Shown here piece by piece: positions 1-64,000 of a stretch of 64,000 nucleotides of DNA (positions are counted from its first letter, which is position 1; every line of letters begins with the position of its first letter). This stretch comes from Oceanicaulis sp. HLUCCA04 (GTDB lineage: Bacteria; Pseudomonadota; Alphaproteobacteria; Caulobacterales; Maricaulaceae), in the NCBI GenBank assembly GCA_001314625.1, contig LJSH01000001.1:186001-250000 (forward strand). The letters run 5' to 3'. The translations under genes were made by a program, and so were the position numbers. The notes under the pieces were generated by a model that saw only the letters and a program-made list of their open reading frames with translations, was not told the origin of the DNA and searched no databases.

Positions 1-4
1 TGCC

Positions 5-712
5 GTGACGCGCCATACGCCGATCATCTGCGTGGTCGATCCTGATACGCCGCAGGACATGGTCCGCGCACTTGATCTGGGCGTCAGTGACGTTGTCATG
101 CGCCCGGTTGATCCCGGTGAGCTGGCCGCACGGCTCAACACTCAGCTCAAGCGCAAGCGCTATGCCGAACAGCTGCGCGAGCGGCTGGAAGAGAGCCTGG
201 AGATGGCGGTCATTGATCCGCTGACTGGGCTATACAACCGGCGTTATCTGGGTTCGCGCCTGCGTCAGGCCGTCGATGCCTGGGAGGCGAGCGCCGAATC
301 AGTCTCGATCATCCTGTTTGATATCGACCATTTCAAACGCATCAACGACACGTGGGGCCATCAGGCGGGTGACGAGGTGCTGCGCGCCTTTACCGAACGG
401 ATGAATGGCCAGCTGCGCGCCCTTGATATTGCCGGGCGTCATGGCGGCGAGGAATTCATGGTCGTGCTGGCAGGTGCCAGCGAGCGCGAGGCGATGGAAG
501 CCGCCGAGCGCGTGCGCGCGGCGATCGCCCGCGCCCCGTTTGAAGTGGCCAGTGCCGGCATCACCGTGGATGCAACAACCAGTGCGGGCGTCGCCGAGAT
601 CCGGCATGGTGATACGCCAGAAAGCCTTGTTGCGCGAGCAGATGCGGCGCTCTACCAGGCCAAGGCATCAGGGCGCAATCAGGTCATCGTGGCACAGAAA
701 AAGGCCGCGTGA
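5..712 (+). CDS. pleD: Response regulator/diguanylate cyclase PleD, C-terminal part (gene begins upstream of the window)
   Basis: GGEEF active site with RALD inhibitory-site motif five residues upstream; REC-like segment VVDPDTPQDMVRALDLGVSDVVMRPVDPGEL then DPLTGLYNRRY, as in PleD. Confidence 0.85.
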   Translation: MTRHTPIICVVDPDTPQDMVRALDLGVSDVVMRPVDPGELAARLNTQLKRKRYAEQLRERLEESLEMAVIDPLTGLYNRRYLGSRLRQAVDAWEASAESVSIILFDIDHFKRINDTWGHQAGDEVLRAFTERMNGQLRALDIAGRHGGEEFMVVLAGASEREAMEAAERVRAAIARAPFEVASAGITVDATTSAGVAEIRHGDTPESLVARADAALYQAKASGRNQVIVAQKKAA

Positions 713-728
713 GCAACACGCGGCCTTT
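700..728 (+). terminator. Rho-independent terminator after pleD
   Basis: Perfect 12-bp stem AAAGGCCGCGTG / CACGCGGCCTTT with AGCAA loop, overlapping the pleD stop. Confidence 0.75.
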
Positions 729-761
729 CTCAAATCGATAAATACCTGAAAGCCGGCAGAT

Positions 762-929
762 CTACTTGATCTTGCCTTCTTTGAACTCGACGTGCTTGCG
801 CGCCACCGGGTCGTACTTTTTCAGCACGAGTTTCTCCGTCATGGTGCGGGCGTTTTTCTTGGTCACGTAGAAGTAACCCGTGCCAGCCGTCGAATTGAGG
901 CGGATCTTGATGGTTGTCGGCTTGGCCAT
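762..929 (-). CDS. rpmG: 50S ribosomal protein L33
   Basis: 55 aa: [55 protein letters not shown]. Confidence 0.95.
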
Positions 930-1013
930 GTTACTCACCTGAAACTGGATTGCCGCAACAGGCTTGACCTGATGCTTCGCGAGCGCGCGAAAATACGCAT
1001 GTTCACATGGGTG

Positions 1014-2198
1014 TCAATGGCGCTGATGCGCTTGGCGCCGCCAGCTCTTGAGCGCCATCGGCAGGTAGATCGCCGCGATCAGGCTAAGCGCCAGCAGGAA
1101 ACCATGCGGGTCCAGCCAGTCCATTGCCAGCCCGCCCAGCGGCGGTCCAATGAGCGAGCCTGAGCCATAGGCGAAGATGAAGGCGGCATTGGCCGCCGCA
1201 AGCCGGCCTGCGCTGACGCGTTCGCCGATCACCGACAGCCCCACCGTGTAGTAGGCGCTGGCGAGGCCGATATAGAGGAAGATGAGCGGGAAGAGGGCAA
1301 AGCCGATCCCGCTGGAGGCTATGATGGCCAGCGGCACGATCACGGCAGCAACCGTTATCAGCGCCAGCGCGCGCATCCTTCCCGCCCGGTCGGCAAAATT
1401 GCCGATGGGGATTTGCAGGCACAAGGCACCGAGCGCACCGGCCGTCATTAACAATCCGATGAGGACGGTTGTCATCCCGATGCGCTCGCCATAGACGGGC
1501 ATCAGGGCAAAGAAGCTGTTTTCCAGCGCACCGAACAGGAAACCGGCAAGTATGGCCGCCGGCGCGAGCCGGGCGGTGGTCAGTATCGCCAGCGGGCTGC
1601 CCTCATCCTTGCTGGGCGGCACCAGGCCTGGCCCGCGCAGGAAAAGGACGGGCATCACGCCGGCGGCATATATCGCCGCCGCGGCGATCCAGGGTGCCCA
1701 CCCTTCAGACCCCAGCACAGCCAGCAAGAGCCCGCCCGATCCGAAACCGGCAGACAGCACAGTGGCGTAGACGGCCAGCAGCGAGGCGCGGCGTTCCGGC
1801 TTGGCGAGCTGATTGATCCAGGTTTCGCTGGCGATAAACACAATCGTGACAGCAATGCCGACGACGAAGCGGGCGGCAAACCAGACCCCGACATCGCGCA
1901 CGGCCGGGAAGATCAGAATGCCTGCGGCAATCAGCGCGAGACTGCCTGACAGCAGGATGCGCGGCGTGATGCGCGCGAACAGTCCGGGAATGAACGGTGT
2001 CGACAAAATCATCGCCAGTGCCGCTGCGGCGGCATTGGCACCCGCCACTGCGCCCGACCCCGTCATGTCCTCGAGATTCAGGGAGATGAGAGGCATCAGC
2101 AGGCCGAATCCGCATCCGGCCAGTCCACCGCACATGATGGTAACGAAGAGCGAGCGTGCGCGCGCATGAGACTCGCTGATGAGGAAATTCATGACCAT
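1014..2198 (-). CDS. MFS transporter
   Basis: Polytopic protein starting around MVMNFLISESHARARSLFVTIMCGGLAGCGFGLLMPLISL; the track ORF is over-extended at the N-terminus. Confidence 0.8.
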   Translation of the reverse strand: MVMNFLISESHARARSLFVTIMCGGLAGCGFGLLMPLISLNLEDMTGSGAVAGANAAAAALAMILSTPFIPGLFARITPRILLSGSLALIAAGILIFPAVRDVGVWFAARFVVGIAVTIVFIASETWINQLAKPERRASLLAVYATVLSAGFGSGGLLLAVLGSEGWAPWIAAAAIYAAGVMPVLFLRGPGLVPPSKDEGSPLAILTTARLAPAAILAGFLFGALENSFFALMPVYGERIGMTTVLIGLLMTAGALGALCLQIPIGNFADRAGRMRALALITVAAVIVPLAIIASSGIGFALFPLIFLYIGLASAYYTVGLSVIGERVSAGRLAAANAAFIFAYGSGSLIGPPLGGLAMDWLDPHGFLLALSLIAAIYLPMALKSWRRQAHQRH

Positions 2199-2206
2199 GG
2201 AGCCGT

Positions 2207-2836
2207 CTATAGCGGCGTCGCGCGCAGCCGTCCCGCCTGTTTTCGCACATGCAGTGGCGTGAAATTCATCCCTGCGCTTGCCGCGCTCGCCAGTGAGACA
2301 AATGGCGTCAGTTCGGCCTGCGCCAGACGTGCGGCCATGTCTGTTTGGCTTATCCAGACCGCCCGTCCGCCGGGTGTCACGGGAAAAAGCGCCTGCACCG
2401 CCCGCGCATGGGATATCGCAAACAGGCGCATATGCCACCGCTCCTGGCCGGTCTCGAACACGCTGCGACCCAGATACACAAGACCGCCCCGGTCCGGTGC
2501 CAGCCCATGCCGCGCAGCGCGTCCCCACAGGCCGGTCTGCGGTGTCATCGAGGCGACCCCGGATGCGGGTGAGGCAAACACCAGGCCCAGCTGCGCGTGC
2601 GCTGCATTCAGCGCGGCATCGCTAAAAGCTCTGGAAGATAGGCTCCGCACGCCTAGCAGGCGCGGCGGCAGGTCTGGACCAGGTCCGAAATCGACGGCCG
2701 TACGGGCGCTGACCGGGCAATAGGCAAGCGGCACGCTGCCCGGCAGAGCGGGCAGGGCGAACCGGCCGCTGGCGTGATCGACCACGAAAATACCAGCCGC
2801 CGGGCGTGCCCGCCGGGTCTGTGATGCGGCGCTCAT
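2207..2836 (-). CDS. Hypothetical protein, translationally coupled to the upstream NUDIX gene
   Basis: Open 209-aa frame; start overlaps the NUDIX stop by 4 nt; no recognised family. Confidence 0.55.
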   Translation of the reverse strand: MSAASQTRRARPAAGIFVVDHASGRFALPALPGSVPLAYCPVSARTAVDFGPGPDLPPRLLGVRSLSSRAFSDAALNAAHAQLGLVFASPASGVASMTPQTGLWGRAARHGLAPDRGGLVYLGRSVFETGQERWHMRLFAISHARAVQALFPVTPGGRAVWISQTDMAARLAQAELTPFVSLASAASAGMNFTPLHVRKQAGRLRATPL

Positions 2837-3558
2837 ATCTCGTCTACGCGCGGGCCTTTGGGCGTCACGCGTGCGCAGCGCACAGGGGCGGGCCCCTTCA
2901 TGTGTCCGGCCAGTTCAGAAAGGACGAAGCGGGTGATGATCGGCAGGTCCAGCGAGGCGGTATCCTCAAGTGATACCCAGCGCAAATCTTCCAGCTCTGC
3001 GGCCATGAAGCCGTCGGCGCGGCAGGCCACGCTCTCTTCGCGCGTGCGGAAGAACCAGGCGTCAAAACGGCGCGGACGGCCGGGCGGCGTGATGGCGCGC
3101 GCAACCAGTTCCAGCGGCGCGGCGGCCGGTGACAGCCCGGCTTGGGCAAAGGGCTGCCATTGCGGGCGCGGCCGTGCAATCGGGGCGCTTTCGCCGATCA
3201 GCAGGCCGGTTTCCTCGGCTGTTTCGCGGATCGCGGCAGCAGCGGCGGCGCGTGCCCGGCGTTCGCTCATGCAGCGGGTGAGAACTTCGCGTACCGGCTC
3301 TGCCGGTTCGCTGGCCAGCGGCGCGTAGCCATCGGCCCGGTCCACCCGTCCACCGGGAAACACGTATTTGCGCGGCATGAACACGTGTGCGCCCGAGCGC
3401 CGTCCCAGCAGGATTTCGGTCGTGCCGTTGGCGCGTTCACGCGTGAGGATGAGGGAGGCTGCCAGCGCAGGCTTGCGCACCGAGGGGTGCGGCTTCACGC
3501 CGGGCGCTTCCTTGCCTTCCGAGTGGCGCGTCGGATCGAAAGGGTGGGCTGTTGTCAC
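2833..3558 (-). CDS. NUDIX hydrolase
   Basis: PRKYVFPGGRVDRADG ... AAIRETAEETGLLIG, a NUDIX-box-like segment. Confidence 0.85.
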   Translation of the reverse strand: MTTAHPFDPTRHSEGKEAPGVKPHPSVRKPALAASLILTRERANGTTEILLGRRSGAHVFMPRKYVFPGGRVDRADGYAPLASEPAEPVREVLTRCMSERRARAAAAAAIRETAEETGLLIGESAPIARPRPQWQPFAQAGLSPAAAPLELVARAITPPGRPRRFDAWFFRTREESVACRADGFMAAELEDLRWVSLEDTASLDLPIITRFVLSELAGHMKGPAPVRCARVTPKGPRVDEI

Positions 3559-3571
3559 AGGGTCTGGTTCT

Positions 3572-5817
3572 CTATCGCCGTCTGGATTTATTGCCTCTGT
3601 CCCGGCCCGCCGGAGGACGTCCGCCCTTGCGGCGGCCCATCGGCTTTTTGCCCGGTTCCGGCTTGGTCAGTATGTCCACCAGCAAGCCGCCCGTCACGGG
3701 TGTGGCTTCGGCCAAACGCACATTGACGTTCATGCCCAGCCGGTAGGTTGCCCCGGTATTCTCGCCGATCAGTGCGTGCGCGGATGGATCATGATGGAAA
3801 TACTCCCGGCCCAGCCGCGAGATCGGGCAGAGCGCGTCTGCCCCGGTCTCGGTGAGGCGGATAAACGCGCCAAAGCGTGTGACGCCCGTAATGCGCCCTT
3901 CAAACTCCGCGCCCACGCGATCGGCCAGAAATGCGGCGATGAAGCGGTCGGTTGCGTCGCGTTCGGCGGCCATGGCCCGGCGTTCGTTCGAGGTCGTTTC
4001 CTCGGCGATCACCTGTAGCGACGCGCGCTCTTCGTCCGTCGTGCCGTCGCGGCCCAGCTTGAAGGCGTGGATCAGGGCGCGGTGGACGGTCAGGTCCGCA
4101 TAACGCCGGATGGGCGAGGTGAAATGGGCGTATTTTTCCAGATTGAGACCGAAATGGCCCAGATTGCGCGTATCGTAGATCGCTTGCGACTGACTGCGCA
4201 GCACCACCTCATTGACCGTCTCGTAGTGCGGCCCGCCCCTAGCCTGTGCCAGCACCTGATTGAACCGCTTGGTCGTCAGGCGTTCGCCGCGCGCCCAGCT
4301 TAAACCCACGGTCGGCAGGAAATCTGACAGCGCCTCGATCTTCTCGGTGCCTGGCTCGTCGTGAACACGATAGATGAGGGGCGTTTTTGCTGCCTCCAAT
4401 GCCTCGCCCGCGGCGACATTGGCCTGGATCATCATTTCCTCGATCAGCTTGTGCGCATCAAAGCGCTCGCGCCTCTCAATGGCGATCACCGATCCGTCCT
4501 CGCCGACGCGCACTTTGCGTTCTGGCGCGTCGATATCCAGCGGCTCGCGGACGTCACGCGCTTTTTTCAATGCTGCGTAAGCGCCCCAGAGCGGCTCCAG
4601 CACGTCCTTTTTTAGCGTTTCTGCCTTGCCCTTGCCGTTGCCATCAATGGCGGCCTGCGCATCTTCATAGGACAGGCCGGCCGCTGAGCGCATCCAGCCG
4701 CGCAGGAAGCGATGCGCTCGCTTGTTACCATTCTTGTCGAACACCATGCGCACGGCGAGGCACGGGCGGTTCTCGCCCTCACGCAGCGAACACAGATCAT
4801 TGGACAGACGCTCGGGCAACATCGGCACTACGCGGTCGGGCAGATAGACAGACACGCCGCGCTTTCTCGCCCCCTTGTCGAGCGCAGAGCCGCCTTGCAC
4901 ATAGGCGGCGACATCCGCGATGGCGACAATGACCACCCAGCCACCCTTGTTGGCCGGATCGTCATCAGGCGCCGCCCAGACGGCATCGTCATGGTCCCTC
5001 GCGTCAGCCGGATCGATAGTGATGAGCGGGATGCCGGTCAGATCTTCGCGGGTTCCGGCGGTGACGGGCTTGATCTTGCGCACTTCGCTTTCTTCAGCGT
5101 CGCCAAAGCCTTGGGGGATGCCATGCTCGGCAAGCGCGATGACCGAACCCGCACGCGGGCTGTCCGCGCTGCCCAGCACTTCTTCAATGGCGCCGGTTTT
5201 CGGGCCGTGGGCGCGCTCTGACGCCAGCCGCACCATCACCAGATCGCCGTCTTTTGCGCCGGTGCCTTCGCCCTTGGCCGGTATCAGCTCGTGCTTGGTG
5301 CGCCGGTCGACGGGGACAAGGCGTGCGCCGCCGCGCCCGCTATCGCGATAGACGCACAAAATGCGGTGGGCGGACTTGCCCAGCGTGCGCATGACGCTGG
5401 CATAGTACTCGTCGCCGTCCTTTTCCAGGCGCGCGAGGAATTTGTCGCCAATGCCCAGCGCGCTCTCGCGCTTGCCGCCCTTGCCCTGACCAGGGGCCAG
5501 CCGGATGACCGGGCTGTCGCCGTCCACGCTCACCGCGCGGCAGATCATCTCGCCATCGACATCCCGGTCGACCACTTCCACCACCGTCACGGCGGGCAGG
5601 CCGCCACGTATCGTATAGGATTTCTGGCCGGTGCGTGTGATCTCGCCGTCATTCTCAAGGATTTTGAGTGCGGATTTCAGTGCGACTTTCGCATCGCCGC
5701 GAAGGCTGAGCGAGCGGGCAATCTCGCGCTTGGTGAAACGGCCTTCGCCCAGCCGGATCGCTTCGAGAACGGCCTCTCTAGTAAATCCGCCATCCTTGAA
5801 AGGATCGTGGGACTGGG

Positions 5818-5821
<4 letters not shown>
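3572..5821 (-). CDS. rnr: Ribonuclease R
   Basis: RNB domain (ITIDPADARDHDDAVWA; YAHFTSPIRRYADLTVHRAL) plus S1 domain; GTG start overlaps the topA TGA (GTGA). Confidence 0.92.
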
Positions 5822-8421
<2,600 letters not shown>

Positions 8422-8617
8422 GAAATGCGATACGCCCTTTGATCGTGAAGGAGGGGCAGGCCGCCCGGCGCGCGAAAGTGGGGGTGCTTCCCGTTCAAGT
8501 CAACATGGCCGCGTGCCACGCTTTTGCGACACACGCATAACGGGTATTAATTATAAATTGCACTTTAAGAATTTTGCGGCAGACTGTTCAGCAAGCAGAT
8601 CACACGGGCCCCCTCCC

Positions 8618-8827
8618 ATGAAGAATGATCCGATGGACTTGCCGCCCGGCACTTCGTCCAGCCTCGTTGCCGATTATCTGGTTGACCTGTTGCGGTCCTT
8701 GTCGGCCCTCGCGGAGGCCGCCGATCTTGCGCAGTCCAAGGCTGCAATAGACGACGCGCTCGAAGCGGTGCTCACGGAGAGTGCCAACAGCGATAGCAGC
8801 ACCGCGAAGATGCGGTCAGCAGGCTAG
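8618..8827 (+). CDS. Small acidic hypothetical protein (69 aa)
   Basis: MKNDPMDLPPGTSSSLVADYLVDLLRSLSALAEAADLAQSK...; AT-rich upstream segment; convergent 12-nt overlap with dprA. Confidence 0.4.
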   Translation: MKNDPMDLPPGTSSSLVADYLVDLLRSLSALAEAADLAQSKAAIDDALEAVLTESANSDSSTAKMRSAG

Positions 8828-9937
8828 CCGCACCATACCGCCCGGATCGACCTCGCAGCGTCCGGCCAGCTCAAGCTCGACCAGAGCGGCGGTCACAACG
8901 CGCGCCGGTGCGCCTGACAGTCTTACCAGCTCGTCGCGCGATATCGGCGCAGGCGAGAGCAGGGCGGCAATACGTTCGCGCACGGCATCGGTTGCGCCAT
9001 TATCATCTGCATCCAGCAAAGGTTCGTCCTCATAGCCATCTCGGCCCCGTTCGGTTACGGCGCTGCGGCGCAAGCCGGAGAGGATGGTGATGACATCGCT
9101 GGCGGACTCGATCAGGGCCGCGCCATCACGCAAAAGCCGGTTCGTGCCTTTGGCGCGCGGGTCCAGCGGCGAGCCGGGAACTGCCATCACCTCGCGTCCC
9201 TGTTCCAGCGCATAGCGCGCGGTAATGAGCGAGCCGGAGCGCTCGGCAGCCTCGACCACAACGACACCCATGGACAGGCCGGAGATCAGCCGGTTGCGGC
9301 GCGGAAAGTCGCGCGCCTGAGGGGAATAGCCCGGCGGGGATTCGCTGACCAATAACCCGTCACGGGCGATCGCGGCGTGAAGCTCGCGGTGTTCGGGCGG
9401 GTAGATGCTCGTCAGACCGCCTGCCAGCACGGCCACGGTGCCGGTACCAACGGTCGCTGCATGGGCGGCCCCGTCGATGCCGCGCGCCAGCCCGGAGACA
9501 ACGACAATGCCGTGTTCGCCGAGGCCTCGCGCCAGATCACCGGCAAAGCGCAAGCCGACGCCCGACGCACTGCGCGCGCCGACAATGGCGCAGGCCGTGC
9601 GGTCAGTCAGGTCCAGCGGCCCCAACGTGGTGATGACCGGCGGTGGCGGGTCCAGTGCGGCAAGGCCGTCGGGAAAATCCGGCTCGCACGCGCACAAGAG
9701 GCGTGCGCCTATCCGCTCCAGCCAGTCCTGCTCCGCTTCGGCTTCGTCGCGTGATGCGGGAACCAGCGCGGTCGAGCGCCCGCCCTTTTTTGCGAGCGCG
9801 GGCAACGCATCGAGCGCATCCTCGGCGGTTTTGAAGCGCTTGATCAGCTCGTTGAAAGTAACCGGGCCAACGCCGCGCGTGCGGGCAAGTCTCAGCCAGG
9901 CGGTGCGACCGGCGGGGCTGAGCTCGGCGCGTTTCAC
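8816..9937 (-). CDS. dprA: DNA-processing protein DprA
   Basis: Rossmann-like [28 protein letters not shown] and [45 protein letters not shown]. Confidence 0.95.
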
Positions 9938-10533
9938 GCCTTCTTCGCTCCGATGCGCGGTTCGTCACCGCGAAGCAGGCGCGCGATGTTCTCCTTGTGC
10001 CGCCACCACAGCAGCGCTGCGAGAAACAGCGCCAGCACGGCGACGTCCGGCCGGGCAAAGGCCAGCGCCAGCAGGGGCGCGATGGCCGACGCGGTCAGCG
10101 CGCTCAAGGACGATATCCGGAATACCAGGGCCATGCCCAGCCATGTGGCGCAGACCAGCAGGCCTACTGGCCAGAGCGCGGCCAGCAGGACACCGAGGAA
10201 GGTGGCAACGCCCTTGCCGCCCTTGAAGCCCAGCCAGACCGGGAAGCAATGGCCCAGAAATGCCGCGCCGCCCGCGATCAGCCCGGCGGCGGGCGATACG
10301 GCAAAGGTGAAGATCAGCGCGGCGATACCCGCCTTGCCGCTATCAAGCACCAGCGTGGCAAGCGCGAGGTCCTTGCGGCCGGTGCGCAGCACATTGGTCG
10401 CGCCGATATTGCCGGAGCCGACAGTGCGGATATCGCCCAGCCCGGCGAGCTTGACCAGCACCAGACCAAAGGGGATGGAGCCGAGCAGATAGCCGCCAAT
10501 GCCGGCGGGGATCAAAAACAGTTCTGCTGGCAC
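9934..10533 (-). CDS. plsY: Glycerol-3-phosphate acyltransferase PlsY (GTG start)
   Basis: [40 protein letters not shown] ... [15 protein letters not shown]. Confidence 0.94.
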
Positions 10534-10538
10534 GACGC

Positions 10539-11822
10539 TTACTCCGCATACCCCGGACGGGCATACACAATGGCCCCGTCTACCACGCTCATCAAGACAC
10601 GGCCCTGGAGACGGCGGCCCGCGAAGGCGCTGGGGGCAGGGCTTTCCAGCCCGTCCTTGCCGTAAACATTGGGCGCAGCAGGGTCGAATAGCACCAGATC
10701 GGCCGGTGCGCCCTCGTACAGACGCCCTTGTGGCAGGCACAGCAGGTCCGCCGGATTGCTGGTGAGGGCCTTCAGCCCCGCCATCAACGGGAGCTGGCCG
10801 TCAGCATCGAGCATGCACAGGGCCGGGATCAGGGCCTCAAGGCTCGCCGAGCCCGGCGCGGCGTCAGAGAAGGGGTTGGCCTTGGCTTCCAGCGCGACGG
10901 GCGTGTGGTCAGAGACGATGATATCAATCAGCCCGTCATTGATGGCACCGAGCAACGCCAGACGGTCAGCTTCGCCGCGCAAGGGCGGGTCAAGCCGGTA
11001 GGCCGGATCAAGCCCGCCAATATCCACCTCGTTGAAGACAAGGTGGGTCAGCGGCGCGCTCGCGGCCAGCTCCAGTCCGCGCTTGCGGGCGGTTTTCAGC
11101 GCATCAAGGCCATCGGCAGTCGTCAGGCGTTCAAACAGGATGCGCGCGCCGGTCAGTTCGGCCAGTGCCGCCAGACGTTCCACGCCGAGGCGCTGGGAAA
11201 TGCCCGGACGGGTGGTGAGGCCCAACCGGACCGCCATTGCGCTTTCATGGGCCACAGTTCCCGCAGACAGGTGAATCTCTTCAGCCGTCAGCCCCACCCA
11301 GGCGTCGAACGCACTGGCATAGCTCAACAGATTGCGCAGGAAACGGGTGTCGGAAACAATCTCTCCGCCATCAGATACCAGCATCGCCCCGGCGCGCAGC
11401 ATCAGGCCGATCTCGGCCATCTCGCTCTGAGGCGTGTGCGTGCAGGCCGCCCCGAGGAGACGTACCGGCGATTGCAGGCCACGATAGCTTATCCACTCAA
11501 GGTCTTCGGGCCGGGTCAGGCCCGTGCCACTCGACGATGACAGGATGAGCGTGCCGACACCGGCGGCTGCGGCTGCCCGGATCGTTGTATCGAGATTTTC
11601 GATACCGGCCGCACCGGGTTCGCTGGCACGCGCACCGATATCGATGAGGGCCGGGCAGAGCACGGCGCCCTGCGCCTCAATGACTGTATCGCCATCTTGC
11701 GCTGTCAGGCCGGGGCCGATTTCCTCGATAACGCCGCCTGCAGCGCGCAGATCGCCTGCCGTTTCGCGGCCCGTCGCCGGATCCATCAGGCGTGCGCCAG
11801 AAATGAACAGCGCGCCGCTCAT
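10539..11822 (-). CDS. pyrC: Dihydroorotase
   Basis: Amidohydrolase-type ([21 protein letters not shown]); overlaps pyrB; could be the inactive PyrX-type paralogue because the canonical N-terminal HxH motif is not apparent ([12 protein letters not shown]). Confidence 0.75.
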
Positions 11823-12781
11823 AACACTGTCTCCTGCTGGCCGCGTTCCGCGAGCAGTTCGAGCACCGCCATGCGAACCGCCACTCCGGCCTCGACCTGA
11901 TCCAGGATCACTGACACCGCCTCGTCATCGGCCAGCGCGGAGGTTATTTCGATGCCACGGTTCATCGGGCCGGGATGCATGACAATGCAGCCTTCATTGG
12001 CCAGCGACAGCCGCGTATGATCAACGCCATAGAGGGCCGCGTATTCGCGCGCCGACGGGATCAGGCCGGATTGCATCCGTTCGCGCTGCACGCGCAGCAC
12101 CATGACCGCGTCGCAGCCTTCTATCGCGGCCTCTACCGAGTGGAACACGCTTGCACCCCAACGGTCTGCGTCCGCAGGCAACAGGCTGGCCGGGCCGCAC
12201 AGGCGGATATCGGCATTCATCAACGAGAGCAGCGCCACGTTGGACCGCGCGACGCGCGAATGGAGAATATCGCCAATAATCGCAATACGCCTGCCGCCGA
12301 TATCGCCCAGATGTTCGGTCAGGGTGAACAGGTCCAGCAGGGCCTGTGTCGGGTGCTCATTGGCACCGTCCCCGGCATTGATCGTGGAGATTCCGGTCGT
12401 GCGCTGGAAAAATTCAGCCGCGCCAGGGCTGTGGTGGCGCACCACCAGAAGGTCCGGCTGCATCGCCGCCAGCGTGTTGGCCGTATCGGCCAGGCTTTCG
12501 CCCTTTTTCAGGGATGCATTGCCAGCGGAAAAATTGACGACATCCGCGCCCAGCCGCTTGGCCGCGATCTCGAAGCTTGCCAGCGTGCGCGTTGAGGCTT
12601 CGAAGAACAGATTGATTACCGTCAGCCCTTTAAGGCTGGGATGTTTCTTGTCTTCGGTCCGGTTACGGGAAAGGTGAGCGCGCGCGCTGTCGAAAATGAG
12701 TTCCAGATCAACGCGGTTGAGAGCGGACGCCGCTATCAGTCCGCGATGGGGGAAGGTGTAGCCGTGATCACCCTGTCCCAT
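11819..12781 (-). CDS. pyrB: Aspartate carbamoyltransferase catalytic subunit
   Basis: FFEASTRTLASFEIAAKRLGADVVNFS, HPTQALLDLFTL, MHPGPMNRGIEI. Confidence 0.95.
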   Translation of the reverse strand: MGQGDHGYTFPHRGLIAASALNRVDLELIFDSARAHLSRNRTEDKKHPSLKGLTVINLFFEASTRTLASFEIAAKRLGADVVNFSAGNASLKKGESLADTANTLAAMQPDLLVVRHHSPGAAEFFQRTTGISTINAGDGANEHPTQALLDLFTLTEHLGDIGGRRIAIIGDILHSRVARSNVALLSLMNADIRLCGPASLLPADADRWGASVFHSVEAAIEGCDAVMVLRVQRERMQSGLIPSAREYAALYGVDHTRLSLANEGCIVMHPGPMNRGIEITSALADDEAVSVILDQVEAGVAVRMAVLELLAERGQQETVL

Positions 12782-12845
12782 TCAAAACTCCGCCTCTCAT
12801 GCGGTTGCGCGGTATAGTGGTGTGCGCGCGTCCCGGCAATAGACC

Positions 12846-13784
12846 CTAACTCAAAAGCGTCAGCGCAGTGAGGACGGGCAGGGCAATCGCGCTTATCAGA
12901 ACCGTGAGCGTGATCATGCCGGCCGTGAGGCCCGTCTCGCCGTCGAACTCGGTAGCTACCGCATAGACGAAAGCTGCCGACGGACCGCCCAGAGCAAGGA
13001 CGAGTAGCGTTTGGGCGTTGCCATCGATGCCCAGCGCGCCTGCCCCGGCCAGTACCCCCAGCGGAATGGCCAGCGAGCGGATGGCCGCTGCGGTGAACAA
13101 CAGGCGGATGCGGCCTTTCAGGGCCGCAAAATCGAGCCCCGCGCCCATGCAGATCAGTACCAGCGCCAGTGAGCCGTAACCGGCAAGGTCCAGCGGAGAC
13201 AGCAGCGTCTCCACCGTTTCGGCCGACAGGAGAGGCGGCAATAGCGGCCAGACCAGCGCCGCCGCGACGGCCAGCAGGCACGCGATCAGAACCGGATCGG
13301 TGGCCAGCGCAGGCAGCGCCTTGCGCATGCCGCCCGCACGCGTGCCCGCGAACGCCATGACGATGATGATGGTGGCCAGCACCAGCGATGGCGTGGCAAT
13401 CGTACCCGTCCATTGCAGGGAGGCTTCCCCCTGCAGTCGATCTGCTAGGGTGAAGAAAAGCACCACATTCCAGACGCAGCACACCGCCACCAGAGCGGCC
13501 GTCTCGCGCGCGCTGGCTTTGAGAAGGCGCGCCATGCCCAGCGACAGAACCAGCGCCAGCGCTATGCCGCCGGCCGACAACGCAAGGACGGGCAGGGCGC
13601 CTGCCTGCATCAGGTCTGCGCGGGCAATGGTGACGAAGAGCACGCAAGGCAGAAGCACACGGTAGTTCAGCAAGTTGATCCCGCGCCACTGGCCGTCGGG
13701 AATGATCTGCCAGCGGCGCAGGGCGTAGCCGAGCGCCACCAGCACGAAAGCCGGAAAGAAGACGGCGAGTATCTGCAGGGTCAT
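12846..13784 (-). CDS. AEC family transporter
   Basis: Polytopic AEC-like protein (MTLQILAVFFPAFVLVALGYALRR...), paralogous to the next gene. Confidence 0.75.
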   Translation of the reverse strand: MTLQILAVFFPAFVLVALGYALRRWQIIPDGQWRGINLLNYRVLLPCVLFVTIARADLMQAGALPVLALSAGGIALALVLSLGMARLLKASARETAALVAVCCVWNVVLFFTLADRLQGEASLQWTGTIATPSLVLATIIIVMAFAGTRAGGMRKALPALATDPVLIACLLAVAAALVWPLLPPLLSAETVETLLSPLDLAGYGSLALVLICMGAGLDFAALKGRIRLLFTAAAIRSLAIPLGVLAGAGALGIDGNAQTLLVLALGGPSAAFVYAVATEFDGETGLTAGMITLTVLISAIALPVLTALTLLS

Positions 13785-14698
13785 AGGGCGGCTATCGCTA
13801 TCCAGATCGGAAGGGTCACGGCGGCAAGCAGGGTCGTTGCGGTGACGTGGCCGGCCATCATCTCTGCATCACCGCCCATTTCGCGCGCCAGCACATAGGC
13901 GGCGGCGGCTCCAGGCGTTGCGCCGATGCCGACCAGCACGGCCAGCGCCACACCTTCCACGCCCAGCAGGATACCCAATGCGTAGAAGACCGCCGGTGCG
14001 ATGATCAGCTTGGCTGTTACCGAGAGCGAGATGATGCCGGGCCGCGCACGCAGCGACGTAAAGTCCAGCCCCGCTCCTATCGTCAGAAGAATCAGCGGCA
14101 GGGAGGCGCGCCCGGCAAGATCCAGCGTGTCGGCCACCGGCCCGCTTTGGAAAGCGCCTGCCAGGTTGGCGGCCAGCCCGGCCAGACAGCCCAGGATGAT
14201 CGGGTTGGTGATAATGCGCAGGCCCACACGCCTCAGGTTGGGCGTGTGCTCGCTTGTGCCCCAGATGGTCATGATGCCGACGCACATCACGTTCACCAGC
14301 GGCACGGTGGGCGCGAAGGCGAGGGCGGCAAGCGCGGCACCTTCCTCGCCAAATGCCGCCGGGGCCAGCGCCAGCAGGACGAATCCGTTCCAGCGCACGC
14401 CGCCCTGAAAGAGGCTGGTATAGAGCGGGCCCGGCATGGGTATGAGGCGGAAGCCGAGCATGATCGCGCCCATCACCAGAAACCCTGCCGCTGCGGCCAG
14501 CATGAAACTGCCTGCAGGTACGGCTTCGTAGTCGGCGCGGCTGATCGTGATGAACAGGAAGGCGGGCATCAGCGCCTGATAGGACAGCCGGTTGATCCCG
14601 CCCCACAGGGGTGCCGCCACCAGCCCGGACCGGCGCAAGACCCAGCCCAGTGCGATGACCCCAAAGACCGGGACAAGTGCGGCAACGACCGGGCTCAT
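13781..14698 (-). CDS. AEC family transporter
   Basis: ALVPVFGVIALGWVLRRSGLVAAPLWGGINRLSYQALMPAFLF; 4-nt overlaps with both neighbours. Confidence 0.78.
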   Translation of the reverse strand: MSPVVAALVPVFGVIALGWVLRRSGLVAAPLWGGINRLSYQALMPAFLFITISRADYEAVPAGSFMLAAAAGFLVMGAIMLGFRLIPMPGPLYTSLFQGGVRWNGFVLLALAPAAFGEEGAALAALAFAPTVPLVNVMCVGIMTIWGTSEHTPNLRRVGLRIITNPIILGCLAGLAANLAGAFQSGPVADTLDLAGRASLPLILLTIGAGLDFTSLRARPGIISLSVTAKLIIAPAVFYALGILLGVEGVALAVLVGIGATPGAAAAYVLAREMGGDAEMMAGHVTATTLLAAVTLPIWIAIAAL

Positions 14699-15156
14699 TC
14701 CTGCGGTACGCCTTCGGCAATGCGCAACAATGCGTCTTCCAGGATTACGGCGGCCGCCTCGGCGTCGATCATCTCCTTGTGGCGGTGGATCGGGATGCCC
14801 GCTTCGGACAGGGTTTCACTCGCCTCGAAGGTAGAAAGCCGCTCATCCTGATAGGCAATCGGCAGATCGCGCAGACGCAACAGATTCGTGGCGAGCGAGC
14901 GCGCGGACTGCGCGCGCCGCCCGTCCCCGCCATCCATGTGCAGGGGCAGACCGATGATCATCCCCTTGCAGGCGCGCTCGTCATAGAGCCTGAAAATGCG
15001 CGCCGCATCCTCGGAAAATTTTGTCCGTCCGATGGTTTCCACCGCGCTGACCAGCGTGCGGTCTGAATTGCAGGCCGCCACGCCGATAGTGCGTGTGCCG
15101 GGGTCCAGCGCCATCAGAGGCCCATTGGGCAGCAGGGCCGGGTGCATGAAAATCAT
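14695..15156 (-). CDS. ruvX: Holliday junction resolvase-like RuvX/YqgF
   Basis: LMALDPGTRTIGVAACNSDRTLVSAVETI; YQDERLSTFEASE. Confidence 0.92.
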   Translation of the reverse strand: MIFMHPALLPNGPLMALDPGTRTIGVAACNSDRTLVSAVETIGRTKFSEDAARIFRLYDERACKGMIIGLPLHMDGGDGRRAQSARSLATNLLRLRDLPIAYQDERLSTFEASETLSEAGIPIHRHKEMIDAEAAAVILEDALLRIAEGVPQE

Positions 15157-15181
15157 GGCGCTGGATGCTCCCTGCGGGGTG

Positions 15182-15925
15182 TCAGGCCGTCATCCCGCCT
15201 GCGACATCGATAGTCGTGCCGGTCACATAGCTGCTTTCATCGCTGGCGAGAAACACCGCGACGCTCGCGATTTCACCGGCTTTACCATAGCGGCCAAGTG
15301 GCACCATCATGCGTTGCAGGTCAGCCGTTTCGCCGTCTGCCGGGTTCATGTCGGTGTCGATAGGTCCCGGCTGGATGACGTTGGCGCGCAAGCCCTTGCG
15401 GCCGAGCTCGCGCGCCGCGGCCTTGGTCAGCATCTGCACGGCGGCTTTCGAGGCGCAGTAGGAGCCAAGGCCCGGAGAGGGCGCGCGGTCGCCCAGAATG
15501 GACCCGACCGTAATGATGGAGCTGCCGGGCTCCATGATATTGGCGGCAAGCCGGATCGCCTCGAACGGCGCGGTGACATTGACGGCCATTACATCATTCC
15601 AGTCCTCGTCGCTCATCTTGCGCAAGGTGACTTCGCGAGCGATCCCGGCATTGTTGACCAGAATGTCGATCCGTCCGTGGCGCTCGGCAGCTTCGCGCAT
15701 GATTTTGGTCGTCTCGCCCGCCTTGCGCGCATCGCAAGACACAGCTTCGGCCTTGCCGCCCTTGGCGTTGATCGCGGCGGCCACGGCTTCGGCCTTGTCC
15801 TTCGATCCGCCATAGGTCAGCACCACGGCCGCGCCTTCGTCTGCAAAAGCGTGACATATCGCTGCGCCGATACCCCGCGAACCACCCGTTACAAATGCGA
15901 TCTTTCCTGACAGCCTTGCGCCCAT
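15182..15925 (-). CDS. SDR family oxidoreductase
   Basis: GKIAFVTGGSRGIGAAICHAF, NNAG, YCASKAAV; start assigned at MGARLSGK. Confidence 0.9.
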   Translation of the reverse strand: MGARLSGKIAFVTGGSRGIGAAICHAFADEGAAVVLTYGGSKDKAEAVAAAINAKGGKAEAVSCDARKAGETTKIMREAAERHGRIDILVNNAGIAREVTLRKMSDEDWNDVMAVNVTAPFEAIRLAANIMEPGSSIITVGSILGDRAPSPGLGSYCASKAAVQMLTKAAARELGRKGLRANVIQPGPIDTDMNPADGETADLQRMMVPLGRYGKAGEIASVAVFLASDESSYVTGTTIDVAGGMTA

Positions 15926-16020
15926 GACAGATGTCTCCTCCAACTTGCTGCGTTGCCGTTCTATATCAGGGCGAGAGACAAGCCCGTTCGCCCCTTTACT
16001 GCAAGCATTGAGACGCATTG

Positions 16021-17163
16021 ATGGCTGAAATCAGCGTGCGCATGACCGGCGGAATGGCAGAGATCGCGCCAGAAATCTGGGACAGTTTTGCCAATGCGGA
16101 GGGCGAAGCGTTTGATCCCTTCGTGAGCTGGAACTTCCTTGAAGCGCTGGAGGCGTCGGGCAGTGTCAGCGCAGAGACCGGCTGGACGCCGCGCCATCTG
16201 ATTGCCGAGGACGAAGCGGGCAATGTGCTCGGCGTTCTCCCGCTCTACGTCAAAACCCATTCCTACGGCGAATACGTCTTCGACCATGCCTGGGCTGATG
16301 CGCTGCACCGGGCAGGCGGGGAGTATTATCCAAAGCTCGTCACGACGGTGCCCTTCACCCCTGTGACCGGACGGCGCGTGCTGTCGCCTGACCCGGCGAT
16401 CCACCGCGCCCTCGCTGGCGCCGCAAAATCTGTCGCCGGTCAATGGAGCGCTTCGGGCTGGCATGTACTCTTCGCCGGCCCATCAGAGCGCGAGGCGCTG
16501 GCCGGGTCAGGCTTGATGGAACGGTTCGATATCCAGTTCATCTGGGATAATCGCGGCTATGACAGCTACGATGACTTCCTGGCCGATCTCGCCTCGCGCA
16601 AGCGCAAGGCCTTGCGGAAAGAACGTGAGGCCGCGCAAGCCGGACTGGAGATCGTCCCGTTGACCGGCGCGGAGCTCACCGACGAGCACTGGGACGTCTT
16701 CTTTGCCTGCTATCAGGATACTGGCGAGCGCAAATGGGGCACGCCCTATCTCAACCGCGACTTTTTCCGCCTGATCCATCAGCGCATGGCTGACAAGGTG
16801 CTGATGGTGATGGCGCGCCGGGAGGGGCAGTGGATCGCCTCGGCACTGAACTTCATCGGGGGTGAGGCGCTCTACGGGCGCTATTGGGGCTGCCTCGAGC
16901 ACCGCGAAAACCTGCATTTCGAGCTCTGCTACCATCAGGCCATCGACTACGCGATTGCGCATGGTCTCAAGCGCGTTGAGGCGGGCGCGCAAGGCCATCA
17001 TAAGCTGGCACGTGGCTACCGCCCGCAAGCGGTCGGTTCATCCCACTTCCTCACCCATGAAGGCCTTGGCACAGCGGTTGGCCGCTTTCTGCAGCGCGAG
17101 CGTCAGGCGGTGCTGACCGAGATCATCGCACTGGATGAGGAAGGGCCATACCGGAAGGGTTGA
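16021..17163 (+). CDS. FemAB/GNAT-like protein (COG3146-type, peptidogalycan biosynthesis/recognition)
   Basis: HAWADALHRAGGEYYPKLVTTVPFTPVTGRRVL and YGRYWGCLEHRENLHFELCYHQAIDYAI. Confidence 0.8.
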   Translation: MAEISVRMTGGMAEIAPEIWDSFANAEGEAFDPFVSWNFLEALEASGSVSAETGWTPRHLIAEDEAGNVLGVLPLYVKTHSYGEYVFDHAWADALHRAGGEYYPKLVTTVPFTPVTGRRVLSPDPAIHRALAGAAKSVAGQWSASGWHVLFAGPSEREALAGSGLMERFDIQFIWDNRGYDSYDDFLADLASRKRKALRKEREAAQAGLEIVPLTGAELTDEHWDVFFACYQDTGERKWGTPYLNRDFFRLIHQRMADKVLMVMARREGQWIASALNFIGGEALYGRYWGCLEHRENLHFELCYHQAIDYAIAHGLKRVEAGAQGHHKLARGYRPQAVGSSHFLTHEGLGTAVGRFLQRERQAVLTEIIALDEEGPYRKG

Positions 17164-17226
17164 GGCTGGCCGCGCCAAGCGTGGCTTGGTAGACAGAGAC
17201 TGATAACCGCCACCCGGAGACACGCC

Positions 17227-17658
17227 ATGAGCCTTGATGGCCGCTATGACGACCAAAATATTTTCGCGAAAATCCTGCGCGGCGAGGCGCCGTGCGTGAA
17301 AGTTCGCGAGGATGAGCACACGCTGGCCATCATGGATGTGTTTCCGCAAGCGCCCGGTCATGTGCTGGTGATACCGAAGGAAAAAGCCCGCAATCTGTTC
17401 GAGCTGTCCGAGGACGCGGCGGAAAAATCCATTCTGGCGGTGAAGACGGTGGCCGCCGCCGTGCGCCGCGGGCTGGGGCCTGACGGCGTGTTAGTGGCCC
17501 AGTTCAATGGCGCCCCGGCCGGCCAGACCGTCTTCCATATCCATTTCCACATCATTCCGCGCCGCGAGGGTGTGGAGATTGCCGGACACGGGAATGCCAA
17601 AATGGCTGACACGGCTGAACTTGAGGCGCTGGCGGAGAAAATCCGGGCGGCTTTGTAG
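17227..17658 (+). CDS. HIT domain protein
   Basis: C-terminal HIHFHIIPR (HxHxHxx) triad. Confidence 0.93.
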   Translation: MSLDGRYDDQNIFAKILRGEAPCVKVREDEHTLAIMDVFPQAPGHVLVIPKEKARNLFELSEDAAEKSILAVKTVAAAVRRGLGPDGVLVAQFNGAPAGQTVFHIHFHIIPRREGVEIAGHGNAKMADTAELEALAEKIRAAL

Positions 17659-17689
17659 TCCTGATGGCCATTCAGAGGTTCAGTATTCT

Positions 17690-17778
17690 GAAATCCCGGA
17701 GGCCCGAAGGGTCATCCGGGACCTCATTCAGACAAATCGCAAGAAGACCCCGGGTCTCGCGCGCTCGCCCGGGGTTTC
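17690..17778. repeat. Pair of GC-rich palindromes (REP-like)
   Basis: TCCCGGAGGCCCGAAGGGTCATCCGGGA and ACCCCGGGTCTCGCGCGCTCGCCCGGGGT in the HIT-SET intergenic region. Confidence 0.5.
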
Positions 17779-17925
17779 ACGTAATGACGTAAAATCCCGC
17801 TTGATTTTTTTTCAATTCGCGCATCATAGGCGCTGGAGCGTCGCACTCTGCACGGGACGTGAATCGCCCTGTGCCCCTTTACCCGCCCGCGTCGACGCAC
17901 GGGCGCGTTCTGGCGTTCTTGCACC

Positions 17926-18363
17926 ATGCTACTCATCGACACTTTTGTCGGTCCCAGTGCCATTGAAGGCGTTGGGGTTTTTGCGGCTGAACCGATCCGC
18001 AAGGGACAGCTTATCTATCGCTTCGAGCCCGGCTTTGACCGGCTGATTGGCGAAGCTGAGCTGCCCAATTTTCCAGAAAGCATTCGCCACTTCATCGAGC
18101 GCTATACCTACCCGCATCCCAAAGAGGCCGGGATGCTGGTGCTGGATGCCGACAACGGCCGGCATATGAACCATTCGCTGCAGCCCAATACCGATTTTCG
18201 TGACTCGGTGTTCGGTTATGCGATCCGCGACATAGCCGCCGGCGAGGAAATCACCTGCAACTATGCAGAGTTCGAGCCGGACTTCTACATGCTGCCCTCG
18301 ATGGTGACGGCTCATATTGCTGCCAGTCAGCCGATGGCCAACGGCAATGGCGCACACCTGTAA
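17926..18363 (+). CDS. SET domain protein
   Basis: GPSAIEGVGVFAAEPIRKGQLIYRF ... HMNHSLQPNT ... RDIAAGEEITCNYAEF. Confidence 0.88.
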   Translation: MLLIDTFVGPSAIEGVGVFAAEPIRKGQLIYRFEPGFDRLIGEAELPNFPESIRHFIERYTYPHPKEAGMLVLDADNGRHMNHSLQPNTDFRDSVFGYAIRDIAAGEEITCNYAEFEPDFYMLPSMVTAHIAASQPMANGNGAHL

Positions 18364-18421
18364 CCGGGTGTAGTGGCCAATGCACTTGTGGAAGGCGGGA
18401 GGTGATGGCTAGCTTGCATCC

Positions 18422-19333
18422 ATGCGCACGATTGCCATCACTTCCGCCTCCGGCTTTGATCATGTAACGCCTGACGGCCACCCCGAACGCGTGGCACGTC
18501 TCGACTCCGTCAGCGGCGCACTCGGCTCCCTGTCGTCCCGCGAAGCCTCGCCTGCATCGCGCGAGGATCTGGCGCGTGTGCATGACGCGGCTCACATCGA
18601 CCGTGTTTTTGCCGCCAGTCCGGATTCGGGGCATGTCTCGCTGGATGCCGATACCTGGATGAGCCCCGGCTCTCTCAACGCCGCGCTGCATGCCTGCGGC
18701 GCGGCGATCGAGGGCGTTAATGCCGTGCTGGATGGCGAGGCTGAGGCCGTGTTCATCGGTTGCCGTCCGCCAGGTCACCACGCCGAGCCCGACCGGGCGA
18801 TGGGCTTTTGCCTGTTCAACCAGATTGCTGTCGGCGCGCTCCACGCTCTGGAGGCGAGGGGGCTTTCGCGCGTCGCGGTCATCGATATCGATGTGCATCA
18901 CGGCAATGGCACGCAGGCCACCGCCGAGCGCGAACCGCGCCTGTTCTTCGGTTCGGTTCATCAGGGCTGGATCTATCCGGGCACCGGCGCAGCGCACGAG
19001 ACCGGACGGCATGGCAATATTGCCAATCGTCCTTTGCCTGCCGGCGCGAATGGCGCAACCTGGCACCCGGCGCTTGATGAACTGATTGAAGCGGTTCGCG
19101 CCTTTGGTCCCCAGCTGCTGCTGGTGTCTGCCGGGTTTGATGCGCACAAGGATGATCCGCTGGCCGGGCTGTCTCTGGAGGAGGCGGATTTCGCCCGCGC
19201 TGGCACGGCGCTCGCCCGGCTTGCACAGGAAACCACCAACTCGCGGCTTGTCTGCGTGCTTGAGGGCGGATACGACTGCCCCGCGCTTGAACGGTCGGTT
19301 GCGGCTTTTGTTGGCGCGCTGCAGGCGGCCTGA
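18422..19333 (+). CDS. Histone deacetylase/acetoin utilization-like protein
   Basis: RPPGHHAEPDRAMGFCLFNQIAVGA, IDIDVHHGNGTQ, SAGFDAHKDDPLAGL. Confidence 0.93.
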   Translation: MRTIAITSASGFDHVTPDGHPERVARLDSVSGALGSLSSREASPASREDLARVHDAAHIDRVFAASPDSGHVSLDADTWMSPGSLNAALHACGAAIEGVNAVLDGEAEAVFIGCRPPGHHAEPDRAMGFCLFNQIAVGALHALEARGLSRVAVIDIDVHHGNGTQATAEREPRLFFGSVHQGWIYPGTGAAHETGRHGNIANRPLPAGANGATWHPALDELIEAVRAFGPQLLLVSAGFDAHKDDPLAGLSLEEADFARAGTALARLAQETTNSRLVCVLEGGYDCPALERSVAAFVGALQAA

Positions 19334-19383
19334 CGGGGACCAGCGTCTGACAGATCGTGTCCGCTTCGATCCCCAGACATGTC

Positions 19384-19977
19384 ATGACCCAGCCTGATGC
19401 CACGCGCCTGCCCGGCTCCATAATCATCGCCCGCCACGGTGAGCCCGATGCGGACCGCCGCATGGTGCTAGACTGGCGTGGCTACGAGAAATGGTGGGCA
19501 GACTATGATCTGGCCGGGCTGAAAGAGGGCCAGAGCGCGCCCAGGGCGCTGTGTATGGCGGCCAGTCAGGCGCACTCGGTCTATGCCTCCACCCTGCCGC
19601 GCGCGGTTGAAACCGCACAGGCCTGTGTGGGCGAGCGCGAACTGACGCAGAACTCCGTTTTCGTCGAGGCGCCGCTACCGCCGCCGCCGATTCCCGGCCG
19701 GTTCAAGGCGCGCACCTGGGGCGTGTATGCGCGCTGCACCTGGTGGCTGGGCCTGTCACGCGGCAAGGAAACACGCCGTCAGGCCGAATCCCGCGCCGAA
19801 GAGGCCGCTGCCATCCTGATTGAGGCCGCCCAGCATGGCGATGTGGCCCTGTTTGCCCATGGCTGGTTTAACCGCATGCTGCGCCCTGTGCTCCAGCGTC
19901 ATGGTTATGTCTGCGTGCGTGATGGCGGGGACGGCTACTGGTCCTGGCGCAAATACGAGATCAAGGGCCGGGGCTGA
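19384..19977 (+). CDS. Histidine phosphatase family protein
   Basis: SIIIARHGEPDADRR (RHG) and VALFAHGWFNRML. Confidence 0.8.
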   Translation: MTQPDATRLPGSIIIARHGEPDADRRMVLDWRGYEKWWADYDLAGLKEGQSAPRALCMAASQAHSVYASTLPRAVETAQACVGERELTQNSVFVEAPLPPPPIPGRFKARTWGVYARCTWWLGLSRGKETRRQAESRAEEAAAILIEAAQHGDVALFAHGWFNRMLRPVLQRHGYVCVRDGGDGYWSWRKYEIKGRG

Positions 19978-20025
19978 CCGTCAACTCCACTGGACGCGCA
20001 AGGCAGCCCTTGCCAATCTGCCGCC

Positions 20026-20277
20026 ATGACCGACTCAATTCCTGCCGATATCGCCAAGCTGAGCTTTGAAGCTGCCCTGAAAGAGCTGGAGGACATTGTC
20101 CATCAGCTCGAACGCGGTGATGTGGAGCTGGAGAAATCCATCGCCATGTATGAGCGCGGCGCTGCGCTGCGCGCCCATTGCGAGGCGCGCCTGAAAGATG
20201 CGCAGCTGAAAGTCGACAAGATCGTGCTGGGCGCTGACGGCAAGCCGGGCATGGAGCCTGCGGGCCTGGACGGCTGA
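20026..20277 (+). CDS. xseB: Exodeoxyribonuclease VII small subunit
   Basis: [55 protein letters not shown]. Confidence 0.95.
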
Positions 20278-20645
20278 TGCGCGGGCCCGCCGATCCGCCT
20301 GCTACTGAAATCAGCCCGGATGATTTCTTTGCCGCAGACATCCGTCTTGGCACCATCACGCGCGCCGAGCCGTTTCCCGAGGCACGCAAACCGGCCTTCA
20401 AACTCTGGATCGATTTTGGCGAGGCAATCGGCGAGAAGCGGTCCTCTGCGCAGATAACGGCGCATTACCCGGTTGAAGACCTGCCCGGACGGCGCGTGCT
20501 GGCGGTGGTCAATTTTCCGCCGCGCCAGATTGGCCCTGTGCGCTCCGAAGTGCTGGTGCTGGGGGTAACGGACAGTGCAGGCGATGTGGTGTTGCTGGAG
20601 GTGCCGGAGCACGCCGATATGGCCAACGGTGCTGCGGTCAGCTAG
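20277..20645 (+). CDS. csaA: tRNA-binding protein CsaA-like
   Basis: ADIRLGTITRAEPFPEARKPAFKLWIDFGEAIGEKRSSAQITAHY ... VLVLGVTDSAGDVVLL. Confidence 0.85.
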   Translation: MRGPADPPATEISPDDFFAADIRLGTITRAEPFPEARKPAFKLWIDFGEAIGEKRSSAQITAHYPVEDLPGRRVLAVVNFPPRQIGPVRSEVLVLGVTDSAGDVVLLEVPEHADMANGAAVS

Positions 20646-20692
20646 ACCGGCTCTGTCCTGCCCCCTTTGCGCCCGGAGTGCGTCTGCCCGTC

Positions 20693-21583
20693 ATGGCCAG
20701 TTTTCAGGCCCAGCTTGAAGAATCTGCTGACCGCGTGACGGTGGCGCTCGATGCGTTGCTGGCCCGCGCAGATGGTCCCGAGGCGCGCCTGGCCTCGGCC
20801 ATGCGCTATGCGGCTCTCGGGCCGGGCAAGCGTATCCGGCCTTTCCTCACGCTGGCGGCAGGCCGGATGCTGGGCGCGGACGAGCGCGGTCTCTTGCGGG
20901 CGGGCTGCGCTATCGAGTGCATCCATGCCTATTCGCTGATCCATGACGATCTGCCCTGCATGGACGATGATAATGTGCGCCGGGGCCGCCCGACCGTGCA
21001 TATCGCCTATGACGAGGCGACGGCCGTCCTCGCAGGCGATGCCTTGCAGTCAGCGGCCTTCGAAATCATGTCGGGTACAGATACCCACCCCCATCCCAGT
21101 GTCCGTCTGGCGCTGGTGGAGGGTCTGGCGAAGGCATCCGGCGCGCGCGGCATGGCGGGCGGTCAGATGATCGACATGATGTCGCCGACGCGAGAGGGTG
21201 ATGATATCGGCGTGCTGACACGCCTGCACCGGATGAAAACCGGCGCGCTGATCAGCTTTTCGGTGGAAGCGGGCGCGGTGCTCGCCGAGGCGGGCAGTGA
21301 GGCGCGTCACGCGCTGGAAGGCTATGCTCACGATCTGGGCCTGATCTACCAGATTGTCGATGATCTGCTGGATGCAGAAGGTTTGCCGAATATCGCCGGA
21401 AAGGCCGTCAACAAGGATGCCCGTCAGGGAAAAACCACATTTGTCACGATTCTGGGGGTGGACGGCGCGCGCGAACGGGCGCGTCATCTCGCCGCTCAGG
21501 CCAAGGAATACCTCGCACTCTTCGGCAGTTCTGCCAATATTCTCAAGAGCTGCGTGGACTTCGTTCTGGAACGGCGGTCCTGA
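20693..21583 (+). CDS. ispA: Polyprenyl (farnesyl) diphosphate synthase
   Basis: GKRIRP, IHDDLPCMDDDNVRRGRPTVH, YQIVDDLLDAEG. Confidence 0.93.
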   Translation: MASFQAQLEESADRVTVALDALLARADGPEARLASAMRYAALGPGKRIRPFLTLAAGRMLGADERGLLRAGCAIECIHAYSLIHDDLPCMDDDNVRRGRPTVHIAYDEATAVLAGDALQSAAFEIMSGTDTHPHPSVRLALVEGLAKASGARGMAGGQMIDMMSPTREGDDIGVLTRLHRMKTGALISFSVEAGAVLAEAGSEARHALEGYAHDLGLIYQIVDDLLDAEGLPNIAGKAVNKDARQGKTTFVTILGVDGARERARHLAAQAKEYLALFGSSANILKSCVDFVLERRS

Positions 21584-21643
21584 CCGTCCGGCCTGAAACC
21601 CACACTAGCACCGGCACTGGCCGGACCGAAGACTGGAGCCATC

Positions 21644-23548
21644 ATGCCCGAAACGCCCAATCTGGACCGCATCGCCTCCCCGGCAGACCTCAAAGGGCTG
21701 GACATCGCGCAGTTGCGTGTTGTCGCCGATGAGCTGCGCGCGGAGACGATTGACGCGGTGTCGGTGACGGGTGGGCATCTGGGCGCGGGGCTGGGCGTGG
21801 TCGAGCTTACCGTCGCCCTGCACGCTGTATTTGATACGCCTGATGACGTGCTGATCTGGGATGTTGGCCACCAGTGTTACCCGCACAAGATACTCACCGG
21901 CCGGCGTGACCGTATCCGCACCTTGCGCCAGGGGGGCGGCCTGTCCGGCTTTACCAAGCGTTCGGAGAGCGAATACGATCCGTTCGGCGCGGCGCACGCC
22001 TCCACATCGATTTCGGCGGCCCTGGGTTTTTCGGTCGCCAGCGACCTCAAGGGGGAAGACCGTCACGTCGTTGCCGTCATCGGTGACGGGTCCATGTCGG
22101 CGGGCATGGCCTATGAAGCGATGAACAATGCCGGCGCGCTCGACAAGAATCTCATCGTCATCCTGAACGATAACGACATGTCCATCGCCCCGCCGGTCGG
22201 CGCGATGAGCCATTATTTCGCGCGTCTGGTCTCGTCGAAAGGCTATCGCTCGCTGCGCAAGATCGGCAAGGGCCTTGCCAAGGTGATCGGCGTGGAAGAG
22301 GCCGCGCGCCGGGCCGAGGAATATATGCGCGGCATGGCCGTCGGCGGCACCATGTTCGAGGAAATGGGTTTCCGCTATGTCGGACCGATTGACGGGCACG
22401 ACATGGCCCAGCTGGTCGCCGTTCTCAGGAATGTGCGCGACGGGCAGGAAGGCCCGGTGCTGATCCATGCCGTCACCCATAAAGGCCATGGCTATGCGCC
22501 CGCCGAAGCCGCTGCGGACAAGTATCATGGCGTCGCCAAGTTCAACGTCGTCACGGGTGAACAGGCCAAATCAAAGCCCGCCGCGCCCAGCTATACCGGC
22601 GTATTCGCGGACGCCCTGATCCGCGAAGCCGAAAGCGATCGGTCTATCGTCGCCATCACGGCGGCGATGCCCGGTGGAACCGGGCTCGACAAGTTTGCGC
22701 AGCGTTTTCCGGATCGCTGCTTTGATGTCGGCATTGCCGAACAGCACGCCGTCACTTTCGCTGCCGGCCTTGCCGCCGCTGGAATGCGGCCCTTCGCAGC
22801 GCTGTATTCCACCTTCCTGCAGCGCGCCTATGACAGTGTGGTCCACGATGTCGCGATCCAGAAACTGCCGGTGCGCTTTGCCATCGACCGCGCCGGTCTG
22901 GTCGGCGCAGACGGCTCGACACACGCGGGCAGTTTTGACCTGGGCTATCTGGGCATGTTGCCCGGCATGGTGATCATGGCGGCTGCCGATGAGGCCGAGC
23001 TGGTGCGCATGGTCAAGACCGCCACGCTGATCGATGATGGCCCCAGCGCCTTCCGCTATCCGCGCGGTGAGGGTACGGGCGTGGAGATTCCCGCCAACCC
23101 TGAGCCCCTCGAAATCGGCAAGGGCCGTATCTTGCGCGAGGGCAGCGCGGTGGCGATCCTGTCGCTGGGCACGCGGCTCGAAGAATCGCTCAAAGCCGCC
23201 GACCAGCTCGCCGCCCATGGCCTGTCGGCGACGGTTGCCGATGCCCGCTTTGCCAAACCGCTCGATGAGGAGCTCGTCCTGCGTCTGGCGCGCGAGCATG
23301 AAGTGCTGATCACCATCGAAGAAGGCGCACGCGGCGGGTTTGGTGCCTTTGTGCTGCACCTGCTGGCGGACAAGGGCGTGCTCGACCGGGGTCTGAAAAT
23401 CCGCACCATGACGCTGCCGGACGTGTTCCAGGAGCATGACAGCCCCGTGAAGCAGTATGACGAGGCGCGCCTGAATGCCCGCCACATCACCGCGACGGTG
23501 CTTGATGCGCTCGGCCGCGCCGAAGAGGCGGCCAAAGCGCTGGCGTGA
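21644..23548 (+). CDS. dxs: 1-deoxy-D-xylulose-5-phosphate synthase
   Basis: [54 protein letters not shown]. Confidence 0.97.
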
Positions 23549-23564
23549 CAGGAAGGGGCGGGTC

Positions 23565-24389
23565 GTGCTGCCACGGCTAGCACTTGTGGTCGCCGGACTT
23601 TGGAAAAGCCGGCCCCGGCTCTGGCTGGCCGGGCTTTCATGGGTCGTGTTGCTGGCGGCCTATTTCCTGATCTTTCTGCTCACCCGTCCTGAGGATGCGC
23701 CGCGGCTGCTGTCGTCGGCTTTCTTCAACGCAAGCGTTTTCTGCCTTCTCGCCAGTGCCGTGCTGGCAGGCCTGCCGCGCCTTCTCGGCCTTCAGCCGGT
23801 CTTTATCCAGCTGCTGGTCCATATAGCGGCGGCGGTGCTGTTCTGCCTGCTTTGGTACCTTGGGGTGATCATCCTGCTGGGCTGGCGTGACGGCTCCCTC
23901 TCGACAGGCTTTATCGTCGAGCCATTTGGCAGCATAGCCTTTGCCTGGCAGATACTGCAGGGCCTTCTGGGCTATGCTGCGGTGGTCGCGGCCGGCTATG
24001 CGCTCCATTACCGGGACATGGCGCGCAGCCTCGCCAGCCAGAACGCCGCCAGACAGCCGGCCTTTTCGACACGCCTGATGGTGCGTGGGCCTGACGGGCT
24101 GGTTTCCCTGGCCGTGGCGGACGTCGTCAAGGTGACGGCGAGAGGCGATTATTGCGAGATCACGGTATCGCGCAGAAGCTTTTCTACCCGCAAAAGCCTG
24201 ACTGAAATCGCGTCCGGTCTCGATCCGAGCCAGTTTGTGCGCTTGCATCGCTCGGTTCTGGTCAATCTGGACGCTGTGATATCGGCTGAACCGGCGGGAG
24301 ATGGCAGGCTGACGGTGCACCTTCACAATGGTGACAGCGTCCCGACCAGCAAGGCGGGCGCGCGCCTGTTGCGCGAGTTATCGATCTAG
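23565..24389 (+). CDS. Membrane-anchored LytTR-family transcriptional regulator (GTG start)
   Basis: N-terminal hydrophobic segments, then LytTR DNA-binding domain (VVKVTARGDYCEITVS ... FVRLHRSVLVNLDAV). Confidence 0.85.
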   Translation: MLPRLALVVAGLWKSRPRLWLAGLSWVVLLAAYFLIFLLTRPEDAPRLLSSAFFNASVFCLLASAVLAGLPRLLGLQPVFIQLLVHIAAAVLFCLLWYLGVIILLGWRDGSLSTGFIVEPFGSIAFAWQILQGLLGYAAVVAAGYALHYRDMARSLASQNAARQPAFSTRLMVRGPDGLVSLAVADVVKVTARGDYCEITVSRRSFSTRKSLTEIASGLDPSQFVRLHRSVLVNLDAVISAEPAGDGRLTVHLHNGDSVPTSKAGARLLRELSI

Positions 24390-24413
24390 CGGGTTGTTCG
24401 ACCGCAACTAGCC

Positions 24414-24441
24414 GCCATTCATCTGCTGTTTTGTGCCATTC
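24414..24441 (+). promoter_or_regulatory. Candidate LytTR-type direct-repeat operator
   Basis: GCCATTC at 24414 and 24435 (21-bp period) between the LytTR gene and the downstream gene. Confidence 0.35.
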
Positions 24442-24513
24442 GCAGGATTTCCGCGGTGCCTCGACCCGGAGGCAATAGGCTGCGCACTCCAATCAACCTT
24501 TCCGGAGTTGCAG

Positions 24514-25851
24514 ATGTTGCTGAACACTCATGTCTACGTGCTTTTGGCGGTTATGACGCTGGCCGTATTGCCGGCTGAAACAACGCCCCGGATCAGCGGC
24601 ACCGGGGGAATCCGCGAGGGCGATGCACCGTGTCTGGTCATTTCGGGTGTCGCCCCGGGATCTGAGGTGGAACTCACCGCTACCCGCCGGGCACTCTATG
24701 GCCGTCCCGGCCTGATCGCCTCGCGTGCACGGTTCCGGGCCGATGCCCAGGGACAGGTTTTCCTGCATGCTGACGCGCCTCTGGAAGGCAGCTGGGATAG
24801 CGCGGACCCGTTCGCTTTGTTGTGGTCGATGACCCCGCAGGACGGATCTGACGGCATCGAATTGCCGGAACACGTGGTTTTGTTGCGCGCAGTGACTGGC
24901 GGCGCCACAGCAGAGGCGGTTCTGGATTTGCGCGCCGACCAACTGGAGGAGATCGCCGTACCCGAAGCCGGCCCCGGAGCCTTTCTGCTCCGCCCGTCCG
25001 CTGAAGGCCCCCATCCGGCCATCATCGTGCTGGGCGGCTCGGAAGGCGGGGACGTCACCGCCCGCCGCATCGGGCCCTTGTTGGCAAGCCGGGGCTTTGC
25101 AGTCCTCGGCGTGCCCTACTATGTCCCGGCGTGGATGGATTCAGGCCCTGGGCTTGCCGGGCTGCCCAATGCGTTTGTGAACATTCCGCTTGAGCGCGTC
25201 GAGACGGCTTTGCGCGTTCTTCAGGCGCGATCTGACATTCGTGCGGGCGCCATTGCCCTTTATGGGGTGTCCAAGGGTGCCGAGATGGCGCTGGCGGCGG
25301 CCAGCCGGATCGAGGGATTCGCAGCTATTGCCGCCATCGTCCCCAGCGATGTGGTGTGGGAGGGGTGGGGTGCTCGGGAGCCGGGCCGTACATCAGGCTT
25401 TTCGTGGCGCGGCGAGCCTCTGGACTTTGTACCCTATGCCGGCATGGATGAAGCCCTCGCGCGATTGGCTCGCGGGGAACCGGCTGTACTTCGTGTGCCG
25501 CACGACGAGGGGCGTGCGGCCAATCCGGAGCGTGTGAGCGCCGCCCGTATCGACGCCGCCGCAATCAGGCCACCGGTCTATCTGCTGGGCGGGGGCGAGG
25601 ACCGTCTGTGGGCGTCCGCAGACATGGCAAGGGCAATGGCAGACCAGCGTGCGCACGCGGGACTGGAAACCGAATTGCTGCTGTTTGAACAGGCAGGCCA
25701 TGCCATATCCGGGCCACCCACCGAGCCGGCTTCGCCAGCCGATACTGCGGCTCGTTCCGCCGCATTTCCCGCGCTCATCAGCTTTCTGCAACGCACGCTG
25801 ATGCTGGACAGTGACCCGGTCAGAACCCAGTGTCGTGTGGTTCAGCACTAG
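24514..25851 (+). CDS. BAAT/acyl-CoA thioester hydrolase-like protein
   Basis: BAAT N-terminal-like ELTATRRALYGRPGLIASRARFRAD and C-terminal alpha/beta-hydrolase GVSKGAEMAL. Confidence 0.78.
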   Translation: MLLNTHVYVLLAVMTLAVLPAETTPRISGTGGIREGDAPCLVISGVAPGSEVELTATRRALYGRPGLIASRARFRADAQGQVFLHADAPLEGSWDSADPFALLWSMTPQDGSDGIELPEHVVLLRAVTGGATAEAVLDLRADQLEEIAVPEAGPGAFLLRPSAEGPHPAIIVLGGSEGGDVTARRIGPLLASRGFAVLGVPYYVPAWMDSGPGLAGLPNAFVNIPLERVETALRVLQARSDIRAGAIALYGVSKGAEMALAAASRIEGFAAIAAIVPSDVVWEGWGAREPGRTSGFSWRGEPLDFVPYAGMDEALARLARGEPAVLRVPHDEGRAANPERVSAARIDAAAIRPPVYLLGGGEDRLWASADMARAMADQRAHAGLETELLLFEQAGHAISGPPTEPASPADTAARSAAFPALISFLQRTLMLDSDPVRTQCRVVQH

Positions 25852-25863
25852 CCACCAGGCCCC

Positions 25864-26319
25864 ATGCCCTTCGCAAAGCCCTCAAACACCATCCCTGAAG
25901 TCTCCGGCACAACCTATCCGGCCCCGCACGACAAGCCTATCCAGCGCCGGACCCGCCGCGCGCTCGGCGATGTATTCAGCCTGACGCAGTTCGGCGTCAA
26001 TCTGGTGCGGCTGGAGCCGGGTGTCTGGTCCTCGCAGCGCCACTGGCATGCCCATGAAGACGAGTTCGTCTACGTGCTCAGCGGGAATCCAACCCTTGTC
26101 ACCGATGCGGGCGAGGAGCGCCTGTCGCCGGATGATTGCGCGGGCTTTCCCGCCGGGGTGAAAGACGGGCATCATCTGAAGAACGACACTGGCGAGACCG
26201 TGGAGTTTCTCGTCGTCGGCAGCCGTGTGCCCGAGGACCATGGCGAATATTCTGATATCGACATGGTCTTCTTGCCTGGCCGGGCGGGCTATGCGCAGAA
26301 GGACGGAACGCCGCTTTAG
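25864..26319 (+). CDS. Cupin domain protein
   Basis: RHWHAHEDEFVYVLSGNPTLVTDAGEERL ... GVKDGHHLKNDT. Confidence 0.85.
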   Translation: MPFAKPSNTIPEVSGTTYPAPHDKPIQRRTRRALGDVFSLTQFGVNLVRLEPGVWSSQRHWHAHEDEFVYVLSGNPTLVTDAGEERLSPDDCAGFPAGVKDGHHLKNDTGETVEFLVVGSRVPEDHGEYSDIDMVFLPGRAGYAQKDGTPL

Positions 26320-26338
26320 TCCCGCAGCTTCTCCCTCA

Positions 26339-26430
26339 CTTCGTCGTTCCCGTGCAGACGGGAACCCGGAGCCGCATTCAATGTCCTGGCGCTGTGATCT
26401 CTGGATCCCCGCCTGCGCGGGGATGACGCG
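26339..26430. repeat. REP/BIME-like inverted doublet (copy A)
   Basis: Two inverted copies of a CTGGRTYCCCGCnTGCGCGGGRATGACG-like palindrome separated by 30 nt. Confidence 0.7.
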
Positions 26431-26461
26431 GGAAAAAGGCCCTGAAGCAACGCAAAGAAAA

Positions 26462-26489
26462 ACCCCCTTGGCCCGTCGGCCAGGGGGGT
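26462..26489 (-). terminator. Rho-independent terminator of the cold-shock gene
   Basis: Long stem with CGTC/GACG loop; on the minus strand it is followed by TTTTTC. Confidence 0.75.
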
Positions 26490-26544
26490 CTTCCATCTCA
26501 GCACCAGCGCAGCGAACCGCGCGGGCGTGATATCAATCTGTCAA

Positions 26545-26754
26545 TCAGGCCGATTGCAGGTTGGTCGCGGAGTATTTGCCGCTCTTGGCGTCGCGCGCTT
26601 CCTCATAGGAAATGCGCTGGCCTTCGTTGAGGGCGGCCATGCCCGCACGTTCAACAGCCGTCGCATGGACGAAAACGTCCTTGCTGCCGTCATCCGGCTG
26701 GATGAAGCCGTAGCCTTTGGTGGTGTTGAACCATTTTACAGTTCCCGTAGCCAT
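26545..26754 (-). CDS. Cold-shock protein
   Basis: [38 protein letters not shown]. Confidence 0.96.
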
Positions 26755-26966
26755 GGGAGTATTCCTTCGTAACAAGACATAACAAGGCGGCCTGCTTCAC
26801 AGGCGTGCCAGCGATATCGAAGAGAGGTAGAGGGAAGGGGGCACCCGAAAGTGCGTAACCTGATCGTCGGCCAAAATTCGATAGAGTTTGTATATCCCAC
26901 TTCACGCCTGAGCGCAAAGAAAATAAGCGGCGCTGCAATTCTTGGGATCGGGAAATGGAGTTTTGA

Positions 26967-27713
26967 TTGAAATATAACGTGCCAAAGCCCGCCAGGGCAG
27001 ACCTCTATCTTGTGACGCACGGTCACTTTGACACCCGCGCCCGCGCGCAGGCCGCTATTCGGGCGGGTCTGGTGACCGTGAACGGTGAGACGCTCACCAA
27101 GCCGTCGCAGACCATTCCCGCTGGCGCTGTGATAGAGGCGCAGGCCGAGCACCCCTTCGTCAGCCGTGCCGCGCTGAAACTCATCGCCGGTCTGGACGCG
27201 TTCGCTGTCACCCCGGACGGGCGCGTGTGTCTGGACATCGGCAGTTCGACCGGCGGGTTCAGCGAAGTGCTGCTGCAGCGCGGGGCCGCGCGGGTCTATG
27301 CCGTCGATGTGGGCCGTGATCAGCTTCATCCGTCCTTGCAGCGCCATCCGCGCCTGACCAGTCTTGAAGACACGGATGCGCGCCGTCTCGACGCGGTGCT
27401 CATCGCGGAATCACCCTCGCTCATTGTCTGCGATGCCAGCTTCATCGGACTGGCTAAGCTGCTGGGCGTGCCGCTGTCGCTCGCTGCGCCTGACGCGGAT
27501 TTGATCGCCCTGTTCAAGCCGCAGTTCGAAGTGGGGCGCGCCCATATCGGCAAGGGCGGCATTGTCAGTGACGAGGAGGCTGTCCGCGCGGCGCTGGACG
27601 CCTTTGTCAATTGGCTGGCAGGGCAGGGGTGGCCGGTGGCCGGCACGCTGCCCAGCCCGATTGCCGGCGGTGATGGAAACCGCGAAATCCTGCTTCATGC
27701 CCGGCGCTGCTAA
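26967..27713 (+). CDS. tlyA: TlyA family RNA methyltransferase
   Basis: S4 domain (RADLYLVTHGHFDTRARAQAAIRAGLVTVNG) plus FtsJ-like CLDIGSSTGGFSEVLLQRGA; TTG or nearby GTG start. Confidence 0.9.
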   Translation: MKYNVPKPARADLYLVTHGHFDTRARAQAAIRAGLVTVNGETLTKPSQTIPAGAVIEAQAEHPFVSRAALKLIAGLDAFAVTPDGRVCLDIGSSTGGFSEVLLQRGAARVYAVDVGRDQLHPSLQRHPRLTSLEDTDARRLDAVLIAESPSLIVCDASFIGLAKLLGVPLSLAAPDADLIALFKPQFEVGRAHIGKGGIVSDEEAVRAALDAFVNWLAGQGWPVAGTLPSPIAGGDGNREILLHARRC

Positions 27714-27821
27714 AGCCCCACACCCGGCGTGGTTCTAACAATAGCCATTGACGCTGCGCCGGGATATTTGCTTAACACCCCTTCCTGCCTTGAATGCCTT
27801 TCCCTTACCGCCGGAGGCCCG

Positions 27822-30134
27822 ATGTCGCCTGTCTGGTTTGTCATTATCGCGGGCGCGAGTGCGCTGCTTGCTGCGCCGGTCACGCGTGTAACCGGGCGGT
27901 TTGCCGGTCCGCTGCTGGCGCTGGTGCCGGCCTTCCTGTTCGTATCGCTGCTATTGCAGTTGCCTGACCTGCCCGGCGGCGTGGCCATCCTGCAGACGAT
28001 AGACTGGGTTCCGGCCTATGGCGTGTCGCTGGGCTTCCGGCTGGACGGGTTTTCGCTTCTGTTCTCGCTCCTGATCACCGGCATCGGCACGCTGGTCGTG
28101 ATCTATGCGGGCAGCTATTTCAGCGATGATGCGAAGGATCGCGGCCGCTTTCTGGGCTTCATCCTGTTGTTCATGACGGCCATGCTCGGCACGGTGCTGG
28201 CCGATGATCTGATCATGCTGTTCATCTTCTGGGAGATGACCAGCCTGGTGTCTTTCTTCCTGATCGGCTTCAAGCACGAGGATGCAGCCGCGCGCAAAGC
28301 TGCGCTGCAATCGCTGGTGGTCACGGCCGGTGGCGGCCTTGCCCTGCTGGGCGGCATCATCATTCTGGGGCTGACGGCTGGTACGTTCTCGCTTACCGAG
28401 ATTACCGCCCAGGCGCCGCAGATCGCCACTTCACCGGCCTTCCCGGCGATTATCGTGCTGGTGCTGATCGGCGCGTTCACCAAGTCCGCGCAGTTCCCGT
28501 TCCATTTCTGGCTGCCCAATGCGATGGCCGCGCCGACACCGGCCAGCGCCTATCTGCACTCGGCCACCATGGTGAAGCTGGGTGTCTATCTGCTGGCCCG
28601 CTTTGATACCGGATTTGGCGAGTATGTGATCTTCTATGGTCCGCTGATGATCTTTGGCGGGATCACCATGTTGATCTCCGCCTATGCCGTCATGCGCTCG
28701 ACCGGCTTCAAGGCAGTGCTCGCCTGGTCGACTGTGTGCTCGCTCTCAACCCTTGTCCTTCTGGTCGGTGTGCCGGGCGAGGCGGGTGTGAAGGCCACAA
28801 TCGGCTTTCTGGTCGCCCATGCGCTTTACAAGGCGGCGCTGTTCTTTACGGCGGGGCAGGTCATCCATGCCACGCACCAGTACGAGCTGGCCCGCCTTGG
28901 CGGACTGCGTTTCAAACTGCCGATCACCGCGATTGCCAGCCTGCTGGCGGCGGTGTCGATGGCGGGTGTGCCCTTCTTCCTGGGCTACAAGGCCAAGGAC
29001 CTGTTTCTGACGGCAACGCTTGGCGGCGGGGAATGGGCGGTCTGGCTGACGTTTACGGCGCTGGCGAGCTCTGCGGTCATGACGGCAGTTGCCGGACTGG
29101 CAGCCTTGCGTCCCTTCTTCATCAAGCCGCCGTATGGCGAGGTGAAGCTCTATCAGGGCGAATATTACGGCATGGCCTTGCCGCCTCTGGCCCTTGGGCT
29201 TCTGGGGCTCGCCATCGGTGTGATCCCTGCGCTGTTCTGGGACAGCATCCTGACGCCCGCGATCAGCGCTCTGCATGGCGGTCAGGTATCGCTCTCGGTA
29301 TATGCGATGCCAAGTCTCGGGCCGAAATTCCTGTTTACCATCGGCCTTCTGCTGGCCGGCGCCGGTCTGGTATGGCTCTGGCTGCGGCTCTACCGCGATC
29401 CTGACAAGGTCAAGGCAAATGTCGTTTTTGCCGATCTTGGCTATGGCGCGGTGATGGGCTGGCTGGAGCGGGCCGGACAGATCATTGCGCGGGCGCTGCA
29501 AACCCTGTCCTTGCGGGTCTACATCGCCATCACGCTGGGTGTGTCGACCGCCTCACTCCTGCTGGCGGTGTCCGGCTTTGATCCTGGCATGATAACAGCC
29601 GCCGCGGCTGAGCCCTTGCGCCCCTACATGGTGGTGGTGCTCATACTCACCCTGATCGGTGCCGCCGTGGCCGCCTTCGCGCGCTCGGTGCTGATCTCGA
29701 TCCTGGGTGTTGGCATAGTCGGCTACACGATCGCGGTGGTCTTCCTGATGAATGGCGCGCCGGATGTCGCCTTTACCCAGTTTACCGTGGAGACCTTGTC
29801 GATCGTCATCCTGCTGGCCGTGCTGCTGCGCCTGTCGCTGGCACCGTCGCCGCAGGCATCGCTTCTCAAACGGCCGCTGGCCCTGACGATTTCGCTCGGC
29901 TTCGGTGTGGCCTGCGGTCTGGGCGTGCTGGCCATGAGCGTGCTGCCCTTCGACGCCCGCCTGTCGGACTTCTTCGGCGAGGCGAGCTATGTCGAGGCGC
30001 AAGGGCGCAACGTGGTCAATGTGATCCTCGTTGATTTCCGGGCACTCGATACGCTGGGCGAGATTTCTGTCGTGGCGTTTGCCACGCTATGCGTCTGGGC
30101 GCTTCTGCGCCGCCGCTTGAAGACGGAGGGCTAA
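27822..30134 (+). CDS. mrpA: Na+/H+ antiporter subunit A
   Basis: Large NuoL-like protein, [23 protein letters not shown]...; first gene of a complete mrpABCDEFG set. Confidence 0.93.
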
Positions 30135-30138
30135 GGCG

Positions 30139-30573
30139 ATGCAATCTGTCATCTTCAACGCGCTGGCGCGGCTTTTCTTCGTGGCCATGCTCATCTTCTC
30201 GGTCTTCATCCTGCTGCGCGGGCATGACGAGCCCGGCGGAGGCTTTATCGGCGGACTGGCAGCGGCAGCGGCCTACACGGTCATCACGCTGGCTTTCGGC
30301 GCCGACAAGGCCGAGCGCTGGCTGATCGTGCATCCAGTCGTGCTGATGGGCGTCGGGCTGTTCTGCGCCATCCTGTCCGGCCTGCCGCCCCTGATCGGGG
30401 ATTTTGGCGGCTTCCTCTATCATTTGTGGTTTGACGACAATATCGGCCCCATACGCCTGAAAGTCGGCACCACGCTGCTGTTTGATCTGGGCGTGTATTT
30501 CGTCGTGGTCGGCGGTGTGCTCGCGATCCTGTTTCGCATGTACGAAACCGGCACCGAGGAGGCGAGCGAATGA
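30139..30573 (+). CDS. mrpB: Na+/H+ antiporter subunit B
   Basis: [22 protein letters not shown]. Confidence 0.93.
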
Positions 30574-30968
30574 CGCTTCTTTACGCGATTGCTGTGGCTG
30601 CCGTGATGGCGGCGGGCGTCTTCTTGATGTTTGACCGCAACGTGATCCGCATCGTGCTCGGCACGGCGCTGATCGCTACGGGCGTGAACCTGATCATCTT
30701 TCTGGCCGGACGCCTTGGCCCGACCGACCCTGCCATTATCGGGGCTGGCAGCTATACCCTTCAGGACGGCGCGGCCAATCCTCTGCCGCAGGCACTGGTG
30801 CTGACGGCCATTGTTATCGGTTTCGCGCTGCTGGCGCTGGCTACCATCGTGGCCTATGAGGCAACGCGCCATCTGGGCACGGTGAATGCCGATGACATGA
30901 ACGCCGCACGCGATGACGGTGATCCGTTCGGTCCTGAATCCGGCGAGGGGAGCTCGGCAAGCCGATGA
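30570..30968 (+). CDS. mrpC: Na+/H+ antiporter subunit C
   Basis: NuoK-like: [27 protein letters not shown] ... [17 protein letters not shown]-type region. Confidence 0.92.
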
Positions 30969-32458
30969 GCGCAGATCTTCTTGTCATCCTTCCGGTAATC
31001 CTGCCGCTGACCATGGCGGGCCTGTGCGCGGTATTCTGGCTGCGTCCGGAATGGCAGCGCTGGGTCACGGCCGTCGGCATGGCGCTTCTGGCCGCCGCGA
31101 GTATCGCGCTCCTGCTGGCTGTGCGCGCTGAGGGCGTCGTGGCGTCCCAGCCGGGTAACTGGGCTGCGCCTTTTGGCATCACGATTGTTGCCGACACGCT
31201 GTCGGCGCTTGGCGTGGCAGCCGCGAGCCTCGTGGCATTGGCCGTTTCGGTCTTTGCGTTTCGCGGCACCGACGAAAACGCCCTGCATGGTGGCTTTTTC
31301 CCGCTATTCTGCGGCCTGATGGTGGGGGTGAACGGCTCGTTCCTGACCGGCGATATTTTCAATCTCTATGTCTGGTTCGAGGTGCTGCTGGTGTGTGCCA
31401 TCGGCCTTCTGGTCGTACATCGCGGCGGCGTCAATCTGGACGCTGCCGTAAAGTACGCGGCGCTCAACCTGTTCGGAACGACACTGTTTCTGACCGCGGT
31501 GGCCTTCCTGTACGGCGCAACCGGAACGCTCAACTTTGCCGATCTGGCGCAGATCGTGCCCGCGATGGAAGCTTCTCCCGGCCTCACCTTTGCGCTGGTG
31601 CTCTTCCTTCTGGCCCTGGGTATCAAGGCGGCGGCGTTCCCGCTCTTCTTCTGGCTGCCAATCGCCTATCACACGACCCCGCCAGTTGTTTCGGCCCTGT
31701 TTGGCGCCCTGCTGACCAAGGTTGGCATCTATGCGGCCATTCGCATCTTCATGCTTCTGTTTGAAGGCACGACGGGGATGGTTGCAGAAATCGTCGTCTG
31801 GGTTGCCGCAATCACCATGCTGTCGGGCGCGCTGGCGGCGCTGATCCAGACCGATCTGCGCCGGATGCTGGCCTTTCTGATCGTCTCAGGGATGGGCTAT
31901 CTGTTGATGGGGCTGGCACTGTCAACGCCCGGGAGCCTGGGTGCGGCCAGCTTCTATCTTGTTCACGATATCATCGTAAAAGGTGCCATCTTCCTGCTGG
32001 CCGGTGTCATCATCTACGCTGCCGGTTCGTCTGACCTGAAAAAGATTGGCGGGCTGATCCGCACCCATCCGGTGCTGGCCGTCATCTTTCTGGGCGCGGG
32101 ATTGTCGCTGGCGGGCCTGCCGCCATTCTCCGGCTTCTGGGCAAAGGTCTTCGTTGCCGGCGCGGCGTTTGACGGTGCCCGGCCCGTCCTGGGCGGTATT
32201 GCGCTGGGCACCGGGCTGATCAGTCTGCTGTGCGTGGTCAAAATCTGGACTGAGGCTTTCTGGAAAGCGGCACCTGAGACCATGCGCGGGCAGGCGCGGA
32301 TTCCGCGTGTGATGATGGTGCCGGCAACAGCGCTGGTGCTGGTCAGCCTGGCCATCGGCATTTATGCGGAACCGCTGCTGGTGCTTGCGCAGGCGGCGGG
32401 CAATGGCTTGGCCGACCCGGCTGCCTATATCGACGCCGTCATGGGGGCAGGGCAATGA
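30965..32458 (+). CDS. mrpD: Na+/H+ antiporter subunit D
   Basis: NuoN/M-like proton-translocating subunit; operon position. Confidence 0.93.
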   Translation: MSADLLVILPVILPLTMAGLCAVFWLRPEWQRWVTAVGMALLAAASIALLLAVRAEGVVASQPGNWAAPFGITIVADTLSALGVAAASLVALAVSVFAFRGTDENALHGGFFPLFCGLMVGVNGSFLTGDIFNLYVWFEVLLVCAIGLLVVHRGGVNLDAAVKYAALNLFGTTLFLTAVAFLYGATGTLNFADLAQIVPAMEASPGLTFALVLFLLALGIKAAAFPLFFWLPIAYHTTPPVVSALFGALLTKVGIYAAIRIFMLLFEGTTGMVAEIVVWVAAITMLSGALAALIQTDLRRMLAFLIVSGMGYLLMGLALSTPGSLGAASFYLVHDIIVKGAIFLLAGVIIYAAGSSDLKKIGGLIRTHPVLAVIFLGAGLSLAGLPPFSGFWAKVFVAGAAFDGARPVLGGIALGTGLISLLCVVKIWTEAFWKAAPETMRGQARIPRVMMVPATALVLVSLAIGIYAEPLLVLAQAAGNGLADPAAYIDAVMGAGQ

Positions 32459-32799
32459 ACCCGCTACGTCTGATCTCCAAGCTGGGTATCTGGACGCATC
32501 TCGGCGTGATTTTCATGATCGAGCTGTTCAAATCGTCTTTTGCGGTGGCGTGGGCGGTGATGAACCCGGCGCTGAAGCTGAACCCTGCCATCCTTGTGGT
32601 GCCGCTGGATCTTAAATCCGATATCCATATCGCGACGCTGGCCAATCTGGTCTCGCTGACGCCTGGCACCACCTCGCTGCACGTGTCACAGGACCGCAAG
32701 ATGCTCTACGTCCATGCGCTTGACGGGACCAATCCCGATGCGGTGATAAGCGGCATCAAGACGACGTTCGAAAGCATCTTGCTGAAGTCGGAGGCGTAA
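32455..32799 (+). CDS. mrpE: Na+/H+ antiporter subunit E
   Basis: LAWAVMNP-like region, LDLKSDIHIATLANLVSLTPGTTSL. Confidence 0.9.
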   Translation: MNPLRLISKLGIWTHLGVIFMIELFKSSFAVAWAVMNPALKLNPAILVVPLDLKSDIHIATLANLVSLTPGTTSLHVSQDRKMLYVHALDGTNPDAVISGIKTTFESILLKSEA

Positions 32800-32804
32800 C
32801 GGCC

Positions 32805-33077
32805 ATGGTTGCTGATCTTCTGGCAAACTACCTTCTGGTCGGCCTCGTGCTCGGTCTCCTGCTGACCGGGGTCAGGCTGGTTATCGGACCGGGTGTGGCC
32901 GACCGCTTTGTCGCGCTGGACATGATGACGGTGCTGGCAATCGCGATTGCAGCGCTGACAACACTTGTCACGGGCCGGCGCGAATTTCTCGATATCGGGC
33001 TTGGTCTTGCGGTGACGGGCTTTGTTGCGACAGCAGCGCTGGCGGTATTTCTGGAACGCAAGGAGACCGACCAATGA
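32805..33077 (+). CDS. mrpF: Na+/H+ antiporter subunit F
   Basis: RLVIGPGVADRFVALDMMTVLAIA; operon position. Confidence 0.92.
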   Translation: MVADLLANYLLVGLVLGLLLTGVRLVIGPGVADRFVALDMMTVLAIAIAALTTLVTGRREFLDIGLGLAVTGFVATAALAVFLERKETDQ

Positions 33078-33517
33078 TCCGCGAGATTATCGGCGCTGTG
33101 CTCATGCTGGGCGGGATGTTCTTTCTTCTCGTCGCGGCCATCGGCGTGTTCCGTCTGCCCGATCCCTTCCTTCGCATGCACGCCTCCACCAAGGCCGGGA
33201 CACTGGGCGCGGGCCTGCTCGTTGCCGGTGTGGCGGTTACCTACACACAGGAAAATCTGGGCCTGACCGCCTTCATCATCATTTTCTTCCTGTTCGCGAC
33301 ACTGCCCGTGGCGGGGCATTTGCTCGGCCGGGCCATGTATGTGTCGGGCGCGCACTTCGTGATGAAAGAGGGCAGTGATGGCCTCAAGGGCGTGCTGCCG
33401 CGGGCCGAAGCGTCTCTGGAATCGCGTCTCGCCGGACGTAGCGCTGATCCTGCGCTGCCCGATCCGGCAAAGGCCAAGGGCAGGGCGCAGGCCACCAAAG
33501 ACACAGACGCCAAATAG
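33074..33517 (+). CDS. mrpG: Na+/H+ antiporter subunit G
   Basis: FFLLVAAIGVFRLPDPFLRMHASTKAGTLGAGLL. Confidence 0.92.
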   Translation: MIREIIGAVLMLGGMFFLLVAAIGVFRLPDPFLRMHASTKAGTLGAGLLVAGVAVTYTQENLGLTAFIIIFFLFATLPVAGHLLGRAMYVSGAHFVMKEGSDGLKGVLPRAEASLESRLAGRSADPALPDPAKAKGRAQATKDTDAK

Positions 33518-33551
33518 AAAAAGGGCGGCCCAACCGAGCCGCCCTTTTTTT
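33518..33551 (+). terminator. Rho-independent terminator of the mrp operon
   Basis: AAAAAGGGCGGC-N9-GCCGCCCTTTTTTT immediately after the mrpG stop. Confidence 0.85.
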
Positions 33552-33688
33552 GGGTCCGCAACACATCCGCGTTGCGATGTTGCGCGAAAAGTCGTGGGCG
33601 GCCTTTGGCCTTGCAGGCCGCAGAGCGGCCTGAAAAGCGCGATCCTCGATCAACTCGAAGACAGGCCGGGCACCACTCAAAAGCGCTC

Positions 33689-34429
33689 CTAGTTGGACGG
33701 ACGCCAGACGCCGTCAGCCCCCTGGCAAACCCATTCATAGCGGCCTGTAATCTCTACCTGGCGGCAGTTCTGGCTTACCTGCTGGGACGGGTAGGAAGGC
33801 TGGGTGCCCTGCGGCTGGTAGGCGTAAGGGTCATAGCCCGGACCGCCAGCCAGCTGGCTGTTGTCCTGATAGCCATAATCACTGTCGCTGTAATAAGGGT
33901 CCTGGGCCTGCTGGCTGTAGCCTTGCTGGCTATAGCCCTGATTGGCATATCCTTGCTGGCTGTAGCCGTATTGCTGCTGGTAGCCCACTTGAGGGCGGGG
34001 GCCGCCGGGCAGATGGTCACACCGGCTGCCGACGCTGCCCATGGCTCCGCCTGCCAGCGCGCCAAGGCCGGCACCGGCGATGACGGCACCGTCATTGTCA
34101 CGGCTCTGATAGGGCTGGCTATAGCCCCGGCCGCGATGGCCGCGATATCCGCCATAACCGCGCTGGTGGCGATTATTGCCCCAGCCGCGGCGGTTATGGT
34201 GCTGGCTGCTATAGTGATCGTTACGCCGGGAGGCTTCGCTGGAATCGTGCAGCTGTGCGCCGATGACCGCGCCCAGAAGCCCGCCGATCACCGCGCCCGT
34301 AACCTGCTGGTTGCGTTGCTGGGAAATGCATTCCTGATAGGTCTGCTGGGCCTGCGCGGCAGGCGCAAGTGCCAGAGGGGCGGCCAGCGCTGCGGCGGCA
34401 AAAGCCGTGCTTTTGAGAAGATGTTTCAT
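33689..34429 (-). CDS. Secreted glycine-zipper protein with Tyr/Gln/Gly-rich low-complexity region
   Basis: Signal peptide MKHLLKSTAFAAAALAAPLALAPAAQAQ, GAVIGGLLGAVIGA, YSQQGYANQGYSQQGYSQQ. Confidence 0.75.
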   Translation of the reverse strand: MKHLLKSTAFAAAALAAPLALAPAAQAQQTYQECISQQRNQQVTGAVIGGLLGAVIGAQLHDSSEASRRNDHYSSQHHNRRGWGNNRHQRGYGGYRGHRGRGYSQPYQSRDNDGAVIAGAGLGALAGGAMGSVGSRCDHLPGGPRPQVGYQQQYGYSQQGYANQGYSQQGYSQQAQDPYYSDSDYGYQDNSQLAGGPGYDPYAYQPQGTQPSYPSQQVSQNCRQVEITGRYEWVCQGADGVWRPSN

Positions 34430-34509
34430 TGCAAGGGGCTCCTTTTGTGCCTGATCCCTGAAGTCCACAGGCACCCTGCCAGATTGCCGATGAGCGTAAC
34501 ATGAACGAA

Positions 34510-34540
34510 AACCGCCCGCCGGGAATGCCGGAGGGCGGTT
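34510..34540 (-). terminator. Terminator of the downstream-facing RGQ-rich gene
   Basis: AACCGCCCGCCGG/CCGGAGGGCGGTT hairpin with minus-strand T-run, just after the stop at 34567. Confidence 0.65.
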
Positions 34541-34566
34541 CACGCGTCGTCCCTGTAAAGTCCGGT

Positions 34567-35931
34567 CTACTGGGTCGGAGCGACCCGCCAGTAGCCATAC
34601 TGGTCCTGGCACATGCGCACCTGGTCGTAGGCCACTTCACCATTGGGCAGGAAGATCTCCGCATCGCCCCAGCGGCAACGCTGATTGTTCCAGCTGTGGA
34701 AGTCGCGGGCATGGACCACGCCGCGCACGCCCGAATGCGGGTTGTGCCAGTAATATGGATTGCCGGTGTTGAAGGCGTAATGCGTGGCGTAGTGATACTG
34801 GCCACGGTCACAATCGCTGAGCGCTGCGCCCAGCCCGCCGCCGATCAGCCCGCCCGCCAGCAGCGCGCCGGCATCGCCGTCCGAAACGGCTGCGCCCAGC
34901 AGGGCACCCACCAGCGCGCCGGCAGCGACATTGCCGCCATTCGTCCGGCAGACGCCATCGGTATAGTAGAAGTTCGAGCGCGCGTAGTTGGAGTGATAGC
35001 GCGGATTATAGGTCCATCCCGAATAGTTGACATGGTGGTGGACGATCCGCACCGGGGGCGTCCAGCGCACATTCCGGCGGCCATAGCGGTTCACATAGTA
35101 ATGGTTGTGATAGACCGCAGGTGCGCGCACCGCGTTCGAGCGTGAATAGCGCACATTATAGTGCTGGTGACGGTAGCTCGGGCGCGCGTGATGCTGCGGC
35201 CGGTGCTGCCATTGTCCCCGCTGGGGATGACCCTGCGGACGATTTTGCCACTGGCCCGGCGGACGCCCTTGCGGGCCGTGCTGTGCTTGCGGGCGCTGAG
35301 GACGGCCCTGGAAGCCCTGCGGACGATCAGGACGCCCCTGGAAGCCCGGCTGGCGTTGGGGCCGGTTCTGCCATTCACGCCCGGCAGGACGGCCCGGCGG
35401 GCGCCCTTGTGGCGCCTGGCCTCTTTGTACCTGCTCGCGGCGCTGCTGGAACTGGGCGCGGCGGTCGGCATCGCCGCGGCCCTGCCATCGCTGGCCGGGC
35501 TGCTGTTGAGTCTGTTGGGCCTGCCTGCGCTGCTGCCATTGCTCGCGCCGGGCTGTATCGGCGCCTCTGCGGGTGTCCTGCTGCTGTGCGACGGGGCGCT
35601 GACGTGGCGCGATGTCCGATTGTGCCGCGCGACGGTCAAAAACGGGACGGCCTTGCGGGCGCTGCTGCGGCGCACCTTGCTGGACCTGGCCCCGGCCTCG
35701 CCAGCCGCCTTCACGTCCGCCACCGCGCGGGCCGCGCATCTCTGGACCACCACGGCGGCCCTCGCGGCCCTCGCGGCCGCCCCTGCGGCCATCGCGCTCT
35801 TGCGCGTCGGTTGCGGCGTCGAGAACGTCAGCAGCATCGGCTGTCGGTATGAATGCCAGTTCGCCCGGCGCTGCGAACGCGGTCATCAATGCAATCGCGG
35901 CTGCAGACAGGGTCAGTTTTCCGGTCGCCAT
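34567..35931 (-). CDS. Secreted R/Q/G/P-rich, intrinsically disordered protein with glycine-zipper segment
   Basis: Signal peptide, about 220 aa of RGG/QGR/QNRPQ composition, then GALVGALLGAAVSDGDAGALLAGGLIGGGLGAALSDC. Confidence 0.72.
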   Translation of the reverse strand: MATGKLTLSAAAIALMTAFAAPGELAFIPTADAADVLDAATDAQERDGRRGGREGREGRRGGPEMRGPRGGGREGGWRGRGQVQQGAPQQRPQGRPVFDRRAAQSDIAPRQRPVAQQQDTRRGADTARREQWQQRRQAQQTQQQPGQRWQGRGDADRRAQFQQRREQVQRGQAPQGRPPGRPAGREWQNRPQRQPGFQGRPDRPQGFQGRPQRPQAQHGPQGRPPGQWQNRPQGHPQRGQWQHRPQHHARPSYRHQHYNVRYSRSNAVRAPAVYHNHYYVNRYGRRNVRWTPPVRIVHHHVNYSGWTYNPRYHSNYARSNFYYTDGVCRTNGGNVAAGALVGALLGAAVSDGDAGALLAGGLIGGGLGAALSDCDRGQYHYATHYAFNTGNPYYWHNPHSGVRGVVHARDFHSWNNQRCRWGDAEIFLPNGEVAYDQVRMCQDQYGYWRVAPTQ

Positions 35932-35970
35932 GGGCTTCCTCCTTGGTTTCAAGAGGCCACAATCGGGCAA

Positions 35971-35985
35971 TTAACCAGACCGTAA
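35971..35985. promoter_or_regulatory. CtrA-like site (TTAA-N7-GTAAC)
   Basis: TTAACCAGACCGTAA, one mismatch to TTAA-N7-TTAA(C), 40 nt upstream of the 35931 start. Confidence 0.3.
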
Positions 35986-36092
35986 CAATGTCTATCTGAG
36001 CCGGACATGAACGGTGCCTTCACCTTGCCGGGATGGCCCTTTATCCGCATGGCGCTTGACGTTAAGGCCCGCCAGAGTGCAAACGCAGCGCC

Positions 36093-37403
36093 ATGAAGCG
36101 CCGTTCCCGTTCATCTTCACCGCCACGTACCGTTGCTGAGCGGGCGCTGCGCGTCACCGCGCGGGCCGTCGGCGCACGCGGCGATTCTGTCTGTGCCGAT
36201 CCGAAATCGGGCACAGCGGTGTTTGTGCCCGGCCTCCTGCCCGGAGAGACCGCCGATATCGTGGCGCGGGCGGAGCGCGGGAGGATACGCGAACGCCTGA
36301 CCACATCGGCAGAACGTGTCGAACCTTTCTGTTCCGTCGCACAAAAATGCGGTGGCTGCTCTCTCCAGCACTGGCAGAGCGATGCCTACCGGGCGTGGAA
36401 ACGCGATCTGGTGGTCGAGGCGCTGGAGCGCGAGGGGCTTGTCGCCGAGGTGCGTCCGCTCATAGATGCAGGCGGGGAAGGCCGGCGCAGAGTTGCCCTT
36501 CATGCCCGCAGAATGGGCACCCGGCTTCTGCTGGGCTTCACCGAACGCGCAGGCCAGACAATCGCCGATACTGATGATTGCCCGGTGGCCGAGGCCCGGA
36601 TACGAAAATCCTTCCCGGCACTGCGCGAACTGGCAATGGCGGTGCTGTCGTCAAAGTTTGATACCGCGATCATTGCGGTCACGGCCACCGGGCCGGGTCT
36701 CGACGTTCATGTCGCCCGCAAAGGGCCGGTGACGCTTGATGACCGGCTGACGGGCGGGGAGTTGCTGGCCCGCGAAGGCTGGGCGCGCCTGACCATCGGG
36801 TCTGAACTGATTGCAGAAGGCACGCCGCCGGTTGTGCGTTTCGGCACCGCGAAGGTCGCCCCGCCACCGGGCGGTTTCCTGCAAGCCACCGATGCGGGCG
36901 AGGCGGCGCTGGCGGCCATTGTCATGGACGCGCTCAAAATGGCTCTGAAAGCCGCACCCAAGGAGGCACGGGGTGTGATCGACCTTTATGCCGGTTCGGG
37001 CGCGTTCGCCTTGCGCATGGCGTCTCTGGCACCGGTAAGGGCGGTGGAAGGCGAGGCAGCCCCTCTGGCGGCGCTGGACCATGCTGCGCGTCACACGCCC
37101 GGCCTGAAGCCTGTAAGTGTTTTGCAGCGCGATCTCGCCCTGGAACCGCTTTCCATTCGCGAGCTGACCGGCGCGGCGATGGCGGTCGTCGATCCGCCCC
37201 GCGCCGGCGCGAAGGAGCAGATGGAATTGCTGGCCGGGTCGGGCATTCCGGTGATTGTCTCGATCAGCTGCAATCCGTCCACCTTCGCACGTGATGCGGC
37301 GATTTTGCTGCGTACAGGCTATGCCATGGGACCTGTCACGCCGATCGACCAGTTCGTCCACACGGCCCATGTCGAATGCGCGGCGGTGTTCACGAAAGGG
37401 TAG
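36093..37403 (+). CDS. Class I SAM-dependent RNA methyltransferase (RumA/TrmA-like)
   Basis: FCSVAQKCGGCSLQHWQ cluster-like Cys motif, VIDLYAGSGAFALRMA, VDPPRAGAKEQ, SISCNPSTFARDA. Confidence 0.9.
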   Translation: MKRRSRSSSPPRTVAERALRVTARAVGARGDSVCADPKSGTAVFVPGLLPGETADIVARAERGRIRERLTTSAERVEPFCSVAQKCGGCSLQHWQSDAYRAWKRDLVVEALEREGLVAEVRPLIDAGGEGRRRVALHARRMGTRLLLGFTERAGQTIADTDDCPVAEARIRKSFPALRELAMAVLSSKFDTAIIAVTATGPGLDVHVARKGPVTLDDRLTGGELLAREGWARLTIGSELIAEGTPPVVRFGTAKVAPPPGGFLQATDAGEAALAAIVMDALKMALKAAPKEARGVIDLYAGSGAFALRMASLAPVRAVEGEAAPLAALDHAARHTPGLKPVSVLQRDLALEPLSIRELTGAAMAVVDPPRAGAKEQMELLAGSGIPVIVSISCNPSTFARDAAILLRTGYAMGPVTPIDQFVHTAHVECAAVFTKG

Positions 37404-37416
37404 GGGCTCTATCTAT

Positions 37417-37507
37417 CTCGTCACCCCCACGCAGGTGGGGGTCCAGGGCCATGCCAGCGGACTGAACGTGACGATCTCTGGGTTCCCGCGTGCGCGGGAA
37501 TGACGAG
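37417..37507. repeat. REP/BIME-like inverted doublet (copy B)
   Basis: Same palindrome family as 26339-26430, inverted pair with a 30-nt spacer. Confidence 0.7.
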
Positions 37508-37621
37508 GTTCTGTGACCTGCCCCGGTCAAGCCCATGCTCCTGCTCACCGTCAAACCCCTGTGGACGTGTGCGGCGGGCCCGGCTATCACGCGGGCCCTA
37601 ACTCATTGCAGGCCCGATCCC

Positions 37622-38899
37622 ATGCACGACATACGCTTTATCCGCGAGAACCCTGATGTTTTCGACGCCGCCATGAAAAAGCGCGGGGGCGGGCCGGAAG
37701 CATCACGCCTGCTTGATCTGGACAGCCAGCGCCGCGAAGCCACCGCGCGCCTGCAAGAGCTGGAGACCGAGCGGAACGCCAAGTCCAAACTGATCGGTCA
37801 GGCGAAAGCCAAGGGCGATGACGCGCTGTTCAACCAGCTGCGCGCCGAGGTCGACGCGCTCAAAGGCGAGATGGACAAGGCTGACGCCGCCCAGAAAGCT
37901 GCTGACGAGGCGCTGCGCACCGAACTCGCCTCGCTGCCTAACATGCCGTTCGAGGACGTGCCCGAAGGCGCGGACGAGAACGATAATGAGGAAGTGCGAG
38001 GCTGGGGCGAACCCAAAGAGTTCACTTTCGACCCGAAAGACCATGTCGCCATCGGCGAGGGGCTGAATGGTCTCGATTTCGAGGCTGCCGCCGCCATGTC
38101 AGGCGCGCGCTTTGCGGTGCTCAAAGGCCAGCTTGCCCGTCTGGAGCGCGCGCTTGCCGCCTTCATGCTGGACATGCACACGCTCGAGCATGGCTATAGC
38201 GAGACCAGCGTACCGCTGCTGGTGCGCGACGAGGCGCTGTTTGGCACCGGGCAATTACCGAAATTCACTGAAGACCAGTTCCGCACGACCGATGATCGCT
38301 GGCTGATCCCCACTGCCGAAGTGCCGCTGACCAATCTGGTACGCGACGCCATCCATGCTGATAGCGCGCTGCCGATGCGCATGACCGCGCATACGCCGTG
38401 CTTTCGCTCCGAGGCGGGCGCAGCGGGGCGCGATACGCGCGGCCTGATGCGCATGCACCAGTTCTACAAGGTGGAGCTGGTCTCCATCGTGAAGCCGGAA
38501 GAGAGCGAAGATGAGCTGGAGCGGATGACGGGCTGCGCCGAAGCGGTCCTGCGCGCTCTGGAGCTGCCCTACCGGGTGATGCTGCTGTGCGCAGGCGATA
38601 TGGGCTTTGGCGCACGCAAAACCTACGATCTGGAGGTCTGGCTACCCAGTCAGCAGACCTATCGCGAGATTTCGTCCTGCTCGAACTGCGGGGACTTCCA
38701 GGCCCGGCGGATGGAGGCCCGCTTCAGGCGCGAGGGCGAGAAGAAGCCGGAATATCTCCACACGCTCAACGGCTCGGGTGTAGCCGTCGGCCGCGCCATG
38801 CTGGCGGTCCTTGAAAATCACCAGAATGAGGATGGCTCGGTCACGATTCCCGCTGCCTTGCGTCCCTATATGGGCGGGATTGAGGTGCTGACACCGTGA
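37622..38899 (+). CDS. serS: Seryl-tRNA synthetase
   Basis: [22 protein letters not shown] ... TAEVPLTNL ... [15 protein letters not shown]. Confidence 0.96.
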
Positions 38900-39711
38900 G
38901 CGAGTTTTTTACCGGGAAGAACCCGCGCATATTGATCACCAATGATGATGGTATCCGCGCGCCGGGCCTGAAGGTCCTGCGCCAGATCGCGCAATCGGTG
39001 TCCGACGATGTCTGGGTGGTGGCGCCTGCCGAGGAGCAGTCCGGTATGAGCCGGGCCCTGTCGCTGAACTCGCCCTTGCGCGCGCGCCGTGTCGCCGACA
39101 AGCGCTATGCGGTCACCGGCACGCCGGCTGACTGCGTGCTGATGGCGATCAATGACATTGTCGAAGGCAAGGAGCCCGATCTGGTGCTGTCAGGCGTCAA
39201 TCGCGGCCAGAACATCGCCGAGGACGTTACCGTTTCGGGCACTGTGGCGGGAGCCATGCAAGGCCGTCAGATGGGCATTCCGTCGATTGCGTTCTCGCAA
39301 GCTTACGGAATTTCCGGGCGCGACGCGATCAAATGGCAGACGGCCAGCGCGTTCGGCCCGATTATCCTGAAAAAGCTGCTGGAGGAGCGCTGGTCGGAAA
39401 ATGTCGTGATGAACGTCAATTTTCCCGATAGCGAGCCCGAAGATGTCTCCGAGATCGAAGTGACGGTGCAGGGCATGCGCGACCAGCACAATATCAGGAC
39501 GGTGCGCCGCGAGGATCTGCGCGGCCAGGCCTATTACTGGATCGGCTTCGAGGGCCGTCCCTCGACCCCTGCGGTCGGCACCGATCTGCGCGCCATCTAT
39601 GAGGGCCGTATCTCGATCACTCCGCTGCATCTGGACCTGACCCACCATGCCACACGCGACCGGCTGGCCGATCATCTGGGCGGGCCGGTAGCGCCGCCCG
39701 ATCAGGGCTGA
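38896..39711 (+). CDS. surE: 5'/3'-nucleotidase SurE
   Basis: [42 protein letters not shown]. Confidence 0.96.
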
Positions 39712-39721
39712 GGCATCCAGC

Positions 39722-40366
39722 ATGGCCGGGGATTTTGACACGCGCGTTATCGAGCTGGTCATGGCCCTGCGCAATGCCGGGATACGTGACAAGTCGGTGC
39801 TGGCCGCCATGGAGCGCACCCCGCGCAATCTTTTCGTGCCGGAGAGTTTTGCCGATCAGGCCTTCGAGAACCGGCCTTTGCCGATTGATTGCGGCCAGAC
39901 CATCTCGCAGCCTTTGATCGTCGCCATGATGACGCAGGCTCTGGAAGTCACAGACCGCTGCAAGGTGCTGGAGGTGGGGACGGGCTCAGGCTATCAGGCC
40001 GCCGTTCTGGCGCGGCTCTGCCGGCGGGTCTACACGATAGAGCGCTACCGCACGCTGAGCCAGGAGGCGGTGAAGCGCTTCGAGGCCGTGCGCCTGACCA
40101 ATATCGTCACGCGTATCGGCGATGGCACGAAAGGCTGGCCCGAACAGGCGCCGTTTGACCGCATCATCGTGACCGCTGCCGCGCCCGTCCGCCCGGATGC
40201 CATACTCGGCCAGCTGCGCGAAGGGGGCATTTGCGTGGCCCCGGTGCAGAATGGCGCCGTCCAGACGCTCTACCGCTACAGGCTGGAGGCTGGTGGGATC
40301 CACGAAGAATCCCTTCTCGATGTTCGCTTCGTACCGCTTGTGGAGGGCATGGCCCGCTCGCTGTAA
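39722..40366 (+). CDS. pcm: Protein-L-isoaspartate O-methyltransferase
   Basis: QTISQPLIVAMMTQALEV, VLEVGTGSGYQAAVLARL. Confidence 0.95.
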   Translation: MAGDFDTRVIELVMALRNAGIRDKSVLAAMERTPRNLFVPESFADQAFENRPLPIDCGQTISQPLIVAMMTQALEVTDRCKVLEVGTGSGYQAAVLARLCRRVYTIERYRTLSQEAVKRFEAVRLTNIVTRIGDGTKGWPEQAPFDRIIVTAAAPVRPDAILGQLREGGICVAPVQNGAVQTLYRYRLEAGGIHEESLLDVRFVPLVEGMARSL

Positions 40367-40458
40367 AACGCGAGCGTAAACACATCCGCCTTGACGTTCC
40401 CGTCCGCGAGGCGGATTCTGGTCGCGGGGCTGGGACTCAGCAATTGGGAGATATCGGC

Positions 40459-40887
40459 ATGAAATATCGCAATATTTGCACTGGATTCGCCGTCAGCCTT
40501 GCTATTCTGGGCACCTCCGCGATGGCCTCCGCACAGGAGCCGTCCGAAGCGGCAGCCGAGCGCCTCGCGCAGTTTGAACGTACCGGCGAGACCGTGAACT
40601 GCGTCAACCTGACCCGGCTGCGTTCGATCCAGCCGCTCGACGACAGTCATTTCCTCATCGAGATGCGCGGTGGCGACATGTATCTCAACGTCACGACCGG
40701 CCAGTGCAACCGGGCTGCCAGCGCTGGCACCTATCTGCAATACTCCACGCCGGGCAGCCAGTTTTGCCGCAACCAGATCATCGACGTCGTCGACAATGGC
40801 GGGAGCGGCATGCTGTCGGGCAGCTGCGCACTGGGCGAGTTCGAGGCACTGACGCCTGTTGACCACGGTGACAGCCCGTCGCGGTAG
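40459..40887 (+). CDS. Small secreted protein (DUF6491-like)
   Basis: Signal peptide MKYRNICTGFAVSLAILGTSAMASAQ; conserved-looking Cys pattern NCVNL...GQCNR...QFCRNQ...GSCALGEF. Confidence 0.65.
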   Translation: MKYRNICTGFAVSLAILGTSAMASAQEPSEAAAERLAQFERTGETVNCVNLTRLRSIQPLDDSHFLIEMRGGDMYLNVTTGQCNRAASAGTYLQYSTPGSQFCRNQIIDVVDNGGSGMLSGSCALGEFEALTPVDHGDSPSR

Positions 40888-40910
40888 AGACATTGTCCGC
40901 CAGGCTTTGG

Positions 40911-40925
40911 CTAACGCGTGATTAA
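40911..40925. promoter_or_regulatory. CtrA-like site (CTAA-N7-TTAAC)
   Basis: CTAACGCGTGATTAA(C), one mismatch to TTAA-N7-TTAAC, 58 nt before the LysM-M23 start. Confidence 0.35.
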
Positions 40926-40983
40926 CGCTCGCGCGCCATGATGCACGCTTGTACGGGTTCGGTACGGCAGGAATTGGCGGCAG

Positions 40984-41907
40984 ATGATCACGCAGGCGGT
41001 TCGATGGGCGGCACTGGCGGCGCTTTGCGCGGCCTTGTCTGCTTGTGCGTCGCGGCCTGAGGTCATTCGTGATTCGTCAGGCTCATCGGGCCGCCAGCTC
41101 GCCCGCTCGGCTGATTGCGGCCCGCGCTACACCGTGCGGCGCGGCGATACGCTGAGCGCAATTGCACAAAATTGCGATGTGCGCTGGCTGGATCTGGCAG
41201 CCGAGAACAATCTGTCGGCGCCCTATACCCTGCGCGATGGCCAGGTGCTGGTCATGCCTGGCGGCGCACGCACCTACACGGTGCGCCGGGGCGATAATCT
41301 CTACAGGGTGGCGGTCAGCCACGGCATGAGCCTGCAGGAGCTGGCCTCCATCAACGGCATTCCCGCACCCTACACGATCTATCCCGGCCAGGAATTGCAG
41401 CTGTCGGGCAGCGCCCGTCCGGTGCAGCAGGCGGCTGTCACGCCCCCGCCAGCGCCTGCCCAGCGTCCGGCCCCTGCCAGTACGCCGCCGCCGGCTGCCG
41501 TCAGCCAGCCCTCGCAACCGGCTGCCGGCGCGCCTGCATTCCGATGGCCCCATGACGGCGAAGTCATCGCCAATTTTGGCTCCCAGCCAGGTGGACGCCG
41601 CAATGATGGCATCAAGATCGCCGCCAGCGTGGGCGAGCCGGTACGTGCTGCGGCAGCTGGTGAAGTGGTCTATGCAGGCAATGAATTGCAAGGCTATGGC
41701 GAGCTGGTGCTCCTGCGCCACGGAGACTGGGTGACGGCCTATGCGCACAACTCCGTCTTGCGGGTATCGGTGGGACAACAGGTCGAGGCTGGCGCGGTTA
41801 TCGCCGAGGCCGGGTCATCGGGATCGGCCAACAGGGTCCAGGTTCATTTCGAAATCCGGCGCGGTGTGACGCCGGTGGACCCGATGCAGCATCTGCCCCG
41901 GCGCTGA
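40984..41907 (+). CDS. LysM and M23/LytM domain lipoprotein (NlpD/DipM-like)
   Basis: Two LysM repeats (YTVRRGDTLSAIAQNCDV; YTVRRGDNLYRVAVSHGM), LytM domain; follows surE-pcm. Confidence 0.9.
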   Translation: MITQAVRWAALAALCAALSACASRPEVIRDSSGSSGRQLARSADCGPRYTVRRGDTLSAIAQNCDVRWLDLAAENNLSAPYTLRDGQVLVMPGGARTYTVRRGDNLYRVAVSHGMSLQELASINGIPAPYTIYPGQELQLSGSARPVQQAAVTPPPAPAQRPAPASTPPPAAVSQPSQPAAGAPAFRWPHDGEVIANFGSQPGGRRNDGIKIAASVGEPVRAAAAGEVVYAGNELQGYGELVLLRHGDWVTAYAHNSVLRVSVGQQVEAGAVIAEAGSSGSANRVQVHFEIRRGVTPVDPMQHLPRR

Positions 41908-42002
41908 ATAACTGATCAGAATACGCCGATGCGAGTTGCGCCAGCGGCGTGCGTGGATATAGTCCCGCGCAAATTCCCCATTGCATCCAAGGATACCCAG
42001 AC

Positions 42003-42386
42003 ATGCCTGCATTTCTTGACTCTGTGACGCTTGCTGCCGCCGGTGGTGCTGGCGGGATGGGTGCGCTGCTGATCCAGCTCTTCCCCTTCCTGCTGATTTT
42101 CGTCGTGTTCTACTTCCTGCTGATCCGTCCGCAGCAACAACGTGTCAAGAAGCACCGCGAGATGGTCGAGGCACTGCAGCGCGGTGATGAAGTCGTCACC
42201 GCTGGCGGCCTGATCGGCAAGGTCACACGTGTGGCAGACGGTGAATTGACTGTGGAACTGGCGCAAGGCGTGCGCGTGAAAGTGGTGCGTCAGACCATTT
42301 CCGAAGTGCGTGCGCGCACCGCGCCCTCGCGTTCGCGCCGGGACGAAGATGACAGCGAAGGCAGCGATGAGGACCAGCGCAGCTAG
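42003..42386 (+). CDS. yajC: Preprotein translocase subunit YajC
   Basis: FLLIFVVFYFLLIRPQQQRVKKHREMVEALQRGDEVVTAGGLIGKV. Confidence 0.95.
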   Translation: MPAFLDSVTLAAAGGAGGMGALLIQLFPFLLIFVVFYFLLIRPQQQRVKKHREMVEALQRGDEVVTAGGLIGKVTRVADGELTVELAQGVRVKVVRQTISEVRARTAPSRSRRDEDDSEGSDEDQRS

Positions 42387-42421
42387 CGCTCAGCGCTGCT
42401 GCGTCCTATCTGCAATCCGCC

Positions 42422-44053
42422 ATGCTATATTTCGCTCGCTGGAAGATCGCCCTCATCCTTGGAACCATCCTGCTCGGGGTGATGTTCCTGCTGCCCAATT
42501 TCGTACCGGAAAGCACACGCTACGGTTCTGACGGGACGCCGCAAGGCGTGTGGTCGACCCTGCCGAGCGATACGCTCAATCTCGGTCTTGATCTGCGCGG
42601 CGGTTCCCATCTGGTCTTCCAGGTGGATATGGACGAGGTGCGCGAAGACCGTCTCGTCCGGCTGGCTGATGATGTCCGCACCGTGCTGCGAAACCAGCCT
42701 GCGATCCTGACGGCAGCGCCTGCGGTCGTTGAAGGACGGGTCGTCGTGCGTCTGTCGCGCCCGGATGATCTGGAGGCGGCACTTGACCGTCTGGAAGACA
42801 TCAATGAGCCGGTTTCCAACTCGTTCGGGCAGGCCAGCCTTGATCAGACACTGTCCATTGAGGCCGATGAGGATGGGCGCACGATCCGCGTAGCGATTAC
42901 AGAGGCCGCGCTGGAGGAAATCCAGAGCCGCACCGTCACCCAGTCGGTCGAGGTCATTCGCCGCCGCATCGACGCTACCGGCACCACCGAACCCACTATC
43001 GTGCGTCAGGGTGATGACCGCGTGCTGGTGCAGGTGCCGGGCGAAAGCGATCCGCAGCGCATTATCGAGCTTGTCGGCACGACCGCCCGGATGACCTTTC
43101 ACATGGTCGAGGCCAATGTGGATCCGGGCCCGGACGGGCAGGGGCGCACTCCGCCGGGCGTCATCATCCTGCCACAGGAATCCCCCGAAGAGCCGTTTCT
43201 GGCCGTCCAGCGCCGTGCTCTGGTGACCGGCGAACAGCTGGTTGATGCCTCGCAGGGCTTCAATGAGTCCGGGCAGCCATCGGTCAATTTCCGTTTCAAC
43301 ACCTCCGGCGCCCGCGCGTTCGGTGATGCGACCGCCGCCAATGTGGGCCGGCGCTTTGCTATCGTGCTTGATGACGTGATCATCTCCGCGCCGCGCATCC
43401 GTTCGCCCATTCTGGGCGGGTCGGGCATGATTGATGGCGGCTTCACCGTCCAGTCGGCGTCCGATCTGGCCAACATGCTCAATGCCGGGGCATTGCCTGC
43501 ACGCCTGACGCCGGTCGAGCAGCGCACGGTCAGTGCCGGGCTGGGTCAGGACTCCATCGAGCGCGGCCAGATCGCCATCATTATCGGGTTCAGCCTTGTG
43601 ATCGTGTTCATGCTGCTGGCCTACGGATTTTTCGGCATCGCTTCCACAGTCGCACTGGTCGTGAATATCTGCCTTTTGATGGGCGGCCTGTCCGGCCTGC
43701 AGGCGACACTCACCTTGCCGGGCATTGCGGGTATCGTGTTGACCATCGGTATGGCCGTTGATGCCAACGTGCTGATTTTCGAGCGGATACGCGAGGAATA
43801 CCGGGCCGGGCGCACCGTGACCAATGCCATCGAGAACGGGTATCAGCACGCCCAGTCGGCCATTCTGGATGCCAATGTCACCACCTTTATCGCGGCAGCG
43901 GTGCTCTACATGATGGGCGCAGGCCCAGTGCGCGGGTTTGCCGTTACGCTCGGTATCGGCATCATCACCTCGGTGTTCACCGCCTTTGTGTTTTCGCGGC
44001 TTTTGCTGGCGGGCTGGCTGCGCCTTGCCAAGCCCAAAAGCCTGCCGATGTAG
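42422..44053 (+). CDS. secD: Protein translocase subunit SecD
   Basis: LNLGLDLRGGSHLVFQVD; AVDANVLIFERIREE. Confidence 0.96.
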   Translation: MLYFARWKIALILGTILLGVMFLLPNFVPESTRYGSDGTPQGVWSTLPSDTLNLGLDLRGGSHLVFQVDMDEVREDRLVRLADDVRTVLRNQPAILTAAPAVVEGRVVVRLSRPDDLEAALDRLEDINEPVSNSFGQASLDQTLSIEADEDGRTIRVAITEAALEEIQSRTVTQSVEVIRRRIDATGTTEPTIVRQGDDRVLVQVPGESDPQRIIELVGTTARMTFHMVEANVDPGPDGQGRTPPGVIILPQESPEEPFLAVQRRALVTGEQLVDASQGFNESGQPSVNFRFNTSGARAFGDATAANVGRRFAIVLDDVIISAPRIRSPILGGSGMIDGGFTVQSASDLANMLNAGALPARLTPVEQRTVSAGLGQDSIERGQIAIIIGFSLVIVFMLLAYGFFGIASTVALVVNICLLMGGLSGLQATLTLPGIAGIVLTIGMAVDANVLIFERIREEYRAGRTVTNAIENGYQHAQSAILDANVTTFIAAAVLYMMGAGPVRGFAVTLGIGIITSVFTAFVFSRLLLAGWLRLAKPKSLPM

Positions 44054-44068
44054 GCCGGAGACAGACAG

Positions 44069-45043
44069 ATGAACCTTTCCAGCCTCGCCCTTGTGCGCTT
44101 CCTGCCGGTTGAGACCCATTTCGGCTTCATCCGGATGCGCGCGGTGTCCTTCATCCTTTCACTGGCTCTGGTGCTGGGGTCGGTCGCGGCCTTCTTCACC
44201 ATGGGCCTTAATCTGGGCATTGATTTCCGGGGTGGCACATCCATCGAGATCAGCACGGAGGGCCCCGCCGATATTGCCCTGATCCGCGAAGCGGTGACGG
44301 CGGTGGTGCCGGGCGACGTCCAGGTGCAGGGTTTTGGCACCGAGGAAGATGTGCTGATCCGCGTCGGCGAGATTGATCCTGAAGTCATCAACCCCCTTGA
44401 GGGATTTGAGGCGCTCGACGCGGCGCAGGCCCAGCAGGCGGTTCAACGCCTTGTCACCACGGCGCTCAACGAAGCCATTCCCGGCGTCAGCTATGAACGC
44501 ATGGAGGTCATCAGCCCGCAGGTCTCCGACGAGCTGCGCGTGGCCGGTGCCACCGCCGTTCTGGTCGCCTTGTTCCTGATGCTGGTCTATATCTGGCTGC
44601 GCTTTGAGTGGCAGTATTCGGTGGGCGCCGTGCTGGCGCTGGCGCACGATGTGATCGTCACTATCGGCTTTTTTGCCGTCACCCAGCTTCAGTTCAACCT
44701 GCCGACCATTGCCGCCATCCTGACCATTGTCGGCTATTCGATGAACGATACCGTGGTGGTCTATGACCGTATCCGCGAGATGTTCCGCAAGTACAAATCC
44801 CTGCCGACCCCGCAAGTGCTCGACATGGCCATCAATGAGACCCTGTCACGCACCATGCTGACATCGGGCACTACGCTGGTCGCCCTGATCGCCATGGCGG
44901 TCATGGGCGGCGCGGCGCTGGAGGGTTTTGCCCTGGCGCTGATCTGGGGCGTGACCATCGGGACGTATTCGTCCGTGTTCGTGGCGGCGCCCTTGCTGAC
45001 CGTTACCGGCGTGCGGCGCGATTCCGGAGACAGTGATAACTGA
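44069..45043 (+). CDS. secF: Protein translocase subunit SecF
   Basis: MGLNLGIDFRGGTSIEIS; GYSMNDTVVVYDRIREM. Confidence 0.96.
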   Translation: MNLSSLALVRFLPVETHFGFIRMRAVSFILSLALVLGSVAAFFTMGLNLGIDFRGGTSIEISTEGPADIALIREAVTAVVPGDVQVQGFGTEEDVLIRVGEIDPEVINPLEGFEALDAAQAQQAVQRLVTTALNEAIPGVSYERMEVISPQVSDELRVAGATAVLVALFLMLVYIWLRFEWQYSVGAVLALAHDVIVTIGFFAVTQLQFNLPTIAAILTIVGYSMNDTVVVYDRIREMFRKYKSLPTPQVLDMAINETLSRTMLTSGTTLVALIAMAVMGGAALEGFALALIWGVTIGTYSSVFVAAPLLTVTGVRRDSGDSDN

Positions 45044-45072
45044 GGCGCGCGACGTTCTGCCGGCTTGAAAAT

Positions 45073-45102
45073 AACCCCCGGCTGGATGGCCGGGGGTTTT
45101 TC
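45073..45102 (+). terminator. Rho-independent terminator after secF
   Basis: AACCCCCGGC/GCCGGGGGTT stem followed by T-run. Confidence 0.8.
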
Positions 45103-45125
45103 ATGTCTGGAGGGGTGGCCGTATA

Positions 45126-46439
45126 TTACTCGTCGATGACGGCCGGCATGAGCTGGCGGAAAATGGCCCGGGCGCCTTCGCGCGGCGAAGTGGCCGAGGG
45201 TTGTTCCTGCGCCATGATCAGCGCGACAACCCCGGTTGACGGGCTGACGAAGAAATCGGTGTCGAAATAGCCGCCCCAGCCGAAATCGGCCGGGTAGCCG
45301 GATGCCGATGATCCCTGGCCCTCATAGACAACGCCCACCGAATAGCCAAAGCCCAGATTGCCCGCATTCATCTGTTCGGGCATGCGGTCGGCGCCGACAT
45401 GCACCTGCGTCATCGCGGCGACGCTCTCTTCGGAGAGGATGCGCTCCCCGTCCAGCTCTCCGCCATTGGCGAGGGCTTGCGCAAAGCGGAAATAGTCGTT
45501 GGCTGTGGAGAAAAGGCCTGCGCCGCCCGCTGCGACATTGGCGCCGAACGCATAGTCGGCACTGGCTGGCACAGGCTGGATCACGCCGTTCTCGTCATGC
45601 GTGTAGAGCGTCGCAATTTCGCCGCGCCGCTCCTCTCCGGGGAAAAAGGTGGTCGCGTCCATGCCCAGCGGCTGGAAGATGCGCGCCTGCATGTAGCTCT
45701 CGAGGTCCTGGCCGGACGCCACTTCCACGACGCGGCCCAGAATGTCGCTCGACCAGCTATAGAACCAGCGCTCGCCGGGCTGGAAATAGAGCGGCAGGCC
45801 GGCCAGATGATCGATGCGCTCTTCGAGGCTCATCTCGCGGTCTTCATAGACATTGCGGGTCATGTAGAGACGGCCCAGATCGGTGTCCGCGTCAAAGACA
45901 TAGCCAATGCCCGACGTGTGGGTCAGAAGGTCCTCGATCGTGATGGCGCGGTTTGCGGGCACAGTCGCGATCTCGCCGTCTTCACCCGCGCTGACAGAAC
46001 TGGCGACCTGTGCATCTTCAAAGGCGGGGATGAGTTCTGACAGAGGCTGATCAAGACGGAGCGCGCCATCCTCGACAAGCTGCAACACGGCAACAGCCGT
46101 GACCGGCTTGGTCATCGACGCGATGCGCATGAGCGTGTCCGCTGTCATCGGGCGCTGCGTTTCAATATCGGCATAGCCGGCCTCGGAGACGTGTTGCACC
46201 ACGCCGTCGCGCGCAACCAGGGCGACATAGCCCGAGCGCGCTCCGGCAGCGGCGAACTGCTCCAGCGTGGCGTCAAGCGTGGCCAGACCTTCGGCGCTCA
46301 GGGCACGGGCAGCAGGTACAGCCTCGCTTACGGTTTCCGCGCTGGCGTCCGTCGGCGGGCTGCAGGCTGCGATCCAGCCAGTGCCAGCCAGCGCAGCAGC
46401 GAGCATGAGGGTGGTCAGGCTGGGTCGCGCATCATACAT
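45126..46439 (-). CDS. Serine hydrolase (beta-lactamase/class C PBP-like), probable lipoprotein
   Basis: SMTK (SxxK) and YSW motifs; lipobox-like WIAAC. Confidence 0.88.
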   Translation of the reverse strand: MYDARPSLTTLMLAAALAGTGWIAACSPPTDASAETVSEAVPAARALSAEGLATLDATLEQFAAAGARSGYVALVARDGVVQHVSEAGYADIETQRPMTADTLMRIASMTKPVTAVAVLQLVEDGALRLDQPLSELIPAFEDAQVASSVSAGEDGEIATVPANRAITIEDLLTHTSGIGYVFDADTDLGRLYMTRNVYEDREMSLEERIDHLAGLPLYFQPGERWFYSWSSDILGRVVEVASGQDLESYMQARIFQPLGMDATTFFPGEERRGEIATLYTHDENGVIQPVPASADYAFGANVAAGGAGLFSTANDYFRFAQALANGGELDGERILSEESVAAMTQVHVGADRMPEQMNAGNLGFGYSVGVVYEGQGSSASGYPADFGWGGYFDTDFFVSPSTGVVALIMAQEQPSATSPREGARAIFRQLMPAVIDE

Positions 46440-46563
46440 GTCAGGTCTCCGTTTGACGTGGGTCCGGGTTCGCGGCAAGGACACCCCGGCTTCCCTGCAA
46501 TGGCAAGCTAAAACACCAAGGCACCTGCTGAACGCCCATGTATTTCATGAAACCTTCAAAGCC

Positions 46564-47439
46564 ATGACCGCAGACCTGCCGCCGGACACGCATCAGGACA
46601 CACTTGCGGACACGGTTCGCCGCGAAGACCCGGCCCGATATATGGCGGCGCTCTTTGCGCCGCCGGACACGCGCGCGCGATTGCTGGCCCTCTACGCTTT
46701 CAATGCGGAGATCGCGCGAATTCCACGATCGGTCAGCGAGCCGGTGATCGGCGAGATGCGACTGGCCTGGGCGCGCGACGCGGCCGCAGATATCTTCGCG
46801 GATCCGCCGCGCGTGCGCCGTCATCCGGTTTATGAAGCGCTTGCCGGGCTGAAAGATGTGGCGGGCGCGCCAGCTCAAGACGCGCTGGCAACACTCATTG
46901 AGGCGCGCAATGCCGATCTGGGCGAGGGCGCGTTTCCCGATGCGGCGGAACGCGAACGCTATATCGAGCTGACAGCCGTCACAGTCATGATGATGGCCGC
47001 GCGGCTATGCGCGCCAGGCTGGCAGGCCGATGAAGACGGCAAGGCCGCTCTCACAGCAGCGGGCCGCCTCTGGGGTTATGCGGGCCTGCTGCATGATTTT
47101 GCCCGGCTGTGCGCCGCAGGGCGGCCGCCGGTGACGCAGAGTGAACTTGTGCAGAGCGGCGCCAGCCTTGAGGCCTTGCGCCGGGGCTTTCAGCCGGACA
47201 AGGCCCATATGGCGCGCGAGGGCCTGATCGAGGCTGCCCGCGCCGCTGCCATGCAGCTTGATGCCAGCCGCAGCGCCTTGCCGCCGGAAATCTTTCCCGC
47301 TGTGGGCTATGCCACGCTGGCGCGCGGGCAGTTCAAAACTGCCGCCCGGCGCCCTGATCCATACGCGTACGCGCCAGCGGAAAATCTGCTGGGGGCGCAG
47401 CTTCGCCTCCTCTGGGCGTCCCTGACAGGACGGATCTAG
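46564..47439 (+). CDS. Squalene/phytoene synthase family protein
   Basis: RYMAALFAPPDTRARLLALYAFNAEIARIPRSVSEPVIGEMRLAWARD. Confidence 0.85.
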   Translation: MTADLPPDTHQDTLADTVRREDPARYMAALFAPPDTRARLLALYAFNAEIARIPRSVSEPVIGEMRLAWARDAAADIFADPPRVRRHPVYEALAGLKDVAGAPAQDALATLIEARNADLGEGAFPDAAERERYIELTAVTVMMMAARLCAPGWQADEDGKAALTAAGRLWGYAGLLHDFARLCAAGRPPVTQSELVQSGASLEALRRGFQPDKAHMAREGLIEAARAAAMQLDASRSALPPEIFPAVGYATLARGQFKTAARRPDPYAYAPAENLLGAQLRLLWASLTGRI

Positions 47440-47522
47440 GCGGCTCCTCCAAAGAGGGACAGCACGCGGCGCGCGAGCGTTCGGTCGGCATCGCGCGCTC
47501 GCGCTCACGCAAACCGAAGTCG

Positions 47523-49475
47523 CTAGCCGTCCGGATCGCCAAGCACCTCGATCAGAAAGCGCTCAACTTCCTCCAGCACTTCGCGGCGCACCGAATAGCC
47601 GGTCAGCCAGTGATCTCCGCCTTCCTGCTGGACATACCGCACTGTGCCGCCCTCGCGCTCGATGGCTGACCGCATGCGCCGGCTTTGTTCCACGTCAACG
47701 ACGCTGTCGCTGCGTCCATGAATCAGCAGGACCGGGACGCGGATTGACGCCGCGTTCTCTTCCGGCGATCTCTGATCGAGATAGGTCTGCTCGCGGGTGT
47801 CGTCATCATCAAGGATTGACCGGTGCCAGTAGAGGTAAGGCGTTGATCGGTCGCCATACCGGTCGCGCGTATAGCGCAACATGCGCGACAGGTTGGAGAC
47901 GCCATTGAATGAAATGGCACAGCTGTAGAGGTCGGGTGTAAAGGCTGCGCCAGCCAGCGCGGCATACCCGCCATAGCTCCCCCCAAGGATGCAGATGCGC
48001 TCGGGATCGGCAAGGCCTTCCTCAACCAGAACGCTTACCGCATCGCTGACATCGTGTTGCATCACGCCGATACCCCACTCGCCATGGCCTGCCTCGCGCC
48101 AGCGCAGTCCATAGCCCGCCGACCCGCGGAAGTTCGGCTGGATTACCCCGTACCCGCGGCTGGCCAGGAAATGGGCGAACATGTCGTAGCCGCCATAGTC
48201 GCGCGCTGCCGGACCACCATGGGGCAGCACGACAAAGGGGAAGGGGCCGTCTCCGTCCGGCAAGGTCAGATACGCGGGAATGTCGGTCCCGTCGCGCGCC
48301 GTATAGGAAATGGACTCCCTGTAGGGCAGCGAGGCTTCAGCCAGTGCCGGGTTCTCACTCATCAGGTTTTCCAGCCAGCTCTCGCCGTTGGCATCGGTCC
48401 GGTAGATGAAAAACGCATCTGGCCGGTCCCCGTACTGGGCCCGGATAACGGCAACGCGCCGGTCCTGTGACCAGGAGACAATGGTCACCACCTCTGCAGC
48501 GAGAGACGCTTCGAGGCGCGATTGAAGATCGCGGAATTCCTCGTCGAACCATTCGGTGCGGACATGCGTATCCGCCCACTCGATACCCAGCACAGCGTTG
48601 GTATAGCTGTCGGTAATGACGCCTGCGACGTCGTATTCAGAGCTTTCAAACAGGGTCTGCCGGGGGGACGTGCCGTCGAGGGGGACCGCAACCACCGCGC
48701 TGACAACACCGCTACGCGCTTCTCGGGCGATCAGGTTTCGTCCCGTGACATCCAGACCATAGACGCCGCGCAATTCCGGCTCGTCCTCATCAAGGCTGAG
48801 TGGACGAAAGGCCTCACGTCCCGTGCGCACATACACCAACTGGTCCTCATCGCCCCGCTGGTCGATGCGTATGGTGGGTTCATTATCGGCATTCAGGATC
48901 CAGCCGCGGGTATTGTCCTGGCCCTCCATCGCCGTCTGGAAGCCGCCATTGTGCAGAAAAACCCAGTACACATCGAGCGTGCGCGTGCGCGAATAGGCTT
49001 CGATCAGCACCCGTCCGCGCTCTTCGTCAAGGCCGATAACTTGTGCCAGATCAGCATTATAGCCCATGTCGTTGGTCTGCTGGACGAGAAGGCGCAGGTT
49101 CTGCGTCTCCATGTCCAGCGCCATCATCTGGGCGAAATCGACGACCCCCGGGACAAAGGCCAGGCCACCGGGTGCGCCGAGGCGCATCAGTACATAGCGA
49201 TTGCCCACCCAGTAGAGACCTTCCACCCGGTTATCGAGGGCGTTCACGAGCTGACGTTCGCCTGTCTCCATATTGACCGAGAAGATGAAACGCTCATCGC
49301 CGCGATTGTGGCTGAAGGCGATGAAACGCCCGTCTGGCGACACCACCGGGTAATTGATGGCTGGAAGTTCTGCGAAGACGGCTGCCGGTATGTCTCCCGC
49401 AACGGCCTCCTGGGCGCGGACGCTGCCTGCCCCAACCAGAATGAAGAATACGCACGCCAAGTGAAACAGACGCAT
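47523..49475 (-). CDS. S9 family prolyl oligopeptidase
   Basis: HGGPAARDYGGYD, ILGGSYGGYAALAGA (nucleophile Ser), LLIHGRSDSVVDVEQS; signal peptide. Confidence 0.9.
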   Translation of the reverse strand: MRLFHLACVFFILVGAGSVRAQEAVAGDIPAAVFAELPAINYPVVSPDGRFIAFSHNRGDERFIFSVNMETGERQLVNALDNRVEGLYWVGNRYVLMRLGAPGGLAFVPGVVDFAQMMALDMETQNLRLLVQQTNDMGYNADLAQVIGLDEERGRVLIEAYSRTRTLDVYWVFLHNGGFQTAMEGQDNTRGWILNADNEPTIRIDQRGDEDQLVYVRTGREAFRPLSLDEDEPELRGVYGLDVTGRNLIAREARSGVVSAVVAVPLDGTSPRQTLFESSEYDVAGVITDSYTNAVLGIEWADTHVRTEWFDEEFRDLQSRLEASLAAEVVTIVSWSQDRRVAVIRAQYGDRPDAFFIYRTDANGESWLENLMSENPALAEASLPYRESISYTARDGTDIPAYLTLPDGDGPFPFVVLPHGGPAARDYGGYDMFAHFLASRGYGVIQPNFRGSAGYGLRWREAGHGEWGIGVMQHDVSDAVSVLVEEGLADPERICILGGSYGGYAALAGAAFTPDLYSCAISFNGVSNLSRMLRYTRDRYGDRSTPYLYWHRSILDDDDTREQTYLDQRSPEENAASIRVPVLLIHGRSDSVVDVEQSRRMRSAIEREGGTVRYVQQEGGDHWLTGYSVRREVLEEVERFLIEVLGDPDG

Positions 49476-49579
49476 GGACAGCCCCCCCGAAATATTCCCG
49501 GCATGCATAGTTCCGGGCTTGGATGAGCAGCGCAAGCGGAAATACCGAACTTTCAGTGCCGGGATGATATCTGGCAGTG

Positions 49580-50983
49580 CTATTGCGCAGCGACCGGCAG
49601 CCGTCCCAGCCACGCATCGCAATCGGCCAGAGCCCGCGCGGTCATCAGACGCTTTTTCGCCTGTGCCTTGGCCGCGCCGCGCAGGCGCTCGCCGTTCGGG
49701 CCCTTGGCGGGGCCTTCCATGTCGGGGAACAGGCCGAAATTGACATTCATCGGCTGGAACGCCCCCTTGCGGCCGGGAACATGGCCGGTCGTGATGTGCA
49801 TCAGGAGCGCGCCTAGCGCTGTGGTCGGCGGGGGTGCGCTGACAGGGCGGCCCTGACACTCCGCCGCGGCAAACCGGCCCGCGAGAAGCCCCATGGCCGC
49901 GCTTTCCACATAGCCTTCCACGCCAGTGATCTGTCCGGCAAAGCGCAGCGCGGGCCGGGCTTTGAGCCGCATGACGCCATCCAGCAGGCGCGGCGAGTTC
50001 AGGAATGTATTCCGGTGAATGCCGCCAAGGCGGGCGAACTGTGCGTTTTCCAGTCCGGGGATCATCCGGAAGATATCGGTCTGCGCGCCGTATTTCAGCT
50101 TGGTCTGGAAGCCGACCATGTTGAACAGCGTGCCATGGGCATTGTCCTGGCGTAGCTGGACCACCGCATAGGCTTTCTCGTCGGGCTTGTGCGCATTGGT
50201 CAGGCCGCGCGGCTTCATCGGTCCGTGGCGCAGCGTCTCGATGCCGCGCTCGGCCATCACCTCGATCGGCAGGCAGGCCTCGAAATAGGGCGTGTCTTTC
50301 TCCCAGTCGCGAAACTGCGTCTTGTCCCCGGCCAGCAGCGCCTCGACGAAGGCGTAGTACTGCTCCTTGTCCATCGGGCAGTTGATATAGGCGGCGCGGT
50401 CTTCGTCGGTCTCGCCCTTGTCATAGCGCGACTGTTTCCACGCCACATCCATATTGATGCTGTCGGCAAAGATGATTGGCGCGATGGCATCAAAGAAGGC
50501 CAGCTCGCCTTCGCCGGTCAGCCCGTGGACCGCCTCTGCCAGCGCCGGCGAGGTGAGGGGGCCGGTGGCGATGATCACATTGTCCCAGTCTTCAGGCGGC
50601 AGGCCCGCGATCTCCTCGCGCCGGATCTCGATATTGGGATGAGCTTCCAGCTTGGCCGTCACCGCGCGCGAAAATGCTTCGCGGTCGACGGCCAGCGCGC
50701 CGCCAGCGGGTACCTGGTTGATATCGCCCATCGCCATGATCAGAGAGTTGGCCCGGCGCATCTCCTCATGCAGCAGTCCTACCGCATTGGTTTCATGATC
50801 GTCAGAGCGGAAGGAATTGGAACAGACCAGCTCTGCCAGCCCGTCTGTCTGGTGGGCCTCGGTGCGCCGGACGGGACGCATCTCGTGCAGGATGACGGAT
50901 GCGCCAGCCTCTGCCGCCTGCCAGGCCGCTTCCGATCCGGCCATGCCGCCGCCGATAATGTGTATGGGTTGGGTGTGTTTCAT
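49580..50983 (-). CDS. trmFO: Folate-dependent tRNA (uracil-54) methyltransferase TrmFO
   Basis: [55 protein letters not shown]. Confidence 0.95.
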
Positions 50984-51093
50984 GTCCGCCGATATAGCGC
51001 CGCAGGGCGCTTGGCTCAAACCGGCAGGGCAGGCTGCCCCTGCGTCACAGTGATCCTTGGCAGGGTGCGCGCATCGGGCTAAGTCCCGCTGCC

Positions 51094-51942
51094 ATGAAAT
51101 TGATCCATAAAGATGCCCTGCAAGACGGGTTTGCCCTACTCCTCCGCCATCCGCGCGCCGTGCTGGCCGCGAGCGCGGTGTGCGCGGGCGTGGCCGCGCT
51201 GGAAGCGCTGGTCTCTTCATTCACGGGCGAGGCCGGGCCGGGACTGATCGGCGTCACGCTGCTGTTCATTCTCGGCTTCCATGCCTGGGTGATGGCCGCC
51301 GTGCTGGTGACGCGTCCCGCGCTGGGGCTTGGCGATGGATCGCTCAAAGACCGCGCGCGCGATGTGTCGCGGCTGGTGCTGGTCGCCGGGCTGACGCTGA
51401 TCCTGGTCCTGACGGTACAGGGCACGGCCTTTGTCGTGCTGGCCTTCATGCTGGGCGCGCTGGCGATCCTCGGCGCAGAGCGCACCGGGCTGACCGAGCC
51501 GCCCGAAGGCTTTGTGAATATCTTTGCCCTGTTCAACACCACCGAATGGCTGATCGCGGTGGCGCTGATCACGGTCTGGAGTGTGTTCGCGCTCTGGTTC
51601 ATTTCGCGCCTTCTGCCTGCCATTCCGGCGACACTGGAGCGCGGCAAGGTGCAGCTTCTGTCTGCCTGGCCGATTTTGCAGGGGCGCGGCCTTGCCGGCT
51701 TCCTCACCGGTGCTGTGGCAGTGTTGCCGGGTGTGGCCGTGCTGGTGGGGTTTGCCCTGCTGGTCGAGGCCGCCACCGGGTTCAACCCCGCGCGCGGCGT
51801 GCAGGCTGACACCCTGGCTCCGGCCGCGATAGCATTCCTGCGCGCGGTTCTGGTCGGCGGTTCGGTGGCGCTGGTGCTGACGCCGCTCATGGGCGTCCAT
51901 GCGCGCCTCTACATGAAATTTACGTCACAAACGTCTGATTGA
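51094..51942 (+). CDS. Hypothetical polytopic membrane protein
   Basis: Multiple hydrophobic segments; no recognised motif. Confidence 0.6.
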
Positions 51943-52007
51943 GCGTGCCGTGATCACACGGCTGTGATAGTGTCGCGCCAAATTGTTGCAGGGCAGGGAC
52001 ATTTATC

Positions 52008-53048
52008 ATGACGTCTTCCACCGAAGCGAAATACGATTTTACCAGTGCCGCCTTCTGGTTTTTCAAATGCGTGGGCCGCAATCCGGGCGGTGCGTTCACC
52101 ATCGCGCTCTGGCAAATCATCCTCTACGCGGTGATTTTCGGTGTCCTTCTGGCGGTGGGCCTGCCTGCGATCCAGTCGATACTGGACGTGGTGGCAACCA
52201 ATAGCGACCCGGACCCAGAGCAGATTTTCGCGGCCGCGGGCACGCTGCTGGCCCTGTCTCCCATCATCGTCATCGCCTCCTTGCTGGTGGCCCTGATGGC
52301 GCAAGGCGCATGGATGCGCCTGCTGACGCGCAACGAGGTCGCCGGCGGTATTCCCTTCCGGCTTGGCGCTGACGAGGGCCGCCTGTTTCTAGTCAATCTG
52401 TGCCTGATCGCGCTGGCTATTGCGGGCTATGTCGCGGGCATTTTGTTCTTTGCGCTGATTGCCGGGGTATCGGTGGGGATCAACGCCGCTGCCGACGGAT
52501 CGGTCTGGACCGGGCTGCTCAACGGCTTCATCTGGTTTGTTGCCGTGGTCGGTTTCATGGCGGTGGCGATCATCATCTGTGTGCGTTTTGCCGCTGCTCC
52601 GGCGCTGAGCGTGCGCCAGAAGGGCTTCCGGCTGATGCAGTCCTTTGCTGCAACCAGGGGCATTGTAGGCTGGATGGTGCTGACCTATCTCGTGCTGATC
52701 ATTATCGGGGTTGTCGGGTCCATTCTCCTGTCGATTGTCCAGCAGATCGCCGTCATGGGCGGCATGATGGGCGCGATGGCCCCCTACTGGGGTGATTTGA
52801 TGTCTGGTGCCGAGCCCGATCCCGAGCAGCTCCGCGAAATGATCACCGGTATCATTACCAGCCCGGCAGCCATGATCGCCCTGGGCGTGATAGTACTGGC
52901 CCAGATCATCTTCCAGATCGCGTTCGAAGGCCTCTGGCATGGCGTGGGTGCCTACGCCGCCGTCCGCCATGATGGCGGCGATGGCCCCGTGGAAACCGAT
53001 CTGTCCGCCCCGGCCGAATCGGTCGGCAACGCCCCGTCGGAAGGTTAG
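52008..53048 (+). CDS. Hypothetical polytopic membrane protein
   Basis: KYDFTSAAFWFFKCVGRNPGGAFTIALWQIILYAVIF; multiple TM segments. Confidence 0.65.
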   Translation: MTSSTEAKYDFTSAAFWFFKCVGRNPGGAFTIALWQIILYAVIFGVLLAVGLPAIQSILDVVATNSDPDPEQIFAAAGTLLALSPIIVIASLLVALMAQGAWMRLLTRNEVAGGIPFRLGADEGRLFLVNLCLIALAIAGYVAGILFFALIAGVSVGINAAADGSVWTGLLNGFIWFVAVVGFMAVAIIICVRFAAAPALSVRQKGFRLMQSFAATRGIVGWMVLTYLVLIIIGVVGSILLSIVQQIAVMGGMMGAMAPYWGDLMSGAEPDPEQLREMITGIITSPAAMIALGVIVLAQIIFQIAFEGLWHGVGAYAAVRHDGGDGPVETDLSAPAESVGNAPSEG

Positions 53049-53054
53049 ACCGAA

Positions 53055-54062
53055 ATGACTGAACAGGCTCTCGTCCCGCCGCCCTGGGCGGCGCTCTACG
53101 CCCCCTGGGCACCACAATCACGGCGCAGCTTTGGCTGGGCCACACCTTTCATCCTGATCGTCACCTATCTGATTTCCTCGGTCCCGATGATCATCCTCAT
53201 GGTGGTCGCGGCGGCCGGTGCGCCGGGCGGGCTGGATGCGGTCGCCGAGGAAGGCGAGGCGGCACTTGCCGGCAGCGTCATGCTGCCTGGCATCATGATG
53301 CAGTTCGCCCTCTGGGCCGCGCTCATCATTGTGTGGGTGAAGGCGTTTGAACGGCGTGATTTTGCCTCGATGGGCTTTACCTCAACCGGCTGGCTGGGCC
53401 GGTATCTGCGGGGGCTTTTCGTGGGCGTTGGCCTGGTCCTGCTGCTCGGCGGGACGATGGCCCTGCTGACCAGCTTCGCGCCGGACGCGGTGCCCGAAAG
53501 CATGCGCGACATGACGCTGCCGGACGATGCCGACTGGTCGGCTCTGGCGGGCGCAGCCTTTATCGGCTTTGCCCTGTTTGCTGTTGTCACCTTCCTTATC
53601 CAGGGCGGGGCGGAGGAAGTGATCTTCCGCGGCTGGATGATGAGCACACTGACCGCCCGCTGGGGCGCAGTGGCCGCCATTATCGGCTCCAGCGTGATTT
53701 TCGGCGCGTTCCACCTGCACGTGATGATATCCGGCGTCGCCTATGGCCTGCTGGCCGTCTTCGGCATTACCGCGACAGGGTTGTTCTTCGCGCTCTACGC
53801 CTATGCCGAGCGCGGCGTATGGGGCGCGGCCGCTGCCCATGGCACGTTCAATGCTGCGGCCACCATGATGCCGCTGGCCATTGCACAGGCCAGCGAGCCG
53901 GACCGCACGCCGTCAGACCTGTTTGGCGAAGTGCTGACGCGCGCCACGGGCATGGCGGGTGTGGAGGCTACCGAAGTCGGCCCGCACCTTCTGGTGCAGC
54001 CGGGTGTGTTCCTCACGCTCAGTCTCATCCTCTTCCTGCGCATGCGGGCGAGGAAAGGGTAG
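53055..54062 (+). CDS. CPBP family intramembrane metalloprotease
   Basis: EEVIFRGWMM (EExxxR) and FGAFHLH (FxxxH) motifs. Confidence 0.88.
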   Translation: MTEQALVPPPWAALYAPWAPQSRRSFGWATPFILIVTYLISSVPMIILMVVAAAGAPGGLDAVAEEGEAALAGSVMLPGIMMQFALWAALIIVWVKAFERRDFASMGFTSTGWLGRYLRGLFVGVGLVLLLGGTMALLTSFAPDAVPESMRDMTLPDDADWSALAGAAFIGFALFAVVTFLIQGGAEEVIFRGWMMSTLTARWGAVAAIIGSSVIFGAFHLHVMISGVAYGLLAVFGITATGLFFALYAYAERGVWGAAAAHGTFNAAATMMPLAIAQASEPDRTPSDLFGEVLTRATGMAGVEATEVGPHLLVQPGVFLTLSLILFLRMRARKG

Positions 54063-54087
54063 GGGCGCTGCGGCCATTGAGGTGAAA

Positions 54088-54117
54088 CCCCGGACGCGCT
54101 GACAGCGCGATCCGGGG
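54088..54117. terminator. Hairpin between convergent CPBP and uvrA genes
   Basis: CCCCGGACGCGCT-GAC-AGCGCGATCCGGGG. Confidence 0.5.
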
Positions 54118-54187
54118 CCTCTATCAGGACGGGTCTGCATCAGGTCCCGGATAGCTGCCGCGCAGCTTCCGTGAGTTCAGGTGTCCT

Positions 54188-57079
54188 CTAACCTGCCTTC
54201 TTGAGCGCTTTCTGGCGCGCCATGTCTCGCTCCAGAACGGGTTTGAGATAGCGGCCGGTCCAGCTGGCGTCCACGCCCGCCACATGTTCGGGTGTGCCGG
54301 CGGCCACGATCTCGCCGCCGCCATCGCCGCCTTCGGGTCCCAGATCGATCAGCCAGTCGGCGGTCTTGATGACATCGAGATTATGCTCGATCACGATCAC
54401 CGAATTGCCTTGCTCGACCAGCTCATGGAGCACTTCGAGCAGCTTTTTCACATCCTCGAAGTGAAGCCCCGTGGTCGGCTCATCGAGAATATAGAGCGTG
54501 CGCCCCGTTGCGCGCTTGGAGAGCTCCTTGGAGAGTTTGACCCGCTGCGCCTCGCCGCCCGATAGCTGGGTGGCGGGCTGGCCGACCTTCACATACCCCA
54601 GCCCGACGCGTTTGAGCGTTTCCATCTTGTCGCGCACAGACGGCACGGCCTGGAAGAAATCGGCGGCTTCTTCCACCGTCATGTCCAGAACCTGCGCGAT
54701 GGATTTGCCCTTGAAGTTGACTTCCAGCGTCTCGCGGTTGAAGCGCGCGCCATGGCAGACATCGCACGTGACATAGACATCGGGCAGGAAGTGCATCTCG
54801 ATCTTCACGACGCCATCGCCCTGACACGCCTCGCAGCGCCCGCCCTTCACGTTGAAGGAGAAGCGCCCCGGCTTGTAGCCGCGCGTCTTGGATTCCGGCA
54901 GGCCGGCAAACCAGTCGCGGATCGGCGTGAACGCGCCGGTATAGGTGGCCGGGTTGGAGCGCGGTGTGCGCCCGATGGGGGACTGGTCGATATCGATAAT
55001 CTTGTCGAGAAACTCCAGCCCCTCCACCGTCTCGTGCGGGGCGGGCACGGCGCTCGCGCCATTGAGCTTGCGCGCAGCGGCCTTGTAGAGCGTTTCCAGC
55101 GTCAGGGTGGACTTGCCGCCGCCAGAAACCCCGGTCACGCAGACAAACACGCCCAGCGGAAACTCCGCGGTCACGTCTTTCAGATTGTTTCCGCTCGCGC
55201 CGGTGACTTTCAGCAGGCGCTTTTTATCAAACTTGCGCCGCTTTTCCGGGACTTCGATCATGCGCGCGCCGGACAGATATTGGCCCGTCAGGCTTTTCGG
55301 GTTGGCGCGGATGTCTTCCGGCTTGCCCTGCGCGACGATCTCGCCCCCATGCACACCGGCAGCGGGGCCCAGATCAACCACATAATCAGCCGTCTCGATG
55401 GCTTCCTCGTCATGCTCCACCACGATCACGGTATTGCCCAGATCGCGCAGGCCCCGCAGGGATTCCAGCAGGCGTGAATTGTCCCTCTGATGCAGGCCGA
55501 TGGACGGTTCATCAAGTACGTAGAGCACGCCGGTCAGGCCCGAGCCGATCTGGCTGGCCAGGCGTATGCGCTGGCTCTCCCCGCCCGACAGCGTGCCGGA
55601 AGCGCGTGACAGGGTCAGGTAATCCAGCCCCACATCAACCAGGAAGCGCAGCCGGTCGCGGATCTCTTTGAGTATCCGCCGGGCGATCTCCTGTTCCTTG
55701 TCGGTCAGGCGCTCCTCGATATTGGAGAACCATCCCAGCGCATCGCGGATGGAATGGTCACCCGCCTGCGAGATGTCATAGCCGCCAATCTTGACCGCCA
55801 GCGCTTCGGGCTTCAGGCGCTTGCCATGGCAGGTCTCGCACGGCTGGTTTGACTGGAAGCGGCCCAGCTCCTCGCGCACCCAGGCCGAATCGGTCTCGCG
55901 CCAGCGCCGCTCCAGATTGGGGATCACCCCTTCAAACGTCTTGGTGGTGGAGAACTGGCGCAAGCCGTCCTCATAGGTGAATTTGACCTTGTCATTCGTG
56001 CCATAGAGCACGGTGTGCTGGAACTTTTCCGGCAAGGTGCGCCAGGGCTTGTGCATGCTGGCGCCATAATGGTCCGCCAGCGCCTGCAGGGTCTGCAGGT
56101 AGAGCTTGGACGTGCCCCGGCTCCATGGCGCGACCGCACCCTCATAGAGACTCTTTTCCCGGTCGGGAACGATCATCGCCTCGTCAAACTTCAGGCTGAC
56201 GCCCAGCCCGTCACAGGCCGGGCAGGCCCCGAACGGATTGTTGAAGGAGAACAGGCGCGGCTCGATCTCCTCAATCGTGAAGCCGGTTTCCGGGCAGGCG
56301 AATTTTTCAGAGAAAACAAGGCGTTCAGGCGCGCCCTTTTCATCGGCAGGCACATCGGCAAACTCGGCCATGGCGAGCCCGTCGGCCAGGCGCAGCGCGG
56401 TCTCCAGACTGTCGGCCAGGCGCTGTTCCAGTCCCTTGCGGATCGCCACGCGGTCCACCACCACGTCGATATCGTGCTTGAATTTCTTGTCGAGCTCTGG
56501 AACCTCTTCCAGCGTGTAATAGGTGCCGTCTACCTTCACCCGCTGGAAACCCTGCTTCATCAGATCGGCAAATTCCTTGCGGTATTCGCCCTTGCGCCCG
56601 CGCACGATCGGCGCCAGCAGATACAGCCGCGTGCCGTCTTCCAGCGCCATCAGCCGGTCAACCATCTGTGAGACGGTCTGCGAGGTGATGGGTAGGCCCG
56701 TGGCGGGCGAATAGGGGATGCCGACGCGCGCCCAGAGCAGGCGCATATAGTCATAGATTTCGGTGACCGTGCCGACCGTGGAGCGCGGATTTTTCGACGT
56801 GGTTTTCTGCTCGATGGAGATGGCAGGCGACAGACCCTCGATGGAGTCCACATCGGGCTTGCTCATCAGCTCCAGAAACTGGCGGGCATAGGCCGACAGG
56901 CTCTCTACATAGCGGCGCTGGCCCTCGGCATAAATGGTGTCAAAGGCGAGCGAGGACTTGCCGGACCCGGACAGGCCGGTGAACACGATCAGCTCGTCGC
57001 GCGGCAGATCGACCGACACGTCTTTGAGATTATGCTCGCGCGCACCGCGCACCGAAATATGCTTCAACGGGTCAGCCAT
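54188..57079 (-). CDS. uvrA: Excinuclease ABC subunit UvrA
   Basis: [38 protein letters not shown]; start assigned at [19 protein letters not shown], so the track ORF is over-extended. Confidence 0.97.
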
Positions 57080-57283
57080 CAGGCGAAAATCCATAAATCT
57101 GCAAATAGCCGGCGAGGCGGCACCGGCGCTGGTTAGATAAGCCGCATGCGGAGGCACTGCCACCTTGACGGCGTTCTGTTTGCACCTCGCGATGCGCTTT
57201 GTGTACCAGCCCGCATGGACACGCCTGCACTGATGGAGTGTGATGCGCGCCGAAAACGAATTCGACTCGCCCGTTGACGGGCG

Positions 57284-57298
57284 GAACAATATGTGAAC
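57284..57298. promoter_or_regulatory. LexA/SOS box of alphaproteobacterial type (GAAC-N7-GAAC)
   Basis: GAACAATATGTGAAC, reverse complement of GTTC-N7-GTTC, in the divergent uvrA/ssb promoter, 37 nt before the ssb ATG. Confidence 0.8.
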
Positions 57299-57334
57299 AT
57301 TTACAGAAAAAGCACAAGCGTCAAGAGGCATCCC

Positions 57335-57814
57335 ATGGCAGGCAGCGTCAACAAGGTCATCATTATCGGCAATCTGGGTGCAGACCCGGAGGTGAAGGCC
57401 ATGCCGTCAGGCGACCGGATGGCCAAATTCCCCGTCGCGACGTCAGAGAACTGGCGCGACAAGTCCACCGGCGAGCGCCGCGAGAAGACCGAATGGCACA
57501 ACGTGGTCATCTTCAACGAGAACCTGGCCAAGATCGCCGAGAACTATCTCAAAAAAGGCGCCAAGGTTTACATTGAAGGCTCGCTTCAGACCCGCAAATG
57601 GCAGGACCAGAACGGACAGGATCGCTATTCCACCGAGATTGTGCTGCAGAAATATCGCGGCGAGCTGACCATGCTGGACGGCAAGGGCGAAGGCGGCGGC
57701 TCCGGTGGTGGCGGTAATTATGGCCGCATGGATGACCGCTCCGGTGGCGGCGGCAATGACCGGCCGCGCGAAAGCTTCGCCTCCGACACGCTGGACGACG
57801 ATATTCCGTTCTAA
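57335..57814 (+). CDS. ssb: Single-stranded DNA-binding protein
   Basis: [43 protein letters not shown] ... C-terminal DDDIPF. Confidence 0.97.
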
Positions 57815-57847
57815 AGGTAAGCTCCTGAACGCAAATCGGGGAAAAAC

Positions 57848-58876
57848 ATGATCGAGATTTTTTCGACTGACAAAGACGAGGTGATTCGTAGTTTGGTTGC
57901 CACTGGGCGGGTAAAATATGAATTCGCACTCGAAAACCTTCTTCCCCTACTAGACAGGTTTGGGGAACAGAGGAAAAAACAATCCCGGAGCTTCTACACG
58001 CGTCTAAAAGCAGATATAATTACAGGGTGCATTATGCCCCCAATAACTTTGGCGTTTGTGAATGACAACTTCGACTATGATATGCCCAAAAATGAAGTTC
58101 GAGAATTTGTGACGCGCCACATCTCGTCTGGATATATATTAGACGGCCTTCAGAGGTTAAATACTCTCAGTGAAGCCGCCGAGGCAGAAAACTTCGATAA
58201 AGATCGATCCCTACATTTAAACATTATTATTGCAAAAAAATATGATCTTCTTTTGTATCGAATGATCACTTTGAATAATGGGCAAAAGCCGATGACGGCT
58301 CGCCATCAAATAGAAATGCTAACGCGCGGTGCGATTGACTTATCTGGATTTTCGCTTCCCGTTGCGACTGAGAAAGAAACAGAAGGAACGAAGATTCCAG
58401 GTGCATTTAGGATGTCCGATATAGTTGAAGCTTATACAGCTTATCTTGCAGACAATGTAAACAATCAGAATAAAAAAATAATCGAGAGCAAGCTTGATGA
58501 AATTTTAGTGGGCAGAGTCATGGATTCTGATCTCACCGAGACCAACGTGAGCTTCTCTCAAATATTGAGTGAGGTGGAGAGGCTAAGTGCCGTTCCAGAG
58601 AATAAGGAATGGTTCCGACAGGTGAACAATCTGATTGGATTTACTGTAGGCGCTAAGCGGTCAATATCGTTTATAAGCATATTTTCTCCTGAAAAATTTT
58701 GTTTGCAAGTTGAAAAGTTCGACAAAGCGTTCAGTTCAATTAATCCATCGAAAGTCAATGTGGGCAAATTCCGCCGAGAACTGGCAGCATTCTTTTTCAA
58801 GGAAATTGATAAATTTCATACAGACGATTTGGGATCGGTTGAGGCAGCCTTTTTCGAGCAGACGTTGACTGAGTAA
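57848..58876 (+). CDS. DGxQR-motif protein, DUF262/DGQHR (ParB/Srx-like) family candidate
   Basis: SGYILDGLQRLNTLSEA and RMITLNNGQKPMTARHQIEML resemble the vlDGqQRltTL and 'fxxlNxgxxpl' segments of DUF262/DGQHR families; AT-rich. Confidence 0.6.
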   Translation: MIEIFSTDKDEVIRSLVATGRVKYEFALENLLPLLDRFGEQRKKQSRSFYTRLKADIITGCIMPPITLAFVNDNFDYDMPKNEVREFVTRHISSGYILDGLQRLNTLSEAAEAENFDKDRSLHLNIIIAKKYDLLLYRMITLNNGQKPMTARHQIEMLTRGAIDLSGFSLPVATEKETEGTKIPGAFRMSDIVEAYTAYLADNVNNQNKKIIESKLDEILVGRVMDSDLTETNVSFSQILSEVERLSAVPENKEWFRQVNNLIGFTVGAKRSISFISIFSPEKFCLQVEKFDKAFSSINPSKVNVGKFRRELAAFFFKEIDKFHTDDLGSVEAAFFEQTLTE

Positions 58877-58883
58877 CCGGCCA

Positions 58884-59780
58884 ATGCCTTGTTCATTTAA
58901 AGTTCTAGAGCCAGTTGCTGGCGATTCGGTGTCGGAACCGTTTGGGGTCGGGGGTCATGGCGTTCCGGCATTCGAGTGTGTACGAATGCTCGCTGGTTCT
59001 ACCGACTTGGAATCTAAGAAGTCTGGAGCTTCGATTAAACTTCGATATTGTCACTTTACCCAAAAGCAACGCCGACCTAATGACGGTACGATTTCCGATA
59101 TAATTGACCTGGCTTTTGAAGGAGAGCTGACACGTGAGGAAGTTGGGCAATTTCTCACGAAGTCTAAGTCAGATAATTTTCAATTTTGGGAAGAACTCAA
59201 ATCGGAAATAGGTTTATGCCTATTTGCTTTAAAGATGAAGCGCCATACCGAGTCATTTTTATATATTTATAGAACTTTCGAATTAATAGCGGTTGCTATG
59301 CCTCTTATTTATGCATCGAGAGTTAGTGATTTTCGATCGTCTGTGCAATTTATAAAGTCATTGTCACGTAATGATAGAGATCAGGACCTCTCGATTTTGA
59401 AGTATTTTACCGAGGAGTTTGTTAAGCGTGAATCAATGTTTGCTCACCTACATATAGATTATAGTTTTTCTAGTCTTGGTGCTTCGGCGGGTGAGATGAG
59501 GGATCAACTTAAAAGTTATGTGCTGGCGCCAAATAAAATTCATCATGAGTTTTTTGATGTTGAAGAAGAGGGTGTAAAAATTAAGTTTAGTGCGGTGCCT
59601 TCATTTGTGGCGGCATCACGTAATAGGCTGTTCCATAATGCGTTGTCGAATGATAATTTTAAGATAGATGCTTTGTCGGGCGCAGATTCGGTGTGTGAAG
59701 TGCTGGTTAGGCCAAGTATTTATTTCTTCAGTTTATTGCTAATTGAAATACTTAAGGTCCAGGCAAAAAGGTACATATAA
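58884..59780 (+). CDS. HEPN-motif protein candidate (possible RNase toxin/effector)
   Basis: C-terminal helical segment FVAASRNRLFHNAL containing Rx4H; 7 nt after the preceding gene; alternative start ATG at 58986. Confidence 0.5.
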   Translation: MPCSFKVLEPVAGDSVSEPFGVGGHGVPAFECVRMLAGSTDLESKKSGASIKLRYCHFTQKQRRPNDGTISDIIDLAFEGELTREEVGQFLTKSKSDNFQFWEELKSEIGLCLFALKMKRHTESFLYIYRTFELIAVAMPLIYASRVSDFRSSVQFIKSLSRNDRDQDLSILKYFTEEFVKRESMFAHLHIDYSFSSLGASAGEMRDQLKSYVLAPNKIHHEFFDVEEEGVKIKFSAVPSFVAASRNRLFHNALSNDNFKIDALSGADSVCEVLVRPSIYFFSLLLIEILKVQAKRYI

Positions 59781-59919
59781 AACTGAGCGACTGGTGGCAG
59801 GCTCGCGGTCGGGTTTTCCTGGAGCCGCTGAACGCGCCTGTCCGGGCTGATATCCGCTTTACAGCCCGATACTGCGCACGCCATGGTGTCGCCTGAATTT
59901 ATTGAGCGGGGGACTATCC

Positions 59920-60309
59920 ATGAATCGCCAGAGCTACACAGCCGAACTCCTGACCATTGTCGGGTCACTGCCCGAGGCCAACCGGCCGGGCTTCATCTCC
60001 GCCTTCCAGGCATCGGAGAAGAACCCAGTCTTGCTCTACGGATTTAATATCTGGCTGGGTTTTCTGGGCATTGACCGGTTTCTTGTCGGTGACATTCTGG
60101 CCGGTGTCCTCAAGCTGATCACGTTTGGCGGGTTCGGTTTGTGGGTGCTGATCGACTATTTCCTGATTGGCAGCAGAACGCGCCAGAAGAATATCGAATA
60201 TGCCCGCCAGCTGCGCGATTCCTTCTCGAACCGGGGCAATCAGTCTCCGCAAGTGGCTGCGCCTGCGCCGGCCGCGTCTTCAGAGGCTCCGCCACCGGCT
60301 GACGGCTAG
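59920..60309 (+). CDS. TM2 domain protein
   Basis: FNIWLGFLGIDRFLVGDILAGVLKLITFGGFGLWVLIDYFLI. Confidence 0.9.
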   Translation: MNRQSYTAELLTIVGSLPEANRPGFISAFQASEKNPVLLYGFNIWLGFLGIDRFLVGDILAGVLKLITFGGFGLWVLIDYFLIGSRTRQKNIEYARQLRDSFSNRGNQSPQVAAPAPAASSEAPPPADG

Positions 60310-61346
60310 GGCCTGAACACGTCCACCTTGGTGCTGGTGTCCACCGCGCCGCGCTGGGCCGCGCCGCCAATCGTGTAGATCGCGCCATCAAGGCTGAGCG
60401 CGCCGAGGCCGTGGCGGGGCGTCGGCATGCGGCCTGCAGATTCCCATGTGTCGGTATTGGCGCGCCAGGCCCAGACCTCTTCATAGACGCCGCCGCCATC
60501 CTCAAACCATTCGCCGCCAAACACGTAGAGCGTGTCGCCGACGCTGGCAGCGGCCAGCCCGCCAGAGCCGCGCGGGCCGCGGGAGGGCTGGGGCAGGGGC
60601 GCGGCCATGGTCCAGCTATTGCTGGCCGGATCATAGACCTCGTGCATGGGCGTGTTGCCGCCGGAGACGGTGCGGCCGGCGACGACATGGATCAGCCCGT
60701 TCATGACGGCGGCGGCAGCCGAATTGCGCGCGCTGGGCGATGGCGCCAGCGTGGTCCATTCCCCACTGGCCGGGTCGAATACCAGATGCGCCGTCACATC
60801 CGACTGGTGGTTCCATTCGGCGTTCTGCGCGCCCGAAGGCCGGCGCCCTGTCAGAACATGGATGCGGCCATTGAGGGCCACGGCCACGTTTTCCGCCCAC
60901 GGGCCGGACAAAGCGGGACCCTCCTGCCACTCGTCATCGTCGCCGGGGCGCAGCGTCCAGACGCGCGACGTGTTTGACCATGCACCGCCATTCTCTGCGG
61001 TATAGCCGCCAATCGCGTATAGCGTGCCGTCCAGCCCGACGCATTGCGGGTGATGGGTCGCCACGGGCAGGCGCGGCATCTCGCGCCAGCTTTCGTCAAT
61101 GCTTGGGGTGAGGGCGAGCACGCGGTCTGAAATGTCCAGCGGCCGCTCTGAAATGCCGACCGCGAACCCGCCGATTACATAAAGTGTTCCGTCGAGCAGG
61201 GCTGGGTAGATTTCCTGTACCGGAAAGGGCAGGTCTGGCGCACTGGTCCAGCGCGCATCCTGGCGCCTGGCGAAGCTCAAACCCGATGCCATAAGGCCGG
61301 TACCGGCCGCCAGCGTGAGCGTGGCCGCCCTGCGCGTGAGTGTCAT
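60306..61346 (-). CDS. Kelch-repeat protein, exported
   Basis: Repeated LDGTLYVIGG / LDGTLYAIGGY / LNGRIHVLTG / LDGAIYTIGGAA blades; signal peptide with RR. Confidence 0.88.
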   Translation of the reverse strand: MTLTRRAATLTLAAGTGLMASGLSFARRQDARWTSAPDLPFPVQEIYPALLDGTLYVIGGFAVGISERPLDISDRVLALTPSIDESWREMPRLPVATHHPQCVGLDGTLYAIGGYTAENGGAWSNTSRVWTLRPGDDDEWQEGPALSGPWAENVAVALNGRIHVLTGRRPSGAQNAEWNHQSDVTAHLVFDPASGEWTTLAPSPSARNSAAAAVMNGLIHVVAGRTVSGGNTPMHEVYDPASNSWTMAAPLPQPSRGPRGSGGLAAASVGDTLYVFGGEWFEDGGGVYEEVWAWRANTDTWESAGRMPTPRHGLGALSLDGAIYTIGGAAQRGAVDTSTKVDVFRP

Positions 61347-61623
61347 GTCCCAGCCTCCCTTTGCGTGTGGTGGTGACGGTAGCACCGGGGGCGGTATGGA
61401 GCCAGATCAGCCTGATCGCGCTTGCTCACACTTTCGTCATTCTGGTCGGAGCGCAGGGCACAGGCGGGCATTTGCGGAACATCGCGGGCGCGGCGGCGTT
61501 GCGCAATGGAACAAATGGCCGATAGCGCCAGAAGCGCGCCGGCGTTTGCCCGCAAACCAGTTCTTCTGCTGGCGCGCCGGGGCTATTGTAGAGGCCGCAC
61601 AGCGGCGTTTAGGAAGGCGGCCC

Positions 61624-62256
61624 ATGAGTGAAGTCAATAATCTCCATTCCCTGTTGCACAACATGGTGAACGGGACCGATGGGGAGAAAGTGTCGGTCGG
61701 TGACCTTCTGGAGGCAGTCGGGCGGCGCTCCTATGGCCCGCTATTTCTGCTGCTCGGCTTCATCGCCATCGGCCCGCTTGGGGTCATTCCCGGGGCGAAC
61801 TGGCTGATCTCGCTGGTTACCTTGCTGATCGCGCTGCAGATCCTGTTCGGTCTCAAATATCCGTGGGTGCCCAGGCGCCTGCTCAGCTACGAGTTCAGGC
61901 GCGACCATCTCCTGCAGGGTGTGGCCTGGTCTGAACGCTATGCGCGGATTATCGACCGCTATCTAAAGCCACGCCTCACCTTTCTGACGGGCGGACCCTT
62001 CGTACAGCTTGTTGCGCTGATCTGCATCGGCGCGGTCCTTGTGTCCTTCCCGCTCGGCTTCGTGCCGTTCGGGCCGTTCCTTCCGGGGCTCACCGTGCTG
62101 GTTTTTGGCCTGGCTATTGCCTCGCGCGACGGGCTGCTGCTGATCCTTGCCTGCGCCCTGCTGGCCGCATCGCTGTGGCTGCTGGAGCGCCTGTGGAACC
62201 GGATCTCGCAGTCGGAGCTGATGGGCACGGTGATGTCCCTGTTCAGCGGCCTGTGA
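61624..62256 (+). CDS. ExoD family exopolysaccharide synthesis protein
   Basis: SVGDLLEAVGRRSYGPLFLLLGFIAIGPLGVIPGANWLISLVTLLIALQILFG. Confidence 0.82.
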   Translation: MSEVNNLHSLLHNMVNGTDGEKVSVGDLLEAVGRRSYGPLFLLLGFIAIGPLGVIPGANWLISLVTLLIALQILFGLKYPWVPRRLLSYEFRRDHLLQGVAWSERYARIIDRYLKPRLTFLTGGPFVQLVALICIGAVLVSFPLGFVPFGPFLPGLTVLVFGLAIASRDGLLLILACALLAASLWLLERLWNRISQSELMGTVMSLFSGL

Positions 62257-62315
62257 TCGGGCGCCAGAGAGCGCATGGCCGTCCGTTGTCATTGCGGGCG
62301 CAGCAGCGTGCAAAC

Positions 62316-62430
62316 CCGGCCCCGGGACATGTTTTTTAAAGGACTCTTCAACAGAGGGCCCGGGCTCCGGCCCGGGGTCCAGATTCCCGCCATTGGGCTG
62401 TTTCATGGGTCCCGGCTCGGGGGCCGGGAC
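62316..62430. repeat. Cluster of GC-rich palindromes (REP-like)
   Basis: CCCGGGCTCCGGCCCGGG and GGTCCCGGCTCGGGGGCCGGGACC between exoD-like and gyrA. Confidence 0.5.
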
Positions 62431-62650
62431 CACGGTTGAGAATTTAGGTGAATATATAAGCCGCCGACGTGCTTTTCGGAATGACGAAGTGAGTTGATGT
62501 CGTGCCGCCTCCCAACAACACCTCATCGTTTGCCGCGCGGGCACGGGCTTGGTAAACCCTTTTCCAGCTTTGCTGACACGTGATTCCGGTTGTCAGTACC
62601 CTTCGTTTGCGGGCCGCCCCAGCGCCCGCCCGACTACAGGACAGATACGC

Positions 62651-64000
62651 TTGAGCGACACACCGAACGAGCCCGGCCCGGACGACATCGATATTGACCA
62701 ATCCGGCGCTGGCGGGAACGGCATGAACGGCGACGCAGCGGGCGGGCCGACGCCGCCCCGCCCTGAAGGCGGACCGATGGTCTCCATCGAGGACGAGATG
62801 CGCCGCTCCTATCTCGATTACGCGATGAGCGTGATCGTGAGCCGCGCCATTCCCGATGCGCGCGACGGCCTGAAACCGGTTCACCGCCGCATTTTGTGGT
62901 CCATGCACGAGCAGGGCTATACGCACGACAAGCAGTATCGCAAATCGGCCCGCGTCGTCGGTGATGTGATCGGTAAATATCACCCGCACGGCGATCAGGC
63001 GGTGTATGACGCGCTGGCGCGCATGGCGCAGGATTTCTCGATGGGGCTGAAGCTCCTCGACGGCCAGGGCAATTTCGGCTCGGTCGATGGCGATCCGCCC
63101 GCTGCCATGCGCTATACCGAAGTGCGCATGGACCGGCCCGCCGAGGCGCTGCTGGCCGATATCGACAAGGAAACTGTCGATTACCGCGAGAACTATGACG
63201 CGTCGGAAAAAGAGCCAATTGTGCTGCCCGCGCGCTTCCCCAACCTGCTGGTCAACGGCGCAGGCGGTATCGCGGTCGGCATGGCGACGAATATCCCGCC
63301 GCACAATCTGTCGGAAATCGTCGATGCGACGGTCGCGCTTCTCGAAGACCCGGAACTGACTGATCTGGACCTTCTGGAATATGTCCCTGCGCCGGACTTT
63401 CCCACCGGCGGCGAGATTATCGGTCGCACCGGTGCGCGCAATGGCCTTCTGACCGGGCGCGGCTCGGTTCTGGTGCGTGGCAAGACCAGTATCGAGGAAA
63501 TCCGCAAGGACCGTCAGGCAATCCTGATTCACGAGATTCCCTATCAGGTGAACAAGGCCTCGATGATCGAGAAGATTGCCGATCTGGTGCGCGAAAAGCG
63601 TATCGAGGGCATTGCCGATCTGCGCGATGAATCCGACCGCTCGGGCATGCGGGTGGTCGTCGAGCTCAAGCGCGATGCCAATGCCGAAGTGATCCTGAAC
63701 CAGCTTTACCGCTGGAGCCCGCTGCAGACCTCTTTCGGGGTGAACATGCTGGCGCTGATCGGCGGCAAGCCGCAGCTGGCTGGGCTGAAGACATATCTCG
63801 AAACCTTCATCGCCTTCCGCAAGGAAGTGACGGCGCGCCGGGCCAAGTTCGATCTGAGAAAGGCGCGTGACCGCGCCCATATACTGATCGGCCTTGGTAT
63901 TGCGGTTGCCAATATCGACGAGGTCATTCGCCTGATCCGGGCTGCGCCGGACCCGGCGACGGCGCGTGAGCAGCTTAAAGAGCGCGCCTGGCCGGCCGCC
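62651..64000 (+). CDS. gyrA: DNA gyrase subunit A, N-terminal part (runs off the window end; TTG start)
   Basis: [62 protein letters not shown]; absent from the ORF track because no stop occurs in the window. Confidence 0.96.

What the first reader, a model, noticed from the sequence alone, without database searches (positions are those of the whole stretch)
57848..58876. Standalone DGxQR protein resembling DUF262/DGQHR without an HNH nuclease tail
The protein contains ILDGLQRLNTL, followed about 50 residues later by MITLNNGQKPMTARHQIEM. This layout matches the DGQQR and 'lNxGxxPl' segments of DUF262 (GmrS/D-type) and of DGQHR proteins such as DndB, all assigned to the ParB/Srx-like fold. No C-terminal DUF1524/HNH-like motif is visible, so effector activity may reside in the partner gene.
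Basis: partly seen in the sequence, partly recalled or inferred. Interest (0 to 1): 0.68.

Follow-up and report, generated by a model that had tools for sequence, protein, structure and literature searches.

The report
Two-gene Dazbog-like defence cassette
A bacterium has picked up a compact two-gene cassette, probably against viruses, in which one protein of a known nucleotide-binding sensor type is always paired with a second protein that looks like an RNA-cutting toxin; it is a divergent cousin of the little-understood Dazbog defence system and suggests how that whole group could work.

Summary
ORF 57848-58876 encodes a 342-aa protein with DGLQR (99-103) and LNNGQKPM (142-149); D, G, Q, R and N-x-G-Q are invariant in 46/46 relatives. 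It has no DUF1524/HNH tail. It matches DzbA, the DUF262-like subunit of the Dazbog phage-defence system (PADLOC, E=6.5e-50), though it lies in a distant clade of its own (37 sequences, 7 phyla). The gene 7 nt downstream (58884-59780) is its constant partner. It has no database match, but every complete relative carries Y-x3-E and R-[N/H]-x3-H, the latter the HEPN ribonuclease signature. Y-x3-E and R-x4-H are also invariant in real DzbB proteins, and a profile comparison aligns them in register (E=1.6e-5). Same-genus genomes show an empty site: a 2.03-kb, 40% G+C cassette sits exactly behind ssb in a 63% G+C window and holds only these two genes. Relatives sit on plasmids, in prophages and sometimes beside restriction-modification genes. 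Best reading: a Dazbog-like anti-phage module in which a ParB/Srx-type nucleotide-binding sensor controls a HEPN RNase. Catalysis, trigger and complex formation are inferred. New variant of a known kind.

The parts
57293..57814 (+). ssb (single-strand DNA-binding protein), host gene at the left border of the insertion
   Evidence: ORF list; homologous in all 5 same-genus genomes tested; named from its sequence
57815..59850 (.). inserted two-gene cassette (about 2.03 kb), absent at the same site in same-genus genomes
   Evidence: BLAST against L047/L048: homology stops at 57813 and resumes at 59850/59851 with only a few to about 20 bases between; G+C 41%/40% for the two genes versus 63% for the window
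57848..58876 (+). gene A: DzbA-like DGxQR (DUF262-like, ParB/Srx-type) protein, 342 aa; proposed sensor/regulator
58136..58168 (+). ILDGLQRLNTL motif (residues 97-107) of gene A
   Evidence: D/G/Q/R invariant in 46/46
58262..58318 (+). MITLNNGQKPMTARHQIEM motif (residues 139-157) of gene A
58884..59780 (+). gene B: 298-aa HEPN-like partner, divergent DzbB counterpart; proposed RNase effector
59256..59282 (+). F-x3-Y-x3-E motif (FLYIYRTFE, residues 125-133) of gene B
   Evidence: Y129 and E133 invariant in 33 homologues and in the DzbB set; merged 43/43
59619..59636 (+). RNRLFH (residues 246-251), HEPN-type R-N-x3-H motif of gene B
   Evidence: R246 and H251 invariant in 33/33 and 43/43 in the merged DzbB alignment
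59902..60309 (+). TM2-domain host gene at the right border of the insertion
   Evidence: Pfam TM2 1.4e-12; directly behind ssb in L058/L059

Best explanation
Genes A and B form a horizontally acquired two-gene anti-phage module of the Dazbog kind. Protein A is a ParB/Srx-fold (DUF262/DzbA-like) protein whose DGxQR and LNxGQxP motifs form a nucleotide-binding or hydrolysing pocket; it keeps protein B in check and senses infection, probably through modified phage DNA or a phage enzyme acting on DNA. Protein B is a HEPN-type, metal-independent endoribonuclease whose R246-N-x3-H251 is the active site. On sensing, A undergoes a nucleotide-driven change and releases or activates B, which cuts RNA and stops phage production, with cell dormancy or death as the likely cost. 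Shown here: the two genes are one linked, co-inherited, mobile unit; A belongs to the DzbA superfamily; B shares invariant HEPN-like motifs with DzbB. Inferred: complex formation, NTP use, RNase activity, trigger and outcome.
For: A matches DzbA at 6.5e-50. A partner homologue lies directly downstream in all 36 GTDB loci where the sequence continues, plus 7 plasmid loci and 8 of 10 prophage contigs. A and B distance matrices agree across 32 genomes (Mantel r=0.77, 0/5000 permutations). R-[N/H]-x3-H and Y-x3-E are invariant in B and R-x4-H and Y-x3-E in the DzbB set, aligned in register by hhalign at E=1.6e-5, against 0.03-0.19 for unrelated pairs. Standalone DzbB-like L045 matches Pfam HEPN_Apea over its own R-x4-H (0.0066). 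Empty sites and low G+C show acquisition of just these two genes. Neighbours of relatives include C5 methylases, HpaII, BrxL, HsdR, MvaI/BcnI and integrases. Literature: loss of the DUF262 gene abolishes Dazbog defence (PMC10952713) and phage methylases activate Dazbog (PMC12409349).
Against: The window's own partner matches no Pfam, PADLOC or NCBIfam model, including DzbB and all HEPN models. Its confident AlphaFold2 model (pLDDT 90) finds no HEPN structure in the PDB or BFVD by Foldseek. A profile comparison of B with a small set of HEPN_Apea/MAE_28990 proteins registers the motifs but is weak (E=0.033; 0.0053 merged with DzbB; controls 0.47-0.93). The long branch (5.66 changes per column) separates this clade from Dazbog-scored DzbA. 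Defence neighbours are present but not universal. No phage assay of this clade was found.
Confidence: 0.68

Rival explanations
1. A classical toxin-antitoxin pair: B is a HEPN RNase toxin and A merely its antitoxin, with plasmid or island maintenance as the main role and no specific phage trigger.
For: Two-gene operon with a HEPN toxin-like second gene; carriage on small plasmids and prophages; HEPN toxins are common in TA modules (PMC3710099).
Against: A is a DzbA relative with an invariant predicted nucleotide pocket and not a small labile antitoxin; the related Dazbog is an experimentally found defence system; R-M neighbours recur.
Confidence: 0.17
2. A DNA-targeting restriction-like system: A (ParB/GmrSD-like) binds modified or foreign DNA and itself nicks it, while B is a structural or DNA-binding subunit whose R-x4-H is not catalytic on RNA.
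For: DUF262 proteins in GmrSD, BrxU and SspE act with DNA nuclease domains (PMC10952713); C5 methylases occur nearby; ParB-like proteins next to HEPN genes were called nucleases in PMC3710099.
Against: No HNH/DUF1524 or other nuclease domain in A; the most strongly constrained residues of B include exactly the HEPN R/N/H set.
Confidence: 0.1
3. The module is not immune-related: a mobile two-gene regulatory unit with a housekeeping or selfish function unrelated to phage.
For: In many genomes the immediate neighbours are ordinary metabolic genes (Pfam tally); no phage test of this clade.
Against: Homology to Dazbog, HEPN-like motif, patchy horizontal distribution over 7 phyla, prophage and plasmid carriage, defence genes in a subset of flanks.
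Confidence: 0.05

Closest known systems
Dazbog (DzbA-DzbB), Millman et al. 2022; PADLOC PDLC03835/PDLC03836
   Same: Two adjacent genes in the same order; A matches the DzbA model (6.5e-50); B shares the invariant Y-x3-E and R-x4-H motifs with DzbB.
   Different: B is not detected by the DzbB model; A sits in a separate, strongly supported clade far from Dazbog-scored DzbA; both proteins are shorter (342 and 298 aa, versus 385-446 and 334-425 aa in the Dazbog-type loci examined).
GmrSD/BrxU/SspE (DUF262 + DUF1524)
   Same: DGxQR motif region and weak but above-control profile similarity; Foldseek neighbours include BrxU and SspE.
   Different: No DUF1524/HNH domain; the effector is a separate gene of a different type.
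DndB / DGQHR family
   Same: DGxxR plus an N-x-x-x-P segment at similar spacing; profile match E=2.7e-4 to a 5-sequence DndB set.
   Different: Weaker than the DUF262 match; no dnd genes seen nearby.
DUF262 or ParB-like gene next to a MAE_28990 or RiboL-PSP HEPN gene (Anantharaman et al. 2013); PD-T4-2 (DUF262 and HEPN)
   Same: Same logic of a DUF262/ParB-like gene paired with a HEPN gene; one example seen here at L071; noted in PMC3710099 and PMC10952713.
   Different: A different HEPN family and a different DUF262 branch; PD-T4-2 sequences were not compared here.

Membership tests
Dazbog | DzbA homologue by the PADLOC model | tested here: met
   PDLC03835 6.5e-50, 168.6 bits, best stretch residues 2-246
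Dazbog | DzbB homologue by the PADLOC model next to DzbA | tested here: not met
   no PDLC03836 match at E<=10 for P0002 or for two other clade members
Dazbog | Downstream partner remotely related to DzbB (shared invariant motifs, profile match) | tested here: met
   hhalign E=1.6e-5 with motifs in register; 43/43 R246, H251, Y129, E133 in the merged alignment
Dazbog | Phage protection requiring both genes | not testable with these tools
   needs a plaque assay
HEPN ribonuclease superfamily (gene B) | R-[N/D/H]-x3-5-H motif near the C-terminus of a helical domain | tested here: met
   RNRLFH 246-251 at the end of predicted helix 235-250; invariant R/H
HEPN ribonuclease superfamily (gene B) | Significant match to a HEPN profile or structure | tested here: inconclusive
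   no Pfam HEPN hit for P0002; Foldseek none; hhalign to a small HEPN set E=0.033, controls 0.47-0.93
HEPN ribonuclease superfamily (gene B) | RNase activity dependent on R/H | not testable with these tools
   biochemistry needed
DUF262 / GmrSD_N (PF03235) (gene A) | score above the Pfam gathering cut-off | tested here: not met
   19.3 bits against a cut-off of 33.2
DUF262 / GmrSD_N (PF03235) (gene A) | I/V/L-D-G-x-Q-R pocket motif | tested here: met
   LDGLQR; D, G, Q, R 46/46 in DzbA-type relatives
DUF262 / GmrSD_N (PF03235) (gene A) | ParB/Srx-like fold | tested here: inconclusive
   best Foldseek neighbours are ParB, BrxU, SspE and PadC but none reaches E<=0.001
GmrSD type IV restriction enzyme | DUF1524/HNH nuclease domain fused or adjacent | tested here: not met
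   no such domain in A or B

The most novel reading that the evidence does not exclude
The whole DzbA-DzbB superfamily, including Dazbog and this undescribed clade, is a family of nucleotide-gated RNases: a DUF262-type sensor without nuclease activity controls a HEPN RNase, so a DUF262 domain can be wired to RNA cleavage instead of DNA cleavage. This clade is a separate system type that two-gene defence-finding models miss because its effector is unrecognised.
Probability: 0.5. Interest if true: 0.72.

Novelty: new variant of a known kind. Interest (0 to 1): 0.58.

Why it matters
Dazbog's mechanism is described as unclear in the papers found (PMC12409349, PMC12926258). If DzbB and this partner are HEPN RNases, a point-mutant experiment becomes obvious (R/H of the RNxxxH motif in B; D/Q/R of DGxQR in A), and the DUF262 sensor domain would be shown to drive RNA-targeting as well as DNA-targeting immunity. 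The clade occurs in seven phyla, on plasmids and in prophages, and its effector is invisible to the DzbB model, so strict two-gene rules would miss it.

Tried and rejected
1) Ribonuc_2-5A hit of one clade partner (L015, E=3.7e-4) first looked like support for HEPN, but the match is at residues 68-92 and not on the RNRFFH motif, so it was discarded as chance. 2) Foldseek of the partner model against PDB and BFVD: only noise. 3) Sequence search of both profiles against PDB chains: no credible relative. 4) tblastn of A and of B in annotated phage genomes: no match; IMG/VR contigs did give ten. 5) Insertion hotspot behind ssb: the same-genus genomes show no defence cargo there by eye, so no hotspot claim. 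6) A methylase as a third system component: a C5 methylase-like hit within about 6 kb in 6 of 36 clade loci, not adjacent as a rule, so treated as defence-island context. 7) Own promoter or terminator for the cassette: no more matches than in shuffled sequence. 8) A bona fide GmrSD_N gene elsewhere in the genome: none.

Full report
OBSERVATION. The ORF at 57848-58876 (+) encodes 342 aa. ILDGLQRLNTL is residues 97-107 and MITLNNGQKPMTARHQIEM is residues 139-157. A 35-sequence alignment shows D99 G100 Q102 R103 and T141-T150 as invariant; over 46 DzbA-type proteins, including plasmid-borne Dazbog-like ones, D99, G100, Q102, R103, N143, G145 and Q146 are 46/46 and P148 is 45/46. The motifs are therefore real and constrained. 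Pfam gives only a sub-threshold GmrSD_N match (E=0.0014; 19.3 bits against a cut-off of 33.2) and no DUF1524/HNH.

WHAT GENE A IS. PADLOC places it with DzbA, of the Dazbog system (a DUF262-bearing system, PMC10952713), at E=6.5e-50. NCBIfam has nothing; PHROGs gives an unknown-function family. The relation is remote: in a maximum-likelihood tree the window protein and 36 relatives form a clade (support 100/99) separated from Dazbog-scored DzbA by a branch of 5.66 changes per column (the long branches make the exact rooting unsure). The clade includes Pseudomonadota, Bacteroidota, Balneolota, Bacillota, Cyanobacteriota, Verrucomicrobiota and Thermodesulfobacteriota, with a topology that does not follow the species, i.e. 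horizontal spread. Broad DzbA profiles match a DUF262 set at E=2.3e-5 and a small DndB set at 2.7e-4, aligning the DGxQR motifs, whereas unrelated profile pairs gave 0.03-0.19. An AlphaFold2 model (pLDDT 83) finds no PDB match at E<=0.001, but pNOB8 ParB, BrxU, SspE, ParB bound to nucleotides and PadC make up 12 of the first 23 neighbours. The ParB/Srx assignment is supported but not proved.

GENE B. The gene 7 nt downstream (58884-59780, 298 aa) has no match in Pfam, PADLOC or NCBIfam, and only a chance-level PHROGs hit. A homologue follows gene A in every one of the 36 GTDB loci where sequence continues (L018 runs off its contig; the genome locus L042 is frameshifted in B), in the seven plasmid loci with downstream sequence and in 8 of 10 IMG/VR contigs (L106 is truncated, L102 shows no intact partner). 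A and B distances correlate across 32 genomes (Mantel r=0.77; 0 of 5000 permutations reach it, maximum 0.25), so they travel and diverge together. B diverges faster than A (mean pairwise identity 26% versus 46%), yet R246 and H251 are invariant, N247 nearly so (one H), and Y129 and E133 are invariant. RN-x3-H at the end of a long helix (model pLDDT 90, pTM 0.90) is the HEPN RNase signature (established knowledge of the HEPN superfamily; the superfamily review is PMC3710099).

LINK TO DzbB. L037 and L038, genomes of the same order with Dazbog-scored DzbA, have partners that match PADLOC DzbB (2.2e-15 and 7.3e-7) and weakly Cas13a models, Cas13a being another HEPN RNase. In a 10-sequence DzbB-type alignment (including three proteins found without an adjacent DzbA) the invariant residues beyond M1 are F219, Y223, E227, R311 and H316, i.e. 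the same F-x3-Y-x3-E and R-x4-H with the same internal spacing. hhalign of the two alignments gives E=1.6e-5 and, with relaxed alignment confidence, brings both motifs into register. Merged, Y129, E133, R246 and H251 are 43/43. One DzbB-like protein matches Pfam HEPN_Apea across its own R-x4-H (0.0066). A direct comparison with a small HEPN set is weak (0.033; merged 0.0053; controls 0.47-0.93). My reading is that B is a divergent DzbB and that both are HEPN-type; the first part is well supported, the second moderately.

GENOME CONTEXT. In two same-genus genomes (L047, L048) homology to the window stops at 57813, at the ssb stop codon, and resumes at 59850/59851 before the TM2 gene. None of the five same-genus genomes tested has DzbA or anything resembling this cassette there. 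The genes are 41% and 40% G+C in a 63% window. So the cassette is foreign, compact and complete with two genes. The system is rare: by the DzbA model 6 of 299 genomes of the order (4 of this clade) and 2 of 399 of the phylum, both counts including the window's own genome. Dazbog-type and clade relatives on plasmids sit beside HsdR (L060), MvaI/BcnI endonuclease and a C5 methylase (L061), and a C5 methylase (L065, L066). Among 130 neighbours of clade loci the most frequent Pfam families are phage integrase (5) and C5 methylase (4), with single HpaII and BrxL genes; a tblastn search with two C5 methylases finds hits in 6 of 36 clade loci. No matched control of random loci was run, so this is context, not a statistical enrichment.

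MECHANISM. Shown: one linked, mobile, co-diverging two-gene unit; A with an invariant predicted nucleotide pocket; B with an invariant HEPN-like site. From literature: deleting or mutating the DUF262 gene abolishes Dazbog defence, DUF262 domains of BrxU and SspE hydrolyse NTPs and gate a nuclease (PMC10952713), and phage methylases can activate Dazbog, mechanism unclear (PMC12409349). Inferred: A holds B inactive, senses phage DNA modification or a phage DNA enzyme, and through NTP binding or hydrolysis releases B to cut RNA. The main rivals are a plain toxin-antitoxin role and a DNA-targeting role.

NOVELTY. DUF262/ParB-like genes next to HEPN genes are already recorded: MAE_28990 and RiboL-PSP HEPN genes in operon with ParB (PMC3710099), and PD-T4-2 listed with both domains; one clean DUF262 + MAE_28990 pair turned up here (L071). 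Dazbog itself is known. New here are a separate, widespread clade whose effector the DzbB model misses, and the proposal that this partner and DzbB are one HEPN-type family. In the held library no paper found on Dazbog describes a HEPN DzbB; the original Dazbog paper is not held, so prior description cannot be excluded. Hence 'new variant of a known kind'.

Noticed in passing
L069:1450-2847 (-), own genome G000:C7:177898-178299: The same genome encodes an ApeA-like HEPN protein of 465 aa (RNKIVH) on another contig, over the Pfam HEPN_Apea cut-off.
   Followed up: no
L071:360-2070: A bona fide DUF262 gene (VVDGLQR, 363 aa) is directly followed by a MAE_28990-type HEPN gene (RNDIAH): a second, independent DUF262 + HEPN pairing.
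   Followed up: partly
L044:745-1995, L043:724-2073: DzbB-like proteins without an adjacent DzbA match Pfam MauJ (1.7e-7 for L044) over the region holding the R-x4-H motif, suggesting that MauJ may also be HEPN-like.
   Followed up: no
L042:331-1192 (-): In one relative the partner gene is split between two frames, i.e. a frameshift or assembly error, while gene A is intact.
   Followed up: no
L065:3063-5485 and L066:3060-5482: Near-identical stretches on plasmids of two Roseobacteraceae genera carry a Dazbog-like pair between a recombinase and a DNA cytosine methyltransferase gene.
   Followed up: no
L054:305-1120: Just upstream of a clade member lies an ORF with a TIR-like or nucleotide-binding look (KVFISHGRSKDWYEVQAHIE...), possibly another defence gene; judged by eye only.
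   Followed up: no
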